A DNA stretch of 64,000 bases from Amorphus orientalis (GTDB lineage: Bacteria; Pseudomonadota; Alphaproteobacteria; Rhizobiales; Amorphaceae), in assembly GCF_030814015.1 (NCBI RefSeq), contig NZ_JAUSUL010000003.1, forward strand, positions 248,001-312,000. The letters run 5' to 3'. A program made the position numbers and the translations under genes. The first letter of the stretch is position 1. Each line of letters opens with the position of its first letter. The notes beneath the pieces were generated by a model. The model was not told the origin of the DNA. It made no database searches and saw nothing but the letters and a program-made list of their open reading frames with translations. Below are positions 1-64,000 of the stretch, in pieces.

Positions 1-2
1 CG

Positions 3-47
3 CCGGCCGTGCGCCGCGTCAGAGGCCGCCAGGGTGGGCCGGAATGA
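3..47 (+). CDS. C-terminal end of an upstream gene (partial, unidentified)
   Basis: A reading frame is open from the window edge to a TGA at 45-47, and its last bases overlap the ATG at 44 in an ATGA arrangement. This is the usual sign of a translationally coupled upstream gene. Only about 14 residues are visible, rich in Arg and Gly, so the product cannot be identified. The next frame is also open here, so the call rests only on the overlap geometry. Confidence 0.3.
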   Translation, partial: PAVRRVRGRQGGPE

Positions 48-1480
48 CGGCGTGTCCCAAACTGCTGACGCCCGACATCTGCGTGATCGGGGCCGGCTCG
101 GCCGGCCTGACGGTCGCGGCCGCGGCAGCCCAGTTCGGCGTTCCGGTGGTGCTCGTCGAAAAGGGCGAGATGGGCGGCGAGTGCCTCAACACCGGCTGCG
201 TGCCGTCGAAGGCCCTGATCGCCGCCGCCGCCGTGCGCCAGACGGGACGCCGCGGGCCTGCCTTCGGCATCGAGGCGACGGAGCCGGCCGTCGACTATGC
301 CGGCGTCCACCGGCACATCCACGAAGTCATCGCGAAGATCGCCCCCCACGATTCGGTGGAGCGGTTCGAGGGGCTCGGCGTCACAGTCCTGCGCGACCAT
401 GCCCGGTTCCGCGATGCGCGGACCCTGGAGGTCGGTGACACGCTTGTCCGGCCGCGCCGGTTCGTCATCGCCACCGGGTCGACCGCTGCGGTGCCTCCGG
501 TCGAGGGCCTGGAGACCGTGCCGTACCTGACCAACGAAACCGTCTTCGGCCTGACCGAACTCCCGGGGCACCTGCTGGTGGTCGGGGGCGGGCCGGTCGG
601 CGTGGAACTCGCCCAGGCCTATCGCCGGCTCGGCTCGGAAGTAACCGTCATCGAGACCGGATCGATCCTGTCGCGCGACGACCCGGAGCTGGTCGAGGTC
701 GCCCGGGAAGCCCTTTCGGCCGACGGCGTCCGCCTTCTGGAGAACACCACGCTGGCCGAGGTCGGAGGCAGCGCGGGCGCGATCGAAACGGTGGTTGAGA
801 TGGCGTCGGGTCGCCGGACCATCGCCGGCACCCACATTCTCGTCGCCACCGGCCGGGCTCCGACGGTCGAGGGCCTGGATCTCGACAAGGCCGGCATCGC
901 CTATTCGGCGAAAGGGATTTCGGTGAACCGGGGCCTGCGCACGACGAACCGCAGGGCCTACGCCATCGGCGACTGCGTGGGCGGGCTCCAGTTCACCCAC
1001 GTGGCCGGCTATCATGCCAGCCTCGCGATCCGATCGATCCTGTTCCGGCTCCCGGTCAAGGTGGACACGACGCGCCTGCCGCGGGTGACCTATCTCGATC
1101 CCGAACTCGGCCAGATCGGCCTCACCGAGGCCCAGGCCCGGGAGATCCACGGCGACCGTGTCCGTGTGTTGTCCGCGCCGTTTTCCGGCAACGACCGGGC
1201 GCGCGCGGAGCGGCGCACCGAAGGCCTGGTGAAGATCGTCACCGGCCCGCGCGGGCGGATCCTCGGCGTCGGCATGGTCGGCGCCGGCGCAGGCGAACTC
1301 CTGGCCGGGTGGTCGCTGGCTCTGTCGGCCGGTGTCAAGATCTCCACCGTAGCCAGCCACGTCGCGCCTTATCCGACGCTTTCGGAGGTAAACAAGGCGG
1401 CCGCGATCGGCTATTTTAGCGAAAGTTTGACCAACCCCTGGCTCCGCCGCATTCTCGGGGTGTTGCGTCGCCTGGGATGA
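44..1480 (+). CDS. FAD-dependent pyridine nucleotide-disulfide oxidoreductase (mercuric reductase/lipoamide dehydrogenase-like)
   Basis: 478 aa, a cytoplasmic class I flavoprotein disulfide reductase. The N-terminal FAD fold has GAGSAG at residues 16-21, followed by the redox pair C47-x4-C52 in GGECLNTGCVPSK. A second Rossmann motif, VVGGGPVGVE, near residue 186 binds NAD(P)H, and the FAD ribityl motif (AIGDC) is near 307. The C-terminal dimerisation domain has PYPTLSE where lipoamide dehydrogenases have HPT-E, so the usual catalytic His is Tyr; mercuric-reductase-like members are known to vary here. There is no N-terminal HMA domain and no C-terminal Cys pair, so true mercuric reductase is unlikely. 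The ATG overlaps the stop of an upstream gene. The exact disulfide substrate cannot be told from sequence. Confidence 0.85.
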   Translation: MTACPKLLTPDICVIGAGSAGLTVAAAAAQFGVPVVLVEKGEMGGECLNTGCVPSKALIAAAAVRQTGRRGPAFGIEATEPAVDYAGVHRHIHEVIAKIAPHDSVERFEGLGVTVLRDHARFRDARTLEVGDTLVRPRRFVIATGSTAAVPPVEGLETVPYLTNETVFGLTELPGHLLVVGGGPVGVELAQAYRRLGSEVTVIETGSILSRDDPELVEVAREALSADGVRLLENTTLAEVGGSAGAIETVVEMASGRRTIAGTHILVATGRAPTVEGLDLDKAGIAYSAKGISVNRGLRTTNRRAYAIGDCVGGLQFTHVAGYHASLAIRSILFRLPVKVDTTRLPRVTYLDPELGQIGLTEAQAREIHGDRVRVLSAPFSGNDRARAERRTEGLVKIVTGPRGRILGVGMVGAGAGELLAGWSLALSAGVKISTVASHVAPYPTLSEVNKAAAIGYFSESLTNPWLRRILGVLRRLG

Positions 1481-1585
1481 GCCGTCCATGCGCACCGATT
1501 CGCGCCGAGTTTCATCAAGCCGAACCCCTGTTGCCGCCCATGACCGGGCCGCTTGCGCGCGCCGTCGGAGCGAGGCCGGCCGGCC

Positions 1586-3094
1586 ATGACCGAGACCGGC
1601 GAGACGCCCCGGTCGGGGGCAAACGATCCTGTCGCGCCGGCGCCGCAGCGCCGGCCCTGGCGCGCCGGGCTCAGCGGCAAGCTGCTATTTCTCACCATCC
1701 TGTTCGTGATGGTCAGCGAAATCCTGATCTACGTTCCGTCGATCGCCAACTACCGCATGACCTGGCTGCGCGACGCCCATGCCACGGCCAGCGTGGCCGC
1801 CGTGGTGCTGGCCGAAGACAGTGAATTGCCGAAGCCGCTGCAGGCACGGCTCCTGAGGTCCACCGACACCATCGCCATCGCACTTCTGACCGGCGAACGG
1901 CGCCGCCTGATCGCAATTGATATGCCCCCGGAGACCGTGGACCACCACGTCGATCTGGCCGAAACGGAACCGGTCAAGGCCATCGTCGATGCCTTCGCGG
2001 TGCTTCTGGAAAGCCGGCCCCACACCATCCGCGTGTCCGGCGTGGCGCCGGGCCGGGACGAGCAGGTGGAGATCGTCATTTCCGACCGCCGGCTGCGCGC
2101 GGCGATGCTGGCCTATTCCAGCAACATCCTCGTCCTGTCCCTGATCATCTCGATGGTGACCGCAGTGCTCGTCTACATGAGCATTCGCTGGCTGCTGGTT
2201 CGTCCGATGCAGCGCCTGACCGGCGCGATCGCCCATTTCGCAGAGAACCCCGAGGATACGAGCCGGATCGTCGCCCCGTCCGGCCGCAACGACGAGATCG
2301 GCGACGCCGAGCATCGGCTGGCGACGATGCAGCGGCAGCTCTCCGAAACGATCCATCAGAGGCGGCGGCTGGCCGAGCTCGGGCTCGCGGTCTCCAAGAT
2401 CAACCACGATCTGCGCAATCTGCTGGCGTCCGCCCAGCTGTTCTCCGACCGGCTGGCGTCGAGCCCCGACCCGATGGTCCAGCGCATCCTGCCCAAGATG
2501 GTGGGCGCGCTGGATCGGGCCGTCGGCTACACCCGCTCGGTGATGTCCTACGGCAGCACGAGCGAACCGCCGCCATCCCGCCGCCTGCTCCGGCTGCGCC
2601 GGCTGGTCGACGACGTGGGCGAGCTGGTCGGCCTCGGCCAGCATCCCCAGATCGCGTTCGAAAACGGGGTACCGGACGGTCTCGAAGTCGACGCGGATCC
2701 CGACCAGCTGTTCCGGGTGCTCATCAATCTGGCGCGCAACGCCGTACAGATCCTGGAGACCGGCGACGACGCGACGCTGGTGAAGCGCCTGGAAATCACC
2801 GCGGAACGGGAAGGATCTGTCGTGACCATCCGGGTCGCCGACACCGGGCCCGGCGTTCCGGCCAAGGTGCGCGAGCACCTGTTCCAGCCGTTTCAGGCCT
2901 CCACGCGCAAGGGCGGAACCGGGCTCGGCCTGGCCATTTCCGCCGAGCTGGTTCGGGCGCACGGCGGCTCGATCGAACTGACCGATGGGGCACCGGGAGC
3001 GGTGTTCGAGATCACCCTGCCCGATCGCCCCGTCGATCTGGCGGAGGTGCGCCGGACGAGCGGGGGGAAAATCGCCAGAAAACGGGTCGAATAG
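1586..3094 (+). CDS. HAMP-domain sensor histidine kinase (orphan)
   Basis: 502 aa from the ATG at 1586; a TTG at 1553 would add 11 residues. A Pro/Arg-rich cytoplasmic start is followed by a membrane helix at about residues 33-50, a periplasmic sensor region of about 115 residues, a second helix near 170-198, then HAMP. The phospho-acceptor region is [10 protein letters not shown], with His followed by Asp rather than Glu. ATP-binding boxes follow in order: N-box [10 protein letters not shown]1 [10 protein letters not shown]-box LFQPF and G2 [12 protein letters not shown]. It autophosphorylates on the His and passes phosphate to a response regulator, but none is adjacent, so it is an orphan here. 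The sensed signal is unknown. Confidence 0.88.
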
Positions 3095-3097
3095 CGG

Positions 3098-3126
3098 TTG
3101 AACCTGGTCCGGCTTCGCCGTATATA
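3098..3126 (+). promoter_or_regulatory. Sigma-70-type promoter for rplY
   Basis: TTGAAC at 3098-3103, a 17-base spacer, then TATATA at 3121-3126, starting 3 bases past the kinase stop. Both hexamers are close to consensus, so a start of transcription near 3133 is expected. This leaves a leader of about 85 bases that holds two hairpins before rplY. Confidence 0.7.
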
Positions 3127-3134
3127 GGCGCCTT

Positions 3135-3190
3135 GCCCGCACCCCTGGAGGCGGGCGGTTGGAAAGAGGCCGCGTTGCGCGGCCTTCTTT
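3135..3190 (+). promoter_or_regulatory. Structured leader of rplY: two tandem hairpins
   Basis: Hairpin 1 pairs GCCCGC (3135-3140) with GCGGGC (3151-3156). Hairpin 2 pairs AAAGAGGCCGCG (3163-3174) with CGCGGCCTTCTTT (3178-3190) over a 3-base loop with one bulge, and its T-rich 3' arm resembles an intrinsic terminator. It sits between the predicted promoter and the rplY ribosome binding site AAGGAG (3205-3210), so it could attenuate transcription or act as a ribosomal-protein leader. The regulatory role is inferred. Confidence 0.5.
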
Positions 3191-3216
3191 CGTTTCATGC
3201 CATGAAGGAGAGACCG

Positions 3217-3909
3217 ATGGCTCAAGAGTATGTGCTCGAGGCCACGGTGCGCGATCGGGTGGGCAAGGGGGCCGCTCGTGCGCTGCGCCGCGAGAACAAA
3301 ATTCCAGCCGTGATCTACGGCGGCAAGAAGCCGCCGCTGCCGATTGCCCTGCCCTACAAGGACGTGAACCTGAAGCTCCATGCCGGTGGCTTCCTGACCC
3401 ACGTCTGGACGATCAAGGTCGGCGGCGAGTCGATCCGCGTCCTGCCCCGCGACTACCAGCTCGAGCCGGTGCGCGACTTCCTCGCTCACGTGGACTTTCT
3501 GCGCATCACGCGCGACAGCCGCGTGGCCGTCGAGGTGCCCGTGCACTTCGAGAACGAGGAAGAGTCCCCGGGCCTGAAGCGCGGCGGCGTGCTCAACATC
3601 GTCCGCCACACGGTCGAGCTCGATTGCCCGGCGACGTCGATTCCGGAAGCGCTGACCTTCGATCTCACCGGTCTGGACATCGGCGACACCATCCACATCT
3701 CGGCGGTGACCCTGCCCGACGACGTGGCGCCGACGATCACCGACCGCGACTTCACCGTCGCGACGATCGCCGCGCCGGCCGTCACGCCCGATGAGGAAGA
3801 CGCCGCGGCCGAAGAGGCTGCCGCCGAGGAAGCCGAAGAGGCTGCCGAGGGCGAAGGCGAAGCCGAGGGTGGCGAGGAGGAAGGCTCCTCGGACGACAGC
3901 GAGAGCTGA
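3217..3909 (+). CDS. rplY: 50S ribosomal protein L25 (general stress protein Ctc form)
   Basis: 230 aa. The long form of L25 (TL5/CTC family), which binds 5S rRNA in the large subunit. The N-terminal L25 beta-barrel (about 1-95) carries [21 protein letters not shown], and the TL5 C-terminal domain (about 100-190) follows. The start at 3217 is fixed by AAGGAG six bases upstream and by the family's usual opening; an in-frame start at 3133 lies inside the leader hairpins. The last 40 or so residues are almost entirely Glu, Ala, Gly, Asp and Ser, an acidic tail common in alphaproteobacterial L25. pth follows, as in many proteobacteria, but a terminator lies between them. Confidence 0.95.
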
Positions 3910-3959
3910 TCTCCATCCCGCGATGTTCCGCGCACCCCGCGGAACGCAACAGCATCAAG

Positions 3960-3995
3960 GAAACCGGGCGGCAGGCGCTGCCCGGTTTCTTTTTT
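3960..3995 (+). terminator. Intrinsic terminator of rplY
   Basis: GAAACCGGGC (3960-3969) pairs perfectly with GCCCGGTTTC (3980-3989) around a 10-base loop and is followed by a six-T run (3990-3995), 50 bases after the rplY stop. Confidence 0.88.
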
Positions 3996-4146
3996 GTCGG
4001 CAGCCGGCCAGCCCGCAGACACCTTGCCCGGCACTGGTGACGAGCGCGGCCGCCCTGCTATATCCGTGGCCAGCGACAAGGCCGGAAGCGGTCCGGCCCT
4101 ATCCTTCTGACTGGAGCCAATTCCTGTCGTCCGGACGTTTCCGTCC

Positions 4147-4162
4147 GAGCGGAAAAGGCTCT
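4147..4162. repeat. Short dispersed intergenic motif, copy A
   Basis: GAGCGGAAAAGGCTCT, 20 bases before pth. The exact reverse complement (16 of 16) occurs at 57976-57991, and a near copy is at 34763-34778. All three lie outside genes. The role is unknown; the pattern resembles the small intergenic repeat families reported in rhizobia. Confidence 0.5.
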
Positions 4163-4182
4163 GAACGACGGGACGACACGCC

Positions 4183-4914
4183 ATGCTTCTTCTGGTCGGT
4201 CTCGGAAATCCGGGTCCCCGCTATGCCGGCAACCGGCACAATGTCGGCTTCATGGCGCTCGACCGGATTCAGGATCGCCGCCGGTTCCCCGGCTGGCGCG
4301 CCCGGCGCAACGCGGAAACGACCGAGGCGTCACTCGCCGACGACAAGGTCCTGCTTCTGAAGCCGCAGACCTACATGAACGAATCCGGCCAGGCGGTCGG
4401 CGAGGCGATGCGCTTCTACAAGCTGACCCCGTCGGACGTCGTGGTGATCTACGACGAGCTCGACCTGCCGCCGGGCAAGTTCCGGATGAAGGCCGGGGGC
4501 GGGCACGGCGGGCACAACGGCCTGCGCTCCATCAACGCCCACATCGGAGAAGGCTATCGGCGCCTGCGGATCGGCATCGGCCACCCCGGGCACAAGGATG
4601 CGGTCGTGCCTTACGTGCTGAAGGATTTCGCCAAGGCCGATCTGGACTGGCTCGACCCCCTGCTGGACGCGATCGCGGACCATGCCGACCTTCTGGTCGC
4701 GGGCAAAGACTCCAGCTTCGCGAACAAGGTGCATCTCGCCACCGGCGACAGCGGAGACGCCAAAACGGAAAAGAAAAAGCCTGCAAGCTCCGCCAAGGAA
4801 CCGGACCAGGACGGCGCGCGCCCCTCCCCCGCGCCCGGCCCCGCCGACAAGGCGGAGAGCGGCCCTTTCGCCGCGCTCGGCAAGCTGATTGGCCGGACGC
4901 CCGGCAGGGACTGA
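4183..4914 (+). CDS. pth: Peptidyl-tRNA hydrolase
   Basis: 243 aa. Releases peptides from prematurely dropped peptidyl-tRNA so the tRNA can be reused. The family opening [20 protein letters not shown] is present with the catalytic His (HNVG) and the Asn/Tyr substrate-binding residues; [11 protein letters not shown] and [11 protein letters not shown] are also canonical. The catalytic core ends near residue 190. About 50 residues follow that are rich in Lys, Pro, Ala and Asp and look disordered; E. coli Pth is 194 aa. The ATG at 4183 begins exactly at the conserved N terminus. Confidence 0.97.
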
Positions 4915-4919
4915 CGAAG

Positions 4920-4947
4920 AAAGGGCCGCGCAACCGCGCGACCCCTT
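4920..4947. terminator. Imperfect hairpin between convergent pth and the PRC-barrel gene
   Basis: AAGGG-CCGCGC and GCGCG-ACCCCTT can pair across a short AACC loop, with one unpaired position. It lies between the stops of two convergent genes, where a shared terminator is expected. There is no clean T run on either side. Confidence 0.4.
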
Positions 4948-4972
4948 CTCGATCGACACATGTCTCGTGTCT

Positions 4973-5650
4973 TTACTGGGTCATCGAGGACCCGCTGCCG
5001 GTGGTCCCGGTCGTGGTAGATCCGCTGCCCTCCACGGGCTGGGACTCGGCGTCGCTGCGCGCCTCGGCATCCTCGCGGGACACGAATTCCGGCAGGCTCT
5101 CGATTTCCTCCTGGGTCATCGCGAGCCGGACCACTTCGTCGCCGTCCTCGTCCTGGGTGACGTTGAGCTGCTCCCAGGGCAGCATCACTTCCTTGTCGCC
5201 AAGGCCGAGGAAACCGCCGAACGACACGATGACATGGCTGATCTTGCCGTCCGGGCCGATGATGAAGTCGTCGATGTCGGCGAGGTTCTCGCCGTCCGTG
5301 TTCTGGACCGGCTGGCCGGTGAGTTCGCTCGACAGGTGCGTGTCGGCCGGCTGCTGGACACTCATCTCGCCGTCACCGTCGGTGGCCGCGGCCGTGTCCT
5401 GGTTCATGGTGTCGGACGAGGCATCGTCCGAACTCATGTCGGTCGAGCCCGAGTCCATCGTGTCGGACTGAGCCTGACCCGTCGCGGTCGACGCGCTGTC
5501 GCTCTTGTCCGCCTTCGGCGTCGGCGTGGCCTGGCTTTCGGTCTGGGCCTGCGTCTCGTTATTTGAGTTCGACTGCGAAAGCGCCGGTGAAATGGCTCCC
5601 GCCGACATAAGAGCGGCCGCGGAAACTGCAGCAAGCAAGGTCTTGCGCAT
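4973..5650 (-). CDS. Secreted PRC-barrel domain protein
   Basis: 225 aa. A signal peptide (residues 1 to about 25, ending PALSQ) exports it to the periplasm. Residues 27-105 are a low-complexity linker of Ser, Asp, Thr, Gln and Ala. A PRC-barrel domain follows (about 107-185): LTGQPVQNTDGENLADIDDFIIGPDGKI-HVIVSFGGFLGLG. The tail is Gly/Ser/Thr rich. PRC-barrel proteins of this kind are common in Hyphomicrobiales and are often linked to stress responses. AGGGAG lies 6 bases before the ATG, and a GGAAC-N16-CGTT motif further upstream suggests general-stress sigma control. The molecular role is not known. Confidence 0.8.
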   Translation of the reverse strand: MRKTLLAAVSAAALMSAGAISPALSQSNSNNETQAQTESQATPTPKADKSDSASTATGQAQSDTMDSGSTDMSSDDASSDTMNQDTAAATDGDGEMSVQQPADTHLSSELTGQPVQNTDGENLADIDDFIIGPDGKISHVIVSFGGFLGLGDKEVMLPWEQLNVTQDEDGDEVVRLAMTQEEIESLPEFVSREDAEARSDAESQPVEGSGSTTTGTTGSGSSMTQ

Positions 5651-5697
5651 GACATACTCCCTTTTTCTGTCACGTATAGAAGCAAATTGCCGACATC

Positions 5698-5722
5698 AAC
5701 GGCCCATGACCCACATGGTTCC
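5698..5722 (-). promoter_or_regulatory. EcfG-type (general stress sigma) promoter for the PRC-barrel gene
   Basis: On the minus strand GGAAC (5722-5718), 16 bases, then CGTT (5701-5698). This matches the alphaproteobacterial EcfG consensus GGAAC-N16/17-CGTT. It lies about 48 bases before the start codon of the secreted PRC-barrel gene, a reasonable promoter distance. The match is seen directly; EcfG control is inferred. Confidence 0.6.
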
Positions 5723-5923
5723 CGGATCTTGACTTGGTCCCAGGAATTTCATGAAATATTCGCGTTTCCACCTCATTTCGCCAGGCCAGGCGGCTGGAAC
5801 CACGCTCAGATCCGATCACGCGGATTTCGCATTGTCGGGACGGGTGCCTTTGGCCTATCACGCCCGCTGATCCGGCACGGTCATTCCCTGCCAAGCTCGA
5901 ACAACCCCACCCGAGGAAAGCGC

Positions 5924-7024
5924 ATGGGCTTCAAATGCGGCATCGTCGGCCTGCCGAACGTCGGCAAGTCGACCCTCTTCAACGCGCTGACCCGCACCGC
6001 CGCGGCCCAGGCCGCGAACTATCCCTTCTGCACGATCGAGCCGAACACCGGCGACGTTGCGGTCCCGGACCCGCGGCTGAAGAAGATCCGCGAGATCGCC
6101 GGCTCCGCTCAGATCATCCCGACCCGGCTCACCTTCGTGGACATCGCCGGCCTGGTGCGCGGCGCCTCCAAGGGCGAAGGTCTCGGCAACCAGTTCCTCG
6201 CCAACATCCGCGAGGTCGATGCGATCGCGCACGTGCTGCGCTGCTTCGAGGATGACGACATCGCCCATGTGGAAGGCCAGATCGATCCGATCGCCGACGC
6301 CGACACGGTCGAGACGGAGCTGATGCTTGCCGACCTGGAAAGCCTGGAACGCCGGGTGACGCCGCTGCGCAAGAAGGCGACCGGCGGCGATAAGGAAGCC
6401 AAGCACATCGTCCCGATCATGGACGCCGCGCTGGAACTCCTGCGCGACGGCAAGCCGGTGCGGCTGCTGGTTGCCCAGAACCCGGAGATGGCCGACGACA
6501 TCAACGGCCTGAACCTGCTGACAGCCAAACCCGTGCTCTATGTCTGCAACGTCGAGGAAGCCGCGGCAGCGACCGGAAACAGCCAGTCGAAGCGGGTTGA
6601 GGAGAAGGCCGCGGCCGAAGGGGCCGCGACCGTGGTCATTTCGGCGGCCATCGAGGCCGAGATCGCGCAGCTCTCCAACGAGGAGGAGATCGAGTATCTG
6701 GAGACGCTCGGTCTCGAGGAGCCCGGCCTCGACCGGCTGATCCGCACCGGCTACGACCTGCTCGGCCTGATCACCTACTTCACCGCAGGGCCGAAGGAGA
6801 CCCGCGCCTGGACCATCGGCAAGGGCACCAAGGCGCCCCAGGCGGCCGGCGTGATCCATTCCGATTTCGAGCGCGGCTTCATCCGGGCCCAGACCATCGC
6901 CTATGACGATTTCATCGCCTGCGGTGGCGAACAGGGCGCCAAGGAAGCCGGCAAGGCCCGCGACGAAGGCAAGGAATATGTGGTCCACGACGGCGACGTG
7001 ATCCTGTTCAAGTTCGCCACCTAG
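5924..7024 (+). CDS. ychF: Ribosome-binding redox-regulated ATPase YchF (Obg family)
   Basis: 366 aa, the normal length. A P-loop NTPase of the OLA1/YchF group that prefers ATP and binds ribosomes. G1 is GLPNVGKST (residues 8-16), the switch/G3 region is DIAGLVRGASKGEGLGNQFL, and CNVEE replaces the usual NKxD, the change linked to ATP preference. A coiled-coil insert lies near 130-160 and the C-terminal TGS domain includes FTAGPKETRAWTI and VVHDGDVILFKF. The start at 5924 is chosen because GAGGAAAG precedes it and the family begins MGFKCGIVG; 79 further codons are open upstream. pth and ychF are common neighbours, here split by an inverted PRC-barrel gene. Confidence 0.97.
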   Translation: MGFKCGIVGLPNVGKSTLFNALTRTAAAQAANYPFCTIEPNTGDVAVPDPRLKKIREIAGSAQIIPTRLTFVDIAGLVRGASKGEGLGNQFLANIREVDAIAHVLRCFEDDDIAHVEGQIDPIADADTVETELMLADLESLERRVTPLRKKATGGDKEAKHIVPIMDAALELLRDGKPVRLLVAQNPEMADDINGLNLLTAKPVLYVCNVEEAAAATGNSQSKRVEEKAAAEGAATVVISAAIEAEIAQLSNEEEIEYLETLGLEEPGLDRLIRTGYDLLGLITYFTAGPKETRAWTIGKGTKAPQAAGVIHSDFERGFIRAQTIAYDDFIACGGEQGAKEAGKARDEGKEYVVHDGDVILFKFAT

Positions 7025-7072
7025 AGCGGGATGAGGAAAAGTGGGAACCGGCTTTCCGCCCGCATCCCGCTC
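7024..7072. repeat. Palindromic intergenic repeat (RIME-like)
   Basis: GAGCGGGATG (7024-7033) is the exact inverse of CATCCCGCTC (7063-7072), and an inner GGAAA/TTTCC pair nests inside, giving a 49-base hairpin just after ychF. The GGAAAAGTGGGAACCGG core recurs, with changes, at 49818-49834. It resembles Rhizobium intergenic mosaic-type elements and may also end ychF transcription. The family assignment is from memory. Confidence 0.6.
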
Positions 7073-7080
7073 GAACTAGA

Positions 7081-7671
7081 ATGGCCATGCCCCGCTGGAC
7101 AGTTCACGGCTACGCCATCGTCTCCGCCGACGACCGCATCGCCGACGCCGACGGCAGCATGCCGGACGCGCTGCGCAACGAGGCCGACTGGCGGATGTTC
7201 CAGTCGGAACTCGACCGCATGGATGCGATCGCCCTCGGCCGCCGGTCCCACGAGGCCACGCCCAACCGACACGGGCGCACGCGGATCGTGCTGTCGTCCT
7301 CGCTTCCCGCGCTCGAGCGGCGGGCGGACGGCTGGTGGTGGAACCCGTCCGGCATGGCCACCGGCGACATGCTGGCCACCGTGCTGCCCGAAGGCGGGGC
7401 CGTGGCCGTCCCGGGCGGCCGGGACGTGTTCGATCTCTTTCTCGGTTTCGGCTTTTCCAGCTTCCACCTGAGCCGGGCGGATCGCGCCCATCTGCCGGGA
7501 GGCGTCGCCGTGTTCGGCGCGTGCGACCGCGGCATGCCGGCGGAGGAAGTCCTTCGGGCGAGCGGGCTGGCACCGGAACAACCGGTGATCCTGGATGCGG
7601 AAAATTCGGTCAGCCTGACCGTGTTTCTGCCCACCAATCCGGCTCGACAGGCCGCACCGGCGAGCCTATGA
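7081..7671 (+). CDS. Dihydrofolate reductase/RibD C-terminal-like protein
   Basis: 196 aa. The opening VHGYAIVSADDRIADADGSMP, the internal LGRRSHEATPN and the later GGRDVFDLFLGFGF follow the DHFR/RibD reductase fold, in which these stretches bind NADPH and substrate. I do not see the full set of folA catalytic residues, so folate reduction is not assured. An alternative ATG lies two codons downstream at 7087. It sits 7 bases before a pair of MaoC-fold genes on the same strand and may share their transcript. Confidence 0.6.
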   Translation: MAMPRWTVHGYAIVSADDRIADADGSMPDALRNEADWRMFQSELDRMDAIALGRRSHEATPNRHGRTRIVLSSSLPALERRADGWWWNPSGMATGDMLATVLPEGGAVAVPGGRDVFDLFLGFGFSSFHLSRADRAHLPGGVAVFGACDRGMPAEEVLRASGLAPEQPVILDAENSVSLTVFLPTNPARQAAPASL

Positions 7672-7678
7672 GCCAGCC

Positions 7679-8137
7679 ATGCAGAAGACCACCTTTTTCG
7701 AAGACTTCACCGTCGGCCAGGTGATCGAACTCGGCTCCGCGCCGGTGACGGACGCGATGATCACCGACTTCGCGACCGAATTCGATCCGCGGCCCGTCTA
7801 TCTCGATCCGGCGGTGGGATCCGAGGCCGGGCTCGGCGGAATCGTCGCCTCCGGTTGGCATGTCTGCGCGCTCGCCATGCGGCTGGTCTGCGACAGACTG
7901 CTGTCCCATGCCGCCTCGGGCGGCTCTCCCGGCATCGAGCGGGTGTCCTGGATCCGTCCAGTGCGTCCCGGCGACCACCTGACAGCCACAATGGAGGCCA
8001 CCTCCGTGCGAGCGCTGCGCAGCCGGCCGGATCTGGGTATCGTCGGCTTCACGCTGACCCTGACCAATGGCGACGATCAGCCGGTCATGGAGTGGGATGC
8101 CCCGATCCTGTTCGAACGCAGGGCAGCCGCGGCATGA
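7679..8137 (+). CDS. MaoC-like hot-dog hydratase, first of a pair
   Basis: 152 aa. A single hot-dog domain of the (R)-specific enoyl-CoA hydratase type. It has the FDPRPVYLD segment where catalytic Asp and His normally sit (FDPQ-x-H-D), followed by GGIVASGWHVCALAMRL. The usual His of the FDPQPFHxD motif is replaced by Tyr, so activity is uncertain, and the two adjacent genes may form a heterodimer. Its stop overlaps the next gene's ATG (ATGA at 8134-8137), a sign of coupled translation. Confidence 0.75.
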   Translation: MQKTTFFEDFTVGQVIELGSAPVTDAMITDFATEFDPRPVYLDPAVGSEAGLGGIVASGWHVCALAMRLVCDRLLSHAASGGSPGIERVSWIRPVRPGDHLTATMEATSVRALRSRPDLGIVGFTLTLTNGDDQPVMEWDAPILFERRAAAA

Positions 8138-8634
8138 TCTATTTCGAGGATCTGGAGCCGGGAAAGACCACCGTCGTCGGCAGCCACACCTTCACCGCCG
8201 AGGCCATCCGGGCGTTTGCAACCCGGTTCGACCCGCAGCCGTTCCACATCGATGAAGCGGCGGGACGCGAGACCCATTTCGGCGGGCTGGTCGCCTCGGG
8301 ATGGCATACGGCTTCGGCCTATGCCCGGCTGGTCGCGCTCTACCTGGCCTCGCGCCAGGAGATCCGCAGCGAACAGGTCGGCGAGGACCCGGCCCCGCCC
8401 GGCCCGTCCACCGGTCTCGAAGAGCTGCGCTGGATCAAGCCGGTCCGGCCCGGCGATACCGTGACCTACAGCTGGGAAGTCCTGGAAACGCGGCTGTCGC
8501 GGTCGCGGCCCGGCTGGGGCGTCACCCGCCTGCGGATTCACGGGGTCAATCAGGACGGCGTCGAGGTCATCACCTTCGTGCAGACGGTGCTGGTCGCGAC
8601 ACGCGACGCCACGTCTTATTCCGGCGCGGCGTAG
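8134..8634 (+). CDS. MaoC-like hot-dog hydratase, second of a pair
   Basis: 166 aa from the ATG at 8134. A hot-dog domain carrying the intact motif RFDPQPFHIDEAAG, with the catalytic Asp and His of enoyl-CoA hydratase 2, then FGGLVASGWHTASAYARL. It is expected to hydrate trans-2-enoyl-CoA or a related CoA/ACP thioester. It is closely related in layout to the preceding gene, which lacks the His, suggesting duplication with one partner losing catalysis. The 3' end overlaps the convergent secreted-protein gene by 19 bases. Confidence 0.82.
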   Translation: MIYFEDLEPGKTTVVGSHTFTAEAIRAFATRFDPQPFHIDEAAGRETHFGGLVASGWHTASAYARLVALYLASRQEIRSEQVGEDPAPPGPSTGLEELRWIKPVRPGDTVTYSWEVLETRLSRSRPGWGVTRLRIHGVNQDGVEVITFVQTVLVATRDATSYSGAA

Positions 8635-9149
8635 ATCAGCTCGGCGTTGCCGGATTGGTCGATCAGGCTGAAGCGTTCCAGCTTCAGCCCGAACGCTCCC
8701 CACGACCAGACGCCGGATCCGATCCGACCATCTGCGTCGCGTGGGCCTTCCGCCAGAAAACGTCCGGCGTCGGCGTCCCATTCGACCGCCCGCACGCGGG
8801 CGGTCCCCTGCCAGCCGTACTCGTCGGTGTAGACGGCCACGAAGGTCGGGTGGACGCCCTCGATCTCGCCGGTTTCGTGGACATAGAGCCGATAGGTGGG
8901 TCGGCTTGCGCCTGCAGTACACGGCAGCGCGTAGAGCGTCGCCGTTCCCGACAGCTGCCCGAGCACGGGATCGATGCCCTCGAAGGACTCGCCGAGCGGC
9001 TCCTCGCATTTGGAGATCGTCAGGTGCTCTATCATCACCGGCTGCGGGACGGAGAGCCAGGCGTCCGCCTCGGCAGCCGTCCCCGCGTCCTGACCGGCAA
9101 CGGGGACCGCCCACACAAGAAGCAGAGCGAGAAGCGGAGCGAGGCCCAT
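8616..9149 (-). CDS. Secreted protein resembling DUF1176 family
   Basis: 177 aa from the ATG at 9149. A clear signal peptide (MGLAPLLALLLVWAVPVAGQ) sends it to the periplasm. The later LYALPCTAGA, the segment with TDEYGWQGTARVRAVEWDADAGRF and SGVWSWGAFGLKLERF resemble the DUF1176 layout, with two Cys that may pair. An upstream ATG at 9206 would overlap the RNase gene and spoil the signal peptide, so it is not preferred. It lies 11 bases after the RNase T2 gene and probably shares its transcript. The function is unknown. Confidence 0.6.
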   Translation of the reverse strand: MGLAPLLALLLVWAVPVAGQDAGTAAEADAWLSVPQPVMIEHLTISKCEEPLGESFEGIDPVLGQLSGTATLYALPCTAGASRPTYRLYVHETGEIEGVHPTFVAVYTDEYGWQGTARVRAVEWDADAGRFLAEGPRDADGRIGSGVWSWGAFGLKLERFSLIDQSGNAELIYAAPE

Positions 9150-9160
9150 CCCGATACCGC

Positions 9161-9847
9161 CTACCGCGACCGGACCGGCGGCATGCGCTGGCCGGCCTTC
9201 GTGCATGCATTGCGGTCGACCTCGGGGCAGGAGCGGTAGGCGGAGAGATCCCGGGTCATGCAGATCCGGACCTCCCGGATGCGGTTGCCCCGGCAGATGA
9301 CCGCGATCTCATCGGCGGCAAGCCCCTCGTTTGTCGTGCGGAAGGCCCGTTCCAGATCGGCCGGATCGATCACGATCGCGGTATCGGGCTCCTGAAAGGC
9401 GGACGGGATCGTGATCCGCTCGAAGGCCTTCCGGGTCGCGGAGAAATAATCGACCGGAGACAGCCCGGAACAGGTGCCGTGCTTGTCCCATTCGTGCCGG
9501 ACCAGACTGCGGCTCGGCATGATGTCAAGCATGGAGTTGACCAGACGGCGCGGCGGATCTCCGCCGGCCGCACAATGCTCGGGATAACCGCGATTATATT
9601 GCGGCCACAGCCCGTGCACGACGAACGCGTAGGGCCGGCCGCTGTCGCACTGGGTCTTGTCGGCGCGGTCGCCCGCGGCCGCACAGTAGCTCGGCGACCA
9701 GGAGAGCGAGAGAACGTAGAAATCGAAGCTGCCCGGCGTTCCGTCGGCGCGCGCCGGCAGGACCGATCCCGCCAGCAACAGAGCAAACGCCAACGAAAGG
9801 GCTCCGACGGCCCGTCGCAGAGAGGCGCTCACCGGGGCGCGCTCCAC
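9161..9847 (-). CDS. Secreted ribonuclease T2 family protein
   Basis: 228 aa with a signal peptide (residues 1 to about 35, ending ARADG). Both catalytic signatures of RNase T2 are intact: CAS I VVHGLWPQ and CAS II RHEWDKHGTC, giving the two catalytic His residues plus Glu and Lys. Eight or so Cys are present, typical of the disulfide-bonded fold. It cleaves single-stranded RNA in the periplasm or outside the cell. It lies 5 bases after another secreted-protein gene and 11 before a third, suggesting a small export-linked operon. Confidence 0.93.
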   Translation of the reverse strand: MERAPVSASLRRAVGALSLAFALLLAGSVLPARADGTPGSFDFYVLSLSWSPSYCAAAGDRADKTQCDSGRPYAFVVHGLWPQYNRGYPEHCAAGGDPPRRLVNSMLDIMPSRSLVRHEWDKHGTCSGLSPVDYFSATRKAFERITIPSAFQEPDTAIVIDPADLERAFRTTNEGLAADEIAVICRGNRIREVRICMTRDLSAYRSCPEVDRNACTKAGQRMPPVRSR

Positions 9848-9852
9848 CGGGA

Positions 9853-10362
9853 TCAGCTGTCCGGAGCCGCCCGCGCGGTCCGGCAGTGGCCGTCATAGAC
9901 GCGCCACTTGTCGTAGCCGTCGAGGCAGACGTTGACCGCCCAGCCGAGACCGACGAAGCCGCCGGCTTCCTCGATGCGGATGTAGGCGGTCGCCGTGCGG
10001 CCGTCCTCGAGGACGGCGCGGCCCTGGCAATAGCGACGGGCGAGCGGGCTCGGATTATCGACTTCGAGGCTGCGCTCGTAGACCTGATCGATCGCGGCGA
10101 CGCGGATCGCGCGATAGACCGGCTCGGCACCGTTGGTGAACTTCATCGCGGCGTTGACGACCTTAGCGTCGCCGCAGGCCGGAAGCGGCTTGCCGGCCGC
10201 CTCGTCGGCATTGAAGCCAAGCAGGTTATTCAGCGAGCCGTTGATGCCCTGGGACTTCGGCTGCGTTTCGGCCGACGGTGCGACGACATAGGGATCCGCC
10301 GCGTTGGCCCCGGCGAACCCGGCAACGACGAACAGTGCGGCAGCGGCGAAACGCGCGAGCAT
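9853..10362 (-). CDS. Conserved secreted protein of unknown function
   Basis: 169 aa from the ATG at 10362, preceded by GGGGG 8 bases upstream; an ATG at 10413 would add 17 residues before the signal peptide. Residues 1-21 (ending AGANAAD) form a signal peptide. The mature protein has four Cys, at PACGD, RYCQG, NVCLDG and GHCRT, likely two disulfides, and a TATAYIRIEEAGGFVGLGWAVN core. I do not recognise the family. It is the first gene of a run with RNase T2 and a DUF1176-like protein. Confidence 0.65.
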   Translation of the reverse strand: MLARFAAAALFVVAGFAGANAADPYVVAPSAETQPKSQGINGSLNNLLGFNADEAAGKPLPACGDAKVVNAAMKFTNGAEPVYRAIRVAAIDQVYERSLEVDNPSPLARRYCQGRAVLEDGRTATAYIRIEEAGGFVGLGWAVNVCLDGYDKWRVYDGHCRTARAAPDS

Positions 10363-10443
10363 AATGGCCCCCAACAACGATGGTTTTGCGGACGATGCGC
10401 GAAAACCGGACACAGAATCAAGGTTGCGAGCGCATCCGGCCGC

Positions 10444-11289
10444 TCAGGAGCCGGCGAGTGTGACGCGGAAGCCACCGCCGGGAGCCTCCGCCAGGGTCTC
10501 CGCGAGCCACGGCAACAGCCGGTCGAGCTCCTCCTTCAGCGTGTAGGGCGGATTGACGATGGCCAGACCGCACCCCGCCATCGGTCCATCGGCCGCCGGC
10601 GCACGGACGGTCAGTTCGACGCGAAGCCGTTTGGCGATCCCGGCGTCCACAAGACCGTTCTCCACGACGTCTCCCTCGGTCCCGGCCTTGATCGGATACC
10701 AGCCGCAATAGACCCCGGTCGGCCATTTCCGCCAGCTTTCCGCGATGCCCTCACCGAGGCGCTTCGCCTCGCCGCCCACCTCGAATGCGGGATCGACCAG
10801 CACCAGGCCACGCCGCTCCTTCGGCGGCACGAAGGCGCCGAGCGCAAGCCAGCCGTCGAGCGCGACGATTCGGACCTGATAATCGCCGGTGAACAGATGT
10901 CTCAGGGCATCGCCGTCGGCCGGGTGGAGTTCGACCGCCGTCAGCCGGTCCTGGGGGCGCATCAGATGACGGACCAGCCGCGGCGAGCCGGGATAAGCCA
11001 GAAGGCCGCCATCGGGGTTCTCGGCCGCCACCGCTTCCCGCCACGGACCGATCAGCTCGGCGATCTCCGGCGGCGTGTGCCCCTGAAGCACCCGTGTCGC
11101 GCCCCGCTCCGCCTCGCCGGTGCGCAGCGCCTCGTCGGACGAGAGGTCGTAAAGCCCGACGCCGGCGTGGGTATCGATGACGCGGATTGCGCCGTCCTTG
11201 CGCTGCATGTAGCGAACGATCCTGGCAACCACGACGTGCTTGAGGACGTCGCCGAAATTGCCGGCATGAAAGGCGTGACGATAATTCAT
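10444..11289 (-). CDS. rlmJ: 23S rRNA (adenine(2030)-N6)-methyltransferase RlmJ
   Basis: 281 aa, the family's usual size. Opens MNYRHAFHAGNFGDVLKHVV, the RlmJ signature that binds S-adenosylmethionine, then VIDTHAGVGLYDL, AYPGSPRLV and DRLTAVELHP. It methylates A2030 of 23S rRNA. The catalytic motif IV, DPPY in E. coli, reads DPAFE here, while the C-terminal NPPYTL is normal. The start at 11289 matches the family N terminus; the frame runs far upstream but without homology. Confidence 0.92.
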   Translation of the reverse strand: MNYRHAFHAGNFGDVLKHVVVARIVRYMQRKDGAIRVIDTHAGVGLYDLSSDEALRTGEAERGATRVLQGHTPPEIAELIGPWREAVAAENPDGGLLAYPGSPRLVRHLMRPQDRLTAVELHPADGDALRHLFTGDYQVRIVALDGWLALGAFVPPKERRGLVLVDPAFEVGGEAKRLGEGIAESWRKWPTGVYCGWYPIKAGTEGDVVENGLVDAGIAKRLRVELTVRAPAADGPMAGCGLAIVNPPYTLKEELDRLLPWLAETLAEAPGGGFRVTLAGS

Positions 11290-11358
11290 GGCCTGACGGA
11301 GAGTTGAAACGACACGGCAGGGTCCGCTACGGATCCTGTTTGGGCCGGGAACAGACTG

Positions 11359-11844
11359 ATGACCACATTCGACCACGCTTCCGCAAGCGACCTCCTGAGG
11401 ACCGTCTTTGCGCCCTGGATCCAGGCCCTCCGCCTGTCCGTCGAGGAGGTGCACTCGGGCGGCGCGACCCTGCGCATGCCGTTTTCGGATGACCTTACCC
11501 GCGACAACGGGGTGGTTTGCGGCCAGGCGCTGATGGCACTGGCCGACACCGCGATGGTCTGCGCCGTCTCCGCGGCCTCCAACCGCTACCTTCCGATGAC
11601 CACGGTCGACCAGACGACCCATTTCCTCCGTCCGATCGCCGGTCGCGACACGCTGGCGGAGGCGGAGGTCGTGCGCCTGGGCCGGACCATGGCGTTCGGT
11701 CACATCCGCCTGTTCGCCGACGGCGACGACCGGCCTGCCGCGACCGTGCAAACCGCCTATGCCCTTCTCGGCGAACCGCAAAAACCGGTTAAAAACAGAC
11801 TTTCACGGCCCGATTCGCCCTCACTGCCAGGAGTGACCGGATGA
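11359..11844 (+). CDS. PaaI-family hot-dog thioesterase
   Basis: 161 aa. A single hot-dog domain with the helix motif NGVVCGQALMALADTAMVCAVS, in which Asn/Gly and Asp positions match the PaaI thioesterase active site, and TTVDQTTHFLRPI in the following strand. It should hydrolyse an acyl-CoA, possibly a hydroxyphenylacetyl-type substrate, but the substrate cannot be told. The last 20 residues are Pro/Ser-rich. Its TGA overlaps the ATG of the permease gene (11841-11844), so the two are probably co-translated. Confidence 0.82.
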   Translation: MTTFDHASASDLLRTVFAPWIQALRLSVEEVHSGGATLRMPFSDDLTRDNGVVCGQALMALADTAMVCAVSAASNRYLPMTTVDQTTHFLRPIAGRDTLAEAEVVRLGRTMAFGHIRLFADGDDRPAATVQTAYALLGEPQKPVKNRLSRPDSPSLPGVTG

Positions 11845-13166
11845 CGGAACCCAAGACGTCGGGACCTGCCGCAGGCTCGATCGACCGCTTCTTCAACCTC
11901 ACGGCCAACGGCACGTCCGTGCGCAAGGAACTGGTGGCGGGACTGACCACCTTCCTGACCATGGCCTACATCCTGTTCGTGAACCCCTCGATCCTGGGGG
12001 CGGCGGGCATGCCGGAGGGGTCTGTCTTCGTTGCCACGGCGGTCGCGGCGATCGCCGGTACCCTCATCATGGCGCTGGTCGCCAACTATCCGATCGCGCT
12101 TGCTCCGGGCATGGGGCTGAATGCCTTCTTCGCCTTCACGGTCGTGCTCGCCTACAATTTCACCTGGCAGGAAGCGCTGGCGGCCGTGTTCTGCTCCGGC
12201 GTCATCTTCGTCGGCATCTCGGTCATCGGGTTGAGGCGCGCGATCATCGACGCCATCCCGGAGAACCTGAAGCGCGCGATTTCCGCCGGTATCGGCCTCT
12301 TCCTCGGCATCATCGCCTTTGAGAACGCCGGTATCGTCGTCGACAGCCCGGCAACGCTCGTCACGGCCGGCGACTTCGCCTCCGCGCCGGTGCTGCTCGC
12401 CATTCTCGGCTTCGTCCTGATCGCCGCACTCAATTCGCTGGGCATTCTCGGTGGCACGATCATCGGCATCCTGATCGTGACCGTGCTCGGCATCCCGCTC
12501 GGGCTGGTCGAGCTCAACGGCCTCGTCTCTTTGCCGCCGGATCCGACGCCGACCCTGTTTGCGCTGGACTTCGCCAAGGTCGCCACCGGCACGTTCTGGA
12601 TCGTCGTTTTCTCGCTGCTGCTGGTGGATCTCTTCGACACCGCGGGCACCCTCATCGGCGTGTCGGCCCGTGCCGGACTGCTGGACAAGGAAGGCCGCCT
12701 GCCGCGGATGAAGCAGGCGCTTCTGGCCGATTCCAGCGCCACCGTCATCGGCTCCCTCGTCGGCACGTCCAACACCACCAGCTACGTGGAGAGCGCGACC
12801 GGCGTCGCCGCCGGGGGCCGCACCGGTCTGACCAGCCTGACCGTGGCTGTCCTGTTCGCGCTGGGGCTGTTCTTCGCGCCGCTGGCCGGAGCGATCCCGG
12901 CCTACGCAACGGCCGGTGCGCTCCTGTTCGTTGCCACGCTGATGCTGCGCGGCCTTGCCGAGATCGACTGGTCGGATCCGACCGAGGTGACCCCGGCCGT
13001 GGTCTGCGCCATCGGCATGCCGTTCACCTACTCGATCTCCGACGGCATCGGGCTCGGCTTCATCACCTACGTGCTCGTCAAGCTGTTCTCCGGCCGCATC
13101 CGGGATCTGACGCCGTTCAATGTGGCGATCGCCGTGGTGTTCGGCCTGTTCTTCATATGGGGCTGA
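11841..13166 (+). CDS. NCS2-family purine (adenine/guanine-type) permease
   Basis: 441 aa with about 12-14 membrane helices. An inner-membrane proton-coupled nucleobase transporter of the AzgA/PbuG branch: RKELVAGLTTFLTMAYILFVNP at the N terminus, APGMGLNAFFAFTVV, LFDTAGTLIGVS, and the family signature NTTSYVESATGVAAGGRTGLT are all present. The substrate is probably adenine, guanine or hypoxanthine. It is coupled to the thioesterase gene upstream and overlaps the next gene by 10 bases. Confidence 0.88.
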   Translation: MTEPKTSGPAAGSIDRFFNLTANGTSVRKELVAGLTTFLTMAYILFVNPSILGAAGMPEGSVFVATAVAAIAGTLIMALVANYPIALAPGMGLNAFFAFTVVLAYNFTWQEALAAVFCSGVIFVGISVIGLRRAIIDAIPENLKRAISAGIGLFLGIIAFENAGIVVDSPATLVTAGDFASAPVLLAILGFVLIAALNSLGILGGTIIGILIVTVLGIPLGLVELNGLVSLPPDPTPTLFALDFAKVATGTFWIVVFSLLLVDLFDTAGTLIGVSARAGLLDKEGRLPRMKQALLADSSATVIGSLVGTSNTTSYVESATGVAAGGRTGLTSLTVAVLFALGLFFAPLAGAIPAYATAGALLFVATLMLRGLAEIDWSDPTEVTPAVVCAIGMPFTYSISDGIGLGFITYVLVKLFSGRIRDLTPFNVAIAVVFGLFFIWG

Positions 13167-14698
13167 CGGGGGGAGCGGCGTCTTCGGACGGAGCCGGGCG
13201 CTGGACGGGCGAGACCAGGGGCCTCGCCCTCGTCCTGGCGCTTGCCGTTCTTCTGCACGCCCTGATCTGGATCGTCCTGCCGGTGCTGCTGGAAGGGTCG
13301 ATCCGCCTCGACGTGGCAGAAGGCGCGATCGGCGGTCAGCACTGGCGGATCGTCTATGCGCGGCACCCGCCGTTCACGCTCTGGCTCACGGAACTGGCCC
13401 GCCAGGCGGGGCCTGCCCGCTACGCCGTGCTCTACGCGATCGCGCAGATGCTGGCGCTCGGCGGTCTGGCCGGCGCGGTCTGGCTCGCCCATGCGATCGG
13501 AGGCGCCCGGGCTGCCGTTCTTGCCGCCGCGATGGGGCTGTTGTCGCCTTATCTCACGATCTCGCCGCTGGAGCTGAACCACAATATAGGCGTGATGCTC
13601 TTCTGGGGACTGACGCTTGCGACCGCCTGGCTGGCCTTCACGCGGGGCAGCTGGTGGGCCTGGGTCCTGTTCGGCTGCGCCGTCGGCGGCGGCATGTGGG
13701 CGAAGTACGCGATCCTGCATCTGGTCGCGGGCCTGGGGATCGCCTTCCTGATCGTTCCTTCATGGCGACGACAGCTGGCGAGCGCCGGCCCCTGGCTGGC
13801 GCTTCTTGCCGGCGCCGTGATCCTCGTGCCCCAGATCTGGGTCCTGGCCACGGCCGACGCCTCGCCCCTCGGCTGGGCGGTCCGGACGGCCGCATCCGGC
13901 TGGATGGACCGGGCGGCCGGCGCGCTTGCCTTCACCGGCGCCACCCTCGGCGCGATTGCGCCCATGATGCTGATTGCGGCGCTGGCGACACCTCGGCCGC
14001 GCACCCTGCCGGGGTCCGTGCGCCGGCTTCTGTTCGCCGGGCCGTCGGATCCGCCCGGCGTCTTTCTCACCTGGGCCGCGATGGGCCCGTTTCTGGTCAT
14101 CGTGCTGGCCGATCTCGGCTTCGGGGTGGATGCCAAGTCCCACTGGCTGACCCCGATGGCGCTCTCATTCGCCGCCTGGTGGGCGATTGCCGCCGTGCGC
14201 GCGGGTGCAGAGCCGGCCGGGCGGCGGCTGGGGTGGGGGATCGGTGCGCTCGCGGCCGCATTCATCCTCGGCTACGGGGCCATCCGGCTCCTGTCTCCGC
14301 TGGTTCAGGATCGGCCGGGCTATCCGGATTTCGACGGACCGGCCATGGCCGACCTCGCCCGTTCGTATTGGGAAGAGGTTTCCGACCGGCCGCTCGAGGC
14401 GATCGTGACCCAGGGCGTTCAGAAGGGGCGGCAGCTCGGCGGGTCGCTCGCCTTCGATCTCGGCCAGCCGGTCAACGTGTTCGAGGACGCGAGCCCCCAC
14501 CTTTCCCCCTGGACGTCAGCTGACGAGGTCCGCTGCAGCGGCGCGCTCGTCGCCTCCACGGTGCCGATCAGTCCGGAAACGCTCGGGCCGGACCTGCCGA
14601 TCGAGGCGATCCGGGTGGTGGACCGCCCGCTGGTGCGCGGCGCGAGCTCTGAACGGGGCAAGGCCTGGCTCGGCTACATACCGCCGGCCTGCAACTGA
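13157..14698 (+). CDS. GT39-type membrane glycosyltransferase (ArnT/PMT fold)
   Basis: 513 aa, inner membrane, about 11 predicted helices. A GT-C fold protein: the first periplasmic loop holds the acidic motif RLDVAEGAIGG followed by the YARHPPFTLWL segment, the position of the D/E and HPP motif of the ArnT/PMT family. It would transfer a sugar from a polyprenyl phosphate donor to lipid A, a glycolipid or a protein. The target is unknown. The ATG at 13157 overlaps the permease stop by 10 bases. It converges with the DUF1499 gene at a 4-base gap. Confidence 0.75.
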   Translation: MGLTGGAASSDGAGRWTGETRGLALVLALAVLLHALIWIVLPVLLEGSIRLDVAEGAIGGQHWRIVYARHPPFTLWLTELARQAGPARYAVLYAIAQMLALGGLAGAVWLAHAIGGARAAVLAAAMGLLSPYLTISPLELNHNIGVMLFWGLTLATAWLAFTRGSWWAWVLFGCAVGGGMWAKYAILHLVAGLGIAFLIVPSWRRQLASAGPWLALLAGAVILVPQIWVLATADASPLGWAVRTAASGWMDRAAGALAFTGATLGAIAPMMLIAALATPRPRTLPGSVRRLLFAGPSDPPGVFLTWAAMGPFLVIVLADLGFGVDAKSHWLTPMALSFAAWWAIAAVRAGAEPAGRRLGWGIGALAAAFILGYGAIRLLSPLVQDRPGYPDFDGPAMADLARSYWEEVSDRPLEAIVTQGVQKGRQLGGSLAFDLGQPVNVFEDASPHLSPWTSADEVRCSGALVASTVPISPETLGPDLPIEAIRVVDRPLVRGASSERGKAWLGYIPPACN

Positions 14699-14702
14699 TC
14701 GT

Positions 14703-15221
14703 TCAGCCAGCGGCGGCGGTTTCGATTTCCGACAGCCACCGCTCCACCCGGGCGCGGTTCACGCCCCAGTCATATCCGGGCAGATTGGCGCGGGAGAAGA
14801 TCGCGACGGAGGAGCGGTCAGGTCCGAGCGGGACCACCTCGACCGAAACCGTGTCGGGGAACCGCATCAGATGCGAACGGACCACATATCGGGCGCGAAG
14901 CGGATCGCCCCCGGGGTCGACCCGTTCGGTGCGCGGCTCGCGCGCGGCAACACCCTCGACGATCGTGAACAAGCGGTCCGCCGACACGTCGAACACCGGT
15001 GCCGTCTCGTCAGCCGCCCGGGGCGGACAGAATTCATCGGGACAGACCACGTAGCCGTTCACGTGCGGGGCCGGCTCGAGGCTGGCGAAATCGACCGCGC
15101 CCAGATCCGCGGGTCCGGCGGCTAGGCGCCAGATCCGCTCGCGCCCGACGACGGCGAACGCGGCCGCGGCACAGGCCGCGACCCCGAGTCCCACATAAAG
15201 CACCGTTCTTCCGCGCCCCAT
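14703..15221 (-). CDS. DUF1499 domain protein
   Basis: 172 aa. An N-terminal membrane anchor (about residues 5-25), then a DUF1499 domain: VDFASLEPAPHVNGYVVCPDEFC with the Cys pair, ending with NLPGYDWGVNRARVERWLSEI. The family is widespread in alphaproteobacteria and plants; its role is not established. GAGGAG sits 3 bases before the ATG at 15221, a tight spacing. It is probably transcribed alone. Confidence 0.8.
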   Translation of the reverse strand: MGRGRTVLYVGLGVAACAAAAFAVVGRERIWRLAAGPADLGAVDFASLEPAPHVNGYVVCPDEFCPPRAADETAPVFDVSADRLFTIVEGVAAREPRTERVDPGGDPLRARYVVRSHLMRFPDTVSVEVVPLGPDRSSVAIFSRANLPGYDWGVNRARVERWLSEIETAAAG

Positions 15222-15329
15222 ACGCTCCTCCCACGCCTTCGATGATCAGGCCGGCACCGGGCGACCAGGCCGCCGGCGGACCGATCCCGGAGCGGGCGCG
15301 TTCTGACTGGAAGAACTGGTCGGCCCCGA

Positions 15330-15698
15330 TCAGGCCTCCTCGTTCTTCCGCTTCCGCTCGGTCTCGACCGACTGGCGGAACGACCGCCAGGAGACCGCAA
15401 CCACCGAGATCATCGTTCCGAACAAGAGGGTCGCAACGCCTCCCGCAACGACCCGCTCTACGACCGGTTCATGGCCGCTCGTATGAGGAGCCGCCACCTC
15501 AGCGACTTCCGCGGCCTGACCTGCCACCATCTCGATCTGGTGCGTGTTCAGGGGAGCCGCATCGGCGACGCCGGCGGTGATCACGCCGCCGAACCCGACC
15601 ATGAAGGCGGCGACCAGCATCAGGTTGCGCACGCGCCGGGTGAGCGGCCCCATGCTCCGGTGCGGTGTGGTGGTCTGTCTGCTTCTGCCGAACTGCAT
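15330..15698 (-). CDS. Small membrane-associated protein, unknown
   Basis: 122 aa from the ATG at 15698, chosen because GGAG lies 8 bases before it; a start at 15731 lacks this. A hydrophobic segment at about 26-48 (LMLVAAFMVGFGGVITAGVADA) could be a signal peptide or anchor, and a second one (VVAGGVATLLFGTMISVVAV) lies near 80-100, followed by a highly charged tail rich in Arg, Lys and Glu. I do not recognise the family. Confidence 0.55.
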   Translation of the reverse strand: MQFGRSRQTTTPHRSMGPLTRRVRNLMLVAAFMVGFGGVITAGVADAAPLNTHQIEMVAGQAAEVAEVAAPHTSGHEPVVERVVAGGVATLLFGTMISVVAVSWRSFRQSVETERKRKNEEA

Positions 15699-16059
15699 TC
15701 GACCGTCTCCTGCATTCCCGCGGCGACCCACGCCGATCGGTCACCCCAGTCTGCGTCTCAATGGGACGATGATGGGGGCGATGCGGGACGAAGGACGGGC
15801 GATATTGTGGCAAATTCGGCCTGAATACCCAGCCATTCGCCACACCTGTGAAACATCCGTTAACGGGAACGGGTCGCAACGGCAGATCGCTGTAATTTTA
15901 ATGATTTAAATCCGTGACAGGATCGCCCATCATCGGAAATCGGCATGTGCCCTGCCGACCCAGGAGGTTGGGTGGCGTGCCGGCGCGGGGGCTGCGGCAG
16001 CCGCGGGAGTTGGACGGAAGTCCCGGCCGAACGAGGACCGGGGAAATAAGGGGCTGAGT
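15699..16059. other. Intergenic spacer before the cytochrome c gene
   Basis: No gene of about 361 bases can be supported here. An AT-rich patch near 15885-15912 (TGTAATTTTAATGATTTAAA) is the most likely promoter area for the cytochrome gene, and AAGGGG at 16047-16052 is its ribosome binding site. No repeat or strong hairpin is seen. Confidence 0.5.
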
Positions 16060-17952
16060 ATGTACGACCACATCGACACGGCGACCCGTTTGTCGACGCG
16101 CGCCGCGGATCCCGGCATCGGCCGGCGCACCCTTTCGCAGGCTCGGCGGGCCATCGCCGGCACCGCGCTGGCGGCGCCGGCGCTTCTGTTCGCCCTCGGC
16201 TCGGCTCCCGTCCTCGCCCAGTCCGACACCAGCGGCAATTCCGGCAACGCCGCGTCCCAGAGCACGTCCGGCAGCACGAGCAGCGACGCGACGACCGGTT
16301 CGGACGCGACGGCGGCCAAGAGCACGACCTCCGCGGCGGCCGACGATCTTATCGCCAAAGGCAAGTATCTCGTCACCGCGGCCGACTGCATGCCCTGCCA
16401 CACCGGACAGGGTGCGGAACCCTTTTCCGGCGGCCTGATGCTCGACACGCCGTTTGGCGGCATCTCCTCGCCGAACATCACGCCGGACAACGAGACCGGC
16501 ATCGGAACCTGGTCGGAGAAGGAGTTCTACCGGGCGCTCCACAACGGCATCGGCAAGGACGGCGAATATCTCTATCCGGCCATGCCCTACACCTCGTTCA
16601 CCAAGATCACCGAGGACGACGTCAAGGCGATCTACGCCTATCTGCAGTCGCTCCAGCCGGTGAACAATCCGCGCAAGCCGAACACGATGACGTTCCCGTT
16701 CAACGTGCGCGACGGGCTGGCGGCCTGGAACCTGCTCTATTTCACGCCCGGCACCTTCCAGCCCGATCCCAGCCTCTCCGATCAGATCAATCGCGGCGCG
16801 TACCTGGTCGAGGGCCCGGGCCACTGCGGCGAGTGCCATACTCCGCGCAACGTCGCCGGAGCGATGGAGAACAGCGAGTTCCTTGCCGGCGGCAAGCTGC
16901 TCGGTCAGCCCTATTCCGCGCCGAACATCTCCGGGTCGCTGCAGGACGGCATCGGCGACTGGTCGACCCAGGAGATCGTCGATTATCTCCACACCGGCGC
17001 CGACAAGAAGAAGGGCACCGTGTTCGGCCCGATGGCCGACGTGGTCACCCACTCCCTGTCGAAGCTGACCGACGACGACATCGAGGCCATCGCGGTCTAT
17101 CTGAAGCAGACCAAGGCGGAGTCCGGTGACGAGACGAAGGTCGCCGACACCACCACCAAGGCCGGCTCGGAGGTCTATCTGAACAACTGCGCCCAGTGCC
17201 ACCAGTCGACCGGGCTCGGCATCTCCGGTTCGGTGCCGCCGCTTGCCGGCAACGACGCGGTCGCCCAGGCCGGCCCGCAGAACGCCATCACGGCCGTGCT
17301 CGGCGGCCTTCCGGGTCAGGGCTCCTACATCCAGATGCCGGCCTTCGGCGGCCAGTTCGACGACCAGCAGATCGCCGACGTGGTCAACTTCGTGCGGACC
17401 AACTGGGGCAATGAAGGCTCCGCCGACGCGACGCCTTCGATGGTCGCCAGCCTGCGTAACCAGGTGACCCCCACCGGCGTCGCGTCCGAGGCCGCACGCA
17501 GCTTCGGGTGCCCGGCGGTGTCCGAGTCCGGATCCCAGGATGCGATCACCGCGCCGGCCAAGGCCATCCTCGACGGCTTCCAGGGCGTGACGGATGCGGA
17601 GATGTCCAACCGGGTCGGCGAGCTGGTCCGGCTGGTCAAGTCCGCCAATCCGGGCAGCCAGGACGCCGATATCGCCGACACGCTCGTCGCCGCCTACTGC
17701 CCGGTCGTGGCCGCCGACGGCGACCTGACGATCTCGGAGAAGAAGGCTCGGATCGACACGTTCCTGACCGAGGTCAATTCCGAACTCGATCGCAGCACCA
17801 TGCCGTCCGGAAGCCGCGTCCTCCTGCAGGTGCCCGTGTCTCCGGAAGTCGCCGATCAGGTCAACTCGGCCGCTCGAGCCGCCAAGGAGCAGCCGGGCGA
17901 ATATCTCGGCAAGCTGATCGAGGACCAGGTGAAAGCCCCTGCCGCCCAATAG
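16060..17952 (+). CDS. Tri-heme periplasmic cytochrome c (alcohol dehydrogenase cytochrome subunit-like)
   Basis: 630 aa with a signal peptide whose hydrophobic core is near 31-52 (ending VLAQ). A Ser/Thr/Ala linker follows, then three class I cytochrome domains with heme motifs CMPCH (110-114), CGECH (256-260) and CAQCH (377-381). The first two domains match the cytochrome subunit of membrane-bound alcohol/gluconate/sorbitol dehydrogenases, which passes electrons from a periplasmic dehydrogenase to ubiquinone. No catalytic dehydrogenase gene is nearby. Beyond residue 450 comes a heme-free extension of about 170 residues not usual for the family. Oxidation substrate and partner are unknown. 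Confidence 0.85.
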   Translation: MYDHIDTATRLSTRAADPGIGRRTLSQARRAIAGTALAAPALLFALGSAPVLAQSDTSGNSGNAASQSTSGSTSSDATTGSDATAAKSTTSAAADDLIAKGKYLVTAADCMPCHTGQGAEPFSGGLMLDTPFGGISSPNITPDNETGIGTWSEKEFYRALHNGIGKDGEYLYPAMPYTSFTKITEDDVKAIYAYLQSLQPVNNPRKPNTMTFPFNVRDGLAAWNLLYFTPGTFQPDPSLSDQINRGAYLVEGPGHCGECHTPRNVAGAMENSEFLAGGKLLGQPYSAPNISGSLQDGIGDWSTQEIVDYLHTGADKKKGTVFGPMADVVTHSLSKLTDDDIEAIAVYLKQTKAESGDETKVADTTTKAGSEVYLNNCAQCHQSTGLGISGSVPPLAGNDAVAQAGPQNAITAVLGGLPGQGSYIQMPAFGGQFDDQQIADVVNFVRTNWGNEGSADATPSMVASLRNQVTPTGVASEAARSFGCPAVSESGSQDAITAPAKAILDGFQGVTDAEMSNRVGELVRLVKSANPGSQDADIADTLVAAYCPVVAADGDLTISEKKARIDTFLTEVNSELDRSTMPSGSRVLLQVPVSPEVADQVNSAARAAKEQPGEYLGKLIEDQVKAPAAQ

Positions 17953-18001
17953 GCGTCGGGCCGCTCAGCCGGCCGGACGATAAGGCCCTGATCAACTAAA
18001 A

Positions 18002-18031
18002 ATGCCCCGCGTCGGGATCGGCGCGGGGCAT
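18002..18031. terminator. Strong hairpin after the cytochrome gene
   Basis: ATGCCCCGC (18002-18010) pairs with GCGGGGCAT (18023-18031) over a 12-base loop. The A run TAAAAA lies on the left, so the T tract follows the hairpin only on the minus strand, although both flanking genes point right. It may still end the cytochrome transcript without a T run. Confidence 0.55.
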
Positions 18032-18120
18032 CTGCGTTTCGCACAAGCCGTGTTCGCTGGGCCACCGGAACCAGACCGGGCCGCCTGACGGAAACCAGGC
18101 AGACGGGGGGATCTATTCGC

Positions 18121-19356
18121 ATGAAGCGGTACTGGAAGTGGGCCATCGCCATCTCGATTGCCGTGCCCGTACTTTTGCTGGTCTTCCTTCTGGCGACCGG
18201 CGAGAGAGGGTTGTCGTCAGGCAAGCGGTCGAAACCGCGCACTTCCTTCGAGCCCCGGGATGTCGCAACCTATCAGGTGACGGGGCCGGAGGCCGAACGG
18301 CTCGGCTGGTCGGCGGATCGCCTGGCCGCCATGCTGGACTACCTGTCCCGGCTGAGCGCGGATGCGTTCGTGATCGTGACGGACGGCGAGATCGTCGCCT
18401 CGCTGGGCCCGCTCGACACGGTCTACAACGTCCATTCCGTGCGCAAGGCCATGCTCAACGCCGTCGTCGGCCAGCATGTCGGCGACGCGCCGGACGAACT
18501 GCCGCTCGATGCCACGCTGGAACAGCTCGGCATCGACGATGAGCCTGACCCGCTCACCCCTCTGCAAAGGCAGGCGACGGTGCTCCACCTGGTGCGGAGC
18601 ATGTCGGGGATCAATCATCCGGCAGCGGCCGAAGGCGGTCTGACCGCCGACAAGGACAAGCGGCTCGGTCACGACGAGAACCAGCCGGGCTCCGTCTGGG
18701 CCTACAACAATTGGGACTACAACGCGCTGACCACGATTCTTGAGGAGCAGACCGGCCAGTCCGTGGCCGAAGCCTTCAAATCCGGCATCGCCGATCCGCT
18801 CGGCTTCCAGGATTTCTCGGAGGAGTCGGTCTCTCGCAGCGTTGAGCTTGACCTGTCCCAACACCCGGCCGCGGCTTTCAGGCTGTCGGCACGCGACCTC
18901 GCCAGGTTCGGCCAGCTGTATCTCGACGGCGGCGTCGTCGATGGGAAAGCCGTGCTGCCGGCAACCTGGATCGATCGCATTTCGAACGACTATGTGGACA
19001 CCGGAATGCCGGGGCTCCGCGGCGGACATGGCTATCTCTGGTGGATTCCCGATGCCGAAACGGGCCTCCCCGAAGGCAGCTTCTTCGGATGGGGCCTCGG
19101 GCAGCAGGCCGTGTTCGTCGTCCCCGTCTGGGACACCGTCATCGTGCACCAGTCGGACACGACGGAGTTCATCAAGCGGTGGCTGAACCTTCAACGGGAA
19201 GGTGTGGACGGCGATACGGCGCTCGAGCAGATCGTCGTCGAGTGTCTTCAGAAAGGCGGACCGGCGATCGAATTCTGCAGAGAGCACAGGTTCACCAGCC
19301 GCCGGGAATTCGACGGCCTGATCTCGCTGATCGCCGACGCGCGCCTGTCGGACTGA
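18121..19356 (+). CDS. Beta-lactamase-fold serine hydrolase (class C/PBP-like)
   Basis: 411 aa. An N-terminal membrane anchor (about residues 8-26) places the domain in the periplasm. The catalytic set of the penicilloyl serine transferase fold is visible: SVRK (Ser-x-x-Lys), the YNN in AYNNWDYN (Tyr-x-Asn), and GWGLGQQ in place of the KTG box. It is related to esterases, amidases and penicillin-binding proteins of the AmpC/EstB type, and the cellular substrate is not known. It is a single gene, converging on pyrF with a 68-base gap. Confidence 0.8.
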   Translation: MKRYWKWAIAISIAVPVLLLVFLLATGERGLSSGKRSKPRTSFEPRDVATYQVTGPEAERLGWSADRLAAMLDYLSRLSADAFVIVTDGEIVASLGPLDTVYNVHSVRKAMLNAVVGQHVGDAPDELPLDATLEQLGIDDEPDPLTPLQRQATVLHLVRSMSGINHPAAAEGGLTADKDKRLGHDENQPGSVWAYNNWDYNALTTILEEQTGQSVAEAFKSGIADPLGFQDFSEESVSRSVELDLSQHPAAAFRLSARDLARFGQLYLDGGVVDGKAVLPATWIDRISNDYVDTGMPGLRGGHGYLWWIPDAETGLPEGSFFGWGLGQQAVFVVPVWDTVIVHQSDTTEFIKRWLNLQREGVDGDTALEQIVVECLQKGGPAIEFCREHRFTSRREFDGLISLIADARLSD

Positions 19357-19424
19357 GTGGGCCACGCCGGCGGACCAGTCATCGAGGCTGTCGGCTGGCC
19401 ACCCGTGCTCGCGCCCGTTCCCGG

Positions 19425-20132
19425 CTAGAGCGCCGCCGCAATCTCGTCGACGATGGCGGCGGCTGCGGCGCGGCGGTCGTCCGCGTTCAGAATCGGCCGG
19501 CCCACCACGAGATAGTCGGCACCTGCCTTGATCGCGTCGGTCGGCGTGGTCACCCGCTTCTGATCGCCGGTCTCCGAGCCCGACGGGCGGATGCCCGGCG
19601 TTACCAGCACGACCTGACTGCCAAGACGGTTCCGGAGTTCGGCGACTTCCTGGGCCGAACACACGAGACCGTCGGCCCCGTTCTCGATCGCCTTCTGGGC
19701 CCGCGAGGCCACCAGGTCGCCGACCGGTCCGACGAGACCCGCCTCGGCGAGGTCCGCGTCGTCCATGGAGGTGAGCACGGTGACGCCAAGCACCATCAGA
19801 TCGTGGCCGAGGGCCGCCTCGGCCGCGGCCGCGATCGCCTTCGGATAGGCATGCACCGTGAGCATCACCGCGCCGCTCTTCAGGATCGACCGGACCGCGT
19901 TGGCAACGGTGTTATCGATGTCGAGGAGCTTGGCATCGAGAAAAACAGTCTCTCCCTGGGCCGTCAGCCTGCGGGCGAGATCGATCCCGCCGGCATAGAT
20001 CAGCTCGAGGCCGATCTTGTAGGCTCCGACCACGCCGGACGTTTCCGACACGACCGCCTCGGCCTCCGTCACGGTCGGAACATCAAGCGCGAGGATCAGC
20101 CGGTCTTTCGGTTGAGAGGGCTTCAGACGCAT
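19425..20132 (-). CDS. pyrF: Orotidine 5'-phosphate decarboxylase
   Basis: 235 aa from the ATG at 20132, which has AGGAAG a few bases upstream; a second ATG at 20150 has none. It decarboxylates OMP to UMP, the last step of pyrimidine synthesis. The catalytic D-x-K-x-x-D-I region reads [11 protein letters not shown]. The N-terminal [18 protein letters not shown] and DYLVVGRPI are family-typical. It is transcribed away from the his operon. Confidence 0.95.
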
Positions 20133-20272
20133 CGAACCTTCCTGTCGCATACCCGTGCGCCTGGGCGCACGAACGCACTTTTATCCACGTCTTCCGTGTT
20201 TCTTTTCAATCGCGCACCGTGTTGATACAAGGCATCTTTCGCTGGTCTCCACCAATTAGAGGATCTGCCCCG

Positions 20273-20869
20273 GTGCCTCGGATCGCCAAGATCGTCCGGC
20301 AGACGAACGAAACGTCTATCACAGTCGACGTCGACCTCGACGGCAGCGGCCGCACCGAGATCGCCACCGGCGTGGGCTTCTTCGACCATATGCTGGACCA
20401 GCTCGGCCGCCACTCGATGATCGACCTGACCGTCAGGGCCGAGGGCGACACGCACATTGACGATCACCACACCGTCGAAGACACCGGCATTGCGCTCGGG
20501 CAGGCGGTGCGCGAGGCGCTGGGCGACCGGCGCGGCATCACCCGCTACGCTGATGCCTATCTGCCGATGGACGAGACCCTCACGCGGGCGGCGATCGACA
20601 TTTCCGGGCGGCCCTATCTCGTCTTTCGTGCCCCGTTCTCCGCGCCGAAGATCGGCACGTTCGATACGGAACTGGTTCCGGAGTTCTTCCGGGCCTTCGC
20701 CATGAACGCCGGCGTGACGCTGCACGTGGAAACGCTGTACGGTGAGAACAATCACCATATCGCCGAGAGCTGTTTCAAGGCACTCGCCCGGTGCCTCGGC
20801 GCAGCGGTCGCCATCGACCCGCGGCGCGCGGACGACGTTCCCTCGACAAAGGGAACCCTGAACGGCTAA
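20273..20869 (+). CDS. hisB: Imidazoleglycerol-phosphate dehydratase
   Basis: 198 aa from GTG at 20273, which has AGAGGA nine bases upstream. This opens [13 protein letters not shown], the usual N terminus; the frame reaches back to 20219 without homology. Metal-binding motifs are [21 protein letters not shown] and [10 protein letters not shown]. It dehydrates IGP to imidazole acetol phosphate in histidine synthesis. It is first in hisB-DUF2628-hisH-hisA-hisF-hisE-coaA. It lacks the fused phosphatase of the enterobacterial HisB, as is normal for the order. Confidence 0.96.
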
Positions 20870-20933
20870 GTCGCTGTCCGGGGAGAGACAAGCCGTCGCT
20901 GGACGCGCCCGGCGCGCAAACGGGAACCGAACC

Positions 20934-21434
20934 ATGGCCGTTTACACGGTGCTGCTTCCACCGCCGTCGAACAAGGACGGGGCCCCTTCGCCTTTGGAGC
21001 GCGCGGTCTTCGTGCGCGAGGGCTTCGCGTGGCTCGCGCTCTTCTTCCCGGTGCTGTGGCTCCTGTTCCATCGCATGTGGCTGCTGCTCATCCTGTTCGT
21101 TGCCGTCACTGTCGGCGTAGAACTCGCAGCCTCGCTCATCGGCGGTCCGGTCCCGGGCGTGTTCGGCTTCGCGATTGCCGTCCTGTTCGCCTTCGAAGCG
21201 AACGGCCTCCGGCGCTGGGCCCTGGTTCAGCGCGGCTACGAACTCGCCGGCATTGTCGCCGGATCGAACCGGACCGAGTGCGAGCGCCGCTTTTTCGCCG
21301 AGGTCCAGGAACCGGTATCGGCCTCGGTCATCGACCCGGCCCCGACGAGCCCGCGCCGGTCGGTTCTGGTCGTGCCGCCGCGGGGCGACCCGGGCGTGCT
21401 CGGCCTGTTTCCGCAAAAGGGGACTTCTTCGTGA
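20934..21434 (+). CDS. DUF2628 membrane protein embedded in the his operon
   Basis: 166 aa. It opens [11 protein letters not shown] and carries three hydrophobic stretches (about residues 33-50, 52-70 and 80-100) of the DUF2628 type. It sits between hisB and hisH, and its TGA overlaps the GTG start of hisH (21431-21434), so it is translated with histidine genes. DUF2628 genes at this place are common in Hyphomicrobiales. No role in histidine synthesis is known. Confidence 0.8.
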
Positions 21435-22084
21435 ACAACGTCGTCATCGTCGATTACGGCTCGGGCAATCTGCGCTCGGCGGCCAAGGCGGTGGAGCGTG
21501 CCGCGACCGAGGCCAGCGTCGAGATCGATCTCAAGGTCACGGCCGCCATCGACCGCGTTTTGGAGGCCGACCGGCTGATCCTGCCGGGCGTCGGCGCGTT
21601 CGCCGACTGCCGCCGCGGCCTGGAGACGGAACCCGATATGATCGAGGCGATCCGGTCCGTCGTGGAGGAGCGCGCCGCACCGTTTCTCGGCATCTGCGTC
21701 GGCATGCAGCTGATGGCCGACCGCGGGCTCGAATACGAGATCACGCCGGGCTTCGGCTGGATCCACGGCGACGTCACGCGCATCACGCCGGCCGACCCCA
21801 CACTGAAGATTCCGCACATGGGCTGGAATACCCTCGACGTGACCGGGCAGCACCCGATCCTGGAGGGCATCCCGACCGGGCCTGAGGGATGGCACGCCTA
21901 TTTCGTGCACTCCTACCACATGTCCCCTGCCGATCCGGACGACCTGATCGCGACCACGGACTATGCCGGGCCGATCACGGCAATCGTCGGTCGCGACAAT
22001 GTGGTGGGGACCCAGTTCCACCCGGAAAAGAGCGAAAAGCTCGGCATCAGACTTCTCTCCAATTTCCTCAGGTGGGACCCGTGA
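21431..22084 (+). CDS. hisH: Imidazole glycerol phosphate synthase glutaminase subunit
   Basis: 217 aa from GTG at 21431. Class I glutamine amidotransferase: nucleophile Cys in [11 protein letters not shown], His and Glu of the triad in FHPEKS. It supplies ammonia to HisF through the HisH-HisF complex. Start and end are both coupled: GTGA with the DUF2628 gene upstream and GTGA with hisA downstream. Confidence 0.96.
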
Positions 22085-22845
22085 TCCTCTTCCCGGCAAT
22101 CGATCTCAAGGACGGCGCCTGCGTCCGGCTGCTGCAGGGCGACATGGCGCGGGCGACCGTCTTCAACGACGATCCGGCCGCCCAGGCCGCCGCGTTTGCG
22201 GACGCCGGGTTCGAGTGGCTGCACATCGTCGACCTGAACGGCGCCTTTGCCGGCAAGAGCGTCAACACCGAACCCGTGGAAGCCATTCTCGCCCGGGTTT
22301 CCATTCCGGTGCAGCTGGGCGGCGGCATCCGCGATCTGGCCGGGATCGAGGCCTGGCTAGCCCGCGGGGTGACCCGCGTCATTCTCGGGACCGCGGCCCT
22401 GCGCGATCCGGATCTGGTGCTGGCGGCCTGCCGGGCCCATCCCAACCGGATCGCCGTCGGCATCGATGCCCGGGGCGGGCGCGTCGCGGTCGAGGGCTGG
22501 GCGGAAACGGCGGAGACCCGCGCGGTGGATCTGGCGCGCCGGTTCGAGGACGCCGGCGTGGCCGCGATCATCTACACCGACATCGCCCGCGACGGCATGC
22601 TGGCCGGCCTCAACATGGACGAGACGCTGGCGCTGGCCGATGCCGTCGACATTCCGGTGATCGCCTCCGGCGGCCTCAACGGCATGGACGACATCGAGCG
22701 GCTGGCCTCGGACGGGTCGGCCCGGCTGGCAGGCGCCATCGCCGGACGGGCGCTTTATGACGGACGGCTGGATCCGAAAGCCGCACTCGAGCGTCTCAAG
22801 GCGGCCGACGGCGGCGCAATTGCCGCCGGCGGGCGACTGGGCTAG
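22081..22845 (+). CDS. hisA: Phosphoribosylformimino-5-aminoimidazole carboxamide ribotide isomerase
   Basis: 254 aa from GTG at 22081. TIM-barrel enzyme: catalytic Asp in FPAIDLKDG, phosphate-binding VQLGGGIRD and a second Asp in [10 protein letters not shown]. It isomerises ProFAR to PRFAR before the HisH-HisF step. It overlaps the hisH stop by 4 bases and is followed by hisF after 31 bases. Confidence 0.96.
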
Positions 22846-22876
22846 ACACCCCCGATCTGCGAAAGGCCGCGATCCC

Positions 22877-23650
22877 GTGCTGAAGACCCGCGTCATACCC
22901 TGTCTCGACGTCCACGAAGGGCGCGTGGTGAAGGGCGTCCAGTTCGTCGACCTGGTCGATGCCGGCGACCCCGTCCAGGCGGCGATCGCCTATGATTCCG
23001 CCGGCGCGGACGAGCTGTGCTTCCTCGACATCACGGCCAGCCACGAGGAGCGCTCGATTATCCTCGACGTGGTTCGGCGCACCGCCGAGGTCTGCTTCAT
23101 GCCGGTGACGGTCGGCGGCGGCGTGCGCTCCAACGACGATATCCGCCAGCTGCTCCTGGCCGGCGCCGACAAGGTGTCCATCAACACCGCCGCCGTCCAC
23201 GATCGCCAGTTCGTGCGCCGGGCGGCGGAAAAGTTCGGCAGCCAGTGCATCGTCGTGGCGATCGACGCCAAGCGCGTGAACCATCCCGACGAACCGCCGC
23301 GCTGGGAGGTGTTCACCCACGGCGGACGGCGCTCGGCGAAGATCGACGCCATCGAATATGCCCGGGAAGTCGAGATGCTCGGCGCGGGCGAGATCCTGCT
23401 GACCTCCATGGACCGGGACGGCACCAAGGACGGCTACGACATCGAGCTCACCCGGGCGATCACCGACGCCGTCACCATTCCCGTCATCGCGTCGGGCGGT
23501 GTCGGCACCCTCGATCATCTGGTCCAGGGTGTGCGCGACGGCCATGCCTCGGCGGTGCTCGCCGCCTCGATCTTCCATTTCGGCACCTACTCGATCCAGG
23601 AAGCCAAGGAAGCGATGGCGGAGGCCGGCATCCCGGTGCGGCTGACATGA
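22877..23650 (+). CDS. hisF: Imidazole glycerol phosphate synthase cyclase subunit
   Basis: 257 aa from GTG at 22877; the frame is open further but homology starts here. TIM barrel with the catalytic Asp residues in IPCLDVHEG and [10 protein letters not shown], and VTVGGGVRS for phosphate. It closes the imidazole ring using ammonia from HisH. Its stop overlaps the hisE start as ATGA. Confidence 0.97.
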
Positions 23651-23970
23651 GCGCGTTCGCCCTGGAAGACCTGGCCGCGATCGTGGCCGCCCGGGCGGAG
23701 GCGGATCCTTCGGAGTCCTACACCGCAAAACTTGCGGCCAAGGGCCGGGCCCACTGCGCCCGCAAGTTCGGCGAGGAGGCGGTGGAGGCCATTGTCGCGG
23801 CGGGCGAAGGCGACCTCGACGGCTTGCGCGGCGAGGCCGCCGATGTTCTCTATCATCTGCTGGTTCTGCTAAAGGTTGCAGGCGTGCCCTATGACGAGGT
23901 CGTCGCCGAGCTCGCCCGCCGAACCGGCCAGACCGGCCTCGAAGAGAAGGCCTCGCGGCCCAACCCCTGA
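23647..23970 (+). CDS. hisE: Phosphoribosyl-ATP pyrophosphatase
   Basis: 107 aa, the usual size of stand-alone HisE. Carries the E-rich metal-binding helices [13 protein letters not shown] and [14 protein letters not shown] of the MazG-like all-alpha fold. It removes pyrophosphate from PR-ATP. hisI (PR-AMP cyclohydrolase), hisG and hisD are not in this window, so the pathway is split across the chromosome. Confidence 0.95.
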
Positions 23971-24007
23971 CCGGGCCTCTGGCATCCGGTCGTCGGACCC
24001 CTCTTTC

Positions 24008-24961
24008 ATGGACACCTTCAATCCGATGGAGCTTTCGCCTTACCGCGTCTTCTCAAAGGCTGAATGGGCGCGTCTGCGCGCCGACACGCCGATGACGCTC
24101 TCGGCGGAGGAAGTGCAGCAGCTTCAGGCCTACAACGACCAGGTCAGTCTGGAAGAGGTGGAGGCGATCTACCTTCCCCTGGCCCGGCTCCTGTCGATGT
24201 ATGTGGAGGCGACCCAGGCCCTCCACGCCACCACCAACCGCTTTCTCGGCCGCGACGACGGACAGATCCCGTTCGTGATCGGCATTGCCGGGTCGGTCGC
24301 CGTGGGGAAGTCGACGACCGCCCGTCTCCTGCAGGCGCTCCTGTCGCGCTGGCCGACCAGCCCGACCGTCGACCTCGTGCCGACCGACGGCTTCCTGTTT
24401 CCCAACGCGGTTCTGGAAGCCGAAGGCCTGATGGAGCGCAAGGGCTTCCCGGAAAGCTACGACCTCAAGTCGCTGCTCGCCTTCCTGCATGACGTCAAAT
24501 CCGGCGTCGCCAGCGTCGAGGCGCCGGTTTACTCGCATCTGACCTACGATGTGGTGGACGGCGAGACGATCCGGGTCGACCGGCCCGACATCCTCATCCT
24601 GGAGGGTCTGAACGTTCTGCAGACGAGCCGGCTCTCCCGCGAAAGCCGCGGCATCCCGTTCGTGTCGGACTTCTTCGACTACTCGATCTACATCGAGGCG
24701 GACGAAGAGGTGCTGCACCGCTGGTACATGGAACGGTTCATGCGCCTGAAGGGCACGCGCTTCCACGATCCGCGCTCCTATTTCCACAAATACGCCGACA
24801 TCTCCGATGACGAGGCGCTCACCTTCGCCAACCGGCTGTGGAACCGGATCAACCTGGTGAATTTGCGCGAGAACATCCGCCCGACCCGCCCCCGCGCCGA
24901 CCTGATCCTGTCCAAGAATGCCGAGCACCGGATCGAGACGGTCGCGCTTCGTAAGATCTGA
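24008..24961 (+). CDS. coaA: Type I pantothenate kinase
   Basis: 317 aa from the ATG at 24008, 37 bases after hisE. P-loop GSVAVGKST near residue 100, then [24 protein letters not shown] and SHLTYDVV for pantothenate binding, all CoaA hallmarks. It phosphorylates pantothenate, the committed step of CoA synthesis. The hisE-coaA pairing is typical of the order. It ends 6 bases from the convergent MerR gene. Confidence 0.96.
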
Positions 24962-24967
24962 GGGCCT

Positions 24968-25399
24968 CTATCGCCCGGACCGCGCCCGCCGATCGGGCGC
25001 GGCGATCGCCCCGCTGGCCGCCGCCTTCACGATCCGGCGGAAGGTCGGGCATTCCATGTGGCTTGGAGCGGAACAGGCGGCCGCGTGGCGCAGCCCGTCC
25101 CGCATTGCGGTGAGTTCGCGGATGCGGGCATCGATCTCGTCCGCCTTGGCCACGAGCTTCGTCCGGTCGATGGCCGGCCGCCCGTCCGGGCCGAGCATTT
25201 CGCCGATCTCGTCGAGGGCGAACCCGGACGCCCGGCCGAGGGCAATCAGCGCGAGCCGCTCCAGGACGTCCGGATCGAACGTGCGCCGCAGACCGCGCCG
25301 TCCCGAGGCCGTGATCAGCCCCTTTTCCTCGTAGTAGCGCAGCGTCGAGGCCGGCACGCCCGACCGTTTCGCCACCTCGGCGATATCCAGATCCCGCAC
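24968..25399 (-). CDS. MerR-family transcription regulator with a C-x7-C effector site
   Basis: 143 aa from GTG at 25399; the frame is open upstream but family homology starts at MRDLDIAEVAKRSGVP. A winged HTH with LRYYEEKGLI at 20-29 is followed by a long dimerisation helix (about 80-105). C109 and C117 are separated by seven residues and followed by Pro, the same C-x7-CP spacing as copper sensor CueR. It would bind the 19-bp-spacer promoter next door and twist it to activate the divergent methyltransferase gene. The effector (metal or thiol reagent) is inferred only from spacing. Confidence 0.8.
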   Translation of the reverse strand: MRDLDIAEVAKRSGVPASTLRYYEEKGLITASGRRGLRRTFDPDVLERLALIALGRASGFALDEIGEMLGPDGRPAIDRTKLVAKADEIDARIRELTAMRDGLRHAAACSAPSHMECPTFRRIVKAAASGAIAAPDRRARSGR

Positions 25400-25403
25400 G
25401 GGC

Positions 25404-25434
25404 TTGACCTCAAGTCGACTTGAACTGGCAGAAT
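25404..25434 (+). promoter_or_regulatory. MerR-type promoter/operator with 19-bp spacer
   Basis: TTGACC (25404-25409), 19 bases, then CAGAAT (25429-25434), pointing into the methyltransferase gene. Inside the spacer is a perfect 14-base palindrome, TCAAGTCGACTTGA (25410-25423). An overlong spacer with a central dyad is the hallmark of MerR-activated promoters. It lies 5 bases from the MerR start codon on the other strand, so the regulator could also repress itself here. Confidence 0.75.
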
Positions 25435-25475
25435 GCTGCGCAAGCCTGAGACTTGCAAGGACAGCGGAGACACGC

Positions 25476-26318
25476 ATGGACGCATCACCCGACACGAACG
25501 CCGACCAGATCGCCCACTGGAACGGGGCTGGCGCCGGCGCCTGGATCGAAGCCCAGAGCACGATGGACGCCATGTTCGCAGGCCTCGTGCCCCTCCTGAC
25601 CGAGACGATCCTGGCGGGCTTTTCCGGCCAGGTTCTGGATGTGGGCTGCGGCACCGGCGCCACGTCCCTTGCCGCCGCGCGGAAACTTGACGGCACGGGC
25701 CACTGTCTCGGTCTCGACGTCTCCACGCCGATGGTGGAGATGGCGCGCGCCCGCGCCGCCGAGGTCGGTCTCCCGGCGTCGTTCGTGGTCGGAGATGCCC
25801 AGATCCATCCATTCGAGCCCGACACGTTTGACCACATCGTGTCGCGCTTCGGCGTGATGTTCTTCGAGGATCCCGTCGCCGCCTTCGCCAATCTCCGGTC
25901 AGGCGCCAAAGCCGGCGCGGCGCTGCGCTTCGCCGCCTGGCGCAGCCCGTCGGAAAATGCCTTCATGACCACGGCGACCCGGGCCGCCAAGCCCTATCTG
26001 CCGGAACAGCCCGCGCACGATCCCGACGCACCCGGCCAGTTCGCCTTCGCCGACGGCGACAAGGTCCGCCGGATCCTGACGGACGCCGGCTGGCGCGATA
26101 TCGAGGGCCGGCCGATCGACGTGGAGTGCCGCTTTCCGGCCGCCGATCTCGATCTCTTTCTCACCCGGCTCGGTCCGCTGGGCCGCTATCTCGGCGACAT
26201 GAACGAGGACACCCGTGCCAAGGTCATCGAGACGGTCCGGGCGGCCTTCGAGCCCTTCGTCCACGGCGACGAGATCCGCTACACCGCGGCTTGCTGGCTG
26301 GTGGAGGCGAGGTCGTAA
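25476..26318 (+). CDS. Class I SAM-dependent methyltransferase
   Basis: 280 aa from the ATG at 25476. Rossmann-like methyltransferase: motif I VLDVGCGTGATSL (about residues 52-64), LGLDVSTPMVEMAR, and FDHIVSRFGVMFFEDP as motif IV. It is divergent from a MerR regulator with a 31-base promoter between them, so it is very likely that regulator's target. The acceptor is unknown; a metal, metalloid or small thiol compound would fit a MerR-controlled gene. Confidence 0.82.
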   Translation: MDASPDTNADQIAHWNGAGAGAWIEAQSTMDAMFAGLVPLLTETILAGFSGQVLDVGCGTGATSLAAARKLDGTGHCLGLDVSTPMVEMARARAAEVGLPASFVVGDAQIHPFEPDTFDHIVSRFGVMFFEDPVAAFANLRSGAKAGAALRFAAWRSPSENAFMTTATRAAKPYLPEQPAHDPDAPGQFAFADGDKVRRILTDAGWRDIEGRPIDVECRFPAADLDLFLTRLGPLGRYLGDMNEDTRAKVIETVRAAFEPFVHGDEIRYTAACWLVEARS

Positions 26319-26401
26319 GGGGCGGCGCGAAGCGACCGGGACATCAGGACTGCACGCCCGCCCCAGGGTCTGCCGAACCGATACGACGTGGCTCTCCCCA
26401 C

Positions 26402-26572
26402 CCGCTCATTCCCGCGAAAGCGGGAATCCATCATGAATCTGAGAAACTTGAGGGCATCTGACCGGGGCACGGAGGGGCCGGCCGATCCGTTTGACCGTCC
26501 CGCCGAACGGCGTCGCCTGTGCAGAATTTGCCGCGGCGCCCCATGGATTCCCGCTTTCGCGGGAATGAGCGG
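26402..26572. repeat. Pair of 30-bp inverted repeats (REPIN-like)
   Basis: The 30 bases at 26402-26431 are the exact reverse complement of 26543-26572, separated by 111 bases. Each arm itself contains the palindrome ATTCCCGC-GAAA-GCGGGAAT. This is the layout of a REP doublet (BIME/REPIN). The central segment has no supported gene. No RAYT transposase is present in the window. It lies between a convergent methyltransferase gene and metH. Confidence 0.75.
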
Positions 26573-26607
26573 AATTTGGAGCGGGCGCCAGGCGCCGCCC
26601 GCAGAAG

Positions 26608-26649
26608 CGAAAAACCCGCCTCCTTTCGGAGGCGGGCCTTTCGTTTTTC
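26608..26649. terminator. Bidirectional terminator between the methyltransferase gene and metH
   Basis: CCCGCCTCC (26615-26623) pairs perfectly with GGAGGCGGG (26628-26636) around TTTC. A run of A lies on the left (26610-26614) and TTTCGTTTTTC on the right, so it can end transcripts arriving from either side. Confidence 0.88.
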
Positions 26650-26700
26650 TTCACGCAATCCCGGACGGAAAACCGGTTCCCAATTTTCCCGGGAGTGCTT

Positions 26701-30429
<3,729 letters not shown>

Positions 30430-30464
30430 TGGAAAGGTTTCCCTATCTCGTGTTGAACCCGGCC

Positions 30465-30531
30465 GCGCACGGACGTGCGCAGCCGGCTCTGTCATTGTCT
30501 GGTCTGCGACTGGTCGGCTCCCTTGCGGGAG
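30465..30531 (-). promoter_or_regulatory. Two hairpins in the metF-metH spacer
   Basis: GCGCAC (30465-30470) pairs with GTGCGC (30475-30480), and CTCCC (30518-30522) with GGGAG (30527-30531) over a 4-base loop. They lie in the 107-base gap between metF and metH and may set relative expression or stabilise the transcript. I do not recognise a SAM, SAH or cobalamin riboswitch here. Confidence 0.35.
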
Positions 30532-30536
30532 GCGGC

Positions 30537-31445
30537 TCAGGCGGCCTCCGAAACGGGCTCCTCGCCGCGCATGCCGAGAAGGTGGCACAGGGCGTAGACG
30601 AGCTCCGCTCGGTTCATCGTGTAGAAGTGGAAGTCGGTGAACCCGCGCTGCTCCAGATCCAGCACCTGCTCGGCGGCCACGGCGGCAGCGACCAGACGGC
30701 GCGTGTCGGGATCGTCCTCGAGCCCCTCGAACCGGTGCTCCAGCGTGTCGGGGATCGACGCCCCGCAGGAGCCGGCGAAGCGGGCGACCTGCGGGAAGCT
30801 GTGCACCGGCAGGATGCCCGGAATGACCGGAAGCGTCACGCCGGCTTTGGCGACCCGCTCCATGTAGGCTTCGAACAGATCGTTGTCGAAGAAGAACTGG
30901 GTGATCGCCCGGGCGGCACCGGCGTCGGCCTTGCGCTTCAGGTTGTCGATATCCTCGTCCCAGTCGACGCTGTCGGGATGGCGCTCCGGATAGGCGGAGA
31001 CGGACACCTCGAAATCGGCCAGGCGGCGGATTCCGGCGGTCAGCTCGGCGCCGTTGGCATAGCCGCCCGGATGGGGCTCGTAGGCGGTGCCGGCGCCGGC
31101 CGGCGGATCACCGCGCAGCGCGACGATGTGGCGGATGCCGGCGTTCCAGTAGTCCTGGATCACCTCGTCCACCTCTTCCCGGGTCGCACCGACGCAGGTC
31201 AGATGCGCCGCCGGCTTGAGCGAGGTCTCGTCGATGATGCGTTTCACCGTCCGGTGGGTCCGCTCGCGGGTCGATCCACCGGCACCGTAGGTCACCGACA
31301 CGAAGCGCGGGTTCAAGGGTTCAAGCCGCTGGATCGACGCCCACAGAGTCTCCTCCATCTGCGCGTTCTTCGGCGGGAAGAACTCGAAGGAGGCGGAAAT
31401 CTTAGGCTGGCCGGCCTTGGGGTGGCTGAGATCGGTCTCGGTCAT
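30537..31445 (-). CDS. metF: Methylenetetrahydrofolate reductase
   Basis: 302 aa from the ATG at 31445. TIM-barrel flavoprotein: FEFFPPKN with the catalytic Glu, [22 protein letters not shown], and IVALRGDPP, all family motifs. It reduces methylene-THF to methyl-THF, the substrate of MetH next door. Its ATG overlaps the stop of the regulator gene (31442-31445), so regulator, metF and metH form one translationally linked group. Confidence 0.96.
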
Positions 31446-32458
31446 CCGGTGGTCTCCAGTCTTTCGGTTGTTTCGGCGTCGGCGGTCTGCAAGCGCGTGT
31501 CGCGACCGAGCCAAAGGGTTACAGTCAGGTCGGCGGGAGAGGCCCGTTCGGGAGACAGATCCTCCACCACCATTGTCTCGAGCCCGGCCTGGGCAAGCCA
31601 GGCGGACACCTGGTCATGCGAGAAGCCGAGCCGTCGATGGGCGTGCTCGGAGCGCAGGAACTCCAGGTCGTGCGGCGCGAAGTCGACCACGAGCAATCGC
31701 CCGCCGGGCCGCAAAACGCGTGCCGCTTCCTCGATCGCGCTCGCCGGATCCTCCAGGTAGTGAAGGACCTGGTGCAGCGTCACGAGGTCGTAGGACTCCT
31801 GCGGCATGGCGAGCGCGAAGATGTCGCCCTGGCGGACCCGCGCATGTTGGATCTGCGCGTTCGCCAGGTTCATCCGCGCCACCGAAAGCATGGCGGCGCT
31901 GGCGTCGACCCCGAGCCCGCGCTCGTAGAGGTCCTGAAACAGTTCCAGCATCCGGCCGGTGCCGGTGCCGAGATCGAGCATCGAGCGGAACGGAACGGCG
32001 CCCACAAGGCGCCGCATCGCTGCTTCGACGGCATCTTCCGGCACGTGCAGCGTCCGGATCGCGTCCCACGCGTGGGCGTTCGCCGCAAAGTAGGCTGCGG
32101 CCGCTTCGGCGTGGGCGCGCTGGACCGCCGCAAGGCGCTCCCTGTCGCGCGCCAGAACCGGGTCGGACGGATCCAGCTGCAGGAGCAGCTGATCGGCCAG
32201 ACGCGAGCCGGAATCCACTTCCGTCAGACGGTAGTAGGCCCAGGCCCCTTCCGGAGCCCGGACGATCAGACCGGCATCGGTCAGGAGCTTGAGATGCCGC
32301 GAGATGCGCGGCTGACTCTGACCGAGGATCGTCGTCAGATCCTTGACCGTCAGGTCGGCCCCGGCCAGCAGCGCCAGAATGCGCAGGCGCGTGGGCTCGC
32401 CTGCGGCCCTAAGGCCGGCGACCAGCTGATCGAGACCGATCACACTGTCGACGATCAT
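31442..32458 (-). CDS. ArsR-family regulator fused to a SAM-dependent methyltransferase
   Basis: 338 aa from the ATG at 32458, which has AAGGAG nine bases upstream. A longer frame to 32578 would cover the palindromic operator and is unlikely. Residues 1-95 form an ArsR/SmtB winged HTH (GEPTRLRILALLAGADLTVK, ISRHLKLLTDAGLI). Residues 130-320 are a class I methyltransferase fold with LDLGTGTGRMLELF and VTLHQVLHYLEDP. The ArsR Cys metal sites are missing. ArsR-type methionine/SAM regulators are known from comparative genomics of proteobacteria, and its coupling to metF fits. Whether the methyltransferase domain catalyses or only senses SAM is unknown. Confidence 0.85.
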   Translation of the reverse strand: MIVDSVIGLDQLVAGLRAAGEPTRLRILALLAGADLTVKDLTTILGQSQPRISRHLKLLTDAGLIVRAPEGAWAYYRLTEVDSGSRLADQLLLQLDPSDPVLARDRERLAAVQRAHAEAAAAYFAANAHAWDAIRTLHVPEDAVEAAMRRLVGAVPFRSMLDLGTGTGRMLELFQDLYERGLGVDASAAMLSVARMNLANAQIQHARVRQGDIFALAMPQESYDLVTLHQVLHYLEDPASAIEEAARVLRPGGRLLVVDFAPHDLEFLRSEHAHRRLGFSHDQVSAWLAQAGLETMVVEDLSPERASPADLTVTLWLGRDTRLQTADAETTERLETTG

Positions 32459-32824
32459 TCCCACGATCTCCTTCTGCACCGCCGCCGGCGGCCGGAAAAT
32501 GCGATATAAAGATATCTTTATACGTTGAAGTCCGTCGTTGCAAGCGTTGCCGCCTCCCGACGGGGAAATTTCCCACATCGCTCCCGGCCGTCTTGCGGCC
32601 CGGCTACGGCCTTCCCGGGGGCATTGCCGCTGATGGCCCGCGCTTCACCGGCAGACCGGATGCGCTTGCCCGGACCAGGCTGTCGGAAGAAAGCGATCCG
32701 GCCGCCGCCGGCGCCCGTGGTTTGACACAGCCGAAGAGGTGCGGAAGCGTCTCATGGACGAAAGAACCGGCCCGATGTCCGTCCCAGCGGCCCCCGCACG
32801 CGAAAGACACGCGAAAGAGTTGAG
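32459..32824. other. Intergenic region between divergent genes
   Basis: 366 bases holding the regulator's ribosome binding site and the 18-bp palindrome (left third) and presumably promoters for both directions. Short frames in the right part show no recognisable protein. Confidence 0.5.
32505..32522. promoter_or_regulatory. 18-bp perfect palindrome, probable operator of the ArsR-met operon
   Basis: TATAAAGATATCTTTATA is its own reverse complement and lies 47-64 bases upstream of the regulator's start codon, in an AT-rich patch inside GC-rich DNA. A winged-HTH dimer site in this position suggests autoregulation and control of metF-metH. Operator function is inferred. Confidence 0.7.
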
Positions 32825-33511
32825 ATGCGCAAACCCATCGATCACCTCATCCGCAACAACCCGCGGCATGTTCACTGGGTCAGGTACGTCGTCAGCATCA
32901 CGCTCGGCCTGATCGTGCTCGGCCTTCTGCCCGGCTCGTTCACCCTCGCCTCCAGGGTCGCCGTGGCCTGGAGCGTCGCGGCTCTCTGCCAGATTGCGGT
33001 GATCATGGTCGTGATGGGACGGCTCAGCGCCTTGTCGCTTCACGACCGGATCGTGGTCGCGTCGCTCGGCCCGATCGGCTTTGCGCTCGTTCTGATCGTC
33101 GGAGCCGGCACGTCGGTGGCGGCGACGATCTGGGTGCTCCGGGTGGCGAGCAACCAGGGTCCGCTCATGGAAACGCTGCACCTGCTTCTCGGCGGAGGAA
33201 CCGTGCTCGTCACATGGTTCACCATCCAGTGCATCTTCGCTGTCCGCTACACGCACCTCTATTATGAGGAGCCGCCCGCCCACGAAGGCGGCGAACCCGG
33301 GCTGATCTTCCCGGGCAAGCGCCCGCCGGACTACTGGGATTTCCTGTATTTCTCGATCTGCGCCGGCATGACCTTCCAGGTCTCCGACGTCGTGACCGTC
33401 AGCCACGCCTTCCGCAAATGGGTGACGTTCCACGGCGTGCTGTCGTTCCTGTTCTCAGCGGTGAACGTGGCGCTGATGGTGGATATTGCAGCCAATCTGG
33501 TGGGAAGCTGA
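32825..33511 (+). CDS. DUF1345 inner-membrane protein
   Basis: 228 aa with about five to six membrane helices. The C-terminal DYWDFLYFSICAGMTFQVSDV segment and preceding CIFAVRYTHLYY are the DUF1345 signature. The family is of unknown function. There is no obvious partner nearby. Confidence 0.82.
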   Translation: MRKPIDHLIRNNPRHVHWVRYVVSITLGLIVLGLLPGSFTLASRVAVAWSVAALCQIAVIMVVMGRLSALSLHDRIVVASLGPIGFALVLIVGAGTSVAATIWVLRVASNQGPLMETLHLLLGGGTVLVTWFTIQCIFAVRYTHLYYEEPPAHEGGEPGLIFPGKRPPDYWDFLYFSICAGMTFQVSDVVTVSHAFRKWVTFHGVLSFLFSAVNVALMVDIAANLVGS

Positions 33512-33629
33512 GTGGAAGGAAAACGTCCGAACCAGGCGCCACGACCATTCGGCGGGCAGAAAACGGACGGATCCTCGATCGTGAGAAAGCCCTGTTCGGA
33601 CAGACAGTCTCCAGCCGCCGGAAAACGCT

Positions 33630-33887
33630 CTAGTCGTTGGCCGGAGAGCGATCCTTGGCGCGCGCCTTGCCACCGGCGTTGTCCGGTTCGCCCGCATCGT
33701 GGTCAGGGTCGGCAGGCAGTCGCGGAATGCCGAACCGTTCCATCCGTCCGCTCTGGCGCGCCGACTTGAGCGCGCGGCGGCCGAGCACGAGCGCGCTCAG
33801 CGCCATGGCTCCGACCGCCATCGCGCCGCCGGCAACCGATCCCATAGCCACCGGTTCGTCGTCGCTCTTGCGCTTGCTGGACGCCAT
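33630..33887 (-). CDS. Small membrane protein, unknown
   Basis: 85 aa from the ATG at 33887, with GGAGG six bases upstream. A charged N terminus is followed by one hydrophobic stretch rich in Ala, Met, Val and Gly (about 16-36; ALSALVLG), then a basic and finally an acidic tail. No family is recognised. The strong ribosome site supports a real gene. Confidence 0.5.
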   Translation of the reverse strand: MASSKRKSDDEPVAMGSVAGGAMAVGAMALSALVLGRRALKSARQSGRMERFGIPRLPADPDHDAGEPDNAGGKARAKDRSPAND

Positions 33888-34030
33888 CACGGTCCTCCTC
33901 GCGAAGCCATAATTATAGCTCAATCGCGGCCTGGTCGAAAGCCGCCGCCCGGGAGCCGGCTAAGCATCACACGAAGCTGTGAAGGAGACGCGCGGGAGGG
34001 TACCGGCGCGACACCATTGGCCGTGCCTTT

Positions 34031-34060
34031 TTGAGAACACATGCTATGAACACTTAAGTG
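34031..34060 (+). promoter_or_regulatory. Possible promoter with embedded palindrome before the FixJ-like gene
   Basis: TTGAGA (34031-34036), 17 bases, TTAAGT (34054-34059). The second hexamer is part of the perfect 10-base palindrome CACTTAAGTG (34051-34060), a candidate regulator site. The start codon is 43 bases further on. Confidence 0.4.
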
Positions 34061-34102
34061 ATCAGCGAATAACGACACCGGCACGGACGCAGAGCGGGGA
34101 GA

Positions 34103-34735
34103 ATGGGGCTCGTCCATATCATCGACGATGACGAAAGCGTGCGCGACGCGCTTTCGATGCTGTTGCAGCAGGCGGGGATGCGCACGGCCGTGCATCCGTC
34201 CGCCGGCTCGTTTCTGGACGCGTCATCCGAGGGCGAGTTCGGCTGCGTCGTGACCGATGTCCGCATGCCGGGCATGACGGGCATCGACCTCCTCAGAAAG
34301 ATGTCCGAGATCGACCGCGTGGTGCCGGTTATCATCGTAACCGGGCATTCGGACGTTCCGCTCGCGGTCGAGGCCCTCAAGTCCGGCGCCTTTGACTTCA
34401 TCGAGAAACCGTTCGACGCGGACCGGATCGTGGAGACGGTGCGGGCGGCCCTTGATTTCCGGGAAAAAGCCCGGCGCAGCGAGGAGACCCGCGCGGAAGT
34501 GGCCGGCCGGATGTCTTCCCTCACCGTGCGCGAACGGGAGGTTCTGGAAGGCCTGGTCGCCGGACACGCGAACAAGGTGATCGCGCAAAATCTGGGCATC
34601 AGCCCGCGCACCGTCGAAATCTACCGCGCCAACGTCATGCACAAGCTGCAGGCTTCGAGCCTGTCGGAACTCGTCCGGCTGTCCTTCGTCGCCGACGGCC
34701 TCCTGGATGCCGACGCGGCGCACCGCGCCAGATAG
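34103..34735 (+). CDS. FixJ/NarL-type response regulator
   Basis: 210 aa. Receiver domain (1-120) with acidic pocket DDD (8-10), phosphoacceptor D52 in TDVRMPG, Thr in IIVTGHSD and Lys in FDFIEKPF; the latter is the FixJ-group form. A C-terminal LuxR-type HTH (about 140-200) has LTVREREVLEGLVAGHANK and SPRTVEIYRANVMHKL. It should activate transcription when phosphorylated. No FixL-like kinase or nif/fix genes are adjacent, so the signal is unknown and a strict FixJ role is not claimed. Confidence 0.87.
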   Translation: MGLVHIIDDDESVRDALSMLLQQAGMRTAVHPSAGSFLDASSEGEFGCVVTDVRMPGMTGIDLLRKMSEIDRVVPVIIVTGHSDVPLAVEALKSGAFDFIEKPFDADRIVETVRAALDFREKARRSEETRAEVAGRMSSLTVREREVLEGLVAGHANKVIAQNLGISPRTVEIYRANVMHKLQASSLSELVRLSFVADGLLDADAAHRAR

Positions 34736-34762
34736 CGCCACGCCGTTCCGACTTCCTCATCC

Positions 34763-34778
34763 GAACGGAAAAGGCTTT
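34763..34778. repeat. Short dispersed intergenic motif, variant copy
   Basis: GAACGGAAAAGGCTTT, 13 of 16 bases matching the copy at 4147-4162. It lies in the 53-base gap between two convergent response-regulator genes. Confidence 0.35.
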
Positions 34779-34788
34779 GCCATCCCGG

Positions 34789-35142
34789 TCAGGCCTGCTG
34801 AGTGAGCGAGGCCATCAGCCGGTCCAGGTCGATCGGCTTGGTGAGAAAAGCGCGCGCATCGAGCCGTTTGGCTTCCCGCCGCATCTCATCGGTCGCGCGC
34901 CCGCTGACGACGATCGCCGGGACCCGGTTGCCGGCTGCCCGCAACCGAGCCAGGGCCTGGAGGCCGCTGATCCCGGGCAGATCGATATCGAAGACCAGCA
35001 CCGTTCCGGGCTCGATCCGCGCATGGGCGAGAAACGCTTCCGCGCTATCGAACTCGGCCACACGAAATCCGTCCAGCTTCAGTATCGTGCCGAGGGACTC
35101 ACGGACGGACTCGTCATCCTCCACCAGGACGACCTCGCGCAC
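34789..35142 (-). CDS. Stand-alone receiver-domain response regulator
   Basis: 117 aa from GTG at 35142, which begins MREVVLVEDDESVRES and has GGGGG before it. The frame extends 57 codons further upstream into Pro/Gly/Asp-rich sequence of no known family. It has the acidic pair, phosphoacceptor D52 in LVFDIDLPG, a Ser in IVVSGRA and Lys in FLTKPID. It is a CheY-like receiver with no output domain, so it likely acts by protein contact or phosphate relay. It points at the FixJ-like gene (convergent). Confidence 0.7.
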   Translation of the reverse strand: MREVVLVEDDESVRESLGTILKLDGFRVAEFDSAEAFLAHARIEPGTVLVFDIDLPGISGLQALARLRAAGNRVPAIVVSGRATDEMRREAKRLDARAFLTKPIDLDRLMASLTQQA

Positions 35143-35637
35143 GCGACCCCCGCGCCCGTTTTCACGCGAACGCGGAGCCGTCGCGACCGCATCGTCCGGA
35201 TCGCCAGGTCCATCGGGCCGTATCGGCCGCACGATATCGTCCAAGTCCTTGCCCTTTCCGCCAGCGGGCCGGCACGTTACGCCGACTCCGGCGGCATCGG
35301 ACCAACCGGCCACGCTTAATCGGCAGATCTTTACGACGAGGACCGATTCGGCCCCAGCCTTTCACTCCTCGCCGGTGAGAAACCGGTCGAACCCGGCCGA
35401 ATTCCAGTTAAACGCGCACACCGCGGCGATTTGGAGACAGACATAGTCGCCGCCGCCCCGAATTCCCATCCCTGGATGACGTCTTACGGGTTTCTACGGA
35501 TCCCGATGTCCTCAAGCACTTCCCGTTCAGATTGACTCGATCTGACTGGGAAGCAATCGCTCAACCTCTTGAATCTTGAGCCATTTCGTACCGGTCAGAT
35601 CTTCGCACCTGATCGGAAAAAGCTTCAGGTTGTGCGC
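35143..35637. other. Intergenic stretch, no convincing gene
   Basis: About 495 bases. The left part could be the 5' extension of the receiver gene; the right part (35480-35640) is visibly less GC-rich and may hold a promoter. No recognisable protein, RNA or strong hairpin is seen. Confidence 0.45.
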
Positions 35638-35982
35638 CTAGGCCTTCTGCCCGGCAGCCGCCTGAGCCTGAGCAATCACCGACGCGGTTGCGCTGCCGAA
35701 ATCGTCCGCCGCTTTCTCGAAGAAGGCGGAATGGGCCTGGATGGCATCCTCAACGGAACTGCAACGGGCAAGGTCGATGCAGAGTTCCGCCTGAGCCTCG
35801 AGCCTCCGGCTCGCCAGCCGCATCGTTTCGGCCGCGACCGTCAGCGGGACGTCAACGGCCATCCGCTTCCAGAGCGAGTTGAACGGCCCCGCGTCCCCGA
35901 ATGGCTCGCCGAACGGCATCGGCATCTCGAACATCTCGGCAAACGGATTGGTGGTCTTGAAGTGCGATTGGCGCTCCGACAT
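35638..35982 (-). CDS. Phasin-family protein
   Basis: 114 aa from the ATG at 35982, with GGGAGAG upstream. An Asn/Pro/Phe/Met-rich N terminus is followed by a helical phasin domain (about 40-110: WKRMAVDVPLTVAAETMRLASRRLEAQAE). Phasins coat polyhydroxyalkanoate granules, and alphaproteobacteria also use them in stress responses. No PHA synthase gene is in this window. Upstream on the same strand are the hairpin GGCCTGG-AAA-CCAGGCC (36000-36016) and TTGCGCAA (36052-36059). Confidence 0.65.
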   Translation of the reverse strand: MSERQSHFKTTNPFAEMFEMPMPFGEPFGDAGPFNSLWKRMAVDVPLTVAAETMRLASRRLEAQAELCIDLARCSSVEDAIQAHSAFFEKAADDFGSATASVIAQAQAAAGQKA

Positions 35983-36157
35983 CCCGCTCTCCCTCTGTCG
36001 GCCTGGTTTCCAGGCCGATGTTGACGACTGTTGCGCGCGCTCGCATTGACGTTGCGCAAGTGTCGACTGCTCCATTTGCCGTTATGACACGAAATGTCGG
36101 TCCATCTGTGCGGATACCGTCCCGCGCGGCCGGTCCGTCGTCAGGGGAGTATTAGAG

Positions 36158-36850
36158 ATGAACGTTGGGGATATCATGACCGTGGGTGCCGCCACGGTTT
36201 CGCCGAAGACCACCATCGCCCAGGCAGCCCAGCTCATGCTGGAGCACCATATCAGCGGCCTTCCGGTGGTGGACGAGAGCGGACAGTTGGTTGGGATGGT
36301 CACCGAGAAGGACCTGCTCCGCCGCGCCGAACTCGGCACCGAGCCCGGCCATCCCCACTGGATGGAACTCGTCATGAGTGCGTCGGCGCTGGCCGATCAG
36401 TACGTGCGTGCCAATGCCCGGACCATCGAGGACGTGATGAGCCGCGACGTGGTTCAGGTCGGACCGGACATGTCGCTGGCCGACCTGGTGGCGCTGATGG
36501 AGAAACACGGCTTCCGCCGTCTTCCCGTCGTCGAGAACGGCAAGCTGACCGGCATCGTCGCCCGATCCAACTTCCTGCGCGCCCTGGTCCGCCGGGCGGA
36601 GGGGGCGCCGGCCTCGAGCGCCGACGATCTGGAAATCCGCACCCAGATCGTCGAGGAGATCCGCAGGCGCGGCTGGGTGCCGACATCGGCCATCGAAGTG
36701 ATCGTCACCGAAGGCGTCGTTGAGCTGAAGGGCGCGGTGATCGACGAGCGCATCCGCGATGCCCTGCGGGTGATCGCGGAGAACACCGCCGGCGTGAAAT
36801 CCGTTGAAGACCACATCGAGATCGTGCCGGCCATGCCCGGCTGGATGTGA
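36158..36850 (+). CDS. CBS-CBS-BON domain protein
   Basis: 230 aa. Two CBS repeats (residues 1-60: NVGDIMTVGAATVSPKTTI, ISGLPVVDESGQLVGMV; and 85-145: DVMSRDVVQVGPDMSL, FRRLPVVENGKLTGIV) would bind an adenosine ligand such as AMP, ATP or SAM. A BON domain (about 155-225) follows, with a segment that reads VIVTEGVVELKGAVIDER. It has no signal peptide, so it is cytoplasmic. This layout is common in Hyphomicrobiales; targets are not known. Confidence 0.85.
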   Translation: MNVGDIMTVGAATVSPKTTIAQAAQLMLEHHISGLPVVDESGQLVGMVTEKDLLRRAELGTEPGHPHWMELVMSASALADQYVRANARTIEDVMSRDVVQVGPDMSLADLVALMEKHGFRRLPVVENGKLTGIVARSNFLRALVRRAEGAPASSADDLEIRTQIVEEIRRRGWVPTSAIEVIVTEGVVELKGAVIDERIRDALRVIAENTAGVKSVEDHIEIVPAMPGWM

Positions 36851-36875
36851 TCTCCGCGCAAGGATGACAGCGCAT

Positions 36876-36902
36876 CCGGCGACGATCCGGTCGCCGGTTG
36901 CC
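36876..36902 (+). terminator. Probable terminator after the CBS-BON gene
   Basis: CCGGCGAC (36876-36883) pairs with GTCGCCGG (36890-36897) over six bases, followed by TTGCC. It lacks a long T tract, so strength is uncertain. Confidence 0.45.
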
Positions 36903-37068
36903 TGCCTTCGTTTTGGGCAATGACGGCGGCGGGGCGATCTGCCGTCGCACGGCGCAGGAAGGGCCGACGTTCCGACCCGATGGCGCTGATGAAAAGTTCG
37001 GCTTCGGCGAGACCGACGCCGGTGATATAGTGCAGCGCAACAAACACCTGAATAAATCAGTTTGCGTC

Positions 37069-37812
37069 ATGAGGTGCGGATGGAGGCGCCGCGCCGCTGT
37101 CAGTCGGTTATCAGCCGTGTTGCGTACTGCGTATCTGTCTCCCCTCACAGGCTTCGCAGCCTGTCTCTTTGCGATTTCGCTGGGCGGCGCATGGTCCGCC
37201 CAGGCTCAGGATGCCCGACCGGTTTCCGTCGATCTGGCGAGCGACGACGACCGCGTCTACTCCATGACGGTCGGAACCACCGCGTCGCAGTGGTGGATCC
37301 CGTCTGTGGGGACCAGCGTGGCCTTCGAGCGTGACCGCCGGCCGGCCCCCAGCATGGACCCCGGCGACGCAGCCGCCCCGCCGTCGGGAACGGTGTGGAC
37401 CAGTCTGACCCTGTCCGGATCCGGGCGCCCGCTGAGCCTGGATGCGACGGTCATTCAGGTTCAGGTCGACCCGAAGACCTCGACCCAGACCGTCAGCGTC
37501 ACCGGTTCGCGCGCCTGGACCATCGGCACCGCCCTGGCAGCCAGCCTGAACGACACCTATGCGCTGCGCCAGGACCCCGACACCGACCAGCCCGACTGGG
37601 AAGCCAGCAACGCCCTCCGCCTCGACTTCAAGCCGAGCCGGACCGCGCTTGTGGCCGAGAGCATCCGCTCCGCCGACGACGGCGACTGGCACGCCAACCT
37701 TCGCGCCGAGCAGGCGCTCGGGGGCGGTCTGAGCGTTTCGGCATCCGTGGAGGATCTCACGTCCACCACGCCGACGCGGACCATTCTGGCCAGCTTCTCG
37801 CACCAGTGGTGA
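37069..37812 (+). CDS. Secreted protein, beta-rich, unknown function
   Basis: 247 aa from the ATG at 37069, chosen because it begins just before a long signal peptide (core LTGFAACLFAISLGGAWSAQ). The frame is open back to 36898. The mature part is rich in alternating polar/hydrophobic residues and ends in ILASFSHQW, a terminal aromatic as seen in outer-membrane beta-barrel proteins. No family is recognised. A clean terminator follows. Confidence 0.6.
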   Translation: MRCGWRRRAAVSRLSAVLRTAYLSPLTGFAACLFAISLGGAWSAQAQDARPVSVDLASDDDRVYSMTVGTTASQWWIPSVGTSVAFERDRRPAPSMDPGDAAAPPSGTVWTSLTLSGSGRPLSLDATVIQVQVDPKTSTQTVSVTGSRAWTIGTALAASLNDTYALRQDPDTDQPDWEASNALRLDFKPSRTALVAESIRSADDGDWHANLRAEQALGGGLSVSASVEDLTSTTPTRTILASFSHQW

Positions 37813-37841
37813 CGCGGCCGGAAGACGGCCCTTACACGACG

Positions 37842-37878
37842 AAGCCCGCGACCGGACCGGCCGCGGGCTTGTGTGTTT
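37842..37878 (+). terminator. Intrinsic terminator of the 37 kb secreted-protein gene
   Basis: AAGCCCGCG (37842-37850) pairs perfectly with CGCGGGCTT (37862-37870), followed by GTGTGTTT. It lies 30 bases after the stop. Confidence 0.7.
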
Positions 37879-37908
37879 CAGCTGATGGTCCGCATGAGCC
37901 CGTCCCGG

Positions 37909-37926
37909 TCGAACTGATCAGTTCGA
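37909..37926. repeat. 18-bp perfect palindrome next to the peroxiredoxin stop
   Basis: TCGAACTGATCAGTTCGA is fully self-complementary and lies 25 bases past the end of the peroxiredoxin gene on the minus strand. It could fold as a 6-bp stem or serve as a protein-binding site. There is no T tract. Confidence 0.5.
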
Positions 37927-37950
37927 AACGGTCACGCTCCGCGTCACCCG

Positions 37951-38586
37951 TCAGTCCAGCGGCTGCGGCACCAGACGCAGATACGGCTTCACCGCCTTCC
38001 AGCCGTCCGGGAACTTCTTCTTGGCGTCCTCGTCGGAAACCGAAGGCACGATGATCACGTCCTCGCCGCTCTTCCAGTTCACCGGCGTCGCAACCTGGTG
38101 CTTGGCGGTGAGCTGCAGCGAATCGATCAGCCGCAGGATCTCGTCGAAGTTCCGCCCGGTCGAGGCGGGATAGGCGAAGCTCGCCTTGATCTTCTTGTCG
38201 GGCCCGATGACGAACACCGAACGCACCGTCAGCGTGGAATCCGCGTTCGGGTGGATCATGTCGTAAAGGTCCGCCACGACCCGGCCCGGATCGGCGATCA
38301 GCGGGAAGTTCAGGGCGGTGCCCTGGGTCTCCTCGATGTCGGCCGACCAGCGCTTGTGGTCGTCGAGCGGATCCACAGACACGCCGATCACCTTGACGTT
38401 GCGCTTCTCGAAGTCCGACTTCAGCTTCGCGGTATAGCCCAGCTCCGTCGTGCAGACCGGCGTGAAGTCGGCCGGATGCGAGAACAGGACCGCCCACGAA
38501 CCGTCGATATAGTCGTGGAACTTGATCGGCCCTTCCGTGGAATCGACTTCAAAGTCCGGTGCCGTATCGCCGATGAGCAATGCCAT
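37951..38586 (-). CDS. 1-Cys peroxiredoxin (Prx6 class)
   Basis: 211 aa from the ATG at 38586, with GAGGAGG upstream. Reduces peroxides with C45 in the motif PADFTPVCTTELG; no other Cys is present, which marks the 1-Cys type needing an external thiol. The Prx6 C-terminal extension (VATPVNWKSGEDVIIVPSV) is present and supports dimer formation. It appears to be a single-gene unit on the minus strand. Confidence 0.93.
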   Translation of the reverse strand: MALLIGDTAPDFEVDSTEGPIKFHDYIDGSWAVLFSHPADFTPVCTTELGYTAKLKSDFEKRNVKVIGVSVDPLDDHKRWSADIEETQGTALNFPLIADPGRVVADLYDMIHPNADSTLTVRSVFVIGPDKKIKASFAYPASTGRNFDEILRLIDSLQLTAKHQVATPVNWKSGEDVIIVPSVSDEDAKKKFPDGWKAVKPYLRLVPQPLD

Positions 38587-38761
38587 GGCTCTTACCTCCT
38601 CGATTGGTTCTCCGCCTATGTGGGCTTCGCCGACCGTCTTATCGAGCAACCGTGTCGCAATCAGACCGTCGTGCGAGAAACAAATTGCCCCCATTGGCCC
38701 CGCGGGCGCACATTAGCCGCAAATTCGTTCCCCCGACAGCGGGTCGCCGGCCGGTTTTTTC

Positions 38762-38786
38762 GGGCCGGCGCTCCGGGCGCCGGCCC
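38762..38786. terminator. Strong hairpin after the substrate-binding gene
   Basis: GGGCCGGCG (38762-38770) pairs with CGCCGGCCC (38778-38786) over seven bases, 10 bases past the stop of the ThiY-like gene. The TTTTTT run lies on the left of the hairpin on the plus strand, so neither direction gives a classical T-tailed terminator. Confidence 0.45.
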
Positions 38787-38795
38787 CTCTGGAGC

Positions 38796-39737
38796 TCAGT
38801 CGAGCTCCACCGCATAGGTCTCCACCGGCTTCACGTCTTCGATCAGCCCCCGCTCCTTCATGAAGGACGCGAACCGCTCGTAGCGGCCGGTGTCGAGCGC
38901 GGCAGGCCGCAGGGCAAAGCGCCGGATGGTCTCGGCAAAGGCCAGACGGTTGTGCTCGTCGTCCAGATCCGGGTGGGCCGACACGAACAGCTCCAGCGCC
39001 GCCTCCGGGTGGTTGGTCTGCCACATGACCGCCCGCTCGATCGCCCGCAGAAACGCCTTGAGCGCCGGATCGTCCAGCCGGTCGGTGGCGGCGACGAAGA
39101 CCAGTTCGTCATAGGCGGGCACGCCGTGTTCTTCCGGATAGAACGCCCGACCCTCGGCACCCTGCAGTGCGAGCTGGGGCAGTTCGATGTTGCGGTAGGC
39201 GCCGATCACCGCGTCGACGCGCTTCGACAAAAGCGACGGGGTCAGCGCGAAATTGACATTGACCAGGTTCACGTCGTCGAGGCTCATCCCCACCGAGCCC
39301 AGCATCGCCGCCAGGAGCGCATCCTCGAAACCGGCGACCGAATAGCCGATGGTCTTGCCCTTGAGGTCCTCCAGCCGCTCGATCGGCCCGTCCGCCAGCG
39401 CCACGAGCGTGTTGAGGGGCGTCGCCACCAGCGTGCCGATGCGCGCGAGCGGCAGCCCCTCCTCCGCCTGCTGATAGAGGCTGGGCTGGTAGGTGACCGC
39501 AATGTCGCCTTCGCCGGCGGCAACGAGCCGGGGCGGCGCGCTCGGATCGGACGGGGTGACGAGCTCGACCGCGAGACCTTCGTCGGCGAAATAACCCCGC
39601 TCCTCGGCGACCACGAGCGGGGCGTGATCGGGATTGAGGTACCAGTCGAGCAGCACGGTCAACCGCTGCTCCTGGGCGGAGGCGCTGCCCGACAGCGCCA
39701 GGACGGCAACGATCGAGGCGAAAGCCAAACGCAACAT
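38796..39737 (-). CDS. thiY: Thiamine-precursor-type ABC transporter substrate-binding protein (ThiY-like)
   Basis: 313 aa from the ATG at 39737, with AAGGGAG upstream. A signal peptide (residues 1-21, ending ASAQ) exports it. The NMT1/ThiY fold is clear: LTVLLDWYLNPDHAPLVVAEERGYF, and later GKTIGYSVAGFEDALL. NMT1-like proteins of this kind bind hydroxymethylpyrimidine (HMP) or a related precursor. The upstream TPP riboswitch supports a thiamine role. No ATPase gene lies in the set. Confidence 0.85.
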   Translation of the reverse strand: MLRLAFASIVAVLALSGSASAQEQRLTVLLDWYLNPDHAPLVVAEERGYFADEGLAVELVTPSDPSAPPRLVAAGEGDIAVTYQPSLYQQAEEGLPLARIGTLVATPLNTLVALADGPIERLEDLKGKTIGYSVAGFEDALLAAMLGSVGMSLDDVNLVNVNFALTPSLLSKRVDAVIGAYRNIELPQLALQGAEGRAFYPEEHGVPAYDELVFVAATDRLDDPALKAFLRAIERAVMWQTNHPEAALELFVSAHPDLDDEHNRLAFAETIRRFALRPAALDTGRYERFASFMKERGLIEDVKPVETYAVELD

Positions 39738-39778
39738 TGAAAAACTCCCTTTCATTCGTTGGCTGATCATCGGATTGG

Positions 39779-40522
39779 CTAGAGGGCTTCGGGCGCCCAT
39801 GGCGCCATTCGGCGGGCGAGCGCATCCATCGCCAGCCGCAGGGCGACCGCCATGGCCGCCAGCAGAACGAGGGCTGCGAACAGGACATCGGACTGGAGCC
39901 GCGCGTTGGCGTGCAGCATGACGAAGCCGAGCCCGGCGGAGGAGCCGACCCACTCGCCGACCACGGCGCCGATCGGAGCGACGGCGGCCGCGACCTTGAG
40001 ACCGGACAGGAGGCTCGGCAGTGCGGCTGGCACCCGGATCAGGGCGAGGGTCTGCAGCCGGCTGGCGCGGTTGAGACGCGCCAGATCCAGCAGTCCGGGA
40101 TCGGTCCGGGCCAGACCGTCATAGAAGGACGAGGCGACGGGGAAATAGATGATCAGCGTCGCCATCACGATCTTCGACGCGATGCCGTAGCCGAACCAGA
40201 GCACCAGAAGCGGCGCGATCGCGAACACCGGCAGCGCCTGGGTGGCGATCACCACCGGCAGGAGAAGCCGGCGAGCCGGCGGGAACGCGCTCATGGTGAG
40301 CGCGGTGGTGACGCCGCAGGTGACGCCGATCGCGAACCCGAGCAGGATCTCGCTCAGGGTCACGAGCGCGTTTTCGAACAGATAGCCGGACCGGGTCTGG
40401 AACGCGCCGGCCACATCCAGCGGCGACGGCAGGATGAAGGGCGGCAGCGCGAACAGGCGGATCGCCCCCTCCCAGAGCAGAAGGAGCGCCGCCGTCACCA
40501 GCAGGGCGCGCAGGACGACCAT
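39779..40522 (-). CDS. thiX: Thiamine-precursor-type ABC transporter permease (ThiX-like)
   Basis: 247 aa with about six membrane helices. Belongs to the BPD/SsuC-type permeases; the ATPase-contact loop reads DLARLNRASRLQTLALIRVPAALPSLLSGLKVAAAVAPIG. It should pair with ThiY and a missing ThiZ ATPase to import HMP or a degradation product of thiamine. It lies 174 bases downstream of a TPP riboswitch on the minus strand. Confidence 0.85.
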   Translation of the reverse strand: MVVLRALLVTAALLLLWEGAIRLFALPPFILPSPLDVAGAFQTRSGYLFENALVTLSEILLGFAIGVTCGVTTALTMSAFPPARRLLLPVVIATQALPVFAIAPLLVLWFGYGIASKIVMATLIIYFPVASSFYDGLARTDPGLLDLARLNRASRLQTLALIRVPAALPSLLSGLKVAAAVAPIGAVVGEWVGSSAGLGFVMLHANARLQSDVLFAALVLLAAMAVALRLAMDALARRMAPWAPEAL

Positions 40523-40696
40523 CCCGTCAGATCCGGCGCATACCCGAAAGACGGCAGGGACCGCAAAACGGCCGCCGGGGCTCCGGACGCGCAGGTCCGG
40601 CCGAGAAAGGGATCGAGAAGGAAAAACAGCGCATTGGATCCACCGTCCACGTCGTTGGAATCGGAAGATCCGGGGAATGACGAGCGGTCGGTGGTG

Positions 40697-40790
40697 TCCG
40701 TCCCTTCGCCGGTATGACCCGGATCAGGTTCAAAGGGTTCGGTACCCGGACGGCACCATCTCAGCTCCTTGACGGAGCACCCCTCGGAAC
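40697..40790 (-). promoter_or_regulatory. TPP riboswitch (THI element)
   Basis: Read on the minus strand: GAGGGGTGC, then GCTGAGATGG, ACCCTTTGAACCTGATCCGG and GTCATACCGGCGAAGGGA, the conserved core of the thiamine pyrophosphate aptamer. P1 closes as TCCG/CGGA at the ends. When TPP is bound it should lower expression of the transport genes downstream. The expression platform between 40523 and 40696 is not resolved by eye. Confidence 0.92.
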
Positions 40791-40857
40791 GCGGCAAGTG
40801 TTGCGCACTCGCCGCCGCGCCGCAACCCCCGCCGTCTCGTTTGCCTCGATCGCGGTG

Positions 40858-41448
40858 TCAGCGCCCGCGCGCGTGGTAATCCGAATTCGGCCGCATGTCG
40901 GTGGCCGTCGCGACCCGGTTGGACATGTTGAAGAAGCCGATCACCGAGGCGATGTCCCAGATGTCGCGATCACTGAAGCCGGCCTTGCGCAGCCCGTCGC
41001 GGTCCTCGTCGACCACATCGAACGGCGTAGCGGTCAGTTTCCAGGCGAAGTCGAGCATAGCCCTTTGCCGCTTGGTCAGGCGCGCGGCGCGGTAGTTCAT
41101 TACCATCAGCTCGCCGAGTGCGGGATCGCCGGACAGCTCCCGCACGGCGGCCCCGTGGGCCACCTGGCAGTAGTAGCAGCGGTTGGCGCTGGACACGACC
41201 ACGGCGATCATCTCGCGATCGAGCTTCGAGAGACCCGAGTCGCCCAGCATCAGGTCGTTGTACATGTCCGTGAAGGCGCGCAGCTTGGTCTCGTCGAAGG
41301 CGTAGGCCTTCAGCACGTTGGGCACCAGGCCCAGCTTTTCCTCGCACTTCGCGAAATAGGCCTCGGTCGCCTCGCTGAGCGGAGCGGCCTCCAGCGACAG
41401 CGCGATCACCGGGTTGTCGAAGTCGGCGCTCTTTGTCTTCCTGGCCAC
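40858..41448 (-). CDS. AhpD-like peroxidase-related enzyme (carboxymuconolactone decarboxylase family)
   Basis: 196 aa. The all-helical CMD/AhpD fold with the redox motif ANRCYYCQVAHGAAV (C-x2-C and the relay His). AhpD-type members use the Cys pair to reduce peroxides or donate electrons to peroxiredoxins; a 1-Cys peroxiredoxin lies about 2.3 kb away. The C-terminal FFNMSNRVATATDMRPN is typical of the peroxidase-related subfamily. It is divergent from the glutamate dehydrogenase gene. Confidence 0.87.
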   Translation of the reverse strand: MARKTKSADFDNPVIALSLEAAPLSEATEAYFAKCEEKLGLVPNVLKAYAFDETKLRAFTDMYNDLMLGDSGLSKLDREMIAVVVSSANRCYYCQVAHGAAVRELSGDPALGELMVMNYRAARLTKRQRAMLDFAWKLTATPFDVVDEDRDGLRKAGFSDRDIWDIASVIGFFNMSNRVATATDMRPNSDYHARGR

Positions 41449-41632
41449 GTCTCACCTCCCTTGTTTGTCTCTTCCGCGGGCTCTCGAAGCGATCCCGCGA
41501 TCCCTGCGGAAACCGCCCGCGAGCGCCGGTCGCGTCATCAGCCCATCAAGGCATGCCGGCGGCGGTGTTGCAAAGCGGCGTCTCCCAAGATCCGGCCTTC
41601 TCCGCCGGCGTCATCAAAAGGAACAAGACGGT

Positions 41633-44600
41633 ATGGGAGAGGCATTGGTGCCGATCCCGGTCGCGTCCGGCGAACAGGACTCCGTGAACCGTGTTGTATC
41701 GGCGTTGTTGCCGCGGCCGTCTGCGCCGGATACCAACGACAGAGAGGAACGTTCGGAGGCCGAAATGCTCGATCGCTACGAAGCCGAAAAGGCCGAAAGG
41801 ATTGCCGCCGCCGTGACCAGGCTCGCCGGCGACGACAGCGACGATCAGCGCAGACGGTTCGCAGAGGCCTTCTTCGCGCGCGGTTCGGCGGAGGATATCG
41901 TCGTTTACGATGATGCCGAGCTCTGCGCCCTCGCGGACCGGGCCTGGACCCTGTTCCAGAAGCGCGCCCCCGGTGCCGCCACGATCGAGATCACCGAACC
42001 GGACCTGCCCTCCACGGCGCAGGCCACGCGCGACGTCACCGTCATCGACATCGTCAACGACAACATGCCGTTCCTGTTCGATTCCCTGATGGACGAACTC
42101 ATCGAGTTCGGCGTCGAGGTGCGGCTTGTTCTCCACCCCATCTTCGCCTGCAGCCGCGACGAGACGGGGCAGCTTCAGGCGTTCGTCGGCGAAGCTTCGG
42201 GCGGGGAGGCCGGCAACCGCGAAAGCTTCATCCACATCCACGTGCGCCGCATCGAAAGCCAGGAGCGGCGCGAGGAACTGCTGCATCGCCTTCGCGACAC
42301 CCTGAAGGACGTCCGCGTCGCCGTGTCCGACTGGCAGGAGATGCGTGGTCGGGTGCAGGCCATCGTCGAGCGCTACAAGGCCTCCGAACCGCCGATCGAG
42401 GCCTCGGAGCTCGCCAAGGCCACGTCGTTCCTGGAGTGGCTGGTCGCCGACGAATTCATCTTCCTGGGCCTGCGCGAGTACAGGCTCGAAGGCGACGTGG
42501 ACACCGGTGAACTGGAGCCCGTGTTTCAATCCGGGCTTGGCCTGTTGCGGGACCCGGAGGTCCGGGTACTGCGCCGCGGCACAGAGTTCGTGGTGATGAC
42601 GCCGGAGATCCGCGAATTTCTGCGCGGAGAGCCGCCTCTCATCGTCACCAAGGCAAACGCCCGATCACGGGTCCACCGCCACGTCCATCTCGATTTCATC
42701 GGCATCAAGAACTACGCGGACGACGGCCGGTTGTCCGGCGAAACACGGCTCGTCGGCCTGTTCTCGTCGCGGGCCTACACCAGCTCGGTGCGCAACATTC
42801 CCTATGTCCGGGAGAAGGTGAACAGCGTTCTGGACCGCGCCGGCTACGCCGCGGACAGCCACTCCGGCAAGGCGCTTCTGAACGTGCTGGAATCCTATCC
42901 GCGCGACGAGCTCTTCCAGATCGACACCGACCTTCTGTACCAGTTCGCGACCGCCATCCTCGAGCTCGGCGAGCGGCCGCGCATCCGTGTCCTGGCCCGC
43001 AGCGACGCGTTCGAACGCTTCGTCTCCGTGCTCGTCTTCGTCCCGAGCGACCGCTACACCACGGAGCAGTCCGACGAGATCGGCGCCTATCTGGCCCGCA
43101 TCTTCGACGGCCGCGTGTCGGCAACCTATGTCGGCTTCCCCGAAGGCCCGCTCGCCCGCATCCACTACATCATCGGCCGCTACGAAGGCGAAACGCCCCA
43201 GGCCAGCCGCGAGACCCTGGAAGCCGGCGTGGCCCAGCTTGTCCGCACCTGGACCGACGATCTGGAAGAGGCGCTGACAGCCCGGCACGGACTTTCGACC
43301 GCCCGGCGCCTGAGCGAACGTTTTGCCGAAGCTTTCGACGGCGGCTACCGGGCCACCTACAGCGCCGAGACCGCCGTCACCGACATTGCCATCATCGACC
43401 GGATGAGCGACGACCGCCCGGTGGCGATCTCCTTCTTCCGCCGGTCCGGCGACGCGGAGCACCGGGCCTCGCTCAAGCTGTTTGCCCACGAGGCGCCGAT
43501 CCCGCTGTCCGACCGCGTTCCGATCATCGAGGCGATGGGCTTCCGGGTGATCAACGAGCGTACGTTCCGGGTCGAACACGGCACCGAGCACGGGCTTTAC
43601 GTGCACGACATGTCGCTGGCGCGGATCGGCGGCGGATCGATCGATCTCGACGTGCTGGCCTCGCCGCTGGAAGCGATGTTCATGGCCGTGTGGACGGAAC
43701 GGGCGGAAAGCGACGGGTTCAACGCGCTGCTTCTGGCCAGCGGCCTCGGCTGGCGCGACATCGCCATGCTCAGGGCGCTGTCGCGCTATCTGCGGCAGGC
43801 CAACGTGCCCTATTCCCAGGATTATATCTGGGGGGCGCTGATCCGCTACCCGGTCGTCGCCAAGCTGCTGGTCGACCTGTTCCATGTCCGCTTCGATCCG
43901 AGCGACGCCGACAAGGACCGCTCGCTCGCGGCTGCAAGGCTGCAGGAGCAGATCGACGCCGAGCTGGACACCGTCACCAACCTCGACGACGACACCATCA
44001 TCCGCCGCTTCACCACCATCATCTACGCGATGCTGCGGACCAACTATTTCCGCCTGGACAAGGACGGGACCCCGCCGGATACCTTCGCCTTCAAGCTGTT
44101 TCCCGGCGCGATCGACATTCTGCCGGCGCCGCGCCCCTACCGGGAGATCTGGGTCTACAGCCCGCGCGTGGAAGGCGTGCACCTGCGCTTCGGCGAAGTC
44201 GCCCGCGGCGGCCTTCGCTGGTCCGACCGCTCCCAGGACTTCCGCACCGAGATCCTCGGCCTGGTGAAGGCCCAGCAGGTGAAGAACGCCGTCATCGTTC
44301 CCGTCGGCGCCAAGGGCGGCTTCGTGCCGAAGAAGCTCCCGGCCACAGGCGGCCGCGAGGCGGTGTTCGCGGAAGGCACCGAGGCCTACAAGATCTTCAT
44401 CAACGCGCTCCTGAGCGTCACCGACAATCTGGTGGAGGGAAAACCGGTCCCGCCGACCGACGTGGTTCGCCACGACGGCGACGACCCGTACCTGGTCGTG
44501 GCCGCCGACAAGGGCACGGCCACGTTCTCCGACACCGCCAACGCGATTGCCGAGAACCGCGAATTCTGGCTCGGCGACGCCTTCGCGTCCGGCGGCTCCC

Positions 44601-46597
44601 AAGGCTACGACCACAAGGCCATGGGCATCACCGCCCGCGGCGCCTGGGAGGCCGTGAAGCGCCACTTCCGCGAAATGGACGTGGACATCCAGACGACCCC
44701 GTTCACCGTGATCGGCGTCGGCGACATGTCGGGCGACGTCTTCGGCAACGGCATGCTGCTGTCGAAGGCGATCCGGCTGGTCGCGGCCTTCGACCACCGC
44801 GACATCTTCATCGACCCGGATCCGGATCCGGACACCTCGTGGACCGAGCGCAAGCGCCTGTTCGACGCCCCGCGCACCAGCTGGCAGGACTACGACACCT
44901 CGCTCATCTCGAAGGGCGGCGGCGTGTTCTCCCGCTCTGCGAAGTCGGTGCCGCTGTCGCCCGAGGCACAGGCGCTGCTCGGCCTCAACAAGTCGAGCGC
45001 GACGCCGCTGGAGGTCATCCGGGCGATCCTGCGCACCGAGTCGGACCTGCTCTGGTTCGGCGGCATCGGAACCTATGTCCGTGCGGCGTCCGAGACCAAT
45101 CTGGACGTGGGCGACCGTGCCAACGATTCCATCCGCATCACCGCCGAGGAACTGAGGGTCAAGGTCATCGGCGAGGGCGCCAATCTGGGCGTGACCCAGA
45201 AGGCCCGCATCGCCTTCGCCCGGGGCGGCGGACGCTGCAACTCCGATGCGATCGACAATTCGGCCGGGGTGAACACCTCCGACGTCGAGGTCAACATCAA
45301 GATCGCGCTGCGCGGCGCCGAGAGCCAGAACGTGATCGACCGGGAGAAGCGCAACGAGGTTCTGGTGGCGATGACCGACGAGGTCGCGTCCATCGTCCTG
45401 CGCAACAACTACCTCCAGACGCTCAGCATTTCGCTCACCCAGCGGCTCGGCATCGAGGATATCGGCTTCCAGTCCCGGCTCATGCAGGTGCTCGAACAGC
45501 GCGGAGTGCTGGACCGCGAGCTGGAAACCCTGCCCCCGGACCGCGAGCTCAGTGCCCGTGCGGGCAGGGGCGAGGGTCTGTGCCGGCCGGAAATCGGCGT
45601 GCTGCTCGCCTACGCCAAGATCACCCTCTACGACGCGCTCCTGTCCAGTTCCGTGCCCGACGACACTTATCTCGGCCGCGAACTCAGGCGCTATTTCCCG
45701 ACCCTGATGCAGGAGGATTTCCTGGATCAGGTCGAAGGCCATCCGCTGCGGCGCGAGATCATAGCGACCGTTCTCGCCAACTCCATGATCAACCGCGGCG
45801 GGCCCACCTTCGTCACCCGGATGGCCGATCAGACCGGCGCCGACGTGGACCGCATCGCAAAAGCCTTCGCCGCCTGCCGCGACGCCTGGCAGCTCACCGC
45901 GCTAAACGGGGAAATCGACGCGCTCGATACGAGGGTGCCCGGCGACGTCCAGCTCGAGCTGTACGCCGCGGTGCAGGATCTGGTCCTCGACGCCACGGTC
46001 TGGTTCATCCGCAACGTTCGCTTCGAACAGGGAATCCAGGTCGAGGTCGAACGCTTCCGTGCCGGTCTCCAGGCGCTGGAGCCGAACCTGGAGAAGGTCG
46101 TGCCAGAGCATATCGCCGGGTCGGTCGATGAGACCGCACGGACCTGGATCGATGCCGGCGTGCCTGAGGATCTCGCCCACCGGCTGTCGCACCTGCCGGT
46201 GAGTGCGTCGATCCCGGACATCATCGTCGTGTCCGAGGCGACCGGCGCCCCGCTGGAAAAGGTGGCCGAGACCTATTTCGCCATCGACGGCCGGTTCCGC
46301 ATCGGCCGGATCGAAGCTCTGGCCCGCCAGGCGACGGTCACCGACTATTATGACGGGCTTGCCCTGGACCGGGCCCGCCGGACGCTGGCCGAGGCGCACC
46401 GCCAGATCACCCGCCAGGTGATCGCGGCCGGCGGCGAAGCAGATGCGTCGCTCGCCGTGGAGAACTGGATCGCGGAGCGGGCCCAGCAGGTGGACCGCGC
46501 CCTGAAGACGGTGACCCAGCTCGGCGAGACCGACACCATCACCGTCTCCCGCTTCGCGGTGGCGGCGAGCCTGCTGGCCGACGTCGCGGGGGAATAG
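41633..46597 (+). CDS. NAD-specific glutamate dehydrogenase, 180-kDa class
   Basis: 1654 aa from the ATG at 41633, with AAGGA about 10 bases upstream; the frame is open to 41414 but without homology. Converts glutamate to 2-oxoglutarate and ammonia in a single very large chain. N-terminal ACT-like regulatory segments (about 1-700) include VIDIVNDNMPFLFDSLMDEL. The catalytic domain carries the lysine motif VPVGAKGGFVPKK near residue 895 and RLVAAFDHRDIFIDPDPD. The helical C-terminal domain (about 1250-1654) completes it. Length and motif order match the Streptomyces/Pseudomonas L-180 class. Confidence 0.95.
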   Translation: MGEALVPIPVASGEQDSVNRVVSALLPRPSAPDTNDREERSEAEMLDRYEAEKAERIAAAVTRLAGDDSDDQRRRFAEAFFARGSAEDIVVYDDAELCALADRAWTLFQKRAPGAATIEITEPDLPSTAQATRDVTVIDIVNDNMPFLFDSLMDELIEFGVEVRLVLHPIFACSRDETGQLQAFVGEASGGEAGNRESFIHIHVRRIESQERREELLHRLRDTLKDVRVAVSDWQEMRGRVQAIVERYKASEPPIEASELAKATSFLEWLVADEFIFLGLREYRLEGDVDTGELEPVFQSGLGLLRDPEVRVLRRGTEFVVMTPEIREFLRGEPPLIVTKANARSRVHRHVHLDFIGIKNYADDGRLSGETRLVGLFSSRAYTSSVRNIPYVREKVNSVLDRAGYAADSHSGKALLNVLESYPRDELFQIDTDLLYQFATAILELGERPRIRVLARSDAFERFVSVLVFVPSDRYTTEQSDEIGAYLARIFDGRVSATYVGFPEGPLARIHYIIGRYEGETPQASRETLEAGVAQLVRTWTDDLEEALTARHGLSTARRLSERFAEAFDGGYRATYSAETAVTDIAIIDRMSDDRPVAISFFRRSGDAEHRASLKLFAHEAPIPLSDRVPIIEAMGFRVINERTFRVEHGTEHGLYVHDMSLARIGGGSIDLDVLASPLEAMFMAVWTERAESDGFNALLLASGLGWRDIAMLRALSRYLRQANVPYSQDYIWGALIRYPVVAKLLVDLFHVRFDPSDADKDRSLAAARLQEQIDAELDTVTNLDDDTIIRRFTTIIYAMLRTNYFRLDKDGTPPDTFAFKLFPGAIDILPAPRPYREIWVYSPRVEGVHLRFGEVARGGLRWSDRSQDFRTEILGLVKAQQVKNAVIVPVGAKGGFVPKKLPATGGREAVFAEGTEAYKIFINALLSVTDNLVEGKPVPPTDVVRHDGDDPYLVVAADKGTATFSDTANAIAENREFWLGDAFASGGSQGYDHKAMGITARGAWEAVKRHFREMDVDIQTTPFTVIGVGDMSGDVFGNGMLLSKAIRLVAAFDHRDIFIDPDPDPDTSWTERKRLFDAPRTSWQDYDTSLISKGGGVFSRSAKSVPLSPEAQALLGLNKSSATPLEVIRAILRTESDLLWFGGIGTYVRAASETNLDVGDRANDSIRITAEELRVKVIGEGANLGVTQKARIAFARGGGRCNSDAIDNSAGVNTSDVEVNIKIALRGAESQNVIDREKRNEVLVAMTDEVASIVLRNNYLQTLSISLTQRLGIEDIGFQSRLMQVLEQRGVLDRELETLPPDRELSARAGRGEGLCRPEIGVLLAYAKITLYDALLSSSVPDDTYLGRELRRYFPTLMQEDFLDQVEGHPLRREIIATVLANSMINRGGPTFVTRMADQTGADVDRIAKAFAACRDAWQLTALNGEIDALDTRVPGDVQLELYAAVQDLVLDATVWFIRNVRFEQGIQVEVERFRAGLQALEPNLEKVVPEHIAGSVDETARTWIDAGVPEDLAHRLSHLPVSASIPDIIVVSEATGAPLEKVAETYFAIDGRFRIGRIEALARQATVTDYYDGLALDRARRTLAEAHRQITRQVIAAGGEADASLAVENWIAERAQQVDRALKTVTQLGETDTITVSRFAVAASLLADVAGE

Positions 46598-46809
46598 GAA
46601 CGGCAGCAGACGGGCGGACGTCGATTTCGGCACGCAGCCCCCGGTTTTTGCCATAGCGGCGACCGGTGGCGGGTGCTATCAGCGCGCTGGCCGAGGATGC
46701 GTTGGAACGCCCAGCGCACAACGGCATTGTGTGAGGATGGACACGTTTTCGGCGCCGGCATGAGGCCGTGACCGATCGTCCCCTTCCCTCACTTCTTGGA
46801 GGACTGAGA

Positions 46810-47409
46810 ATGCACTCTTGGTTTGCCCCGATCCGCGCCGTGGCAGCCGCCGCCGCGCTCTCCGTGGTCGCCCTTTCCCCCGTGGCTGCCCAGAATTCCA
46901 CCGACACCGTGACCTATGTCGACGCCTTCGGCGACGCCCAGCTCACCGGCTTCAAGGCCCAGGTGGTCACCACCAACAAGATGGAAAGCCAGGTGGTCGT
47001 GAAGACCCCGAACCAGAACGAATACGCCGTTCCGGTTCCGGAGAGCTTCCCGCTCGATCAGGTTCGCGAGAACCAGTTCCTGACCGTCCAGCATCTGCAG
47101 GGCGTGATCCTGGACGTCGAGAAGAGCAAGGCCGACGAAGCCGGCGTGACCTACGATCTGGACGTCGACATCGACGACAGCGATTCGCAGATGCCGTCCG
47201 GCCTGGTGACCCGCAACGTCGCCCTGACCGCCAAGGTTCTCGGCGTCAGCCACAGCGACGGCACCGTCACCTTCGAGGCGCCGAGCGGCGAGAAGCAGAC
47301 CGTCAAGGTTCAGCAGCCCGACCTTCTGAAGGATCTGGACATCAAGACCGGCGACTTCGTCGTCCTGACCTTCTACGACGCCGTTGGTCTGGAAATCTCC
47401 AACACCTGA
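46810..47409 (+). CDS. Secreted protein, unknown function
   Basis: 199 aa from the ATG at 46810 with GGAGG upstream. Signal peptide (residues 1-27, ending VAAQ). The mature protein is acidic and beta-rich, with two similar stretches (MESQVVVKTPNQNEYAVPVP and the later VTFEAPSGEKQTVKVQQPDL) that look like repeated small barrel units. No family is recognised. It stands alone and is closed by a strong terminator. Confidence 0.65.
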   Translation: MHSWFAPIRAVAAAAALSVVALSPVAAQNSTDTVTYVDAFGDAQLTGFKAQVVTTNKMESQVVVKTPNQNEYAVPVPESFPLDQVRENQFLTVQHLQGVILDVEKSKADEAGVTYDLDVDIDDSDSQMPSGLVTRNVALTAKVLGVSHSDGTVTFEAPSGEKQTVKVQQPDLLKDLDIKTGDFVVLTFYDAVGLEISNT

Positions 47410-47440
47410 TCCCGGTCCGCCGGATCGGCAAATTCGAGAG

Positions 47441-47464
47441 GCCGGGGCTCTGCCCCGGCTTTTT
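47441..47464 (+). terminator. Intrinsic terminator after the 46.8 kb secreted-protein gene
   Basis: GCCGGGGC (47441-47448) pairs perfectly with GCCCCGGC (47452-47459) around TCT, followed by five T. Confidence 0.88.
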
Positions 47465-47487
47465 CATGTCTGGCCGCCAGTCCCGGT

Positions 47488-48234
47488 TCAATCGCGCAGC
47501 CTGCGCCAGGCGAAGGTTCCGTAGACGAAGACGAGAACCACGGCGAGGCCGTACCACGTCACAGCATACTGAAGATGGCTGTTGGCGAAGGTCAGCGGGG
47601 TCTCGCCGGCCTGGGGCACTCCGCCTTCAGGCGTCTCGGACGCCACCAGCGAGACGTAGTAGGGCGCCGTCCGGCGCATCCCGAGCGCCTCCGCCATGGC
47701 GCCCAGTTCGCGGACCAGCCAGACATTCTTGTCCAGATCCGGATCCGGCGAGAAGAACGCCGGCATCTCGCCCGGCCGCATCAGGCCTTCGATCCGGACC
47801 TCCCCTTCCGGCGGCCCCGGCCGGGTTTCGGGATCCTTGCGATCCAGTGGCACGAAGCCCCGGTCGACGAGCAGGGTCCAGCCATCGGTCGTGGTGAAGG
47901 GCGCGAACACCAGATAGCCCTGGCCGCCCAGCGGCCCGTTCGGATCGGGCAGCGCCATGAACACGTGAATCTCGTCGTCGCCATAGCGGCCCGTCGCCTC
48001 GACGCGCTGATAGATCCAGTCGTCCATGTCGAGCGCGGGCCAGGCGTCCGGGCCCGGCGCCGGCACCGCCTCGGCCACGCTGCGGCTCTCGGCGGCAGCG
48101 ATCAGGCTTTCCTTCCAGGCCAGCCGGCGAACCTGCCAGTTGCCGAGCCCGATCAGGATGACGAGGGCGATCAGGGTGACAAGCGTCGGCCAGAGCAGGC
48201 TGCGCAGTGCGGATCTCGAAGGAGCGGCGGCCAA
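47488..48234 (-). CDS. surf1: SURF1-family cytochrome oxidase assembly protein
   Basis: 248 aa with a membrane helix at each end (about 12-32 and 225-245) and a periplasmic domain between: GNWQVRRLAWKESLIAA, LVFAPFTTTDGWTLLVDRGFVP, and PHLQYAVTWYGLAVVL-like C terminus (reads SHLQYAVTWYGLA). SURF1 helps insert heme a into subunit I. It is last in the cta operon and 4 bases after the DUF983 gene. Confidence 0.93.
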   Translation of the reverse strand: MAAAPSRSALRSLLWPTLVTLIALVILIGLGNWQVRRLAWKESLIAAAESRSVAEAVPAPGPDAWPALDMDDWIYQRVEATGRYGDDEIHVFMALPDPNGPLGGQGYLVFAPFTTTDGWTLLVDRGFVPLDRKDPETRPGPPEGEVRIEGLMRPGEMPAFFSPDPDLDKNVWLVRELGAMAEALGMRRTAPYYVSLVASETPEGGVPQAGETPLTFANSHLQYAVTWYGLAVVLVFVYGTFAWRRLRD

Positions 48235-48238
48235 GGGA

Positions 48239-48658
48239 TCAGTCCTCGAGACGGCCCTCGGCCGCCCTGGTCTGGTACTGCTGCGCGATCAGCATGCCCT
48301 TGAGCGGACGGATGATCCCCAGCGACAGGCCGATGGTCAGAGGGGCCAGCACGATCAGATGCACCCAGATCGGCGGTTGCCAGAGCACTTCCATGAGAAG
48401 CGCCAGGCCGACCACCAGGAACCCGACGATCAGGATGACGAAGACGGCGGGGCCGTCGCCGGAATCGATGAAGCGGAAATCCAGCCCGCAGACCGCGCAC
48501 GTCTCCCGGATCGAGAGAAAGCCATCGAACAGCTTGCCCTCGCCGCACCTCGGACAGCGTCCGGCAAGGCCTGTCTGGCTCGCCGGCAGCGGCGGATAGG
48601 AGCGTTTCCGGGACGCCGGTTTCGGCGCGGCCTGCTCGGGTTTCGCGTCTTCGCTCAT
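48239..48658 (-). CDS. DUF983 domain protein
   Basis: 139 aa. A zinc-ribbon-like Cys pair RCPRCGEGKLFDGFL and CAVCGLDFRF at about 35-60, then two membrane helices (about 68-90 and 95-118). DUF983 genes commonly lie between cytochrome oxidase subunit III and surf1 in alphaproteobacteria, as here, so a role in oxidase assembly is likely but unproven. Confidence 0.85.
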   Translation of the reverse strand: MSEDAKPEQAAPKPASRKRSYPPLPASQTGLAGRCPRCGEGKLFDGFLSIRETCAVCGLDFRFIDSGDGPAVFVILIVGFLVVGLALLMEVLWQPPIWVHLIVLAPLTIGLSLGIIRPLKGMLIAQQYQTRAAEGRLED

Positions 48659-48755
48659 GGGATCCCGTACAGACGTTGGAACGGACTGGCTCTGCTTTGC
48701 GGGCGCGAAACCTCGACCCGCCCTCCGGTCTCCCGACCGCCCCCCGGATACGATA

Positions 48756-48783
48756 CGGGCGCCGATCGTGAAACCGGCGCCCG
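48756..48783. terminator. Hairpin between ctaE and the DUF983 gene
   Basis: CGGGCGCCG (48756-48764) pairs with CGGCGCCCG (48775-48783) over ten bases in the 154-base gap. With no T tract it may reduce read-through or shield the upstream message. Confidence 0.4.
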
Positions 48784-48812
48784 CTGCGAATCTTGATCCG
48801 TGATTAGCCCAG

Positions 48813-49721
48813 CTAGACCGGAAGCACGCCGGACCCTAGCAGGCTGCTCACCTCTTCGGTATGCGGCGAGGCGCCCCAGACATAGATGCAGGCGAACAGG
48901 AACAGCCAGACCACGTCGACGAAGTGCCAGTACCAGGCGGCCGCCTCGAAGCCGAAATGGTGCTCCTTGGTCCAGTGGCCCGACATGGCCCGGATCAGGC
49001 AGACGATCAGGAAGATCGTGCCGACGATCACGTGGAAGCCGTGGAAGCCCGTCGCCATGAAGAACGTGGAACCGTAGATCGAGCCGGCGAACGGGAAGTC
49101 CGCGTGGCTGTACTCCAGATACTGCACGTAGGTGAACGTCAGGCCGAGCAGCACGGTCAGCAGCAGGCCGAACTTCAGGCTCTGGCGATCGTCGTGCAGC
49201 AGCGCATGGTGCGCCCAGGTGACGGTCGTTCCCGACGTCAGCAGGATCAGCGTGTTGAGAAGCGGCAGATGCCAGGGATCGAAGCTCTCGATGCCCTCGG
49301 GCGGCCAGACGCCACCGGTGTGCTCCAGCCGGAGATACTCGATCGGCGCGTTGATGAAGAGCGAGGCATCGAAATAGGCCCAGAACCAGGCCACGAAGAA
49401 CATCGCCTCGGAGGCGATGAACAGGATCATGCCGTAGCGCAGGTGGAGCTTCACCACCCGGGTGTGATCGCCCGCCAGCGATTCGCGGATCGTGTCCGAC
49501 CACCAGCCGTACATGGTGTAGAGGACGATCAGCAGACCGATGACGAACAGGCCCCAGCCCTCGGTGCTCAGACCGAAGACGGTCAGTTCCTCGCCCTGAT
49601 GCCAGCGGAACAGGCAGACCGCACCGAACGCCGTGACGAACGCGCCGATCGACCCGAGAAACGGCCAGGGGCTCGGCTCGACGAGGTGGTAGTCATGGTT
49701 CTTCTGGTGCGCCTCGGCCAT
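48813..49721 (-). CDS. ctaE: Cytochrome c oxidase subunit III
   Basis: 302 aa with seven membrane helices. Family motifs: [20 protein letters not shown] at the N terminus, [23 protein letters not shown], and [15 protein letters not shown] with the conserved His and Gly. It forms part of the aa3-type terminal oxidase in the inner membrane. It is separated from cox11 by a 158-base spacer that carries a repeat. Confidence 0.96.
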
Positions 49722-49814
49722 CGCTTCGTCCCGATCCTTCGTCCTGTTTGTCCCGCTCTCGGGTCTCGAATTCGAACGTTTCTACAACTGCTTTGTCGGC
49801 TTCGCCAGACCAGT

Positions 49815-49854
49815 CTGCGGAAAAGTGGAAACCGGTTTCCCGGCCCGATCCCGC
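49815..49854. repeat. Degenerate copy of the RIME-like intergenic repeat
   Basis: TGCGGAAAAGTGGAAACCGG followed by TTTCCCGGCCCGATCCCGC shares the GGAAAAGTGG-AACCGG core and right arm with the copy at 7024-7072. It lies between cox11 and ctaE. Confidence 0.45.
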
Positions 49855-49879
49855 GCGGCCATACGAACTCCGATCAGGG

Positions 49880-50497
49880 TCATGACTTCGACCGTACCGG
49901 CCTCGTGGCGTCGTCGGTCGCGTCCTGGTCGCCCGCGTCCGCGGACTGATCCGGCGGATCCGCCGGATAGAAGGTGTAGGAGAGCGTAATCGTGCCCACG
50001 TCGCCGGCCTCGTCGTCTGTGACCATGTCCGGATCCACGTAATAGGTGACCGTGATCCGGCGTTTTTCCGACGGGCCGAGCGGCTGCTGGGTGAAGCAGA
50101 AGCAGTCGAGCTTGGAAAAATACGGTCCGGCCGCGAACGGCGTGACGTTGAACACCGCGGTCGCGTTGGTCTCGCGCTCGGAGGTGTTCTCGATGATGTA
50201 CTCCGCCTCGACCACCTCGCCCATGCGCGCCGTAATGGAGCGTTCGACGGGCTTGAACGTCCAGGGCAGCCCCTTCCGGACGTTCGCGTCGAAGCGGACG
50301 GTAACCTCGCGATCGATCGGCTCCACAGGCTGCGCGCTGGCGAGCGAGGTGGTGCCGCCGTAGCCGGTCACCTGGCAGAAGATCTGATAGAGCGGGACGG
50401 CGGCATAGGCCGCACCCACCATGGCGCACACGAAGGCCAGGCAGACGACGGCGACGCGCACGTTGCCGTTCATGGATTTCCGTGTTCGCTCGCTCAT
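49880..50497 (-). CDS. cox11: Cytochrome c oxidase copper-insertion protein Cox11
   Basis: 205 aa from the ATG at 50497 with GAGAGGGA upstream; an ATG at 50527 lies 30 bases earlier inside the coxF gene. One N-terminal helix then a periplasmic beta domain with the copper-binding motif KLDCFCFTQQPLGP (C-F-C-F) and AAVPLYQIFCQVTGYGGTT. It delivers copper to the CuB site of subunit I. The tail is acidic (DQSADAGDQDATDD). Confidence 0.95.
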   Translation of the reverse strand: MSERTRKSMNGNVRVAVVCLAFVCAMVGAAYAAVPLYQIFCQVTGYGGTTSLASAQPVEPIDREVTVRFDANVRKGLPWTFKPVERSITARMGEVVEAEYIIENTSERETNATAVFNVTPFAAGPYFSKLDCFCFTQQPLGPSEKRRITVTYYVDPDMVTDDEAGDVGTITLSYTFYPADPPDQSADAGDQDATDDATRPVRSKS

Positions 50498-50507
50498 GAC
50501 GTCCCTC

Positions 50508-50687
50508 TCAAAGCGGCCGTTCGACAACGTTCCCGCCCATCTTGAAGATCGTGATCACGTAAAACAGGACGACCAGGATCGCGAGAACCACCGCGATCGC
50601 GATCGACCGCGACCGGCGGCGCCGCTTCTGCTCCGGGCTCAGCTCGACGCCGTCGGTCTGCTTGTCCGTCTCTTCGCTATCGGCCAT
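50508..50687 (-). CDS. Small CoxF-like cytochrome oxidase operon protein
   Basis: 59 aa, found between ctaB and cox11. A charged N terminus with RRRRSRS (23-29) is followed by a single helix (IAIAVVLAILVVLFYVITIF, 29-48) and a short periplasmic end (KMGGNVVERPL). Size, place and the YVITIFKMG segment match the small CoxF proteins of Hyphomicrobiales cta operons. It starts 6 bases after the ctaB stop. Its molecular role is not known. Confidence 0.8.
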   Translation of the reverse strand: MADSEETDKQTDGVELSPEQKRRRRSRSIAIAVVLAILVVLFYVITIFKMGGNVVERPL

Positions 50688-50693
50688 GCGCGA

Positions 50694-51611
50694 TCACACG
50701 CTCTGGACCAGATGCTCCGCGAGCAGGGTCGCGAAGAGAAGGAAAAGATACAGGATCGAGAACCCGAACAGCTGGCCGCAGGCGCGCCTGGCAGCCTTGC
50801 CTTCGCGGTGACGCAGCACGTTGACCGCGCCCAGCACGAACAGCCCGCCGCTCACCGCCGCGACGGCCGCGTAGACCGGTCCGGCGAAGCCCAGGAACGC
50901 CGGAGCCAGCCCGACCGGAACCAGCACGACGGCGTAGAGGAGGATCTGCCAGCGCGTGGCCTGGGGGCCGGCCACCACCGGCAGCATCGGCACGCCGGCG
51001 CGGGCGTAGTCCTCGTTCTTCAGAAGCGCGAGCGCCCAGAAATGGGGCGGGGTCCACAGGAAGATGATGGCGAACAGGACCAGCGGCGGCAGCGAAATGC
51101 TGCCGGTCATCGCCGCCCAGCCGATCACCGGCGGCAGCGCGCCGGCGGCACCGCCGATGACGATGTTCTGCGCCGTGCGCCGCTTCAGGATCATCGTGTA
51201 GAAATGGCCGTAGAACCAGATCGTGAAGGCGAGCAGTCCGGCGGCGAGCCAGTTGGCGACCAGCCCGAGCGTGACCACGGACCCGATCGACAGGGTGATC
51301 CCGAAGGCGAGCGCCGCTTCCGGAGCCACGCGTCCGGCCGGCACCGGGCGCTCCCGGGTGCGCGACATGACCGCGTCGATGTCGGCGTCCCACCACATGT
51401 TCAGCGCCGCCGAAGCCCCTGCCCCGACCGCAATCGCCAAGAGCGAGATCGCGCCCAGGACCGGATGAAGGCCCGTCGGCGCAAGCGTCATTCCGACCAG
51501 CGCGGTGAAGATCACGAGGGACATCACCCGCGGCTTCAGAAGCGCGATGTAATCGGCGACCGTCGCTTCGCCCAAGGCCACGGTGGTGGGGGAGGTGGTG
51601 GCGTGTGCCAT
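50694..51611 (-). CDS. ctaB: Protoheme IX farnesyltransferase
   Basis: 305 aa, about nine membrane helices, UbiA superfamily. The first Asp-rich motif [20 protein letters not shown] is present (about 90-110) and [21 protein letters not shown] follows. It converts heme B to heme O, the precursor of heme A for subunit I. It lies after ctaD with a 212-base spacer. Confidence 0.96.
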
Positions 51612-51752
51612 AAAGAAGGATATCCGTCCCTTGACTGCTTCGATGTCCGATCGGACCGGTCATCCCCGGTCTGTCCGTCGGCGACCGTCGCCTTACGCGC
51701 TGCGGGACAGGCGATCCGGAGCCGCGCATCCCGCTTTCTTGGTGTTGGAAGA

Positions 51753-51772
51753 GCCGGCCCCGCGGGGCCGGC
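51753..51772. terminator. Perfect GC palindrome between ctaD and ctaB
   Basis: The 20 bases at 51753-51772 (GCCGGCCCCG and its mirror CGGGGCCGGC) are fully self-complementary. In the minus-strand transcript it forms a hairpin about 50 bases after the ctaD stop, followed by CTCTTCC. It may lower expression of the assembly genes relative to the structural subunits. Confidence 0.5.
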
Positions 51773-51823
51773 CCGTCGATCCTCGAGAAGAGGCCGGGCT
51801 CGAACCGCCGGCCCCGTGTCGGA

Positions 51824-54425
<2,602 letters not shown>

Positions 54426-54943
54426 CGCGCTCGACCTCTTGCCACGCATTCGAATTCCGTTTCCACCCGTCCCAAGGCAACGCCGCCCGAGCGGCTCCGT
54501 CGCTGTTCCGTTCTCCCGGAGGCGATCACGCCAGCGCCAAGTTCCACAAGGGAGGCGCATTGCCGCAGCGATCGCGCCCCATCTTATGTCTCAGCCGCGC
54601 GGCGATGAAAAGCGGCCAGCGGGCCTCATTTCCGGCAACGGTCTTAAAACGGCTCCAATTTAACACAGTGCTCGTTTCGCATGCCCCGAGACGAAACGCC
54701 ACGCCTCGTATTGCGCTAAATCAATGCCGGAATGCAAATCGAACCGGGTTTCGCCTTCCAGCCACGGCAGCGCTGTCCCGTTGGCGGGCGGCTGTGCTAA
54801 TTTCGCCACCTTCGGGTCTCATCGGATCCCGCCATCGAGATCACAGGCTGGGCCGAACGCACCGTCTGCGCCGACTTGACGGGGCGCCCGCCCGCCGATC
54901 CTGTTACAGATGCCGCACCTCTGGCAAAGACACACAGAACGGA
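54426..54943. other. Divergent intergenic region (ctaC / ialB-like)
   Basis: 518 bases without a supported gene. The middle (54640-54740) is less GC-rich, with patches such as TTAAAACGGCTCCAATTTAA, and should contain the cta operon promoter and that of the IalB-like gene. No regulatory motif is identified. Confidence 0.5.
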
Positions 54944-55468
54944 ATGACACGCGACATGCTCACCCTCTTCAAGTCACGATGCGCCACGGCCGCGCTCGTT
55001 CTGCTCGCCGCCGCGCTTGTTCCGGGCCTTGCCCAGGCCCAGGGACAGGTCCGCTCCAGCCACGGCGACTGGCAGATCCGCTGCGACACGCCTCCCGGCG
55101 CCCAGTCCGAGCAGTGCGCGCTCATCCAGAACGTGACCGCCGAGGACCGCGAGAACGTCGGGCTGACCGTCATTATCCTGCACACCGCCGACGACGAAGG
55201 GCGGATCCTGCGCGTCCTCGCCCCGCTCGGCGTGCTGCTTCCCTCCGGTCTTGGCCTGACCATCGACGACGAGGACGTCGGCCGCGCCGGTTTCGTGCGC
55301 TGCCTGCCGAACGGGTGCGTCGCCGAGGTCGTTCTCGACGACGAACTTCTCGGCAAGCTGGAAAGCGGCACCACGGCCACCTTCATCATTTTCCAGACCC
55401 CGGAAGAAGGCATCGGCATCCCGATCTCTCTGAGCGGCTTCCAGGACGGGTATCAGGCCCTTCCGTGA
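54944..55468 (+). CDS. IalB-family secreted protein
   Basis: 174 aa, with start at 54944 or 54956 (both ATG; neither has a strong ribosome site). Signal peptide (ending AQAQ), then the IalB domain: SSHGDWQIRCDTPPGAQSEQCALIQNV with a Cys pair, and VRCLPNGCVAEVV with a second pair. Named from Bartonella invasion-associated locus B, but found widely in free-living relatives, where it is a periplasmic protein of unclear role. Its stop overlaps the next start (GTGA). Confidence 0.85.
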   Translation: MTRDMLTLFKSRCATAALVLLAAALVPGLAQAQGQVRSSHGDWQIRCDTPPGAQSEQCALIQNVTAEDRENVGLTVIILHTADDEGRILRVLAPLGVLLPSGLGLTIDDEDVGRAGFVRCLPNGCVAEVVLDDELLGKLESGTTATFIIFQTPEEGIGIPISLSGFQDGYQALP

Positions 55469-55959
55469 CATTGCCTGCCGGGTTCGTGATCCGGCCCTGC
55501 GGACCGGAGGATGCCGAATCAGCGGCGCGCCTCCTGGACGCGCTGAATGCGCAGCAGGGCGATCCGACCGGCAACCTGACCTCCGCGAAGGTCCTCGCGG
55601 ACGGCGTCGGGCCGTCCGCCGTTCTGCAGATCAGGCTGGCCTGGATCGGCGCGCTGCCGGTCGGAGTGGCGGCCTGGCATGGCGCCTACGAACCGGCCTA
55701 TGCGGCGCGCGGGTCCTATCTGGTCGCGCTCTGGGTCGACCCTCCGCACCGCAGGTGCGGCATCGGCCGCGCTCTGGTCGACGCGGTGGCGGCGGAAACC
55801 CGGACCGATGGCGGCGTGTTCGTCTGGTGGGTCTCCAAACCTTGGAACACCGCCGCCCACGCCACATATTCCCGGCTTGGCGCCGGTCAGATGGACACCT
55901 GCGCCCACGCGCTGGCCGGCGACGTGTTCGCAGATGCGGCCCGGCGCGGAACCGGATGA
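55465..55959 (+). CDS. GNAT-family N-acetyltransferase
   Basis: 164 aa from GTG at 55465, overlapping the IalB-like stop. The acetyl-CoA-binding motif A reads LWVDPPHRRCGIGRALVDAV, the R/Q-x-x-G-x-G/A box. FVIRPCGPEDAESAARLL is the usual GNAT beginning. The acceptor is unknown. The downstream tldD gene starts 130 bases later. Confidence 0.8.
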   Translation: MTLPAGFVIRPCGPEDAESAARLLDALNAQQGDPTGNLTSAKVLADGVGPSAVLQIRLAWIGALPVGVAAWHGAYEPAYAARGSYLVALWVDPPHRRCGIGRALVDAVAAETRTDGGVFVWWVSKPWNTAAHATYSRLGAGQMDTCAHALAGDVFADAARRGTG

Positions 55960-56089
55960 CATCGTCCGGTCAGATTTTCGACCCGACCGTGCGGCTTTCT
56001 CTGGTAAGGCCCCGGCGCACCGACAGACACGAGAGCGCCCGCGTGGCCACGGGCCGGACGGCCCGACGACCGGCGCTTCAGGAGTTTTC

Positions 56090-57517
56090 ATGACCGAGCA
56101 CGATCTCGACCTCATCGCGTCCGCCGGGCTGTCCCCGGACCGTGTCGGCACGCTCGTCGGCGATGCCGTTGCCGGCAGCGACGACGGCGAGCTCTTTCTG
56201 GAGTACCGCCAGTCCGAATCGCTCGTGTTCGACAACGGCCGGCTCAAGGCGGCGAACTTCGACACCGCCCACGGCTTCGGCCTGCGCGCGGTTGCCGGAG
56301 AGGCCGTCGGCTATGCCCATTCGGGCGAGATCTCCGAAGCGGCGCTGAAGCGTGCCTCCGCTGCGGTGCAGCAGGTCAAGAAGGGCTATGCCGGCGCCAG
56401 CTACGCCGCGGCCCCTCCCGGCACCAATGCCCGGCTCTACGAGCCCGCCAATCCCCTGTCCGCACCGGGCTTCGAGGAGAAGGTGAAGCTTTTGGAGCGC
56501 ATCGACGCCGCTGCCCGCGCTCGCGACCCGCGCGTGCGGCAGGTGACGGTGTCCCTCGCCGGGTCCTGGCAGGTGGTGGAAATCCTGCGCGGTGACGGCC
56601 ACCGGGTCCGCGACGTCCGCCCACTGGTCCGGCTCAACGTTGCCGTGGTCGCCGGCGATGGCGACCGCCAGGAGAGCGGCAGCTACGGCATCGGCGGACG
56701 GGAAGGCTTCGGCCGCTTCATCGCCGAGGACAAGTGGCAGCACGCGATCGACGAAGCCCTGCGCCAGGCCCTGGTCAATCTCGAGGCCGTGCCCGCTCCG
56801 GCCGGCACCTTCGACGTGGTATTGGGCGCCGGCTGGCCCGGCATTCTCCTGCACGAGGCGGTCGGCCACGGCCTGGAAGGCGACTTCAACCGGCGCAAGA
56901 GTTCCGCCTTCGCCGACATGATGGGCGAGAAGGTCGCCTCGGAGGGCGTCACCATCGTCGACGACGGCACCCTTCATGCCCGGCGCGGCTCGCTCACCGT
57001 CGACGACGAGGGCACGCCCGCCCACGAGACGACGCTGATCGAGGACGGCCGCCTGGTCGGCTACATGCAGGACCGGCAGAACGCCCGGCTGATGGGCATG
57101 GTGCCGACCGGCAACGGCCGCCGCGAATCCTACGCCCACGTGCCGATGCCGCGCATGACCAACACCTACATGCGCGGCGGCGACCACGATCCGGGCGAGA
57201 TCCTCGGTTCGCTGATGGACGGTCTGTACATGGTCTCCTTCGGCGGCGGACAGGTCGACATCACCTCCGGAAAGTTCGTGTTCTCCTCCACCGAGGCCTA
57301 CCGGGTGCGCGACGGCAAGATCGGCGAGCCGGTCAAGGGCGCCATGCTGATCGGCAACGGTCCCGACGCCCTGACCCGGGTCCGCATGGTCGGCTCCGAC
57401 ATGGCGCTCGATCCCGGCATCGGCACCTGCGGCAAGCAGGGACAGGGCGTTCCGGTCGGGGTCGGCCAGCCCACGATCCGCATCGACGGCTTGACAGTCG
57501 GCGGCACAGAGGCCTGA
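56090..57517 (+). CDS. tldD: Metalloprotease TldD
   Basis: 475 aa from the ATG at 56090 with GGAG upstream. The catalytic zinc motif HEAVGHGLEGD (H-E-x-x-x-H) lies near 270. Ribosome-independent peptidase that works as a TldD/TldE heterodimer and trims unfolded or modified peptides; the partner, PmbA/TldE, is encoded 5 kb away on the other strand. The N-terminal part has EYRQSESLVFDNGRLK, typical of the family. A VOC gene follows 34 bases later. Confidence 0.96.
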   Translation: MTEHDLDLIASAGLSPDRVGTLVGDAVAGSDDGELFLEYRQSESLVFDNGRLKAANFDTAHGFGLRAVAGEAVGYAHSGEISEAALKRASAAVQQVKKGYAGASYAAAPPGTNARLYEPANPLSAPGFEEKVKLLERIDAAARARDPRVRQVTVSLAGSWQVVEILRGDGHRVRDVRPLVRLNVAVVAGDGDRQESGSYGIGGREGFGRFIAEDKWQHAIDEALRQALVNLEAVPAPAGTFDVVLGAGWPGILLHEAVGHGLEGDFNRRKSSAFADMMGEKVASEGVTIVDDGTLHARRGSLTVDDEGTPAHETTLIEDGRLVGYMQDRQNARLMGMVPTGNGRRESYAHVPMPRMTNTYMRGGDHDPGEILGSLMDGLYMVSFGGGQVDITSGKFVFSSTEAYRVRDGKIGEPVKGAMLIGNGPDALTRVRMVGSDMALDPGIGTCGKQGQGVPVGVGQPTIRIDGLTVGGTEA

Positions 57518-57551
57518 ACAGCGCTTGGACTCACACAGGACACCCCCGACG

Positions 57552-57977
57552 ATGGTCGAACTCACGCCCTTCCATATCGCCTTCCCGGTCCACGACCTGG
57601 AGACCGCACGCGCCTTCTATACCGGCGTGCTCGGGTGCGGCACCGGCCGCGAAGACAGCACCTGGATCGATTTCGACCTCTACGGACACCAGATCGTCGC
57701 CCATCTCGACCGCGGACTGGAGCCCAAGACCATCTCCAATCCGGTCGACGGCGACGAGGTCCCGGTGCCTCACTTCGGCGTGGTGCTGACGCTGGATGCC
57801 TGGAAGGCGCTGCGCGACCGGATGGAAGCCCGCGACGACATCGACTGGGTGATCCGCCCCCGCGTGCGCTTCGCCGGCGAGCCGGGCGAACAGGCCACGA
57901 TGTTCCTGCGCGACCCGTCCGGCAACGCGCTGGAATTCAAGGCGTTCGCCGATCTCGGCCACCTGTTTGCGACCTAG
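57552..57977 (+). CDS. VOC-superfamily (glyoxalase-like) protein
   Basis: 141 aa from the ATG at 57552; a TTG at 57525 is less likely. Two beta-alpha-beta-beta-beta modules with the candidate metal ligands His in PFHIAFPVHD, His in PHFGVVL and Glu in NALEFKAF. It could be a dioxygenase or isomerase; no substrate is evident. Its end is followed directly by a dispersed repeat motif. Confidence 0.8.
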   Translation: MVELTPFHIAFPVHDLETARAFYTGVLGCGTGREDSTWIDFDLYGHQIVAHLDRGLEPKTISNPVDGDEVPVPHFGVVLTLDAWKALRDRMEARDDIDWVIRPRVRFAGEPGEQATMFLRDPSGNALEFKAFADLGHLFAT

Positions 57978-57991
57978 AGCCTTTTCCGCTC
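57976..57991. repeat. Short dispersed intergenic motif, copy B
   Basis: AGAGCCTTTTCCGCTC, the exact inverse of the copy at 4147-4162, just after the VOC gene. Confidence 0.5.
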
Positions 57992-58123
57992 AGATGGGGA
58001 CATCAGAGCGGGAAGAGACGGCTCCGGGGCGCGGTTCCGATCCGGCTGGAACCGGATGGCCTGATCCCACTGTCTGATCATTTGCGAGCGGGCCGGACCG
58101 CCCGACCATCGAACGAGGCCCAC

Positions 58124-58345
58124 ATGAACCGGCACGACCCGCACCGATCCGACGGCGAAGCCCAGATCCGCTATCTCGACGGCGATTTCCAGATCATTGC
58201 GCCGGGCACGTTCGTGCGCTGTGCCGTCACCGGCCGGTCGATCCCGCTCGACGAACTGCGCTACTGGAACGTCGATCAGCAGGAAGCCTATGTCGACGCC
58301 GATGCGGCGCTGAAGCGCCACAAGGAGCTCAGAGCCCAAGCCTGA
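58124..58345 (+). CDS. DUF2093 domain protein
   Basis: 73 aa from the ATG at 58124. AQIRYLDGDFQIIAPGTFVRCAVTGRSIPL and ELRYWNVDQQEAYV are the DUF2093 signature, with one conserved Cys. The family is confined to alphaproteobacteria, often next to lpxK as here, and its role is unknown. The 3' end overlaps lpxK by 17 bases (convergent). Confidence 0.88.
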   Translation: MNRHDPHRSDGEAQIRYLDGDFQIIAPGTFVRCAVTGRSIPLDELRYWNVDQQEAYVDADAALKRHKELRAQA

Positions 58346-59336
58346 GCGCGCCGGCATAAGCCAGCCGGAGCGCCGCGGGATCCTCGAACGCGAGTGTGAC
58401 CCGGACCGCATGAGCCGCGGCGCGCAGCTCGCCGCATGGCCCCGACGCGCCCGCGAGCCGGGCGATGTCCTTTTCCGTGGTCACGAGCACGAGATCCTTC
58501 CGCGCGGCCTCCTCGAGCAGCTCGCGCGCATCGGCATCCCGATAGACATGATGATCCGGATAGGCCGCAAGCCGCACCACCTCTGCGCCGGCTTCGCGCA
58601 GCGTGGCGGCGACCTTCTCCGGCCGCCCGATGCCGGCGAACGCCAGCACTCTTTTTCCCGCAAACCGCTCCGGATCCTGGGGCGCCAGCCGCGCGCGGAA
58701 GATCGCGAGCCCGGCGGCCTCGGCCGCGGCGGCCACCGGATCGGCGCGCCGGCCGTCTCCGATCAGCACGAGCGCCTGGGCCCGGCTCAGTTGCGGCGCG
58801 AGCGGCGCCCGCAGCGGCCCGGCCGGCGTGACCCGTCCGTTGCCAACGCCGACCGAGGTGTCGACCACCAGGGCGGACCAGTCCTTGTGCAGCGCCGGGT
58901 TCTGGAAGCCGTCGTCCATGACCACCACGTCGGCGCCGATCTCTTCGGCCAGCCGGCCGCCAGCGACCCGGTCCGCCGCGACCACGGTCGGGGCGTGCGC
59001 CGCCAGAAGCAGCGCTTCGTCCCCCACATCCACCGCCGAATGACGCGCCGGATCCACCCGCACGGGTCCCTTGAGCAATCCGCCATAGCCCCGCAGCAGA
59101 AACACCGGGGCGCGGCCGTCCGCCTTGAGCAGGGCCGCGAGCGCGATGGCCGTGGGCGTCTTTCCGGCTCCCCCGACCGTCGGGTTGCCGATGCACAGGA
59201 CCGGGATCGACAGCCGCGCCCGGGGGCGGTCGCCCAGGCGGCGCGCGGCAACGAAGCCGACCGGCCATCCGAGGGGCGCGAGCCATCGCCCGGCCGGCGC
59301 CTCCCGCCACCAGAACGCCGGCGCGGTCCGTTTCAC
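58329..59336 (-). CDS. lpxK: Tetraacyldisaccharide 4'-kinase
   Basis: 335 aa from GTG at 59336, which overlaps the waaA stop. An N-terminal hydrophobic patch is followed by a Walker A motif GGAGKTPTAIAL (about 62-73). The DDGFQNP motif, LRGYGG and TTEKDIAR are LpxK hallmarks. It phosphorylates the lipid A disaccharide at the inner membrane, making lipid IVA. It is coupled to waaA and lies within the minus-strand lipid A cluster. Confidence 0.96.
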   Translation of the reverse strand: MKRTAPAFWWREAPAGRWLAPLGWPVGFVAARRLGDRPRARLSIPVLCIGNPTVGGAGKTPTAIALAALLKADGRAPVFLLRGYGGLLKGPVRVDPARHSAVDVGDEALLLAAHAPTVVAADRVAGGRLAEEIGADVVVMDDGFQNPALHKDWSALVVDTSVGVGNGRVTPAGPLRAPLAPQLSRAQALVLIGDGRRADPVAAAAEAAGLAIFRARLAPQDPERFAGKRVLAFAGIGRPEKVAATLREAGAEVVRLAAYPDHHVYRDADARELLEEAARKDLVLVTTEKDIARLAGASGPCGELRAAAHAVRVTLAFEDPAALRLAYAGALRLGL

Positions 59337-60646
59337 CGGGCCGCTCCGATCGGCGGTCGCTCGTCCGTCGGCGCGGAAACCGGCAGATAGGCTTTCAGCG
59401 CATCCATCGTCCGGTCGACGGCGCCGGTCTGGGAGAGGGCCACCTGAGCGCCCGTCTCCGCGATCCGCTCCACCTCTTCCGGGTCGGCGAGCAGTCGCGC
59501 GACCACGGTCGCGAGTCCGTCCGGCCCGTCGACCTGGATCCCGCCGCCCGCCGACATAAGCGCCTCGTAGACGGCGGGAAAATTCCCCGTGTGCGGGCCC
59601 GCGATGACAGCACATCCCAGCCGTGCCGGTTCGATCGGGTTCTGTCCGCCCTTTTCGACCAGGGACCCGCCGACGAAGACGACCGAGACGAGACGGTAGA
59701 ACAGGCCGAGCTCTGCGAGCGTGTCGGCGACGTAGATGCCGGCGCCCGCGGGCACCGGTTCACCGGCCGACCGCAGGCTGATCGCCAGGTCATCCGACCT
59801 CAGCTCGGCGGCAATATCGGCGCCCCGCTCGGGATGGCGGGGCACGATCACGGTCACCAGACCGGGAAAGTCCGCCGCGAGCCGGCGATGGACCTGCGCG
59901 ATCAGTTGCTCCTCGCCCGGATGGGTGGACGAGGCGACCCATGCCGGCCGATCTCCGATCGCCGCGCGCAGCGCCTGCAGGGCGGCCGGATCGGCCGAGA
60001 GGATGGCCCCGTCATATTTCAGGTTGCCGAGATTGCCGACCTTGGGCGCGCCGAGCGCCCGGAACCGGTCCGCATCCGCGGCCGACTGGGCGAAGACCTC
60101 GGTGATGCGGGAGAAGATCGCCCGGTGGACCAGCGGAAAACGGCCCCAGCCCCGGGCCGAGCGTTCCGACATGCGGCCGTTGACGACGATCCGCGGAATG
60201 TCCCGGCGCGCCAGTTCGTCGAGTGCGACCGGCCAGAGTTCCGATTCCACGAAGATCGCCAGCGTCGGCCGCCAGTGCGACAGGAAGCGGTCCAGATAGG
60301 TGACCACGTCCAGCGGCCCGAACTGATGGAATGCCCCCTCCGGCAGCCGGTCGGCGGCAACCCGCGAGGCGGTCAGGGTGGTGGTGGTCAGAAGCACGGC
60401 CATGCCGCGGGCGGTCAGTTGCTCGATGAGCGGCAGAACGGCATTCGTCTCCCCGACGCTGGCGCAATGGACCCAGACCAGCGGCCCCTCGGGACGCGCG
60501 CGAGAGGCACGTCCCCGCCGCTCCGGAAGCCGCTCGGGATCTTCCTTGCCCCGCCGGACCCGCAGGATGAGAAGGCCTCCCAGCGCCGGCCGCAGCAGTC
60601 GGCTGAGGCCGCGCCAGGCGGCGTAGAGGAGGCCCTCAGCGCTCAT
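59333..60646 (-). CDS. waaA: 3-deoxy-D-manno-octulosonic acid (Kdo) transferase
   Basis: 437 aa from the ATG at 60646. GT-B glycosyltransferase: one N-terminal helix, then PLVWVHCASVGETNAVLPL with the catalytic Glu, FVESELWPV, and the C-terminal donor site GGSLVEKGGQNPIEPA. It attaches Kdo to lipid IVA. It overlaps the acyltransferase gene by 11 bases upstream and lpxK by 4 downstream. Confidence 0.96.
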   Translation of the reverse strand: MSAEGLLYAAWRGLSRLLRPALGGLLILRVRRGKEDPERLPERRGRASRARPEGPLVWVHCASVGETNAVLPLIEQLTARGMAVLLTTTTLTASRVAADRLPEGAFHQFGPLDVVTYLDRFLSHWRPTLAIFVESELWPVALDELARRDIPRIVVNGRMSERSARGWGRFPLVHRAIFSRITEVFAQSAADADRFRALGAPKVGNLGNLKYDGAILSADPAALQALRAAIGDRPAWVASSTHPGEEQLIAQVHRRLAADFPGLVTVIVPRHPERGADIAAELRSDDLAISLRSAGEPVPAGAGIYVADTLAELGLFYRLVSVVFVGGSLVEKGGQNPIEPARLGCAVIAGPHTGNFPAVYEALMSAGGGIQVDGPDGLATVVARLLADPEEVERIAETGAQVALSQTGAVDRTMDALKAYLPVSAPTDERPPIGAAR

Positions 60647-61337
60647 GGCCGTCCACGATCGCGTAGGCGCGATCCGTGACGATGTTGAGACCCTGCTCGA
60701 TCCGGTGCCGTGCCGCCTCGAACGCCTCGTCGTCCAGCTCGCGCGCGACGTAGATCGCCTCGCCGGCGACACACGCGGACCGTCCGAAGGGCAGGTTGAC
60801 CGTGGCCTTGTCCCAGGAATTGAGGTTGATGCGGCGGCTGGTCGCGAACGCGATCGGGATCACCGGCCGGCCCGACCGGCTGGCGAGCTGGACGATCCCG
60901 TCGCCGGCAACCCGGGCAGGTCCCACCGGGACGTCGGCCGTCATCGCGACCACGGCGCCCTCCTCAAGCGCGGTCATCGCCTCCAGGAAGCCCCGCACCC
61001 CGCCCCGTTTGCGGATCTGGTGCGGCTTGCGTCCGCCCGACGCCCGGATCAGGCCGAGCCCGAGACGGCTGGCGGCGATCGCGTTGACGTCGCCGTCGGC
61101 GGAGCGGGAGATCATCACCCGGCAATCGGTCCACGCCTTCGGCCGGGCGAACGGGGCCATGAAATGCTGGCCGTGCCACATGGCGACGATCGCCGGCAGA
61201 TGCGGCGCGGCGTCCTCGGCCATGGTTTCCGGCTCCAGACGCAGCCGGTTGGTGCGATCGACGAAGCTCAGATAGTTGGCCAGGGTCAAACCGAGCGCGC
61301 GCCGGGCACGCTCGGACCGCATCAGGCGTTTCCACAT
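60636..61337 (-). CDS. DUF374 lysophospholipid acyltransferase-like protein
   Basis: 233 aa, PlsC-like fold. WHGQHFMAPFARPK gives the His-centred motif and SRSADGD the following acidic residue. The later VVAMTADVPVGPARVAGDG and IPIAFATSRR match the LPLAT DUF374 group. It sits in the lipid A cluster, so it probably acylates a lipid A or envelope lipid intermediate. Specific activity is not established. Confidence 0.85.
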   Translation of the reverse strand: MWKRLMRSERARRALGLTLANYLSFVDRTNRLRLEPETMAEDAAPHLPAIVAMWHGQHFMAPFARPKAWTDCRVMISRSADGDVNAIAASRLGLGLIRASGGRKPHQIRKRGGVRGFLEAMTALEEGAVVAMTADVPVGPARVAGDGIVQLASRSGRPVIPIAFATSRRINLNSWDKATVNLPFGRSACVAGEAIYVARELDDEAFEAARHRIEQGLNIVTDRAYAIVDGHER

Positions 61338-61381
61338 CTCGTCAGCGGGCTCTTTCGGTCACAGGCCCTTGGCGGCGGCGC

Positions 61382-61633
61382 TCAGACATGCGGATCGTCG
61401 CTGGACTCCGGATCGAGCAGCCGGTGCATGTGAACGATGAAATACCGCATGTGGGCGTTGTCGACGGACTCCTGCGCCTTGCCGCGCCAGGCGTCGTAGG
61501 CCGACTTGTAATTCGGATAGATCCCGACGATGTCGAGCTGAGTGAGGTCGCGGAATTCGATGCTGTCGAGATGCACCAGCTCGCCACCGAAGACGAGATG
61601 AAGCAGCTGTTTCGGCTGGTTGCCTTCGGTCAT
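61382..61633 (-). CDS. DUF4170 domain protein
   Basis: 83 aa. LHLVFGGELVHLDSIEFRDL and NAHMRYFIVHMHRLLDP mark DUF4170, a small family found at this place in the lipid A cluster of Hyphomicrobiales. It has no signal peptide. Its role is unknown. Confidence 0.88.
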   Translation of the reverse strand: MTEGNQPKQLLHLVFGGELVHLDSIEFRDLTQLDIVGIYPNYKSAYDAWRGKAQESVDNAHMRYFIVHMHRLLDPESSDDPHV

Positions 61634-61685
61634 CCGATCACCCCTTAGCGAACATCAAAACCGGCCCGGATCGGGCCTCGGCCGA

Positions 61686-62519
61686 TCAGGCGTCTGCCGT
61701 CGAACGATCCGACAACGTGGTCTTGAGCAGCGACAGCAGCGCCCCGTGGAGCGGCGCGCCCGATGCGGCGATCGGCGGATGAACCGGATGGTCCCGGTTA
61801 TAGAGGACCGGATCCCCCGAAAGCTGCGACAGGCGACCACCGGCTTCGTGCACCAAAAGGTCCGCGCCCGCAAGGTCCCAATCGCTCGGTCCGCTGGTCG
61901 ATGCCGCCCCGTCCAGCCGCCCGGCGGAAACCAGCGCGATCCGGTAGGCGAGCGAGGGGACCACCGGGGCCGCCTCGATGCCGGCGGACCGCGCCGCCTG
62001 ATGCCCGGTGACCTTGCGCGGGCCGGCCAGCCGGGCGCCGCCGAGCCCCGCCCGGTCGGCTGTGGAAAGCCGGGTCCCGCCCAGCCAGGCGCCGCGCCCC
62101 TTGGCTGCCAGGAACATCTCGTCGCGGCGGGGGCAGTAGACGGCAGCGGCGGTCGGACGCCCCTCGGTCACCACGGCAAGCGAGATGGTCCATTCGTCGG
62201 CGCCGCGGAGAAAGGCCCGTGTGCCGTCGATCGGGTCGACCACGAACACCGAGGCCCGCGCCAGGCGCTCCGAGGTGTCGGCGGACTCTTCCGAGAGCCA
62301 GCCGTAATCCGGCCGTTCGCCGGACAGACGCGTCCGCAGAAACCGGTCGACGGCGAGATCGGCCTCGGAAACCGGCGAATTGTCGCCCTTGGTCCACTGC
62401 TTGACCGAGCCATCGAAATAGCCGAGCGCGATCCGCCCCGCCTCCCGTGCGGCGGCTTCCAGAAGGCCCGTATCGGTGCCCAGATCCGTGCCGGGAAGGG
62501 TCGCGTTATCGTCCGGCAA
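61686..62519 (-). CDS. cysQ: 3'(2'),5'-bisphosphate nucleotidase CysQ
   Basis: 277 aa, inositol-monophosphatase fold. Metal-binding motifs are WLSEES and VVDPIDGTRAFL, with WDLAGADLLVHEAGG at the C-terminal site. It removes phosphate from PAP, a by-product of sulfate assimilation, and so relieves its toxicity. The start overlaps the pmbA stop by 14 bases. Confidence 0.93.
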   Translation of the reverse strand: MPDDNATLPGTDLGTDTGLLEAAAREAGRIALGYFDGSVKQWTKGDNSPVSEADLAVDRFLRTRLSGERPDYGWLSEESADTSERLARASVFVVDPIDGTRAFLRGADEWTISLAVVTEGRPTAAAVYCPRRDEMFLAAKGRGAWLGGTRLSTADRAGLGGARLAGPRKVTGHQAARSAGIEAAPVVPSLAYRIALVSAGRLDGAASTSGPSDWDLAGADLLVHEAGGRLSQLSGDPVLYNRDHPVHPPIAASGAPLHGALLSLLKTTLSDRSTADA

Positions 62520-63849
62520 TCGTCATTCCTTTGATCGCGATCGTCGGTGTGTTGACGACGCGGTTTTCCTCGAGGTCATCGGCAACGATCATATTGAGGA
62601 ACATGTCGCCGAGATTGCCGGCGATGGTGATCTCGCTCACCGGGTAGGCAATTTCGCCGGCCTCGATCCAGAACCCGGCGGCGCCGCGTGAGTAGTCGCC
62701 GGTCACGAGATTGACGCCCTGGCCGATCAGCTCGGTCACGAACAGGCCGTCGCCGATCTCGCGCAGCAGCTCCTCCCGGGACATCTGCCCGGCCGCCAGC
62801 GTCACATTGGTGGGGCCGGGCGACGGCGCACCCACGCCCCGGCGCGCCCGGCCGTTGCTTTCCAGACCGAGTTCGCGGGCGCTCGCGCTGTCGAGCAGCC
62901 AGCTCTTGAGGACGCCGTTCTCGACCAGCTCCAGCGGGCCGCCCGCGATCCCCTCCCCGTCGAAGGGACGCGACGCCAGGCCGCGCGGCCGGAACGGATC
63001 GTCGGTGATGGTCACGCCGTCGGCGAAGATCTTCTCTCCCATCTTGGACTGCAGGAAACTGGTCTTGCGCGCCACGGCGGCGGCGTTGATCGCGCCCAGG
63101 AGATGCCCCACGAGGCTCGAGGCGATGCGCGGCTCGAACACGACCGAGCCCTTGCGGGTGGTGATCTTTTCCGGCTCCAGCCGCCGCACGGCCCGCTCGC
63201 CGGCACGGGCTCCGATCCAGTCGTCCTCGGGCATGTCGGCGAGGTGTACCCGCCCTTCGGACCAGTAATCGCGCTCCATCCGCGTGCCGTCGCCGGCGAT
63301 CGCCGAGGCGCCGCGGCCGTGGCGGGTGACCCGGTAGCCGCCGGAAAACCCGTCGGAGGTCACCAGGACCACCCCGCCCGACGAGGCGGAGGCCGACGCA
63401 CCGCCGGAGCGGGTCACGCCGGCGACGTCCAGCATCGCCGCCTCGACCCGGTGCGCCGCGCTGGTCAGGACGTCGGCATCCGGAAACACCGCATCTTCCA
63501 GATCCAGGGCCGCCTCGCTCTGGCCGAGCCGGTCCCGGTCCGCAAGGCCTGCGAACGGGTCTTCCGGCGCGACCTTCGCCATGGCGACGGCGCGATCGGC
63601 CAGCGTCCCCGGATCTTCCGTCATGTTAGCCGAGACCACCGCCGACCGGCGCCCGACGAAGACCCGCAGACCGAGATCCGCGCTCTCGGAGCGTTCGGTC
63701 TCTTCCACCTTGCCCTCGCGCACGTCGACCGAAAGGGCGGTGCCGTGGACGACGACCGCATCGGCAGCGTCCGCGCCGGCGCTGCGCGCGGCGGCCACGA
63801 GGCGCTCGGCGCAGTCGGCAAGCTGGGAAAGGTCGGTCTGGTCGGTCAT
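62506..63849 (-). CDS. pmbA: TldD/PmbA family protein (TldE subunit)
   Basis: 447 aa from the ATG at 63849; an earlier ATG at 63954 lies in a Pro/Gly/Arg-rich stretch. Same fold as TldD but with no HExxxH motif, as is usual for PmbA/TldE. Family sequence is visible in DLGLRVFVGRRSAVVSANMT and FDGEGIAGGPLELVENGVLK. It forms a heterodimer with TldD. It heads the cysQ-DUF4170-DUF374-waaA-lpxK run. Confidence 0.93.
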   Translation of the reverse strand: MTDQTDLSQLADCAERLVAAARSAGADAADAVVVHGTALSVDVREGKVEETERSESADLGLRVFVGRRSAVVSANMTEDPGTLADRAVAMAKVAPEDPFAGLADRDRLGQSEAALDLEDAVFPDADVLTSAAHRVEAAMLDVAGVTRSGGASASASSGGVVLVTSDGFSGGYRVTRHGRGASAIAGDGTRMERDYWSEGRVHLADMPEDDWIGARAGERAVRRLEPEKITTRKGSVVFEPRIASSLVGHLLGAINAAAVARKTSFLQSKMGEKIFADGVTITDDPFRPRGLASRPFDGEGIAGGPLELVENGVLKSWLLDSASARELGLESNGRARRGVGAPSPGPTNVTLAAGQMSREELLREIGDGLFVTELIGQGVNLVTGDYSRGAAGFWIEAGEIAYPVSEITIAGNLGDMFLNMIVADDLEENRVVNTPTIAIKGMTIAGR

Positions 63850-64000
63850 GAAACGTCCTGCGGTCCGGAATGGAACGACACCGGGCGGCCGACGGGCGCG
63901 ACCGGAACCGGGCCCGCCCGTGAGGCGGTGCAACTTGTTCGCTTGATCCGTCATGTACGGAGCGGCGCCATCCGGCGCAACCGCCGCAGCGCTTTGCCGC

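Follow-up and report, generated by a model that had tools for sequence, protein, structure and literature searches.

What does a protein do that joins an ArsR-type DNA-binding domain to a methyltransferase fold and is encoded at the head of a methionine operon: does it sense a metabolite, catalyse a reaction, or both? We address this question for a locus of Amorphus orientalis that lies in a stretch of 64,000 nucleotides, here called the window (contig NZ_JAUSUL010000003.1, positions 248,001 to 312,000). Our analysis leads us to regard the protein, with high confidence, as SahR, the SAH-responsive switch of the ArsR family, which would bind a palindrome at its own gene as a homodimer, repress sahR-metF-metH and release the DNA on SAH. 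The family and its role in the control of methionine recycling are already known. What is placed under a known SAH switch here is a methionine operon that had gone unnamed, and the switch is present in 137 of the 150 genomes sampled from the order (strong regulator match, E below 1e-50; some match was found in 149).

All three genes lie on the minus strand. The regulator (338 amino acids, 31442-32458), assigned as a sahR orthologue from its translation, Pfam and NCBIfam matches, ortholog alignments and a predicted model with a mean pLDDT of 88.7, consists of an ArsR-type winged-helix DNA-binding domain (HTH_5, PF01022, E 8.5e-14; residues 22-65, 32264-32395) joined to a class I methyltransferase fold, in which a SAM/SAH-binding domain (Methyltransf_11, PF08241, E 5.7e-26; residues 161-257, 31688-31978) holds the motif DLGTGTGR. 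Its N-terminus also matches the NCBIfam model NF033788 at 75.7 bits (cut-off 55). Next comes metF, methylenetetrahydrofolate reductase (30537-31445; TIGR00676, 338.1 bits, cut-off 293.7), with the Pfam domain MTHFR, followed by metH, cobalamin-dependent methionine synthase (26701-30429; TIGR02082, 1757.1 bits, cut-off 1010.85), with methionine synthase domains. A preliminary description made from the letters alone had proposed an ArsR-methyltransferase fusion heading metF-metH, with a regulator stop that overlaps metF by 4 bases, and both points are borne out: the overlap is the ATGA at 31442-31445, in which the stop TGA occupies 31442-31444 and the metF ATG begins at 31445.

The regulator's reading frame is open from 32578 in the list of open reading frames, and the ATG at 32458 appears the better start, being preceded by an AAGGAG ribosome-binding site (32468-32473, minus strand); many of the orthologue matches start near this ATG (query residues 41-50). 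For metH, the ATG at 30429, 107 nt past the metF stop, is more likely the start than the GTG at 30588 given in that list. By eye, the gap between metF and metH (30430-30536, minus strand) holds a GC-rich inverted repeat that lacks a run of T.

Upstream of the regulator, at 32505-32522 (no strand assigned), lies the candidate operator TATAAAGATATCTTTATA, a palindrome that had been noted earlier and is indeed perfect over its 18 bp. Its closeness to the regulator start also stands, with the distance corrected from 47 bases to 46 nt as measured from the ATG at 32458. Length alone does not make it notable, as base composition predicts 0.66 perfect 18-bp palindromes in a 64-kb window of 67% GC, and five of at least 18 bp were found. 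Two perfect 20-bp GC-rich palindromes occur at 49949-49968 and 51753-51772 of the window. The non-chance feature of the operator is its sequence, which recurs before ahcY. With up to three mismatches allowed, it occurs once in the window and in none of 100 shuffles, and throughout the organism's own genome (4.71 Mb in 13 contigs, 97% complete) the only second copy at this level is TATAAAGATTTCTTTATA (contig C3, position 327011), which carries one mismatch and lies 108 nt upstream of ahcY (TIGR00936, 607.8 bits, cut-off 497.6; the frame has at least 464 codons and runs off the end of the locus).

A scan of the genome for further copies near methionine genes, as had been proposed, thus succeeded for ahcY and failed for metK: the genome has two full metK genes (G000:C2:1200523-1201656 and G000:C4:100855-102000), both above the family cut-off, and no site at up to three mismatches lies near either. 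Neither metK locus has an Rfam match at the gathering score. By eye, roughly 290 nt upstream of the C2 copy of metK, there is a stretch four positions off a looser form of the pattern, and we did not count it. That looser form gave ten sites at two or three mismatches in the own genome as against 26 for a reversed control pattern, and we discarded these as additional operators. Among two-mismatch copies of the looser pattern, one (L006:1501-1516, G000:C3:372962) precedes a gcrA-like gene (172.2 bits to NF050816, whose cut-off is 280), at a mismatch level where the control pattern is commoner.

We also considered an RNA switch as the true regulator of sahR-metF-metH and rejected it, as the sole Rfam match in the window at the gathering score is a TPP riboswitch (40684-40794, minus strand, 81.1 bits); downstream of it is the permease frame of a binding-protein-dependent transporter (39779-40522, minus strand). 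The loci L040, L041, L002 and L008 gave no Rfam matches at that score. The genome holds one SAM_alpha riboswitch (RF00521; G000:C1:403656), which stands before an O-succinylhomoserine sulfhydrylase gene and so likewise precedes a methionine gene of the organism, but it is an RNA element and separate from the SahR targets.

If the palindrome is the regulator's operator, it should accompany the gene in relatives. We selected 139 orthologues as the best-scoring ones and not by random draw: 30 of 137 at the level of the order (own included), the best 80 of 591 named orthologues and 29 of the 93 others in the class sample, sets that may share species; one locus, L076, was kept although it has no start codon upstream of the aligned segment. 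The palindrome was found upstream of all 30 order-level orthologues with at least 15 of 18 bases identical (no shuffle control was run for this set), upstream of all 80 named orthologues (at least 15 bases in 78, 14 in two; 3 of 1600 shuffles got as far as 14), and upstream of all 29 class-level orthologues with at least 14 bases (at least 15 in 25; shuffles reached 14 in 1 of 580). Its absence upstream of orthologues had been named in the preliminary description as the observation that would speak against the proposal, and in these 139 best-scoring orthologues it is never absent. Within 1 kb downstream, and in the same orientation, a metF gene follows at 79 of the 80 named and at all 29 class-level loci. 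The three-gene operon sahR-metF-metH is not general, since metH follows metF in only 27 of the 80 named loci, in flanks of at most 3 kb.

Presence of the regulator also goes with presence of the site. In the order, 122 of the 137 genomes with the regulator contain a site versus 1 of the 13 without (Fisher p 1.2e-9), and the single regulator-less genome with a site, G123, is 56% complete; the sample holds 232 sites in total against 15 for the reversed pattern. The other 15 of the 137 have no site at up to two mismatches, with the regulator's own upstream region inspected in some of them. The same comparison is weaker at the level of the class, where 65 of 94 regulator-bearing genomes and 28 of 96 regulator-less ones contain a site, and a control pattern is hit in 7 and 31, respectively. 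Of the 96 regulator-less genomes, 16 are 2.3 Mb or larger and two of these 16 have a site, and we treat the sites in regulator-less genomes of the class as background, to which small genomes contribute much.

These properties agree with what has been published on SahR. The family was described in 2014 as SAH-responsive and occurs mostly in alpha- and delta-proteobacteria plus two gamma groups (Leyn et al. 2014, PMC4239095); its operator is given as a 20-bp palindrome and its core regulon as sahR, ahcY, metH, metH2, metF and metK (PMC4239095). In Ensifer aridi, SahR operators are predicted at sahR, ahcY, metH, metK and bhmT, and the sahR deletion strain showed the highest sahR expression (PMC8877191); the family is also named in PMC7950407 and PMC5343134. 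Like SahR as described in PMC4239095, the present protein combines an ArsR winged helix with a methyltransferase-related, sensor-like C-terminal domain and has a palindromic operator at its own gene, and the core targets ahcY, metH and metF are represented by operators before sahR-metF-metH and before ahcY. It departs from the description in that no operator was seen at either metK, and for this organism we infer both the effector and repression. The missing metK site is compatible with membership, since the published definition of a core target asks for regulation in over 70% of genomes and so allows single absences. The preliminary proposal that a fusion of DNA-binding and SAM/SAH-binding domains could set methionine flux therefore gains support from the published SahR description, from the operators at 139 orthologues and at ahcY, and from the co-occurrence of regulator and site.

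By analogy with the family, the homodimer would contact an 18-20 bp palindrome through its winged helices, and the anatomy of the sahR promoter, where the palindrome probably covers the -10 region, suggests that binding would shut off sahR-metF-metH. The C-terminal methyltransferase-fold domain would serve as the ligand pocket. In work from 2014 by Novichkov and colleagues, SAH reportedly acts on Desulfovibrio SahR as an effector that releases it from the DNA. By extension from Desulfovibrio, accumulating SAH would here occupy the pocket and take the repressor off the DNA, allowing production of MetF and MetH and, through the second site, of AhcY, after which SAH would be hydrolysed and homocysteine remethylated.

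The structure of the C-terminal half is central to whether the protein senses or catalyses. The predicted model (mean pLDDT as above) consists of the winged helix, a long helix at residues 100-134 and the class I methyltransferase fold, which matches class I methyltransferase chains with Z up to 22.0 (rmsd 2.8, 202 aligned residues); NodS, UbiG and RebM are among the close fold matches. In the best 50 of 1989 Foldseek matches, alignments along the whole chain (RdmB, Rv2258c and others) reached TM-scores of about 0.3-0.5 with rmsd 13-20; the VIA-align rows mainly span residues 67-322, so that neither kind of match tests the whole domain arrangement. Of the PDB chains found by sequence (best 60 of 85), none had a best-matching stretch that took in both domains. 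The motif I residues D162, G164 and G166 are identical in 109 of 109 relatives, and outside motif I the residues H229, H233, D259, H263, H274, R276 and G278 are each shared by 108 or 109 of them. This near-invariance, the intact SAM motif and the resemblance to NodS, UbiG and RebM could be taken as signs of a regulator whose fused domain also works as a methyltransferase on some unassigned substrate, a reading that we hold to be very unlikely. A sensor that has to distinguish SAH from SAM should be just as conserved, the operon and the regulon need no further enzyme, and the neighbourhood hints at no substrate.

An even less probable variant, which we give very little credence, has the protein both methylate arsenite and regulate its own gene, as reported for ArsR^M of Brevundimonas sp. 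M20. As(III)-binding cysteines are usual in ArsM, and the window protein has no cysteine and thus no cysteine-based metal or arsenic site of the ArsR/SmtB type. In the alignment of 110 sequences, 56 members are free of cysteine and none is conserved, the fullest column holding it in at most 27 and no column near window residue 140 or so, the counterpart of the reported C134, in as many as four. We take this conservation to argue against cysteine-based arsenic chemistry as a trait of the family, to judge by its sequences. Members outside the order do have more, 15 of 29 carrying two or more cysteines in the methyltransferase part, which leaves more room for arsenite methylation in Brevundimonas itself, and the report contrasts ArsR^M with cysteine-dependent As(III)-binding enzymes and does not rely on cysteine contacts alone (PMC10190100).

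The likeness to ArsR^M is nevertheless close. ArsR^M, described in 2023, is a fusion of the same architecture that heads the operon metRFHH, hence the same metF-metH operon head, binds its own promoter, which carries a palindrome, as reported from a gel shift, and was called an arsenite methyltransferase, with activity in an assay kit and higher tolerance of E. coli to arsenite reported (PMC10190100). Its SAM-binding residues H223, Q224, H227, F254, R263 and H268 (PMC10190100) correspond to H229, Q230, H233, F260, R269 and H274 of the window protein, with the numbering shifted by 6 throughout. It differs in its reported C134 (PMC10190100), set against the cysteine-free window protein, and its reported As(III) contacts point both ways: Q224 (our Q230) is kept in 105 of 109 relatives, and Y228 (our Y234) is F in 59 of 109. 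The genomic company of the family, metF at its genes and ahcY at its sites, also speaks against an arsenic role. Because the listed residues match at a constant offset, we infer from these and from the description that ArsR^M is probably the SahR of Brevundimonas sp. M20. The word SahR does not appear in the available text of PMC10190100, and none of the papers in the literature searched, as far as their text was available, uses both names, so that the literature carries two readings, SAH sensor and arsenite methyltransferase, of apparently one protein family. The arsRMC operon of PMC11868830 was considered as a further fusion and set aside, as it consists of separate genes in the text available. 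We regard the unlinked arsenic literature and the difference in promoter geometry set out below as small extras to the known SahR; neither this geometry nor the conflict over cysteines between ArsR^M and SahR was met in the literature searched, and either may be printed in Novichkov 2014 or in supplements.

There remains the identity of the ligand, as a methyltransferase fold can in principle bind either SAM or SAH. SAM has been proposed as effector for SamR of Xanthomonadales, a distant SahR homologue that likewise controls methionine genes and whose effector is left open in PMC4239095, and the same ligand could act here. We see little chance of this. SamR has a 24-bp palindrome of the type ATC-10 nt-GAT and a regulon that lacks ahcY according to PMC4239095, whereas the operator here is 18 bp long and of another type, and the second target is ahcY.

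For the SahR reading, the targets of sites elsewhere are informative. We examined 61 sites other than those at sahR, namely 60 hand-picked among the matches listed plus the own ahcY site, some genomes giving several, and asked by tblastn which gene starts within 400 nt past each. SAM-cycle-like genes did so at 53 of the 61: ahcY-like genes at 34 (64-100% identity, at 53-144 nt), metH-related genes at 14, metK-like genes at four and metF at one. The metH-related group comprises five MetH-like matches at 61-74% identity and nine distant ones at 29-31%, of which the one checked, L163, is a betaine-homocysteine methyltransferase. Eight sites received no assignment by tblastn. One of these eight, a perfect operator (L166, G127:C2:397374), is flanked by a formyltetrahydrofolate deformylase gene on one side and, on the other, by a frame similar to the first half of metE. 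At two sites with 16 of 18 bases (L162 and L171; G084:C10:21563 and G119:C1:476218) no methionine gene was found adjoining.

The position of the operator relative to the promoter appears to differ between the two main targets. After removal of near-identical flanks, the 139 sahR sites were reduced to 117 and the 34 ahcY sites to 30. Of the 117 sahR sites, 71 carry a TTG at precisely 21 nt before the palindrome, any other scanned offset giving at most seven and 200 rounds of shuffling at most 11; by set, it occurs in 69 of the 89 order-level and named sites and in 2 of the 28 class-level ones. In the window this TTG belongs to TTGCAA (32538-32543, minus strand), 15 bp upstream of the operator. 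An outer half-site of the operator was rejected as an explanation, the mirrored CAA being found in 0 of 117. Scans with the sigma-70 consensus gave no promoter near the operator and none in 26300-31500, and we assign the putative -35 from its position-locked conservation alone; given the usual spacer from TTGCAA, the -10 would then lie inside the operator.

At ahcY, 26 of 30 sites have a TTG within 8 nt past the palindrome (offsets 1-7) together with a TA-type -10 at a spacing of 16-18 nt, which is exactly 17 in 25 of them; this test required no more of the -10 than a correctly spaced TA, and agreement with TATAAT at four or more positions is seen in 18 of the 26. The same test passes 1.65% of shuffles and 5 of 117 sahR sites. 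TTG alone within 8 nt past the palindrome occurs at 43 of the 117 sahR sites as well, only five of these having the -10. Four of the 30 ahcY sites have no TTG within 8 nt, and none of the 30 has a TTG at -21. The ahcY promoter of the own genome reads TTGAAC-N17-TATACC.

Hence the operator appears to overlie the -10 region in the sahR promoter, whereas at ahcY (in the own genome, L002:1440-1518, G000:C3) it appears to adjoin the -35-like element on its upstream side, a non-classical position for a repressor. Repression at ahcY is plausible, because a dimer bound there would leave little room at the -35 and directly upstream of it. An unlikely alternative is that SahR works in two modes, the dimer repressing its own met operon from the -10 region but activating or modulating ahcY from 1-7 nt upstream of the -35; if true, the two halves of the SAM cycle would not simply be co-repressed. 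With the operator on opposite sides of the -35-like element at the two genes, the direction of control at ahcY becomes a direct experimental question. The sahR geometry recurs beyond sahR itself: of nine non-redundant sites whose assignment is to the MetH homocysteine domain, three show it.
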